Positions 1 to 34,998 of a stretch of DNA of 34,998 nucleotides are shown here, in pieces. Where the stretch lies: positions 1 to 34,998 of the forward strand of contig VXUF01000041.1 in the NCBI GenBank assembly GCA_009837085.1, read 5' to 3'. Position 1 is the stretch's first letter. Each line of letters opens with the position of its first letter. The notes under the pieces were generated by a model. The model ran no database searches and had not been told where the DNA came from. It saw only the letters and a program-made list of their open reading frames with translations. This stretch comes from Holophagales bacterium. GTDB taxonomy: Bacteria; Acidobacteriota; Thermoanaerobaculia; Multivoradales; Multivoraceae. A program made the translations under genes and the position numbers.

Positions 1-90
1 CGGGGACGCCGGCGCACCCAGTTTCTGCCGCCCAAGCTCCTGGCTCTGCCGAAGGGGAACGAGGATCGCGTTCGCAAAGTAGAAGACCCG

Positions 91-1434
91 GTGCATAGTC
101 GGACGCCGTCGCTGTCAGGGAACGACGCTCACTCTTCGTGGCCGCTATCCTCCCCAACGGTGCACCAGCGGGTGACAACGGCCGGACTGGGAGCGAGCTA
201 CCGGTTCCACGTTTCTTCCGGGGCGCGAGTCGCCCTCGGCCTCGCGACGTTCCAGTTGGTCTTCCTGCTGGTGCTTGTGGCGTTACAGCCACCCGCGGCG
301 CGGGAGCTTCTGCTCAAGGGTCTGGCCGCCGGCATCGCGACGCCTGAGGCGTTCTCCGCGGCCAGACTCGGATTCGCGGTCTGGGCAGCCGTGGCCGCTG
401 CCGCGGCGGCGCGGCGTCTGGCGCCGGCCCACCGTGGTTGGCAGCTTCATCTGCCCGTCGGTCCAAGGACCCGCTGGACCGCCGGTGTTCTGGGCGTCGC
501 GTCGACCCTCGCCCATCTTGCCGGTCTGTGGATCGTTCTCTGGATCGGAGGCAGAGTGCTCGGTGAGCCGACCTCGTCCCGAGCCCTGGTTGCTCTGCCC
601 CTCGTAGCGCTGGCAGCCGCCGGCACCTGGACGCCAGCGCCGGGGCGGGTTCGCGCATGCGCCGCCGTCGCCATACCACTGGCGGCGAGCGCTTCGTTTC
701 CAGGTCTGGCGGCCGCCGTGGCCTTGCTCGCCCTCGCGCTCTTCCAGGCCGGGCGCTGGTCACCCCGCTCCGCGCGTGTCCCTTCCGTTCCGGCTTCCCT
801 TCGGTCGTTCGGCCGGCGTCTTCCGACCGGTCAGCTCCTCTTCTCCCTGCGAGCGCTCGGACTGTGGATCACACTGGCTCACCTGCCCGCCGCCCTGTTC
901 GCCGCGCCGACCGGCCTGGCCATCCACAACAACGAGTTCACGGCCGATCAGACCGACCTCGTCCTGCGGCTCGGCGCCTCCCTGGGCGTGACCGCGACGA
1001 TTCTCGCCGTGGCGACGCTGCTGAGCGCCCGCCGGCCGCCCTGGGCCTGGTCCCGCTCGCTCCCCTGGTCGGCGAGACGGCGGGTCGCCACGGACGCTGT
1101 TCTCCTGCTGCTGATTGCCAGCCCCCTGTTGATCCCGCTTCTCTACCTGCCGGCTTCGAGCGGCCTGTCCGTCCTCGCGCTCCTCGTCTTTCTGGCGGTT
1201 CGGCTGCCGGGACGGATGCGCAACTCGCTCCGGGGACTCACGCGACTCGGAGCGTGGACCTGGATCGAGGCTCTCCTGGCCGCCCTCCTCACGAGCCTGC
1301 AGCCCCTGACCGCCCTCGTCCTGGGACTCGCCTCGCCGCTCGCGCTGGAAGCGTCGGCCAGACGCGAGCGCGCGCTCAAGGCGGGCCTCTTCCTGGAACG
1401 TCGATTCAACGCTGCCCGGGAGGCGGAATCGTGA
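91..1434 (+). CDS. Polytopic membrane protein, putative ABC transporter permease
   Basis: A 447-residue, very hydrophobic protein with roughly ten predicted membrane segments, the first at about residues 45-66 and the last at about 395-425. I recognise no specific family motif. It ends in a GTGA overlap with the ATPase gene at 1431, so the two are translationally coupled, and its likely role is the membrane subunit of that ABC system; this is inferred from context. The GTG at 91 is the first usable start inside the window, but the frame stays open back to base 1, so the gene could begin upstream. No clear ribosome binding site is visible. The substrate cannot be named. The strings of short Ala/Leu/Arg segments resemble ABC-2-like permeases only loosely. 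Confidence 0.65.
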   Translation: MHSRTPSLSGNDAHSSWPLSSPTVHQRVTTAGLGASYRFHVSSGARVALGLATFQLVFLLVLVALQPPAARELLLKGLAAGIATPEAFSAARLGFAVWAAVAAAAAARRLAPAHRGWQLHLPVGPRTRWTAGVLGVASTLAHLAGLWIVLWIGGRVLGEPTSSRALVALPLVALAAAGTWTPAPGRVRACAAVAIPLAASASFPGLAAAVALLALALFQAGRWSPRSARVPSVPASLRSFGRRLPTGQLLFSLRALGLWITLAHLPAALFAAPTGLAIHNNEFTADQTDLVLRLGASLGVTATILAVATLLSARRPPWAWSRSLPWSARRRVATDAVLLLLIASPLLIPLLYLPASSGLSVLALLVFLAVRLPGRMRNSLRGLTRLGAWTWIEALLAALLTSLQPLTALVLGLASPLALEASARRERALKAGLFLERRFNAAREAES

Positions 1435-2105
1435 CGCGAGGCCTCCGAATGGAAGGCGTCGCCTTCGCCTACGACGACCGAGCCCGCATCTTCAGCGATC
1501 TGAACCTGGAAGTTGCGAGCGGAGTGACCCTGCTCTCCGGTGAGAACGGAGCCGGCAAGACGACGTTGCTGAAGCTCGCTGCCGGAGTGGAGAAACCCGA
1601 CGCCGGAAGAGTCCTCGTCAACGGCTCCGATCTGTGGCGGCGAGAAGTCGCGGCCCGCTCCGACCTGGCGTTCGTTCCCCAGGAACCGGACGTGACGCCG
1701 TTCGCGACGATTCGCGAGGTTCTGCGCCTCGTCTGCCGTTTGAGATCGCAGCCGGCGGAGCAGGTCGACCAGGTCCTGTCCGAAACAGACCTCGAGGATT
1801 CCGCCGACCTGTCCATTCGCGAGCTGTCCCGAGGCCAGCGCCGTCGGGTTCTCCTCGCCGCCGCCTGGATCGGCACACCGCGAACGGCGATCCTGGACGA
1901 GCCGCTCGACGCGATGGACGAACACTGGCGATGCCGCATCCACGGGTGGCTCAAGGCGCTCCGGGAGGCCGGCGGCGTGGCGCTCGTCGCAACCCACGAA
2001 GCCGGATCGCTGGCGGAACTCGCCGACCGCTTTCTCGTTCTGCGTGACGGCGAGATCCGGGAACTCGATTCCCTCCCGCAAGACACAACCTGGAGGACTC
2101 CATGA
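1431..2105 (+). CDS. ABC transporter ATP-binding protein
   Basis: A compact 224-residue ABC ATPase that powers transport by the neighbouring membrane protein. Walker A is GENGAGKTT at residues 37-45. The Q-loop region reads FVPQEPD, the signature motif is LSRGQRRR, Walker B is AILDEPLDAMDE and the H-loop is VATHE. All nucleotide-binding elements are therefore present. The start is taken as the GTG at 1431, which overlaps the stop of the upstream gene by four bases. The same frame is open far upstream, but that stretch is antisense-like noise over the permease gene. The gene ends in an ATGA overlap with the next gene. The short length and simple domain layout suit an ABC-2-type exporter, but the substrate is unknown. 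Confidence 0.9.
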   Translation: MTRGLRMEGVAFAYDDRARIFSDLNLEVASGVTLLSGENGAGKTTLLKLAAGVEKPDAGRVLVNGSDLWRREVAARSDLAFVPQEPDVTPFATIREVLRLVCRLRSQPAEQVDQVLSETDLEDSADLSIRELSRGQRRRVLLAAAWIGTPRTAILDEPLDAMDEHWRCRIHGWLKALREAGGVALVATHEAGSLAELADRFLVLRDGEIRELDSLPQDTTWRTP

Positions 2106-2533
2106 AGAACCCACCTGAAGGCTGGCCGAGAATCTCGTCCTCTCTCTTCTACGACGACGCGGCAGCCGCGATCGACTGGTTGACCCGGGCGTTCGGATTC
2201 GCCGTGCAGGAGAGGGTCGAGGACGAGCAAGGGCGAGTCGTCCATTCGCAGCTCGGCCTGGACGGCGGCCTCATCATGGTCGGGCAGACGGGACTGCAGC
2301 CGGACCGGGAGTACCAGCAGTCTCCACGGGCGGTCGGCGGCGCGAACACGCAGTCCCTTGCGGTGTACGTCGACGACGCCGACGCGCACTGCGAGCGGGC
2401 GCGGGTGGCGGGCGCAGTCATCACGATGGAGCCAGCGACCCAGGACTACGGCGAGGGCTATTGGGTCGACCGGAGCTACGGAGCCCTGGACCTGGAGGGA
2501 CACCACTGGTGGTTCCTCCAGCGGCTGCGCTGA
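2102..2533 (+). CDS. VOC family (glyoxalase/bleomycin-resistance-like) protein
   Basis: A 143-residue single-domain vicinal-oxygen-chelate fold protein of the PhnB/glyoxalase-like type. The N-terminal half has the pattern SSSLFYDDAAAAIDWL, typical of the first beta-alpha-beta module. The second half has the YVDDADAH start of the second module and ends in LDLEGHHWWF, the usual last strand. Family members bind a divalent metal and act on small electrophiles or antibiotics, or have lost catalysis; the substrate cannot be read from the sequence. It overlaps the ABC ATPase stop by four bases (ATGA), so it probably belongs to the same transcript. A protective role alongside an exporter is a reasonable but unproven guess. 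Confidence 0.85.
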   Translation: MKNPPEGWPRISSSLFYDDAAAAIDWLTRAFGFAVQERVEDEQGRVVHSQLGLDGGLIMVGQTGLQPDREYQQSPRAVGGANTQSLAVYVDDADAHCERARVAGAVITMEPATQDYGEGYWVDRSYGALDLEGHHWWFLQRLR

Positions 2534-2560
2534 ACTATGCGCTCGCCTTCCTGTTTACGC

Positions 2561-2577
2561 CTTAGTTGCGCTAAGAT
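2561..2577 (+). promoter_or_regulatory. Dyad operator overlapping the -10 box of imuAB
   Basis: CTTAG-N5-CTAAG is a perfect 5-bp-arm dyad at 2561-2575. Its right arm overlaps a -10-like TAAGAT at 2572-2577. A -35-like TTCCTG lies 18 bases upstream at 2548-2553. It is the only obvious palindrome between the VOC gene and the imuA start at 2625. Because imuAB genes are typically under LexA control, this is a candidate SOS operator. It does not match the E. coli or Gram-positive LexA boxes and is closest in style to the TTAG-type box known from Xanthomonas. Confidence 0.45.
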
Positions 2578-2624
2578 GCTCTCTTCCCACTTCTACGTTT
2601 CTTCTCGTTTCGCTCCACGGCGCC

Positions 2625-3461
2625 GTGACTTCCCTGCCCGCAGCTCTCACCGACTCGCAGTGGCCGCGGTCCCTGGTGCGCCAGATCCAGCGCGGGCGGG
2701 ATCTGGTGAGCGGCGACGACCCGGCCGGAATCCATGAAGTAGAAGCTGACGTCTTCGCCACGCGGCTGGCCGGCGTCGACCGCCTGCTGGACGGCGGCAT
2801 CCGCCGCGGGCAGACGATCGAGCTGATCGGTCCCCGGAGCAGCGGCCGCTTCTCCCTGGTGCTGGAACTGCTGGCCGGGGCCACCGAAAGCGGTGAATCG
2901 GCGGCGCTGGTCGATCTGGGGGACCACTTCGATCCGCAGGCCGCGGCGCGCGCCGGGGTCGTCCTCGAACGGCTGCTCTGGGCACGGCCCAGGCGGCTGA
3001 AGCAGGCTCTGGGCAGCGCCGAGGTGCTGATCGGCGGCGGCTTCCCCCTGGTCGTGCTCGACCTCGGTCTACCGCCGGTCCCCGGCGGCCGCGGCAAGGA
3101 ATCGGCGTGGCTGCGACTGCGACGCGCGGCGGACGACCATCAGGCGGCGCTGCTGATCGCGGCGCCGTACCGCGCCAGCGGCACGGCGCCGCAGAAGATT
3201 CTCGATCTGGGGTCGCGAACGTCGCCGGCCCGTGCTCTCTGGGCGCGGGCCGCACCGAGGAGCCCACGCTTGCTCGACGGGCTCAGAACCCGGCTCGAAC
3301 TCGCCAAGTCGCGCGGCGAACGGCCGGGCGCCGCGGCCGAAGTCGAGCTGCGCGTTCTCGCAAGCAGCCTGCGACGCCCCCTGCCCGGCGCGCCGGCCCG
3401 TCGGACGGATAACCGCCACGCCGCCGGTACGCCGGTCGAAGTACTGAGACGTGCCGGCTGA
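2625..3461 (+). CDS. imuA: ImuA-like RecA-related protein of the mutasome
   Basis: A 278-residue RecA/SulA-like accessory protein placed directly before imuB; ImuA, ImuB and DnaE2 together carry out damage-induced mutagenic translesion synthesis. The core begins near residue 48 with LAGVDRLLDGGIRRGQTIELIG. The P-loop position reads GPRSSGRFS (69-77), in which the Walker Lys is replaced by Arg, so ATP binding may be weak or lost. A Walker B-like strand LVVLDLG follows. The C-terminal tail is basic and proline-rich. GTG at 2625 is chosen because it is the first plausible start after the promoter and operator, and no ATG or TTG in frame suits. The last 11 bases overlap imuB, indicating coupling. 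Assignment rests on the RecA-like core plus context, as ImuA proteins diverge quickly. Confidence 0.75.
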   Translation: MTSLPAALTDSQWPRSLVRQIQRGRDLVSGDDPAGIHEVEADVFATRLAGVDRLLDGGIRRGQTIELIGPRSSGRFSLVLELLAGATESGESAALVDLGDHFDPQAAARAGVVLERLLWARPRRLKQALGSAEVLIGGGFPLVVLDLGLPPVPGGRGKESAWLRLRRAADDHQAALLIAAPYRASGTAPQKILDLGSRTSPARALWARAAPRSPRLLDGLRTRLELAKSRGERPGAAAEVELRVLASSLRRPLPGAPARRTDNRHAAGTPVEVLRRAG

Positions 3462-5037
3462 ACGCAAGGCCCGCATCGCCTGCATGAAGGCGGCCCTCTT
3501 TCCACTTGCCGCCTACCTGCGGGGAGCGCCCGAACTCGCTCGCGAGGCGGTCGTGGTCCACGAAGGTCCGTCGGCCCGGATCGTCGCCGCCTCCCGGCTG
3601 GCGCGGCGAGCCGGAGTGCGGACGGGGCTGACCGTGGCCCAGGCCCGGAACATCGAGTCCGGTCTGGTCTCTCGCACCCGCGACCCCGAACGCGAGCACA
3701 CCGCGCAGGAGGTGCTGCTCGAGATCGCCGGCACCTTCTCGCCCCGGGTCGAGGACGGCGGCCAGGGCATGGTCTACCTCGACCTGGCCGGTATCCGTCC
3801 GGCATCCGCCGGGAACGGCGAGCACAGCCTCGGCCAGTCGATCATGCGAGACATGGACGCCGCCGGCCTCCCCGGCCGGGTCGGCATCGCCGGCAGCAAG
3901 CTGGCAGCGCGAGCGGCGGCCGCCCTGCCGCGGTCGCCGAACGTCGTGGCCCCCCGCGGCGAGGCCCGGTTTCTGGCGCCGTTGCCGCTCAAGTCCCTGT
4001 TCGAGGACGGTAACCGCGACCCCGACTCGGCGCAGGACGGCGACGACTTTGGAGTCCTCCACACGCTGAAGCTCTGGGGACTGCGCACGGTCGGCGACCT
4101 GGCCGGTCTGCCGGCAGCCGAGGTCCACAGCCGCCTCGGCGAGCGCGGCACGGCGCTCCATTCCGCCGCCCGGGGCTTCGACCCGGAGCCGCTCACTCCC
4201 CGGCCGCCGCCGCCCACCTTCCGCGAGTCGCAGACCTTCGAGTGGCCGATCGACAACCTGGAGCCGTTCCTGTTCGTCGCCCGCGGCGCCGTCTCCCGGC
4301 TGGCGGCCCGGCTCGACGCCCGGGGCATGGGCTGCAAGCGGCTCGAGCTGTCGCTCAAGATCGAGCCCGAGGGTCTCCACGAACTGGCCATCGAGCTGCC
4401 GGCACCCACGCGCGAGGCGCGGACGCTGCTGTCGCTGATCCGTCTCCACCTGGAAGCCGAGCCGCCCCGGGCGCCGATCACGTCGATGCAACTGCTCGCC
4501 CATCCCGACGTTCCGCGCCAGGCGCAGCTCAGTCTGCTCGGACCGGCCGCCCTGTCGCCCGACCGCCTGGCCGCCGTCACCGCGCGACTGCTCGCCCTGC
4601 TCGGGCCGAACCGGGTCGGCTCGCCGCGCACACGGAACGGCCACCTGCCGGAGCGTTTCCGCCTGGCCGACTACGACCCGCCCCCGCCGCCGCGGATCCG
4701 GCTCGAACCGAGGCCGGGTCGCGGCATGCTGGCGGTCCGCACCCTGCGGCCGCCGGTCGAGGTCGAGGTGCTGACCGCGGAGAGCGAAGAGACGGATCGC
4801 GTCGCGCCCTGCCCCGCACCGCGACAGATCAATCCGCTACCGACCGAGGACCGCCACGTCCGCATCGAGGGCACCGTCCGCACCGCCGCCGGACCCTGGG
4901 AAATCGAGGAGGGCTGGTGGCGAGAGGCCCCGGCGCTGCGGGACTACTGGGATGTCGAGTTGCGGAGCGGCGCCGTCTGCCGGATCTATCGGGACCGGAC
5001 GTCGGAGCGCTGGTTCGCGGACGGGGTCTACGACTGA
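3451..5037 (+). CDS. imuB: ImuB, catalytically dead Y-family polymerase-like protein
   Basis: A 528-residue Y-family polymerase homologue that serves as the hub linking DnaE2 to the beta clamp. The N-terminus has the IACMKAALFPLAA pattern of ImuB, which lacks the Asp residues of active Y-family enzymes. The usual SIDE motif region reads GMVYLDLAG, also without the catalytic Asp-Glu pair. A helix-hairpin-helix-like stretch (LKLWGLRTVGDLAGLP) lies near residues 205-225, then the little-finger region. QLSLL at residues 359-363 fits a beta-clamp-binding motif. The C-terminus (DYWDVELRSGAVCRIYRD) is typical of ImuB. GTG 3451 is preferred over the ATG at 3484 because the conserved IAC strand lies before that Met. 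It overlaps imuA by 11 bases. Confidence 0.9.
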   Translation: MPAERKARIACMKAALFPLAAYLRGAPELAREAVVVHEGPSARIVAASRLARRAGVRTGLTVAQARNIESGLVSRTRDPEREHTAQEVLLEIAGTFSPRVEDGGQGMVYLDLAGIRPASAGNGEHSLGQSIMRDMDAAGLPGRVGIAGSKLAARAAAALPRSPNVVAPRGEARFLAPLPLKSLFEDGNRDPDSAQDGDDFGVLHTLKLWGLRTVGDLAGLPAAEVHSRLGERGTALHSAARGFDPEPLTPRPPPPTFRESQTFEWPIDNLEPFLFVARGAVSRLAARLDARGMGCKRLELSLKIEPEGLHELAIELPAPTREARTLLSLIRLHLEAEPPRAPITSMQLLAHPDVPRQAQLSLLGPAALSPDRLAAVTARLLALLGPNRVGSPRTRNGHLPERFRLADYDPPPPPRIRLEPRPGRGMLAVRTLRPPVEVEVLTAESEETDRVAPCPAPRQINPLPTEDRHVRIEGTVRTAAGPWEIEEGWWREAPALRDYWDVELRSGAVCRIYRDRTSERWFADGVYD

Positions 5038-5045
5038 GAGGCAAG

Positions 5046-6224
5046 CTACGTCGGCCACAACCGACGGCGCACGAAGTCGTCGAACAAGGGCACAGTGAAG
5101 TCGATCTCGCCGTATCGGGGCGAATAGCAGAGCCCTTTCTCAATCAACTTGTGGCGCAGAGCTCCCACGCCCGGCGTATCCTTCCCCATCGCCGCGGCAA
5201 CCCGGCCGGAAGCATGCGGCCCCCTTCCAAGAGCAGCCATGGCGACCAGGTACTCACGTTCTCCGTCGCTCGTCCCGTCGACCCGGACCCGGAAGAACCC
5301 TGTGTCCAACTCATCGACCGCTAGTGGAACGCCCGCGTCGACATCAGCAGCCGTAATCCTGTCGGCGCCTTCGGCCACGTCCCACGACTGCTTGCCGAAC
5401 TCCTGGACGAAGTAGGGGTAGCCCTTCGTTTCGGCGACGATTCGGTCCAGCGCCTCGTCCACCCAAGCGACTCCCTCCCGCTCTGCCGGCGTCACCAGGG
5501 CAGCTCTGGCATCTTCCTCGCCGAGACTGTTGATCGTCCGGAAGTCGAACAGACGCTCGGCATACGACCTGGCCTCGGCGGCAAGCGCCGGCACCGACGG
5601 CAGGCCGGCCGCGACCAACAGAAACGGCAACTGGTTCTGACTGATCTGGTGCAAGCCGACGATCAGCGCGCCCAAGTCCTCCTTCTTCAGATACTGAACC
5701 TCGTCGAGTGTGATCAGCACGCCGCGGCCTCGCTCACGAGCCGCCTCGCCGACTTCGGTGAAGAGACCAGCCAGATCCTCGTCCAGAAGCCCGGAATCCG
5801 CCCACCCGGGCACGGAATCGAGGCCGACGGTCAGATCGCTTCCATCCGGGAGGTTCCATCTCATCTGGAACGACTTGAGCACTCCCAGCGCTCGGCGTAC
5901 ACGGTCGGCCATATCGTGAGCCGGAGAAAGGCGCAGGAGCACCTTGCGAACCAGGTCGGCCATGGCGTTGGGAAGGCTCATCCCACGGCCAGCCTCAAGC
6001 GGTCGGCAGACCCAGCCCCGCCCTTGCCCCAACCGACGGAACTCCTGCAGGAGGACCGTCTTGCCGACCCCACGAAGCCCGGTCAGGATCGTGCTCCTGG
6101 CCGGACGGCCGAGGCGAAGCCGCTCGATGGCGATACGGACCGCCTCAATCTCGGCGCCACGGCCTACAAGGGCAGGTGGAGGGCTTCCGGCACCAGGGCT
6201 ATAGGGGTTGCGAGTCGGGTCCAT
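5046..6224 (-). CDS. AAA/ORC-like ATPase with C-terminal winged-helix region
   Basis: A 392-residue P-loop ATPase of the archaeal-ATPase/ORC1-STAND group. Walker A is GLRGVGKT (49-56); Walker B is VLITLDEVQ with Asp174-Glu175. A sensor-like region follows (LLVAAGLPSVP), then a helical lid (TKGYPYFVQEFGKQSWD), and residues of about 325-390 look like a winged-helix domain ending in DFTVPLFDDFVRRRL. Members are thought to act as ATP-dependent regulators or DNA-binding switches; no specific function can be assigned. The ATG start lies only 6 nt after a perfect TATAAT, suggesting a leaderless transcript. The upstream region carries two tandem palindromic units, one overlapping the -35 region. The winged helix could bind these and autoregulate (inference). 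The gene converges on imuB with an 8-bp gap. Confidence 0.85.
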   Translation of the reverse strand: MDPTRNPYSPGAGSPPPALVGRGAEIEAVRIAIERLRLGRPARSTILTGLRGVGKTVLLQEFRRLGQGRGWVCRPLEAGRGMSLPNAMADLVRKVLLRLSPAHDMADRVRRALGVLKSFQMRWNLPDGSDLTVGLDSVPGWADSGLLDEDLAGLFTEVGEAARERGRGVLITLDEVQYLKKEDLGALIVGLHQISQNQLPFLLVAAGLPSVPALAAEARSYAERLFDFRTINSLGEEDARAALVTPAEREGVAWVDEALDRIVAETKGYPYFVQEFGKQSWDVAEGADRITAADVDAGVPLAVDELDTGFFRVRVDGTSDGEREYLVAMAALGRGPHASGRVAAAMGKDTPGVGALRHKLIEKGLCYSPRYGEIDFTVPLFDDFVRRRLWPT

Positions 6225-6230
6225 CCGCCG

Positions 6231-6259
6231 ATTATACGAAGTTGCCCTACTTTTATCGA
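6231..6259 (-). promoter_or_regulatory. Leaderless promoter of the ATPase gene
   Basis: On the minus strand the consensus -10 TATAAT occupies 6236-6231 and is followed by exactly six bases before the ATG at 6224. A weak -35 (TCGATA, four of six matches) lies 17 bases upstream at 6259-6254, inside the loop of palindrome unit 1. Transcription should start at or next to the initiating A, leaving no room for a Shine-Dalgarno site. Confidence 0.6.
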
Positions 6260-6293
6260 CTAGAGATAAAAGTAGGGCAGGCTGCTACAAGTT
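6237..6293. repeat. Palindromic repeat, unit 1 (perfect)
   Basis: A perfect inverted repeat with 15-bp arms: TGCCCTACTTTTATC at 6243-6257 and its complement at 6265-6279, separated by a 7-base loop (6258-6264). The flanks (CGAAGTTGC on the left, CTGCTACAAGT on the right) recur in unit 2 at an offset of exactly 79 bases. The AT-rich arm is unlike its GC-rich surroundings. It covers the -35 region of the ATPase promoter, so an operator role is likely. There is no U-tract, which argues against a terminator. Confidence 0.8.
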
Positions 6294-6315
6294 TGTGGGT
6301 TGCGGATCACTTATA

Positions 6316-6372
6316 GGAAGTTGCTCAGCTTTTACTGTCTCGGGGTAAAACCGGAGCAGACCGCTACAAGTA
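6316..6372. repeat. Palindromic repeat, unit 2 (degenerate tandem copy)
   Basis: The second copy of the unit at 6237-6293, displaced by 79 bases. Its arms (6322-6335 and 6345-6358) match at 12 of 14 positions around a 9-base loop. The flanking GAAGTTGC and GCTACAAGT are kept. On the minus strand it also has a TATAAG hexamer (6316-6311) at the place corresponding to the TATAAT of unit 1. It therefore looks like a duplicated promoter-operator module, now further from the gene. Confidence 0.75.
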
Positions 6373-6421
6373 GGCCCTTCGCGGCCTAGCTGAAGATCAA
6401 CCGTATCGGCGCCGGCACGCC

Positions 6422-6811
6422 TCAATCGGCCAGCGGAGCGGGTCGGGACGCTTGGCCCGCAATCACCTGCTCCGCCACCACTCGGCCGCCGATCAGGTGC
6501 TCCTGGATCACCCGTTCCAGAACCTCGGGCGTGCAGCCCCAGTACCAGACACCCTCCGGATAGACGACCGCGATCGGGCCGGCGTCGCAGATGCGCAGGC
6601 AGTTCGCCTTCGTCCGCATCACCGTGCCGGACTCGGTGAGGCCCAGTTCGAGCAGCCGGCGCTTGAGGTAGTCCCAGGACTCGAGCGACAACTCCCGGTC
6701 GCAGCACTTCGGCTTCGTCTGGTCGCAGCAGAGGAAGATATGCCGCCGCACGTTGGCGATGCCGATCGCCGCCGCCTTGAGGCGGGCGCGCTCGAGAGCC
6801 TCGGGGTCCAT
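6422..6811 (-). CDS. Thioredoxin-like [2Fe-2S] ferredoxin
   Basis: A 129-residue protein of the thioredoxin-like 2Fe-2S ferredoxin family (related to the NuoE cluster domain). Cluster-ligand candidates are Cys28/Cys29 and Cys36/Cys37 in [12 protein letters not shown], and Cys71 and Cys75 in NCLRIC. The region [25 protein letters not shown] is typical of the C-terminal half of these small ferredoxins. It would act as a cytoplasmic electron carrier; the partner is not evident. ATG at 6811 is taken as the start because family similarity begins shortly after it; the open frame extends far upstream antisense to other genes. It is divergent from the VOC gene at 6854 with 42 bp between. It reads toward the ATPase, separated from it by the palindromic repeats. 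Confidence 0.85.
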
Positions 6812-6840
6812 GGCGGCGATGATTCCATGACCTCGGTCGA

Positions 6841-6846
6841 TAGGCT
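6841..6846 (+). promoter_or_regulatory. Candidate -10 box, VOC gene
   Basis: TAGGCT ends seven bases before the ATG at 6854. This is the same TANNNT-plus-start arrangement seen at four other genes in the window. No good -35 is visible 16-18 bases upstream. Confidence 0.35.
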
Positions 6847-6853
6847 GTGCTCC

Positions 6854-7228
6854 ATGAAGCTCTACGAAGCCGCCTACCCGTTTCAGGACGACGTGCTGGC
6901 CCTGCCAGTCGAGGATCTCGACGCCACGGCACAGTGGTACGCGGACGCCTTCGGGCTCCAGGAAGTCGAGCGCCGCGAAGAGCCCGTGCCAACGGTCATC
7001 CTCGAGCGCGACGGCGTCCGCATCGGTTTCGCGATCAACGGCGGCGACGCCAGCATGGACGGCGCCGCGATCCTGGTCACCGACATCAAGGCGGCGCGGG
7101 CCGAGTTGAAGAGCAACGGCGTCAAGGTGAAGAACTGGCGCATCGATAAGCGCGACGGCAAGAAGTTCCGGGTCTTCTTCGTCGTGGCGCCGGACGGGCT
7201 CTGCTACTACTTCCATCAGCAGGTCTGA
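6854..7228 (+). CDS. VOC family protein
   Basis: A 124-residue single-domain vicinal-oxygen-chelate protein. The first module has [20 protein letters not shown], the hallmark opening of glyoxalase/bleomycin-resistance folds. The second begins [15 protein letters not shown] and ends in [12 protein letters not shown]. The substrate is unknown. It starts seven bases after a TAGGCT box, so its transcript may be leaderless. It is divergent from the ferredoxin gene and followed 18 bases later by a secreted TPR protein, with which it may be co-transcribed. It is unlike the VOC protein at 2102 in sequence, so the two are not a recent duplication. Confidence 0.85.
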
Positions 7229-7246
7229 ACGGCAGCTAGCTGGAGC

Positions 7247-8953
7247 ATGACTCGTTCCCACAACGGGCTCGCGGCCATCGTCGCGCTTCTGCTGATCGCC
7301 CCGCTGCCCGCCGCCGCCCAGGACTTCGCCGAACTCCTGGAGATCCGCCGCGTCAAGGAGACGCTGGACCTGAACCAGGTGCCGGAGCCGGATCTTTCCC
7401 AGCTGCCCGCGGTCGACGCCCAGCGGCTCCGCGACTACAGGACGCTCACGGCCGGCGCCCTGCAACATGCCGCCGAGCCCCTGCAGGCGCAGTTGGCGGC
7501 GAACACCTTCGGTGATCTCTGCGCGCGCTACCTGCACTACGAGCTGCACGACGCGGCGGCGGTCTGCCTGGACCAGCTCAGGGAGCTGGCGCCCGCGGAC
7601 TTCCAGTGGGCCTACTTCAAACTGCTGTTGCAAATCGCTTCCGGAGACCTCGAAGGGGCGGTAGCAGCCGCTGAGGAGGCGCTGGCCATCCGGCCGGACG
7701 ATCCGTCGACGCTCATCCGCCTCGGCGAACTCCAGGTGGCTGCCGGCGACGTCGACGCTGCCGAAGCCGCCTACGAGGCCGCGATCGCGGCCTACCCGGA
7801 GAGCGCCACGGCCCGCGTCGGGCTGGGCTACATCGCCCTGGAGCGGGGCGACCCGGCCAAGGCGCTCCAGATCTTCCAGGAAGTCGCCGCGTCCCAGCCC
7901 GAAGGCAGTGAGGCGAATCACCACGTCGGTCTCGCCTACCGCGCCCTGGGCGACGCCGACCGGGCCGCCGAGGCGTGGCGGCTGAACCAGGACGTCCTGA
8001 TCCCGATGTACGACCCGCTGCTCGAACGGCTGCGGCCGCTCGAGGAGGACGTCACGCTGCCGCTCGACCGCGCCGTCGCCGCGGCCGCAAAGGGCGACCA
8101 CGAACGGGCCGTCATGCTGTACGAGGAGATCCTCGCAACGAACGAGGCAGACGACGAGGCTCACTTCCGGCTGGCCGGTTCACTGCTCGCTCTCGGCGAT
8201 GCCGGACGCGGCGAAGGCCATCTGCGCCGGGCAATCGCCCTCAGCCCTGAACACCCCGGGGCGCACTTCGCCCTGGCGATGCTGCTCGCTCGGGAGGGCC
8301 GCCGCACCGAAGGCGCCCAACACCTGGAGCGGGCGGTGGACCTGGCGCCGGAGAACCTCTCCTGGCGCCTGCAGCGGGCGCAGGTAAGGGCCTCCTCCGG
8401 CAACACCGCCGGCGCCGTCGAAGAACTCGAGCAGATAGTCGCCCAGGACCCCGGAATGGTCGAGGCGCGACGGATGCTCTCCGCCGTGCTGGTCGGCGCT
8501 GGCAGGACCGAAGAAGCCGCCGTCCAGTTGCAGGCCCTGGTCGCGCTAACGCCGGACGATCTGCAGGCGCGCTTCAACCTCGGACTCATGCTGTTCGAGA
8601 CCGGCCGCTACGCGGACGCGCGCCGAACTCTCGACGACACCCTCGGACGCTTCCCCGGCGACGTCGCCACGCGTCACCTGCTGGCGCGCCTGCTCGCGGT
8701 CAGCCCCGATGACGCGGTCCGGGACGGCGCGCGGGCCGTGGACCTTGCACAGAGCGTCGTCGACGAGCAGCCGGCGGTCGATCATCTCGAGACGCTGGCG
8801 ATGGCCCTGGCCGAGGCTGGCCGATTCGACGACGCGGTCTCCTGGCAGCAACGGGCGCTCGAACGGGAACGCCAGGCCGCCGGCGGCAACTCGCCGCAAC
8901 GGCTCGACCGGCTGGCGCTCTACCAGGCCCGCCAGCCGCTACGGGCACCCTGA
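7247..8953 (+). CDS. Secreted tetratricopeptide-repeat protein
   Basis: A 568-residue protein with an N-terminal signal peptide (hydrophobic core [17 protein letters not shown], cleavage probably after AAA, near residue 24) and an alpha-helical remainder built of TPR units. Clear repeats include [74 protein letters not shown] and [19 protein letters not shown]. It probably works in the periplasm or at the envelope as a protein-protein scaffold. Its TPR region resembles the C-terminal part of the CRTAC1/ASPIC protein at 13643-17884, so the two may belong to the same type of system (inference). It converges with the GYD gene with a 25-bp gap. The ribosome binding site is poor: the GGAG lies too close to the ATG. 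Confidence 0.85.
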
Positions 8954-8978
8954 CGGCGCAGGAAGCTCCGGCTCGGGT

Positions 8979-9299
8979 TCAGGCGCCAGGCGCGCGGTAG
9001 GGCACGCTCTTCGCGACCGCGCCGTCGATCTCCTCCGGAGTCATCAGGACGCGCATCGTCACCTTGATGCCGCCGCCGGCGTTCAGGGTCATTGAGACCG
9101 CGACCGCGGTCTCGTTGTCCGGAAGGTCGACGATCATCAGCAGGTCGGCGCCACCGAACGCGTAGTAGATGGCCTCCACCGTGCCGCCTGCGCCCTCCAC
9201 GGTCTCGCTGAGCGCCTTCCGGCGACTGCTGCCGCCTTCCTGGATCAGGCCCTGGACGCCGGTGTGAGTGTAGTTCGCCTCGATCAGATACTTCGCCAC
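8979..9299 (-). CDS. GYD domain protein
   Basis: A 106-residue GYD-family protein that begins (M)AKYLIEANYT and contains VEAIYYAFGGADLLMIVDLPDN and TMRVLMTPEEID. Family members are small proteins of unknown function with a ferredoxin-like fold. The open frame can start as far up as 9362, but I choose the GTG at 9299: the family N-terminus begins exactly there, and a GGAG lies eight bases upstream. This gene therefore uses a normal Shine-Dalgarno start, unlike several neighbours. It is divergent from dnaE2, with 131 bp between them that hold the dnaE2 promoter. Confidence 0.8.
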   Translation of the reverse strand: MAKYLIEANYTHTGVQGLIQEGGSSRRKALSETVEGAGGTVEAIYYAFGGADLLMIVDLPDNETAVAVSMTLNAGGGIKVTMRVLMTPEEIDGAVAKSVPYRAPGA

Positions 9300-9395
9300 T
9301 TCCACTTCTCCTGTTGCTCGACGGCGTGAATCGGTTAGCGCCGTGCCGGGTTCGTTCTGCATGTTGCCACACGAGAACGGACGTGCCTCCCGATC

Positions 9396-9424
9396 TTGCC
9401 TTCCGTTACCGCCTGATTTACGCT
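9396..9424 (+). promoter_or_regulatory. Leaderless promoter of dnaE2
   Basis: TTGCCT at 9396-9401 and TACGCT at 9419-9424 are separated by exactly 17 bases, and six bases separate the -10 from the ATG at 9431. No Shine-Dalgarno site is present. The CTTAG-N5-CTAAG dyad of imuA is not repeated here, although the segment around 9411-9425 shares a CCTG/TTTACGC string with the imuA upstream region. Confidence 0.55.
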
Positions 9425-9430
9425 TGACGG

Positions 9431-12862
<3,432 letters not shown>

Positions 12863-12876
12863 GAAGCGAAGCAGCC

Positions 12877-12904
12877 TTGACAAGGAACTGATCCTTGCTA
12901 CGGT
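12877..12904 (+). promoter_or_regulatory. Promoter and operator of the vapBC-type module
   Basis: TTGACA at 12877-12882 and an extended -10 TGCTACGGT, whose TACGGT is at 12899-12904, have a 16-base spacer. Between them sits a perfect dyad CAAGGA-N5-TCCTTG (12881-12897). A regulator bound there would block RNA polymerase, which fits autoregulation by the AbrB-like antitoxin. The -10 ends six bases before the ATG at 12911, so the message is probably leaderless; the AAGGA just before the ATG is too close for normal use. Confidence 0.65.
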
Positions 12905-12910
12905 AAGGAA

Positions 12911-13207
12911 ATGAGCAAGGTCACGAGCAAACTCCAGTTGACGCTGCCGAAGGCGCTCGCCGTGCAGTACGGCATACAGCCCGGGGACGACGTGCGTTTC
13001 GAGGGCGCCGGCGAGGTGATACGTATGGTCCCCGAAGGCGCGGACCGCGCGCCTGCCGACCTGGATGCGGAGGCTCGACTGCGCCTCTTCGACGCGGCAA
13101 CGGCTCGCCAGGAGGCGCGTCAGGCCGGGCGACGCGCGCCCGACCAGGGCAGCCGGGGGTGGACACGGGAGGAACTCTACGAGCGTGGCCGCTCGCGTAC
13201 TGATTGA
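12911..13207 (+). CDS. AbrB/MazE-type antitoxin (VapB-like)
   Basis: A 98-residue protein with an N-terminal AbrB/SpoVT swapped-hairpin DNA-binding domain (SKVTSKLQLTLPKALAVQYG, then IQPGDDVRFEG) and a charged C-terminal half suited to wrapping a toxin. It overlaps the PIN-domain gene by 23 bases, the usual order of antitoxin before toxin. Its promoter carries a dyad between -35 and -10, consistent with autorepression. The C-terminus (WTREELYERGRSRTD) resembles the toxin-binding tails of VapB antitoxins. It directly follows dnaE2 with a 48-bp gap and may be a recent insertion, though I see no flanking repeats. Confidence 0.85.
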   Translation: MSKVTSKLQLTLPKALAVQYGIQPGDDVRFEGAGEVIRMVPEGADRAPADLDAEARLRLFDAATARQEARQAGRRAPDQGSRGWTREELYERGRSRTD

Positions 13208-13619
13208 CACGAACGTCCTCGTCTACCGCTACGACCATCGCTTCCCGAAGAAGCAGTCGACGGCTTCCGCGGTTCTGCGCGAGTACCTCCGAACCGGAGT
13301 CGCCCGCGTCCCGCACCAGGCGATCGTCGAGTTCGTCGCGGCGACAACGCGGGGACGACCCGGCCAACGACTGCTCGATCCGGCCGACGCTCGACGCGAG
13401 GCCGAAGAGATCATCGCCCAGTTCGACGTGATCTACCCCGACGATGCGGTGCTGCGCATGGCCCTGCGCGGGGCGGCGGCCTACGGCCTGTCCTGGTTCG
13501 ACGCGCACCTGTGGGCCTACGCCGAAGTCCACGGCCTGTCTGAACTCCTGTCCGAGGACTTTCAGCACGGCCGCATGTACGGGACGGTCACCGTACACGA
13601 TCCGTTCCGCGACGCCTGA
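13185..13619 (+). CDS. PIN-domain ribonuclease toxin (VapC-like)
   Basis: A 144-residue PIN-domain protein, probably a VapC-type endoribonuclease held inactive by the upstream antitoxin. The first acidic residue is Asp8 in VLIDTNVLVYRYD. A second acidic site is in QAIVEFVAATTRG, and the C-terminal cluster LSWFDAHLWAYAEVHGL, followed by LLSEDF, supplies the remaining Asp residues. The metal-binding set looks intact. GTG 13185 is chosen because the PIN fold starts immediately after it and a GGGAGGA lies at 13167-13173. The open frame extends further upstream but out of frame with the antitoxin's coding sense. VapC toxins cleave tRNA or rRNA; the target here is unknown. Confidence 0.85.
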   Translation: MAARVLIDTNVLVYRYDHRFPKKQSTASAVLREYLRTGVARVPHQAIVEFVAATTRGRPGQRLLDPADARREAEEIIAQFDVIYPDDAVLRMALRGAAAYGLSWFDAHLWAYAEVHGLSELLSEDFQHGRMYGTVTVHDPFRDA

Positions 13620-13642
13620 TCTTCCGGGACGATCTGGCGGCT

Positions 13643-16600
13643 CTACCGGCCGCGGACGGGAACCCCCTGCCGGTACTGCTCGAGCCTGCGGCTCAGCAGC
13701 TCGAGCAGCCGCTCCCGGTCGGGCGAGTCGTTTCGCGCGTCACCGACGATCTCGAGCGCCTTCGCCACTGTCCGCGCCGCCGTTTCGAAGTCGCCGGTCT
13801 CGGCCTGGGCGGCCGCCAGGGTTTCGAGCAGAGCCGGCTCGGCGCCACCAGTGACGGCGTTCAGTTCGAGCGCGATCAGGAGGGCGAGCTGGCCGTCGCG
13901 CCGGCCGGCGTCCGGATGGGTCGCCAGGGTCCAGGCGATGTCGTTGCCCCGCGCCAGGAGGTTCCGGTCCTCGACGTAGGCGCGACGCAGGTGTTCCGCG
14001 CCCTCGGCGGCGCCGGCCGGACCGCCGCGGATCAGGGCCAACCCGAGTTCGTGGAGCCCCGCGGCGTGATCAGGGTCGTGCGAGAGCAGCGCCCGGTAGT
14101 TCTCGATCGCCTCTTCCACGCGGCCCGCGGCGGCCGCGATCCGGGCCGCTCCGTAGAGCGCCTCCGTGTCCTGCGGTTCGACTTCGAGGATCGCCCGGTA
14201 GTGTCCCCAGGCGGCGCCGAGCTCGTCGCTGCGGACGGCGGCTTCCGCCAGGATCCGGTGCGCTTCGACGTGGCGCGGATCGAGCGTGACGACGGCCGCG
14301 AACTGCTCCATCGCCTCCCGCAGGCGCTCCGCCTTGCCGAGCAACTGGCCGTAGAGGTACCGCAGTTCCACGTCCCGCGGGTTCTCTTCGACCGCGCGGC
14401 CGAGCTCGCGGACCGCGTCGTCCGTGCGTCCCTCCCGGTCAAGCAACTCGGCAAGACGCACCCGGGCCGCCACGTCTCCCGGATCGGCCGCGAGCGCGGC
14501 CTCGGCCTGCGCCCGTACCGAGCCCGTGTCGCCGGCGTCGAGGAGGGCGTTCTGGTACGCCGCCCGCGCGGCCGGATCGTCGGGTTCGAGATCGAGGGCG
14601 GCACGGGCGTACCGGGCTGCGGCTTCGTTGTCCCCACGCCGGCCTTCGAGCACCGTCAGGCGCTGGAGCGACTTGAAGAGGCGGTCCCGCGCCCCCTGCC
14701 GCTCGAACGACGCTCTGGCGCCCTCGTCGAGACGCGCCTGCTCGACCTCCACCGAACGCCGCAGCAGGACCACGGACTCCTCGGGAAACCGCTCCTCGTA
14801 CCAGCGCGCGTGGCTCGCGAGCGACACCTCGTCCGGCGGCTCCGTGTACCACCGGCCTGGGAGCGGGACCGACGCGGCCCGCAGGTCGGAATCCCGCGCG
14901 TCGAGCAGTTCGAGGTCGGCAATCAGGTCACTGGCAGTGACGCCTCCCCGGTAGAGCACGGCGACCCGGCCCTCGCCATCGAGCAGCATGGAGAACGGCA
15001 GCGACAGCGGGAAGCGACGGTCGAACAGCGATCTCTTGACGATCTCGACCTTGTCCAGCGTCTCCCCGGTCGCCATGCCGTTCAGGAACGGGAAGCGGAT
15101 CTCGTCCATGAAGCTCCGCGCCGCCGCTTCGGTCGTGGTCGGCACGTCGCCCATGCCGTCCGTCGACAGCGCGGCGATCTCAAGACCCGCGGAACGGAGC
15201 GCATCCTCCTCGTTCGCCAGGTCCTGGAGTTCGAAACGGCAGGGAACGCACCAGCTCGCCCAGATGTTGACCAGCACCGGCCGGCCTTGACCCGCCTCGA
15301 CCGCGACCGGTTCCGAGGCGTCGAAAGATCGGAGCGTCAACGAAGGGGCCGGCGGACGCGGCGCCAGCACGACACGTGCGCCAGTGGTCGCCGCCGGCGG
15401 CTCCTGGGCACGCGGCATCAACGGTGTTTGCCTCGGCGGTCCCGGCACGGCCTCTGCGCCGCCGCTGCCCTGGACGATCCGGTAGCGGCCCCCGGCCTCG
15501 ACGCCGGAGAACGTCTCGCTGCCTCCCCCGGGCCAGCGGACGCTCACCGGACCCGAAACCTCGCTGTCACCGAGACCGAAGTGGAGCCAGCGGCTCGACT
15601 GCGAGAGGAAACCCTCGCCGGCGCGGACGGATCGGCGGAGGATGCCGGACGAGGTTGGGACTTCCACCCGCGCTCCGACCGCGTCCCGGTTCGTACCGGC
15701 GCCGTCTCCCTCCAGATGCAGGGCGACGAAGCGTCGCCCCGCCGGCAACTCATTCCGCATCAGCCGCAACCGTGGCGCGGTCCGGTTGCTGATCGCCACG
15801 TCCAGGTCGCCGTCGCCCTCCAGGTCGAGGAAACCGACGCCGCGGCCGTCGTCCGGGAAGTCCAGGCCGCTCACCGCCGACGCGTTGGCGAAGGCGCCGC
15901 CGGCTTCACCGGGGTTCAGAAAGACGCAGTTGCGCTCGTTGCCGCTGAACGAAAGGCCCTCGTCGAGCCGTTCGTGGAGCGCCCGAAGGGATTCGAGATA
16001 CGGCTCCAATGCGCGGTCATCCGGCGAGCCGTCATCCAGGACCTTGGGCGCGCGCGGCACGACCTGCCGCCAGAAGAAGCTTCACAGGTCGTCCGGGAGG
16101 GTCTGAGTCAGGTTGCCGTTGGCGACCACCAGGTCCTCCCAGCCGTCGTTGTTGATGTCGGCGAAGACGGACGACCAGGACCAGCGGCCCATCGTGACGT
16201 TGGCGTCCACGCTGCGATCATGGAAGCCGCCGCCCGAAGTACCCGCGAACAGCGAGTTGCCGCGCGCCATCCGCTGAACTTCCGCCAGCGGACCGGCGCG
16301 CTGCCGGTCGCGTTCGAACTTCCGCTGGTAGGTGATCCGGTTGCCGGCGGCGGAGAACATGTTGCCGACGTAGACATCCATCCGCCCGTCGCGGTTGTAG
16401 TCGGCCCAGCTCACCGACATGCCGGACGAGATGTCCTCGACGCCCGCCTCCCCGGCCACGTCGACGAAGCGACCGCCGTCGTTGCGGTACAGGTTGTTGC
16501 GGCCGTAGTCGTTCGCCACGTAGAGGTCCGCGTCGCCGTCGCCGTCGATGTCCTCCCAGGACGCGGCCAGGCTGAAACGGCGGTTGTTCACATCGAGTCC

Positions 16601-17884
16601 CGCCTCGACGGTCGCATCGACGAAGCGGAAGCCGCCGTCATTGCGCAGCAGCGCGTTGCGGCCGCCGTTGTTCGCGTCGTGGTACGGCACGGGACTGGCG
16701 ACGCCCCGCTCGTCGTAGGCACGCCGGTAGGCGCAGATGTAGAGATCGAGGTCGCCGTCGCCGTCGTAGTCCGCGGCCGACAGCGAGTTGCTGTCAGGGA
16801 TGTTGCCGGCGATGTGGCGAACGCGGGTAAAGCGGCCACTGCCGTCGTTCTCCAGCACCAGCACGGCGGGCCGGCTGGACAGGACGAGGTCCGGATCGCC
16901 GTCATTGTCCAGATCGACGAACAGCCCGGCGAGGGCCCGTTCCAGGTAGTCGACCGCGGCTTCGGCGGAGCGGTCGTCGAACGTGCCCTTCCGGTTCTGA
17001 ACATAGAGGCGGTTCGGCAGGCCGCCCTGCTCGGGAAGGAAGATGTCGTCCAGCCCGTCCCCGTTGACGTCGGCCACCGACACGCCCTGCCAGCCGGTCT
17101 TGTTGTAGCCCGCCGCCTTCGGGATCCGGTTGAGCCAGGCGTCGGGCGACTGCAGCAACTGGTCCTGGTAGCTCGGGTTGTGGCCGACGGCGGCTTCGGT
17201 GACGTCGACGAGAAGCGGGTCGCGGGGAGTCGACGTCTCTTCGTAGTCGGAAACCTCTACCCTCAGCAGCAACGGAACGCCGGCGCCGTCCGCGGGCAAC
17301 CTCCAGATGGTCGACCAGACGGCGTTCAACTGGCGGCTGCCGGCCGGCCCCGCGACCGAGGCCTCGAAGTGCGCAAGGGTCGTGAACCCGGCGGAGCCAG
17401 CGTCGACCGAGTAGAGCTTGAAGTCCGCCCGCGGCGGCCGGTCGCCGGCCAGCCGATCGGCGAGAGCGCCGAGTGCGCGCCTGAAGCCCTCGGCGCCGCG
17501 CCAGGCGACTTCCGCGTCACCCACGCTTCCGCTCTCGACGGTGAAGGCCGTGCCCCGGTAGCGCGCGGTCAACTCGCCGGGCACGAATCCCGGCGACTCG
17601 AAAGCCTGATCGACGACCGACGCGACGTCCCCTGACGGCACTGCATCGGGGCCATCCGCGGCAACGTCCGCGAGCCATGCCGCGACCCTTTTGAGCTGGG
17701 CCTCAGCCTGTTCGCTGAGCGCCTCGGTGTCCCAGCCGTCGGCCCGCGGATCGACCGCGGCGGCGAAGTTCTCGGTCTCGAAGGCAGGGGTGACTTCCGC
17801 CTGCCTGCTCTGCGCCAACGCCGCGGCCGGAGCGACCGCCACTGTGAGCACGAGGACGACTCGGAAGATCCGCACCGCCGACAC
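13643..17884 (-). CDS. CRTAC1/ASPIC-thioredoxin-TPR secreted protein, in-frame UGA
   Basis: One continuous frame of 1414 codons broken by a single UGA at codon 601 (16084-16082). Upstream part (17884-16082): signal peptide (VVLVLTVAVAPAAALAQ), a 250-residue unassigned region, then FG-GAP/VCBS repeats with Ca-binding DVNGDGLDD, DLDNDGDPD, DYDGDGDLD, DIDGDGDAD and DINNDGWED. Downstream part (to 13643): the end of the propeller (DLEGDGDLD), an ASPIC/UnbV domain (VRWPGGGSETFSGV), a TlpA-like thioredoxin domain with WASWCVPC (Cys879, Cys882), and many TPRs. Sequence reads smoothly across the UGA (LPDDL, UGA, SFFWRQVV), and the downstream part has no signal peptide or ribosome binding site of its own. 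I therefore treat it as one gene. If UGA is a true stop, these are two ORFs (16082-17884 and 13643-16060) and probably a broken gene. Confidence 0.7.
16054..16070 (-). promoter_or_regulatory. SECIS-like hairpin after the UGA
   Basis: Starting 12 bases after the UGA, the message can form a perfect 6-bp stem GCGGCA/UGCCGC closing a five-base loop GGUCG. The apical loop begins 18 bases after the UGA with G-G-U. In the E. coli fdhF SECIS the loop is AGGUCU in almost the same place. It meets the usual bacterial rule (G in the first two loop positions, loop 16-37 bases from UGA). The bulged U of fdhF is absent. Folding was done by eye. Confidence 0.5.
16082..16084 (-). other. In-frame UGA, candidate selenocysteine codon
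   Basis: The only stop codon in a frame otherwise open from 17884 to 13643. It falls inside a conserved-looking stretch between two propeller segments, not at a domain boundary. The following hairpin resembles a bacterial SECIS element. I cannot confirm from memory which residue homologues have here; Cys would support selenocysteine. Confidence 0.5.
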
Positions 17885-17903
17885 TCTAACGTTCCCGCTC
17901 TTC

Positions 17904-17909
17904 TATGAT
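17904..17909 (+). promoter_or_regulatory. -10 box of the molybdoenzyme gene, leaderless
   Basis: TATGAT ends six bases before the GTG at 17916. No Shine-Dalgarno site and no good -35 are visible. The 31-bp gap to the divergent CRTAC1-type gene means the two promoters must overlap. Confidence 0.5.
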
Positions 17910-17915
17910 CGGCTA

Positions 17916-20126
17916 GTGAGCCCCAGCCCGCGGACCCCCTTTGGCCTGGGGCAAACCAAGCCGCGCCACTACCTGGAAATGGCCAAGGTGGCCTGGCGGA
18001 ACCGGGACGAAGCGGGCTATGCATGGCGCATCCTGCGGGACGGCGTCTGCGACGGCTGCGCCCTGGGGACCTCGGGGCTGCGCGACTGGACGCTTGACGG
18101 CGTGCACCTGTGCATGGTCCGGCTCGATCTGCTGCGGCTGAACACGATGCCGGCCCTCGACCCGACGCTGCTCGCCGACGCCGGAGCCCTTGCCGCACGC
18201 GGCTCGACGGCCTTGCGCGGCCTGGGACGACTGGCGCACCCGATGCTGCGTCGGGCCGGCGAGCCGGGTTTCCGGCGCGTATCCTGGCCCGAGGCGATCG
18301 ACGTCGCCGCCACGGGGCTGGCCAGAGTCCGCGAACGCGACCCCACGCGCGCGGCCTTCTTTCTGACCTCGCGCGGCATTCCCAACGAGACCTACTACGT
18401 CGCGCAGAAAGCCGCGCGGTTCTTCGGCACCCCCCACGTCGACACGGCCGCACGCCTCTGCCACGCCGCGTCGACCATCGCGCTCAGGCGTGCCTTGGGG
18501 GTCGGCGCGGCCACGAACTCCTATCGCGACTGGCTCGATGCGGACCTGATCGTGTTCTTCGGCTCCAACGTGCCGAACAACCAGCCGGTCACCATCAAGT
18601 ACCTTCACTTCGCGCGCCGCCGCGGCACGGAGATCGCGGTAGTGAACCCCTACCGGGAACCCGGCCTCGACCGCTACTGGGTGCCATCGGTCCCCTCGAG
18701 CGCCCTGTTCGGCACCGACCTCGCCGAACACTGGTTCGCCGTGGATACGGGTGGCGATCTCGCCTTCCTCAACGGGACGATGAAGGCACTGCTCGACCGT
18801 CCGGGAGGGGTCGTTCGCGATTTCGTCGAACCCTCAACCGAGAACTTCGCCGAGGTCGAAACGGTCCTTCGCGACACCTCCTGGGAGACGATCGAGCGCT
18901 CCAGCGGCACTCCCCGCGCCGAGATGGAACGCTTCGCTGACCTTCTCCACTCCAGACCGAAGACGATCCTGGTCTGGTCGATGGGGCTGACCCAGCACCG
19001 TCACGGCGTCGACACCGTGCTGGCGCTCACCAACCTGGGCCTGATGCGCGGGCTTCCGGGCAAGGCCGGAGCCGGCCTTGTGCCGATTCGAGGCCACTCC
19101 GGAGTGCAAGGGGGTGCCGAGGTCGGCTGCACCCCGGAATCGGACACGGAGATCCTCGACCGCTGGGCGGACGCCTGGGGCTTCGAGCCGCCGCGCGGCC
19201 CCGGCCTGGCAGCCACCGGGCAGATCGAAGCGGCGGCGGCCGGTGCGATCGACGCGTGGTGGATCGTCGGCGGCAACTTCCTCGAGACGGCGCCGGAACC
19301 CGAACGCCAGAAGAGCGCCCTGCATCGGCCCGCGCTTCGCATTCACCAGGATGTCGTACTGAATACCGCGATGCTGGTTGAACCGAGCGACACCGTGCTG
19401 CTGCTGCCAGCCACGACGCGCTACGAGATCCCCGGCGGGGTCACCGAAACGACGACCGAGCGACGCATCGTCTACTCGCCCTCGATTCGCCACGACGGCG
19501 CCGAAAGCCGAAGGCTCGGCGAGTGCAGGCCGGAGTGGGAAGTGCTCTGTGAGGTCGTCTCCCGGGTGCGTCCCGATCCTCCCGGCGTCCTCGGTTTCGC
19601 CGGCACCGAGGCCATACGGACCGAGATCGCGGCTACCGTGCCCCGCTACGCCGGGATCGAGAACCTGAAGCGAAAGGGCGACCAGTTCCAGTGGGGCGGC
19701 GCCCAACTGTTCGAGGACGGGCGCTTCGCCACGCCATCCGGCCGCGCGAGGTTCCATGGGGTCGAACCGCCGGCGGATCGCGAGCTACTCGACGGTGAGC
19801 TCTTCCTCTCCACGCGACGTGGGCGACAGTTCAACTCGATGGTCCACGCCGGGCGGGATCCCCTGACCGGCCTCGAGCGCTCCGACCTGCTGATGAACGC
19901 GGAGGATGGGCGGGCACGCGGCATCGGGGCCGGCGAGCGGGTCGTCGTCTCGTCGCCGGTGTCGCGGATCGAGTTCGTCGCCCGCTTCGGGCAGATCAAG
20001 GCCGGCAACGTCGAAGCGCACTGGCCCGAATGCATGGAACTGCTGCCCTGGTCCCTGGACCCCGACTCCGGCGAGCCGGAGTATGGCGTCCGCGTCCGGG
20101 TCGAACGAACGGAAGCCCTGGCGTGA
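17916..20126 (+). CDS. YdeP-like molybdopterin oxidoreductase (FdhF-related)
   Basis: A 736-residue molybdenum-bis-MGD enzyme of the YdeP / 'oxidoreductase alpha (molybdopterin) subunit' group. Near the N-terminus VCDGCALG supplies Cys residues of a reduced Fe-S site. AARLCHAAST aligns with the Mo-ligand region of formate dehydrogenase H (RVUHGPSV), giving Cys182 where FdhF has selenocysteine. Later hallmarks are FFGSNVPNNQPVTIKYL, WSMGLTQHRHGVDTV and RGRQFNSMVHAGRDPLTG. The GTG at 17916 follows a TATGAT by six bases; upstream codons are antisense to the divergent CRTAC1-type gene. The gene ends in a GTGA overlap with fdhD, whose product delivers sulfur to such cofactors. The natural substrate is unknown; YdeP is linked to acid resistance in E. 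coli. Formate activity is not implied. Confidence 0.9.
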   Translation: MSPSPRTPFGLGQTKPRHYLEMAKVAWRNRDEAGYAWRILRDGVCDGCALGTSGLRDWTLDGVHLCMVRLDLLRLNTMPALDPTLLADAGALAARGSTALRGLGRLAHPMLRRAGEPGFRRVSWPEAIDVAATGLARVRERDPTRAAFFLTSRGIPNETYYVAQKAARFFGTPHVDTAARLCHAASTIALRRALGVGAATNSYRDWLDADLIVFFGSNVPNNQPVTIKYLHFARRRGTEIAVVNPYREPGLDRYWVPSVPSSALFGTDLAEHWFAVDTGGDLAFLNGTMKALLDRPGGVVRDFVEPSTENFAEVETVLRDTSWETIERSSGTPRAEMERFADLLHSRPKTILVWSMGLTQHRHGVDTVLALTNLGLMRGLPGKAGAGLVPIRGHSGVQGGAEVGCTPESDTEILDRWADAWGFEPPRGPGLAATGQIEAAAAGAIDAWWIVGGNFLETAPEPERQKSALHRPALRIHQDVVLNTAMLVEPSDTVLLLPATTRYEIPGGVTETTTERRIVYSPSIRHDGAESRRLGECRPEWEVLCEVVSRVRPDPPGVLGFAGTEAIRTEIAATVPRYAGIENLKRKGDQFQWGGAQLFEDGRFATPSGRARFHGVEPPADRELLDGELFLSTRRGRQFNSMVHAGRDPLTGLERSDLLMNAEDGRARGIGAGERVVVSSPVSRIEFVARFGQIKAGNVEAHWPECMELLPWSLDPDSGEPEYGVRVRVERTEALA

Positions 20127-21025
20127 AGCCGGCCGCACCCGAGACGCGAGCAGAGCGCAGCGCACTGGTCGAGCGCTCCGGCGATCTCGGGCGCGACGTG
20201 GTAGCGGTCGAGGAACCGCTCGAGATCCGGGTCGACGGCGAGGCCGTCGTCGTGACGATGCGCAGCCCCGGCGCGGAGCGGGACCTCGCGCTTGGATACC
20301 TCCACGCCGAAGGGCTGATCGAGCAAACGGCCGATGTCGAGGACGTGATCGTGGGCGGAGCGCCGCGGCGGGACGAGACGTCGCCGCCAGACGTCGAGCC
20401 GGCCGTCACCGGATCGATCGTCGACGTCCGGCTCTCGGCAAGGGGACGCCGGGCGGTGAGCCGCCGCGCCGAGACCAGGAAGCGGGAACGAGCCTTCCGG
20501 GTCACCAGCGCTTGCGGAGTCTGCGGCAAGCCCTCGCTCGAGGACCTGTGGGTGCGGCTGCCGTCGATCCGGCCGCTCGACCTGGCGCCGGACCGCGAGC
20601 GGCTCCTGGTCCAGGAACTGCCGGCGGCCATGCAGGAGGGCCAACCCCTCTTCGGCGACACGGGCGGCGTTCATGCGGCGGCCCTGTTCGAGGTCGCCGG
20701 CGGGCAGCCCGAACTGCTATGGCTTCGCGAAGACATCGGACGCCACAACGCGGTCGATAAGGTCGTAGGCAAGGCGCTACGGGCGAACCGGCTGCCTCTT
20801 TTCGACACGATCCTCGCGGTCAGCGGTCGGCTCGGTTTCGAGATCGTGCAGAAGGCGGCGGTGGCCGGCATCCCGGTGCTTGCCGCGGTCGGCGCGCCGT
20901 CGAGCCTGGCCCTGGACATCGCCCACCTGGCCGGCATCCGCGTCTACGCTTTCGTCGCCGCCAACCGCAGCAATCTCTATCCCGCCGCGCCGGTCGAAGC
21001 GCGGCGACTGGGCAGTTCCGATTGA
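20123..21025 (+). CDS. fdhD: FdhD, sulfurtransferase for formate dehydrogenase-type molybdoenzymes
   Basis: A 300-residue FdhD protein that transfers sulfur from a cysteine desulfurase to the molybdenum cofactor before insertion into FDH-like enzymes. The catalytic pair is Cys131 and Cys134 in SACGVCGK. The conserved nucleotide- and cofactor-binding block REDIGRHNAVDKVVG and the terminal LAGIRVYAFVAANRSNLY are present. GTG 20123 overlaps the stop of the molybdoenzyme gene by four bases, so the two proteins are made together, and the upstream enzyme is its obvious client. FdhD is usually about 270-300 residues. The gene's stop lies within the -35 region of the next promoter. Confidence 0.95.
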   Translation: MKPAAPETRAERSALVERSGDLGRDVVAVEEPLEIRVDGEAVVVTMRSPGAERDLALGYLHAEGLIEQTADVEDVIVGGAPRRDETSPPDVEPAVTGSIVDVRLSARGRRAVSRRAETRKRERAFRVTSACGVCGKPSLEDLWVRLPSIRPLDLAPDRERLLVQELPAAMQEGQPLFGDTGGVHAAALFEVAGGQPELLWLREDIGRHNAVDKVVGKALRANRLPLFDTILAVSGRLGFEIVQKAAVAGIPVLAAVGAPSSLALDIAHLAGIRVYAFVAANRSNLYPAAPVEARRLGSSD

Positions 21026-21050
21026 CGAGTCCGAACGCTGGGCATAGGTT
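21022..21050 (+). promoter_or_regulatory. Promoter of the amino-acid dehydrogenase gene
   Basis: TTGACG at 21022-21027 and TAGGTT at 21045-21050 are spaced by exactly 17 bases. Transcription should begin near 21057, giving a leader that includes a strong AGGAGG at 21075-21080. The -35 overlaps the last codons of fdhD. Confidence 0.6.
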
Positions 21051-21083
21051 GCCCCTGAAAGCGGTTGACCTCTGAGGAGGTGC

Positions 21084-21106
21084 ATGAAGATGACGAGGAT
21101 TCCGAA

Positions 21107-21110
<4 letters not shown>
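21084..21110 (+). CDS. Possible 8-codon upstream micro-ORF (MKMTRIPK)
   Basis: ATG at 21084 lies three bases after AGGAGG, with another ATG at 21090 nine bases after it. The frame reads eight codons and stops with TGA at 21108-21110, overlapping the GTG start of the dehydrogenase (GTGA). Either this couples translation into the dehydrogenase, or the dehydrogenase really starts here and a base is missing from the assembly. It may also be chance, with the dehydrogenase starting at the TTG at 21065 or the GTG at 21080. Confidence 0.3.
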
Positions 21111-22558
<1,448 letters not shown>

Positions 22559-22594
22559 CCGGCGCTTCTCCCCCTCGCCCCCTTAGCCCAACCC

Positions 22595-23547
22595 GTGCTG
22601 ATCTCCCTGCTGCTGATTGTGCTCGGCATCGCCGTGCTCTGGGCCGGCGGCGAGATCCTCGTGCGCTCCGTGACCGGCCTGGCCGCGATTCTCCGCGTCA
22701 GTCCGACGGTGATCGGGCTCACCGTCGTCGCCTTCGGCACCTCGGCGCCGGAACTCGGCGTGGCGATAGCGGCCGCGCTGCGGGACTCCGCCGGGCTGAT
22801 CTACGGCAACGTCGTCGGTTCGAACATCGCCAACGTCGGTCTGATCCTCGGCATCTCGGCGCTCGTGGTGCCTCTGCACAACCACAGCGAAGGCGCCGAA
22901 CGCCAGGCGATCCGCCTGGTCCGCCGCGAGCTCCCCTTCATGCTCGCCACTTCCCTGCTCGTCCTGACCTTCACCGCCTTCGGCCGCCTGGGCCGGTTCG
23001 AGGGCGTGGTGCTGCTCGCGCTGATGGCGTACTTCCTGCTCGTCCTGGTCCGAGCCGGCGACGCCGAACCAGCCGATCCCCAGGGCGTCAGCGCACCCAA
23101 GTCCGTCTTTGGCACCCTCGTGGGACTCATCCTGCTCGCCGTCGGCGCGGCCTGGCTCCTGGTGCCCGCGGCGGAGAATCTGGCGCTGGACCTCGGCGTC
23201 AGCGAGAAGGTCGTCGGACTCACGGTCGTGGCTTTCGGCACCAGCGTGCCCGCGCTCGCCGCCTGCCTGGTCGCGGCCTCCCGGAATCAGCCCGGCATCG
23301 TGCTGGGAAACATCGTCGGCTCGAACGTCTTCAACATCCTGCTCGTCCTGCCGGCCGCGATTCTCATCCGCCCCTTCGAAACCACCTTCCTCGCCGAGGG
23401 CCTGGACGCCTCGGTCATGCTCTTCTTCAGCCTCCTCATGTTCCTCGCCGTCTACCTGCTGCGACACGGCCGCAGCATCGGACGGACCTGGGGCACGCTG
23501 CTCGTGGCAGCCTATGGGGGCTACGTGGCCTGGCTCTTCAGCAAGCT

Positions 23548-23551
<4 letters not shown>
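22595..23551 (+). CDS. CaCA-family sodium/calcium exchanger-like membrane protein
   Basis: A 318-residue inner-membrane protein with the two inverted alpha-repeats of the YrbG/CaCA family. Repeat 1 is intact: [11 protein letters not shown] (Glu53) and [16 protein letters not shown]. Repeat 2 reads [15 protein letters not shown], with Ala220 in the place of the ion-binding Glu that pairs with Glu53, and then [15 protein letters not shown]. About ten membrane segments are expected. The usual role is export of Ca2+ in exchange for Na+ or H+. Losing one of the two central Glu residues should alter ion choice or activity. It starts with GTG at 22595 and ends in an ATGA overlap with gcvP. Confidence 0.9.
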
Positions 23552-26523
<2,972 letters not shown>

Positions 26524-26557
26524 GGGTTACTGCCCCGTTGACCGGCACCACCCGGAA

Positions 26558-28117
26558 TCAGGATGTCAGCCCGAACTCGATCGCGTCGGAGAGGGCCTCC
26601 CAGCTCGCCTCGATGATGTTCGTGCCCGCGCCGACCGTGGTCCAGCGCTGGCCGCCGGCGACGAAGTCCACGAGCACCCGGGTCGTGGCGGCCGTACCCT
26701 GGGCGCTGTCCAGAATGCGGACCTTGTAGTCGGCGAGCCGCATTTCGCCCAGGGCCGGATAGTGGGGCTCCAGCGCCTTGCGCAGCGCGTGCGCCAGCGC
26801 GTTGACCGGGCCGTTGCCCTCGGAGGCCGTATGGGCGATCGTGCCGTCCGGCACCTCGACCTTGACCGTCGCCTCGGCGACGAGACCCCGACCATCGCGA
26901 TGCTCGACCACGGTGAGGAAGTCGATCAGGCGGAACGGCGCCTCGTAGCCCGGTTCCGCCCGTCGCAGCATGAGCTCGACGGACGCCTCGGCGGCCTCGA
27001 AACTGTAGCCGCGGTTCTCGAGCTCCTTGACCTTGTACAGCACCTCACGCGCGTGGGGGGTCTCCGTGATCCCGGCGCCCGCCGCGAGATGAGCGATGTT
27101 GCCGCGGCCCGAGAGCTCGGAGACCACGGCGCGCATTTCGTTGCCCACGCGTTCGGGTTCCAGGTGCTGATAGCTCGCCGGCTCCTTCAGCATGGCCGCG
27201 ACGTGGACGCCGCCCTTGTGCGCGAAGGCGCTCCGGCCGACATAGGGCAGATGGTCGTCGTGCGTGATGTTCGCCACCTCGGCTACGTAGCGCGAGAGGG
27301 CCGTCAACTCCCGGAGTCGCTCGTTGGGGACACAGGAACAGCCCATCTTGCACTGAAGGTCGGGCAGGATGGTGACCAGGTTGGCGTTCGCCACCCGCTC
27401 ACCGTAGCCGTTGATCGTGCCCTGCACCATGACGGCACCAGCACGCACAGCGGCAAGCGAGTTGGCCACGCCGCAGCCGCCGTCGTCGTGGGTATGGATG
27501 CCGATCCGCGCCTGGTCTCCCAGTTCGGCCCGCACCGCCTCGACGCCGGCCTCGATCTGCCACGGCAGGGAACCGCCGTTCGTGTCGCATAGCACGAGGT
27601 AGTCGGCGCCCGCGGAGGCCGCGGCACGCAGGGTGCCAAGGGCGCACTCGGGATTCGCGGCGAAACCGTCGAAGAAGTGCTCGGCGTCGTAGATCACTTC
27701 GCGCCCCAGTTCCTTGAGGTAGCCGACCGAGTCCCGGACCATCGCTTCGTTCTCCGCGATGTCGGTCTCCAGCACCTTCTCGATATGGAGGTCCCAGCTC
27801 TTGCCGAAGATCGTCACGACCGGCGTCTCCGCCGCCACCAGGGCCTGGATGTTGCCGTCGTGCGCGCAGGTGTCGTTCTTGCGGCGCGTGCTGCCGAAGG
27901 CGCAGATCTTCGTCTGCTCGAGTTCGACATCGCGGATCGCGGCGAAGAAGTCGGCGTCCTTGGGATTGGAACCGGGCCAGCCGCACTCGAGGTAGGGGAT
28001 CCCGAAAGCGTCCAGCCGCCTGGCGATCGCCAGCTTGTCCGCCAGCGACAGCGAGATGTTCTCGCGCTGGGTCCCGTCGCGGAGCGTCGTGTCGTACAGC
28101 TCGATCCTGGTCGTCAT
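26558..28117 (-). CDS. cimA: Citramalate synthase
   Basis: A 519-residue member of the isopropylmalate/homocitrate synthase family, most like the citramalate synthase branch that condenses pyruvate with acetyl-CoA in the threonine-independent route to isoleucine. The TIM barrel opens with YDTTLRDGTQRENISLS (DTTLRDG from Asp9), has LECGWPGSNPKD, GIHTHDDGG (metal His208 and His210) and GTINGYGERVANANLV. AFAHKGGVHVAAM marks the linker, and residues of about 370-519 form the LeuA-type regulatory domain. FGSTRRKN and VTIFGKSWDLH are typical of this branch rather than LeuA. A TAGGGT box lies nine bases before the ATG. It follows the SNF2 gene by 25 bp on the same strand and converges with gcvP. IlvE and IlvB nearby complete the theme. 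Confidence 0.9.
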   Translation of the reverse strand: MTTRIELYDTTLRDGTQRENISLSLADKLAIARRLDAFGIPYLECGWPGSNPKDADFFAAIRDVELEQTKICAFGSTRRKNDTCAHDGNIQALVAAETPVVTIFGKSWDLHIEKVLETDIAENEAMVRDSVGYLKELGREVIYDAEHFFDGFAANPECALGTLRAAASAGADYLVLCDTNGGSLPWQIEAGVEAVRAELGDQARIGIHTHDDGGCGVANSLAAVRAGAVMVQGTINGYGERVANANLVTILPDLQCKMGCSCVPNERLRELTALSRYVAEVANITHDDHLPYVGRSAFAHKGGVHVAAMLKEPASYQHLEPERVGNEMRAVVSELSGRGNIAHLAAGAGITETPHAREVLYKVKELENRGYSFEAAEASVELMLRRAEPGYEAPFRLIDFLTVVEHRDGRGLVAEATVKVEVPDGTIAHTASEGNGPVNALAHALRKALEPHYPALGEMRLADYKVRILDSAQGTAATTRVLVDFVAGGQRWTTVGAGTNIIEASWEALSDAIEFGLTS

Positions 28118-28142
28118 CGGCGCACTACCCTATTGACCGGCG

Positions 28143-31091
<2,949 letters not shown>

Positions 31092-31116
31092 GACGAAACG
31101 CGCGCGTAAACGCTCG

Positions 31117-31122
31117 ACTATA
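31117..31122 (-). promoter_or_regulatory. Candidate -10 box, SNF2 gene
   Basis: TATAGT on the minus strand, near-consensus, with transcription expected to start near 31110. The -35 is weak. It would leave a leader of about 20 bases before the TTG at 31091. Confidence 0.4.
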
Positions 31123-31191
31123 CCGCCGAATCAGAGCCCTGTGTTGGCTTCGGCGCTAGGCTCTCCAGGTACCCGGATGCCTTCTCCGGCC

Positions 31192-32307
31192 ATGAAGATG
31201 ACGACGAAGAACCGAGCGGTGTATGCGATGCTCGTCCTCGCCGCTGCCTGCGCCCCTCCACCGACGACCGACACCGCGGTTCCCGACGACTCGCATGACC
31301 GGCCCGGAACACGCCTGACCGAACTCGACGACGTCCTGTTGGAAGAAGGGACGCGAGGCTTCTCCGGCAGCGTCCTGGTGGCCCGGGGTGGCGACGTGCT
31401 CCACCGGGGCGGCTACGGCCTGGCGGACCGGGAAGCCGGCGTGCCCTTCCGACCGGAGACGGTGTCGACGATCGGCTCCATCACCAAGCAGTTCACCGGC
31501 GCCGCGATCCTCAAGCTCCAGGAGCAGGGGCGCCTGCGCGTCGACGATCCGGTCGGCCGCTTCTTCCCCGACGCGCCCACCGACAAGGCCGGGATCACGA
31601 TCCACCAGCTCCTCACCCACACCGCCGGCCTGCCTCCCGCGCTCGGTTCGGACGAGGAGTACATCGGCCGCGACGACTACCTGAAAGCGGTCTGGCGCAC
31701 CGAGTTGCAGTACCCGCCGGGCGAACGCCACGGCTACTCGAACACCGGCTACTCCGTGCTCGCCGCGATCGTCGAACTGAGCGCCGACGCGAGCTATGAG
31801 GAGTTCCTGCGGCGGGAATTCTTCGACCCGCTGGACATGCGTCACACCGGCTACCGTCTGGCGGACTGGTCCGAAGCGCACGTCGCCGCCGGCTACCGGG
31901 ACGACCGCCACTTCGGCCGGGTAGCCGACAAGCAGATCCATGAGGACGGCTTCTCGTGGCACCTGGTCGGCAACGGCGGCATTCACTCGACCGTCGGCGA
32001 CATGGCCCGCTGGGTCAAGGCACTTCGCGCAGGCGAAGTGCTGTCTGCCGAGTCGCTCGACGCCCTGTTCGGCGAACACGTGGACGAGGGCTACGGCGAC
32101 TCCTACTACGGCTACGGCTGGGTTACCTTCCACCTCCCGAACGGCGAGCGGATGATCGGACACAACGGCGGCAACGGCTTCTTCTTCGCCGACCTGAACT
32201 TCTTTCCGGACCGCGACGATCTGCTGTACTGCCTGTTCGTGAACGACTCCCGGTCCGAAGAGGTCACCGGCCGGATCCGCCGGTTGCTGCTCGAGCGGGC
32301 CCCTTGA
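31192..32307 (+). CDS. Serine hydrolase of the beta-lactamase/penicillin-binding (class C-like) family, lipoprotein
   Basis: A 371-residue protein with a lipoprotein-type signal (YAMLVLAAAC, Cys20 as the lipid anchor), then a linker and a class C beta-lactamase-like domain. The nucleophile is Ser96 in SITK, the second motif is Tyr182-Ser-Asn in GYSNTGYS, and the third is HNGG near residue 323. All three catalytic motifs are therefore present. Family members include D-aminopeptidases, esterases and beta-lactamases; the substrate cannot be assigned. ATG 31192 is preferred because the signal peptide begins right after it, though the ATG at 31177 is possible. Its last codons overlap the -35 of the ilv promoter, so the operon downstream starts without an intervening terminator. 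Confidence 0.85.
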   Translation: MKMTTKNRAVYAMLVLAAACAPPPTTDTAVPDDSHDRPGTRLTELDDVLLEEGTRGFSGSVLVARGGDVLHRGGYGLADREAGVPFRPETVSTIGSITKQFTGAAILKLQEQGRLRVDDPVGRFFPDAPTDKAGITIHQLLTHTAGLPPALGSDEEYIGRDDYLKAVWRTELQYPPGERHGYSNTGYSVLAAIVELSADASYEEFLRREFFDPLDMRHTGYRLADWSEAHVAAGYRDDRHFGRVADKQIHEDGFSWHLVGNGGIHSTVGDMARWVKALRAGEVLSAESLDALFGEHVDEGYGDSYYGYGWVTFHLPNGERMIGHNGGNGFFFADLNFFPDRDDLLYCLFVNDSRSEEVTGRIRRLLLERAP

Positions 32308-32333
32308 CAGCCGCTCCTCTCCTCTCCTACGCT
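32304..32333 (+). promoter_or_regulatory. Promoter of the ilv operon
   Basis: A consensus TTGACA at 32304-32309 and TACGCT at 32328-32333 with an 18-base spacer. Transcription should start near 32340. The leader then holds a small hairpin (CTACC/GGTAG, 32346-32359) and the leader-peptide gene. Confidence 0.65.
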
Positions 32334-32380
32334 CCCCCGCACGACCTACCGCCCGGTAGATCAGCGGAATCTTCTATCCC

Positions 32381-32449
32381 ATGACTCGTCCCGCCATCCT
32401 CCTGTTGCTGGTTCTGGTTCTGGTCCTTGTGACCCAGGGGGCTAACTAG
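32381..32449 (+). CDS. Leu/Val-rich attenuator leader peptide (ilv)
   Basis: A 22-codon ORF, ATG to TAG, that encodes MTRPA followed by ILLLLVLVLVLV and then TQGAN. Seven Leu, five Val and one Ile codons form an almost unbroken run, as in ilv and leu leader peptides. It sits between a strong promoter and a terminator hairpin, just before ilvE. Its final codons (GGG GCT) are the bases that can pair with the terminator's left arm. It has no function as a protein; ribosome stalling on it senses charged tRNA-Leu and tRNA-Val. Confidence 0.85.
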   Translation: MTRPAILLLLVLVLVLVTQGAN

Positions 32450-32485
32450 GCGCACCAACAGGAAACTGAGCGACTTCAAGCCCCC
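32437..32485 (+). promoter_or_regulatory. Antiterminator of the ilv attenuator
   Basis: GGGGGCT at 32437-32443, within the end of the leader-peptide gene, is complementary over seven bases to AGCCCCC at 32479-32485, the left arm of the terminator. A ribosome stalled in the early Leu/Val run would leave the first segment free to pair, preventing termination. A ribosome at the TAG (32447) would cover it and let the terminator form. Confidence 0.75.
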
Positions 32486-32507
32486 AGCACCGCCTGGGGG
32501 CTTTTTT
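32478..32507 (+). terminator. Attenuator terminator upstream of ilvE
   Basis: A perfect 10-bp stem AAGCCCCCAG/CTGGGGGCTT with a six-base loop (CACCGC) runs into a T6 tract (32502-32507). This is a canonical intrinsic terminator located between the leader peptide and ilvE, 25 bases before the ilvE start. Confidence 0.9.
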
Positions 32508-32532
32508 GGTTCAGCGCCAGTGGAGTAACTGC

Positions 32533-33489
32533 ATGCCAATAGAACGATCGGAGTGGATCTGGATCGACGACCAGTGGAAGCCCTGGGACGAGGCGACCGT
32601 CCACCTCACCACCCACGGCCTCCACTACGGCTCGTCCGTGTTCGAGGGCATTCGGGCCTATGACACGGGCGAAACGACCGCGATCTTCCGTCTCGGTCCC
32701 CACGTCCGGCGCTTGTTCGACAGTTGCCGGATCATGCGCATGGACCCCGGCTACACGCAGGACCAGGTCGAGGAACTGTGCGTCGAGGCGGTGGCTCGCA
32801 ATCGCCTGGAGTCGTGCTACATCCGGCCGCTGATCTATCGGGGCAACGAGGAGATGGGTCTCAATCCGACCTCCTGCAGTTCCAGGCTGGCGATCTACGC
32901 GGTGCGGTGGGGCCGCTACCTCGGCGAGGAGGCGATCGAGCAGGGCGTCGACGCCGCGATCAGTTCCTGGCGGCGCTTCAACTCGAACACGGCCGTGCCG
33001 CTGGGCAAGATCAGCGGGCAGTACGTGACGAACCAGTTCGTGTCGATCGAGGCCCGCGAGCACGGCTACGCCGAGGGCATCATGCTCGACGACCGCGGCC
33101 TGGTCTGCGAGGGCGCCGGCGAGAACCTCTTCCTGATCAGAGACGGAGTGATCCACACACCACCGCTCTACAACTCCATCCTGGGCGGCATCACCAGGGA
33201 CTCGGTCATCACGATCGCCCACGACCTGAAGTACGACGTCCGCTTCCAGCCGATCGCCCGGGAAGAGCTCTATCTCGCCGACGAGCTGTTCATGACGGGC
33301 ACCGCGGCCGAAGTGAGTCCGGTGCGCTCCGTCGACCGGATCCCGATCGGCAGCGGCACGCGCGGCGAGATCACGCACCACCTCCAGGAGGAGTTCTTCG
33401 GGCTGGTCGAGGGCCGGCTCCCCGACCGCCACAACTGGCTCACCCAGGTACCCCGGCTGCAGGAGGCCGCGCCACCTCTGGCCGGGTGA
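32533..33489 (+). CDS. ilvE: Branched-chain amino-acid aminotransferase
   Basis: A 318-residue class IV PLP aminotransferase performing the last step of Ile, Val and Leu synthesis with glutamate as amino donor. It has GLHYGSSVFEGIRAY near residue 29, the PLP lysine Lys159 in VPLGKISGQYV, CEGAGENLFLI, LGGITRDSV and FMTGTAAEVSPV, all typical of the E. coli IlvE type. The ATG at 32533 has GGAG seven bases upstream. It is the first structural gene behind the attenuator and is followed 15 bases later by the acetohydroxyacid synthase large subunit. Expression should rise when charged Leu or Val tRNA is scarce. Confidence 0.95.
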   Translation: MPIERSEWIWIDDQWKPWDEATVHLTTHGLHYGSSVFEGIRAYDTGETTAIFRLGPHVRRLFDSCRIMRMDPGYTQDQVEELCVEAVARNRLESCYIRPLIYRGNEEMGLNPTSCSSRLAIYAVRWGRYLGEEAIEQGVDAAISSWRRFNSNTAVPLGKISGQYVTNQFVSIEAREHGYAEGIMLDDRGLVCEGAGENLFLIRDGVIHTPPLYNSILGGITRDSVITIAHDLKYDVRFQPIAREELYLADELFMTGTAAEVSPVRSVDRIPIGSGTRGEITHHLQEEFFGLVEGRLPDRHNWLTQVPRLQEAAPPLAG

Positions 33490-33504
33490 TGCGAGGAGGC
33501 CGCA

Positions 33505-34998
33505 ATGAGTGACGAAACGACCGCAGCGGACCGGGCGAACGAAGAGGGGGGCAGGAGTGCGGACGCCGTCGTGCTGACCGGCGCCGAGATCGTGTGCGAG
33601 TGTCTGCTGCGGGAGGGGGTCGAGATCGTCTTCGGCTATCCGGGCGGAGCCATCCTGCCCACTTACGATGCCCTGACGAAGTACCCCCAACTCCACCACG
33701 TGCTGACCCGCCACGAGCAGGGCGCGTCGCACATGGCCGACGGCTACGCCCGCGCCACCGGCAAGGTCGGCGTGGCGATGGCGACCAGCGGTCCCGGCGC
33801 GACGAACCTCGTCACCGGGATCGCCACCGCGATGATGGACTCGTCTCCGATCGTCTGCATCACGGGGCAGGTACCGACCGGAGCCATCGGCAGCGACGCC
33901 TTCCAGGAAACAGACGTCACTGGAATCACCCTCCCGATCACCAAGCACAACTACCTGGTGACGAGCATCGAGGAACTGCCCGAGGTGATGCGTGAGGCGT
34001 TCCACATCGCCCGCACCGGGCGGCCCGGGCCGGTGCTGGTGGACATCCCGAAGGACGTGCAGATCCAGGAGGCCGAGTTCGTCTACCCGACGGAACCCAT
34101 CGAGCTCCCCGGCTACAGCCCGCCGCGGGCGGCCAGGGCGCGCCAGGTCGACGCGGCCCTGGAACTGATCCGGAAGTCGAAGCGGCCGATCATCCTCGCC
34201 GGCCACGGCATCTCGATGGCCGGCGCCAACCGTGAACTCGCGCAGCTGGCGGAGAAGGCGCAGATTCCGATCGCGCTGACCCTGCTCGGCAAGGGCGCGA
34301 TCTCCGAGCACCATCCACTCTGCCTGGGGATGATGGGAATGCACGGCGGCGCCGAAGTGAACCACGCGATCCAGGAAGCCGACCTGCTGATCGCCCTGGG
34401 CATGCGCTTCGACGACCGCGTGACCGGCAACCTGGCGACCTATGCCCGGGACTCGCGCAAGATCCACGTCGACATCGACCCCTCCGAGATCAACAAGAAC
34501 GTGACCGTCGACGTGGGTATCGTCGGCGACCTCCTCGAGGTCCTGCGCCAACTCCTCGAGCGGGTCGAGCGACGACCGAACGAGGCCTGGTTCGACCGCA
34601 TCGCCGAGTGGCGCGCGGACTCCGAACTGCGGGAGATCGTCCGGCCGGCCGACGCGGCCCAGCACCCGGCGGTACCCGAAGGCAAGCTGCTCGGCGCTCA
34701 GGTCATCCGCGACCTGTTCGAGTTCACGGGCGGCGATGCCATCACGGTCACCGACGTCGGCCAGCACCAGATGTGGGAGGCCCAGTACTACCACCACGAA
34801 CGGCCGCACAGCCTGATCACCAGCGGCGGCCTCGGGACGATGGGCTTCGGGCTGCCGGCGGCAATCGGCGCCAAGATGTCTTGCCCCGACCAGGAAGTCT
34901 GGGCCATCGTCGGCGATGGGGGATTCCAGATGACCATGATGGAACTCGCCACCGCGGTTCAGGAGCAGGTCAACGTCCACATCGCGATCATCAACAAC
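33505..34998 (+). CDS. ilvB: Acetolactate (acetohydroxyacid) synthase large subunit, partial
   Basis: The first 498 codons of the ThDP-dependent enzyme that makes acetolactate and acetohydroxybutyrate, the common first step of Val/Leu and Ile synthesis. The catalytic Glu71 is in RHEQGASHMADGYAR; GYPGGAILPTYDAL and TSGPGATNLVTGIA precede and follow it. A FAD-binding middle domain includes LGMMGMHGG and ALGMRFDDRVTGNL. The ThDP motif GDGGFQM and its closing NN are the last residues before the window ends, so about 80-100 residues are missing. A GAGGAGG lies before the ATG. The small subunit ilvN is expected just outside the window. Confidence 0.95.
   Translation, partial: MSDETTAADRANEEGGRSADAVVLTGAEIVCECLLREGVEIVFGYPGGAILPTYDALTKYPQLHHVLTRHEQGASHMADGYARATGKVGVAMATSGPGATNLVTGIATAMMDSSPIVCITGQVPTGAIGSDAFQETDVTGITLPITKHNYLVTSIEELPEVMREAFHIARTGRPGPVLVDIPKDVQIQEAEFVYPTEPIELPGYSPPRAARARQVDAALELIRKSKRPIILAGHGISMAGANRELAQLAEKAQIPIALTLLGKGAISEHHPLCLGMMGMHGGAEVNHAIQEADLLIALGMRFDDRVTGNLATYARDSRKIHVDIDPSEINKNVTVDVGIVGDLLEVLRQLLERVERRPNEAWFDRIAEWRADSELREIVRPADAAQHPAVPEGKLLGAQVIRDLFEFTGGDAITVTDVGQHQMWEAQYYHHERPHSLITSGGLGTMGFGLPAAIGAKMSCPDQEVWAIVGDGGFQMTMMELATAVQEQVNVHIAIINN

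Follow-up and report, generated by a model that had tools for sequence, protein, structure and literature searches.

Does the UGA that interrupts the large reading frame on the minus strand of this DNA end a protein, or is it a selenocysteine (Sec) codon within one? The stretch analysed here, referred to as the window, comprises 34,998 nucleotides of contig VXUF01000041.1 from a Holophagales bacterium. The frame runs from 17884 to 13643 on the minus strand, and its 1,413 codons contain a single internal TGA at 16084-16082, which corresponds to residue 601. It had been claimed in the original prediction that two ORFs in the same frame are joined through one UGA. This was borne out, with an upstream ORF (17884-16082) of 600 aa and a downstream ORF (16060-13643) of 805 aa, both on the minus strand. 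The features of the locus are as follows.

13643..17884, minus strand: whole reading frame of the CRTAC1-like / TlpA-like / TPR protein, 1,413 codons with one internal UGA
17810..17884, minus strand: hydrophobic, signal-peptide-like N-terminus (judged by eye)
15731..17236, minus strand: FG-GAP beta-propeller of the CRTAC1 type, containing the UGA (domain and structure comparison)
16082..16084, minus strand: in-frame UGA, residue 601, predicted selenocysteine codon; the column is TGA in 108 of 109 loci
16054..16070, minus strand: SECIS-like hairpin, stem 16070-16065 / 16059-16054 and loop GGUCG at 16064-16060, the loop following 17 nt after the UGA
15482..15682, minus strand: UnbV_ASPIC domain, residues 735-801
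14954..15352, minus strand: AhpC-TSA / TlpA-ResA-like thioredoxin domain, residues 845-977, with the motif WASWCVPC (Cys 879 and Cys 882)
14033..14545, minus strand: TPR repeats, residues 1114-1284

The signal-like N-terminus and most of the propeller are encoded before the UGA; the rest of the propeller, the UnbV_ASPIC domain, the AhpC-TSA domain and the TPRs follow it. FG-GAP repeats and the UnbV_ASPIC domain both scored over the Pfam cut-offs and the fold is that of CRTAC1, which places the product among the CRTAC1-like proteins, and it is probably exported. Both flanks of the UGA evolve as coding sequence in one shared frame, with a pN/pS of 0.087 upstream (17 genomes) and of 0.136 downstream (15 genomes, calculated without L055 and L062). 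Among 49 matches to related genes in the same genome, the stop occurs in this copy only, the other 48 being free of internal stops.

The sequence just after the UGA was then compared with known recoding signals. After 17 nt comes a loop GGUCG on a 6-bp stem GCGGCA/UGCCGC (16070-16054), so that the perfect stem and loop originally described at this place could be confirmed. The loop presumably resembles that of the E. coli fdhF SECIS. According to PMC13188914, a bacterial SECIS (bSECIS) has a loop of 3-9 nt, a stem of 4-16 bp, a G in the first two loop positions, a spacing of 16-37 nt and an MFE of at most -7.5. With a loop of 5 nt beginning GG, a stem of 6 bp, a spacing of 17 nt and an MFE of -11.6 kcal/mol, the hairpin of the window passes all of these published constraints. 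Within this GC-rich gene, 326 of the 1,391 codons are followed by a stem of 6 bp or more whose MFE passes. A loop beginning GGU at exactly +17 is found after two of the 1,391 only, the UGA itself being one of the two. Because such hairpins are common within one GC-rich gene, relatives were compared; taken alone the hairpin is weak evidence, and it is the comparison with relatives that is decisive.

In the first set of relatives, 108 of 109 loci had TGA at this very column, and the remaining one (L070, dropped) ends before the column. Among the matches listed in 98 genomes, the own genome included, the UGA form was present at this column in 19 of the genus's 21 genomes; in one of the remaining two the match runs into a contig end short of the column, and in the other weaker paralogues alone were seen. 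The UGA form also occurs in other families of the order and in one other order, at 41-61% identity. When named genomes were scanned and the best 80 matches kept, all 79 loci had TGA at the column (38 Verrucomicrobiota, 31 Planctomycetota, 7 Acidobacteriota, 1 labelled Pseudomonadota and 2 unplaced). TGA stood at the column in 22 further divergent loci too; these had been chosen for a TGA already listed, so that only its position is new information (L154, L155, L163 and L165 were dropped from this divergent set).

Nineteen MAGs of Planctomycetota and Verrucomicrobiota were also scanned. Of the 150 rows listed, 140 contained exactly one TGA and 10 had no stop, while TAA or TAG was seen in none of them. 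The column was inspected in 30 MAG loci, which partly repeat genes of other sets, and was TGA in all 30. Copies bearing the UGA were numerous: by eye, and among the rows listed, there were at least 23 in G103, a 9.2-Mb MAG that may be a mixture, at least 15 in each of G098 and G116, and at least 13 in G105, and some other MAGs may be strain mixtures. The alignment behind both scans (A1) was built from UGA genes only, and only best or listed rows were considered; the scan counts are therefore not unbiased rates. The loci overlap in part (genes of L046-L064 recur as L075-L080 and L087, and L189-L218 include some already present among L081-L144), and the per-genome counts of UGA matches, tRNA-Sec and MAG copies were made by eye. 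Among the matches listed in the 98 genomes, a TAG accompanies the TGA in one (G036) and stands alone in another (G044), so some copies may be broken. As the original prediction expected, the UGA column is conserved among relatives, and this extends across families and phyla.

Contig NHBP01000056.1, 90 kb long and from a Planctomycetaceae MAG, carries three UGA-bearing paralogues (L099, L136, L141), and at least five UGA places are listed on contig C105 of G106, which suggests local expansion.

If the hairpin serves recoding, it should be kept at the RNA level. In 130 UGA loci, a GGTC was found after 17 nt in 105, after 20 nt in 14 and at neither place in 11. The loci of the first kind of hairpin (type A) numbered 116 and gave 85 distinct sequences. 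All six pairs were kept, G-U allowed, in 70 of the 85, against a mean of 2.29 and a maximum of 10 in 500 runs of a synonymous-codon null, and the GGTC loop was kept in 74 of the 85, against a null mean of 21.6 and a maximum of 32. The covariation score was 0.207; shuffled alignments gave 0.100 +/- 0.011 and none of 500 reached the observed value, although the shuffles ignore relatedness, and slid controls, which keep it, gave 0.019-0.071. The fourth stem pair is seen as G-U, A-U, G-C, C-G and U-G. Fourteen cells had changed on both sides of the stem, a number that was reached by none of 500 shuffles. Other counts were less extreme, the number of pairs with double changes being reached by 20 of 500 shuffles and that of further pair types by 26 of 500. 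RNAalifold returned no consensus structure for all 85 hairpins, and four pairs at -3.17 after five odd rows had been dropped. The MFE limit was reached by 90 of 98 distinct sequences of the family and missed by 8.

A second kind of hairpin (type B) has its GGTC 20 nt beyond the UGA and is closed by another stem, GYGC/GCRC; this holds for 14 of 14 loci (L171-L180, L184-L186 and L188). The stem is GCGC/GCGC or GUGC/GCAC around GGUC, with changes on both sides, and the protein sequence after the UGA differs from that of type A, such as LPYILGAVAHID. Judged by sequence comparison, the hairpin and its GGUC loop are conserved beyond what the protein code demands. By these measures the hairpin is under selection at the RNA level, RNAalifold on the 85 rows apart. 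The covarying hairpin that had been anticipated in relatives was thus found, its GGUC loop mostly kept.

Three loci (L170, L182, L183) show a third form, ELPVDL-UGA-SNFWRAVV and similar, in which by eye a GCGC-type stem closes on GGUC, with one mismatch in L183. L181 and L187 (PDG-UGA-SCVWRVAVSQ) are UGA forms without a GGTC loop at the usual place.

The machinery for Sec was sought in the same genomes. In the own genome, SelB (361.6 bits, with its neighbour), SelA (440.8 bits) and SelD (245.4 bits) were all over cut-off, as was a tRNA-Sec with anticodon UCA (73.5 bits); the genome thus holds the whole set of SelA, SelB, SelD and tRNA-Sec. SelB was over cut-off in 91 of the 98 genomes. A tRNA-Sec at E 7.4e-12 or better was found in 90 of the 98, weaker matches possibly being serine tRNAs, as L009 is; the eight genomes without a strong one include the UGA-bearing G013 and G070. 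In the 19 UGA-bearing MAGs of other phyla, SelA was over cut-off in 15 and tRNA-Sec reached at least 60 bits in 14, and one or the other was present in 18. Neither SelA nor a strong tRNA-Sec was found in MAG G107, though it bears the UGA. Taken together, the UGA occupies one column, the family extends across three phyla, and the genome carries the Sec machinery.

We next consider which residue replaces the UGA in homologues. Of 120 database homologues, five had no aligned column and were dropped, and the most distant ones are aligned with less certainty. In the remaining 115 the column was Asp in 40, Ser in 15, Glu in 14, Cys in 11, Gly in 9 and Asn in 6, among others, and Trp in one. The two best full-length close relatives, P0002 (60% identity) and P0004 (57%), have Cys. 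Ten distant non-UGA paralogues were fetched from UGA-bearing MAGs, and in the nine that aligned (L228 was dropped) the residue was Cys in eight and never Trp. In nine aligned non-UGA homologues of the own class it was Leu, Glu or Pro, and never Cys. Homologues with Cys at the Sec site therefore exist, Cys being one of several replacements. The expectation that the column would be either Cys or UGA held for 11 of 115 database proteins and eight of nine paralogues, and failed for the nine homologues of the own class and for the databases at large, where Asp, Ser and Glu prevail. The original prediction had also named, as evidence against itself, varied residues other than Cys together with a missing hairpin. 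Such varied residues do occur, and the hairpin is missing only from genes without the UGA (the GGTC loop was present in none of nine non-UGA homologues).

Among the Cys-bearing paralogues (L219-L226), six of eight carry another Cys five positions further along (as in CTHFWC), which could possibly form a disulfide or a metal site.

An AlphaFold model (pLDDT 91.9, pTM 0.92) puts the site at the very start of a helix, 576-586 (model numbering). The model accordingly predicts that Sec begins a helix set into the propeller, where a reactive selenolate would be favoured. Thioredoxin-fold enzymes hold their reactive Cys at a helix start, and helices are classically capped by Asp, Ser, Asn and Gly. 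The presence of such residues at the column may be read as lineages giving up Sec and keeping the helix cap. On a tree made without the column, from rows in which similar sequences had been thinned to 200, there are at least 16 changes between UGA and non-UGA forms. Repeated loss would fit this number, repeated gain being the other reading.

The second half of the protein offers a possible partner for the Sec. A motif [WFY]x(0-4)CxxC lies 200-400 residues downstream of the UGA in 104 of 104 UGA genes judged (those with 330 or more residues beyond the UGA, near-identical copies included), compared with 27 of 102 non-UGA homologues; 26 of the 130 UGA loci, among them all 14 of type B, were too short for this count. 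Divided by the residue at the column, the motif was found in 1 of 34 Asp forms, none of 6 Asn forms and 4 of 11 Cys forms. In an alignment of 57 rows, only four have a gap where the second Cys would stand, which indicates that the TlpA-like domain is often retained while its cysteines go. The association of UGA with CxxC has a Fisher p of 1.3e-33 when descent is ignored. With relatedness allowed for, it is not significant: seven independent pairs remained, of which 3.9 went the same way and none the opposite way (median p 0.125), and a second tree of 123 sequences left four independent pairs and likewise no significance. The C-terminal domain matches structures of the ResA type (4nmu, 2f9s and 1st9, E 3e-9 to 8.5e-9). 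It falls short of membership in the NCBIfam TlpA model NF047696 (44.1 bits, against a cut-off of 230), so that the domain is best described as resembling TlpA/ResA. The co-occurrence of the CxxC motif with the UGA leads us to infer that the fused thioredoxin domain would reduce oxidised Sec.

Since the UGA is accompanied by a covarying hairpin, in a genome with SelA, SelB, SelD and tRNA-Sec, the gene is most likely a selenoprotein gene. As a whole, the data are best explained if SelB and the hairpin direct Sec into a propeller of the CRTAC1 type, an account that we hold to be very probable. According to this account, SelB and the hairpin would direct insertion of Sec at the UGA, residue 601; the Sec would then serve as nucleophile in a redox reaction, the obvious candidates being reduction of a peroxide, a disulfide or a sulfoxide; and the fused TlpA/ResA-like domain would regenerate the Sec through its WCxxC motif. 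The redox role and this relay in cis are inferences, with the co-occurrence described above in their support. That a new selenoprotein family was plausible had been said at the outset, and the conserved UGA column and covarying hairpin now support it. We have high confidence that the family is real and apparently uncatalogued, Sec incorporation and the redox role being predictions.

Another possibility is that the UGA is a true stop and that two proteins are made, the second starting by coupling or reinitiation at a GTG that begins at the 22nd nt past the UGA. The downstream ORF had been said to have no ribosome binding site. This needs amending, as an AGG sits 2 nt ahead of the GTG, within the hairpin, and the downstream piece of 805 aa is stored in databases as a protein (P0068, P0071). 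Such a stop would, however, split a single propeller fold mid-way, and homologues with Cys, Ser or Asp at the column are one chain. TAA or TAG would serve an ordinary stop just as well, yet TGA is the sole stop in the 140 stop-bearing rows listed. Moreover, the GGUC loop and its spacing fit recoding by SelB, and the type-B genes keep such a hairpin despite a different local protein sequence. It therefore seems improbable that two separate proteins are made. We give the same low standing, jointly, to reading of the UGA by an ordinary tRNA (for Trp, for example) with the hairpin as a stimulator, and to a switch in which selenium decides whether the short or the long product is made. Near-cognate tRNAs that read UGA are known in general. 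Ordinary readthrough needs no Sec machinery, though, and SelA or a strong tRNA-Sec is present in 18 of the 19 UGA-bearing MAGs; the eight Cys among nine paralogues, and a single Trp among 115 database homologues, also speak against it. A switch is compatible with all the data, because insertion of Sec competes with termination.

Errors of sequencing or assembly, or a pseudogene, might be suspected since the data come from MAGs, the stop is confined to this copy among the 49 matches of the own genome, and the copy of one relative (G036) bears a TAG as well. This explanation is already contradicted by the recurrence of the codon in 108 of 109 loci, drawn from numerous assemblies and three phyla (the one exception is truncated), and by purifying selection downstream of it (pN/pS 0.136), and we regard its probability as negligible. 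Hardly any weight can be given either to a reassignment of UGA throughout the genome, to Trp or Gly for example, for which no support was found in these data. The gene has one UGA, at the same column in every alignable UGA locus; 48 of the 49 related matches in the own genome, and the matches to SelA, SelB and SelD, contain no internal stop; and the set of SelA, SelB, SelD and tRNA-Sec is there. Insertion of Sec is thus preferred as the explanation of the UGA.

Selenoproteins with a bSECIS, of the type of the E. coli formate dehydrogenase, are alike in the UGA with an immediate hairpin, the G in the first loop positions and the distance of 16-37 nt, as well as in the genomic Sec machinery and some Cys-containing relatives. 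They differ in that the Sec here lies in a beta-propeller, not in a thioredoxin fold. Compared with CRTAC1 itself (cartilage acidic protein 1, mouse structure 9etn), the bacterial protein adds an N-terminal domain before the propeller, the TlpA-like domain, the TPRs and the predicted Sec. With the extracytoplasmic thiol-disulfide oxidoreductases TlpA, ResA and DsbE it shares the structure matches of the C-terminal domain and the WCVPC motif; in contrast to them, the domain is fused to a propeller and is far below the cut-offs of the NCBIfam models. The ResA-like WAxxUGC proteins (NF041054) also combine selenium with a TlpA/ResA fold, to judge by the name of the model, which the C-terminal domain matches weakly (31.7 bits, against a cut-off of 300). 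Their Sec is inside the thioredoxin motif, whereas here the motif is WCxxC and the predicted Sec lies 278 residues upstream.

The catalogue of bacterial selenoproteins comprises 119 families according to PMC13188914, and FG-GAP, ASPIC, UnbV and CRTAC1 are absent from its Table 1 and from its text where searched. The S9 table of PMC4807772 is one of selenoprotein candidates of planctomycetes. Among 25 of the 32 NCBIfam models matched, no selenoprotein model was over its cut-off. No CRTAC1, FG-GAP or ASPIC selenoprotein appeared in the literature titles or abstract beginnings searched, and a full text or supplement could contain one. CRTAC1-like selenoproteins, with more than 1,000 residues, would tend to be stored as two fragments because a Sec UGA is easily misread as a stop, and the 805-aa database pieces show such splitting for the gene of the window.

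As a bacterial selenoprotein the candidate is notable for its fold, probable export, copy number and spread. Its fold would be new among the bacterial selenoproteins listed in PMC13188914, and the selenoprotein count of some MAGs of Planctomycetota and Verrucomicrobiota could rise by ten to twenty genes. We lean slightly towards a wider reading, held here as a single joint proposition, that a large class of selenoenzymes has been overlooked: exported propellers of the CRTAC1 type with a catalytic Sec at a helix start and TlpA-like recycling in cis, in up to 23 genes per genome in Planctomycetota, Verrucomicrobiota and Acidobacteriota, split in catalogues. If true, this would be among the largest expansions of a single selenoprotein family and would place selenium chemistry outside the cytoplasm. 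To our knowledge, no biochemical activity has been established for the bacterial CRTAC1-like proteins, and the predicted redox chemistry offers a testable handle on their role.

Two groups of neighbouring genes may be mentioned. Divergent to the candidate selenoprotein gene, at 17691-21025 on the plus strand, are a gene for a molybdopterin oxidoreductase of the formate-dehydrogenase type and an FdhD/NarQ gene. Formate dehydrogenase is often a selenoprotein elsewhere; the oxidoreductase of the window has Cys, and no stop, in the stretch ARLCHAAST, which we take to be its active-site motif. Also on the plus strand, at 2358-12862, a RecA-like gene is followed by an IMS/Y-family polymerase, then a TPR gene and then a polymerase of the DnaE type, a gene set that is presumably an ImuA-ImuB-DnaE2 mutagenesis cassette.
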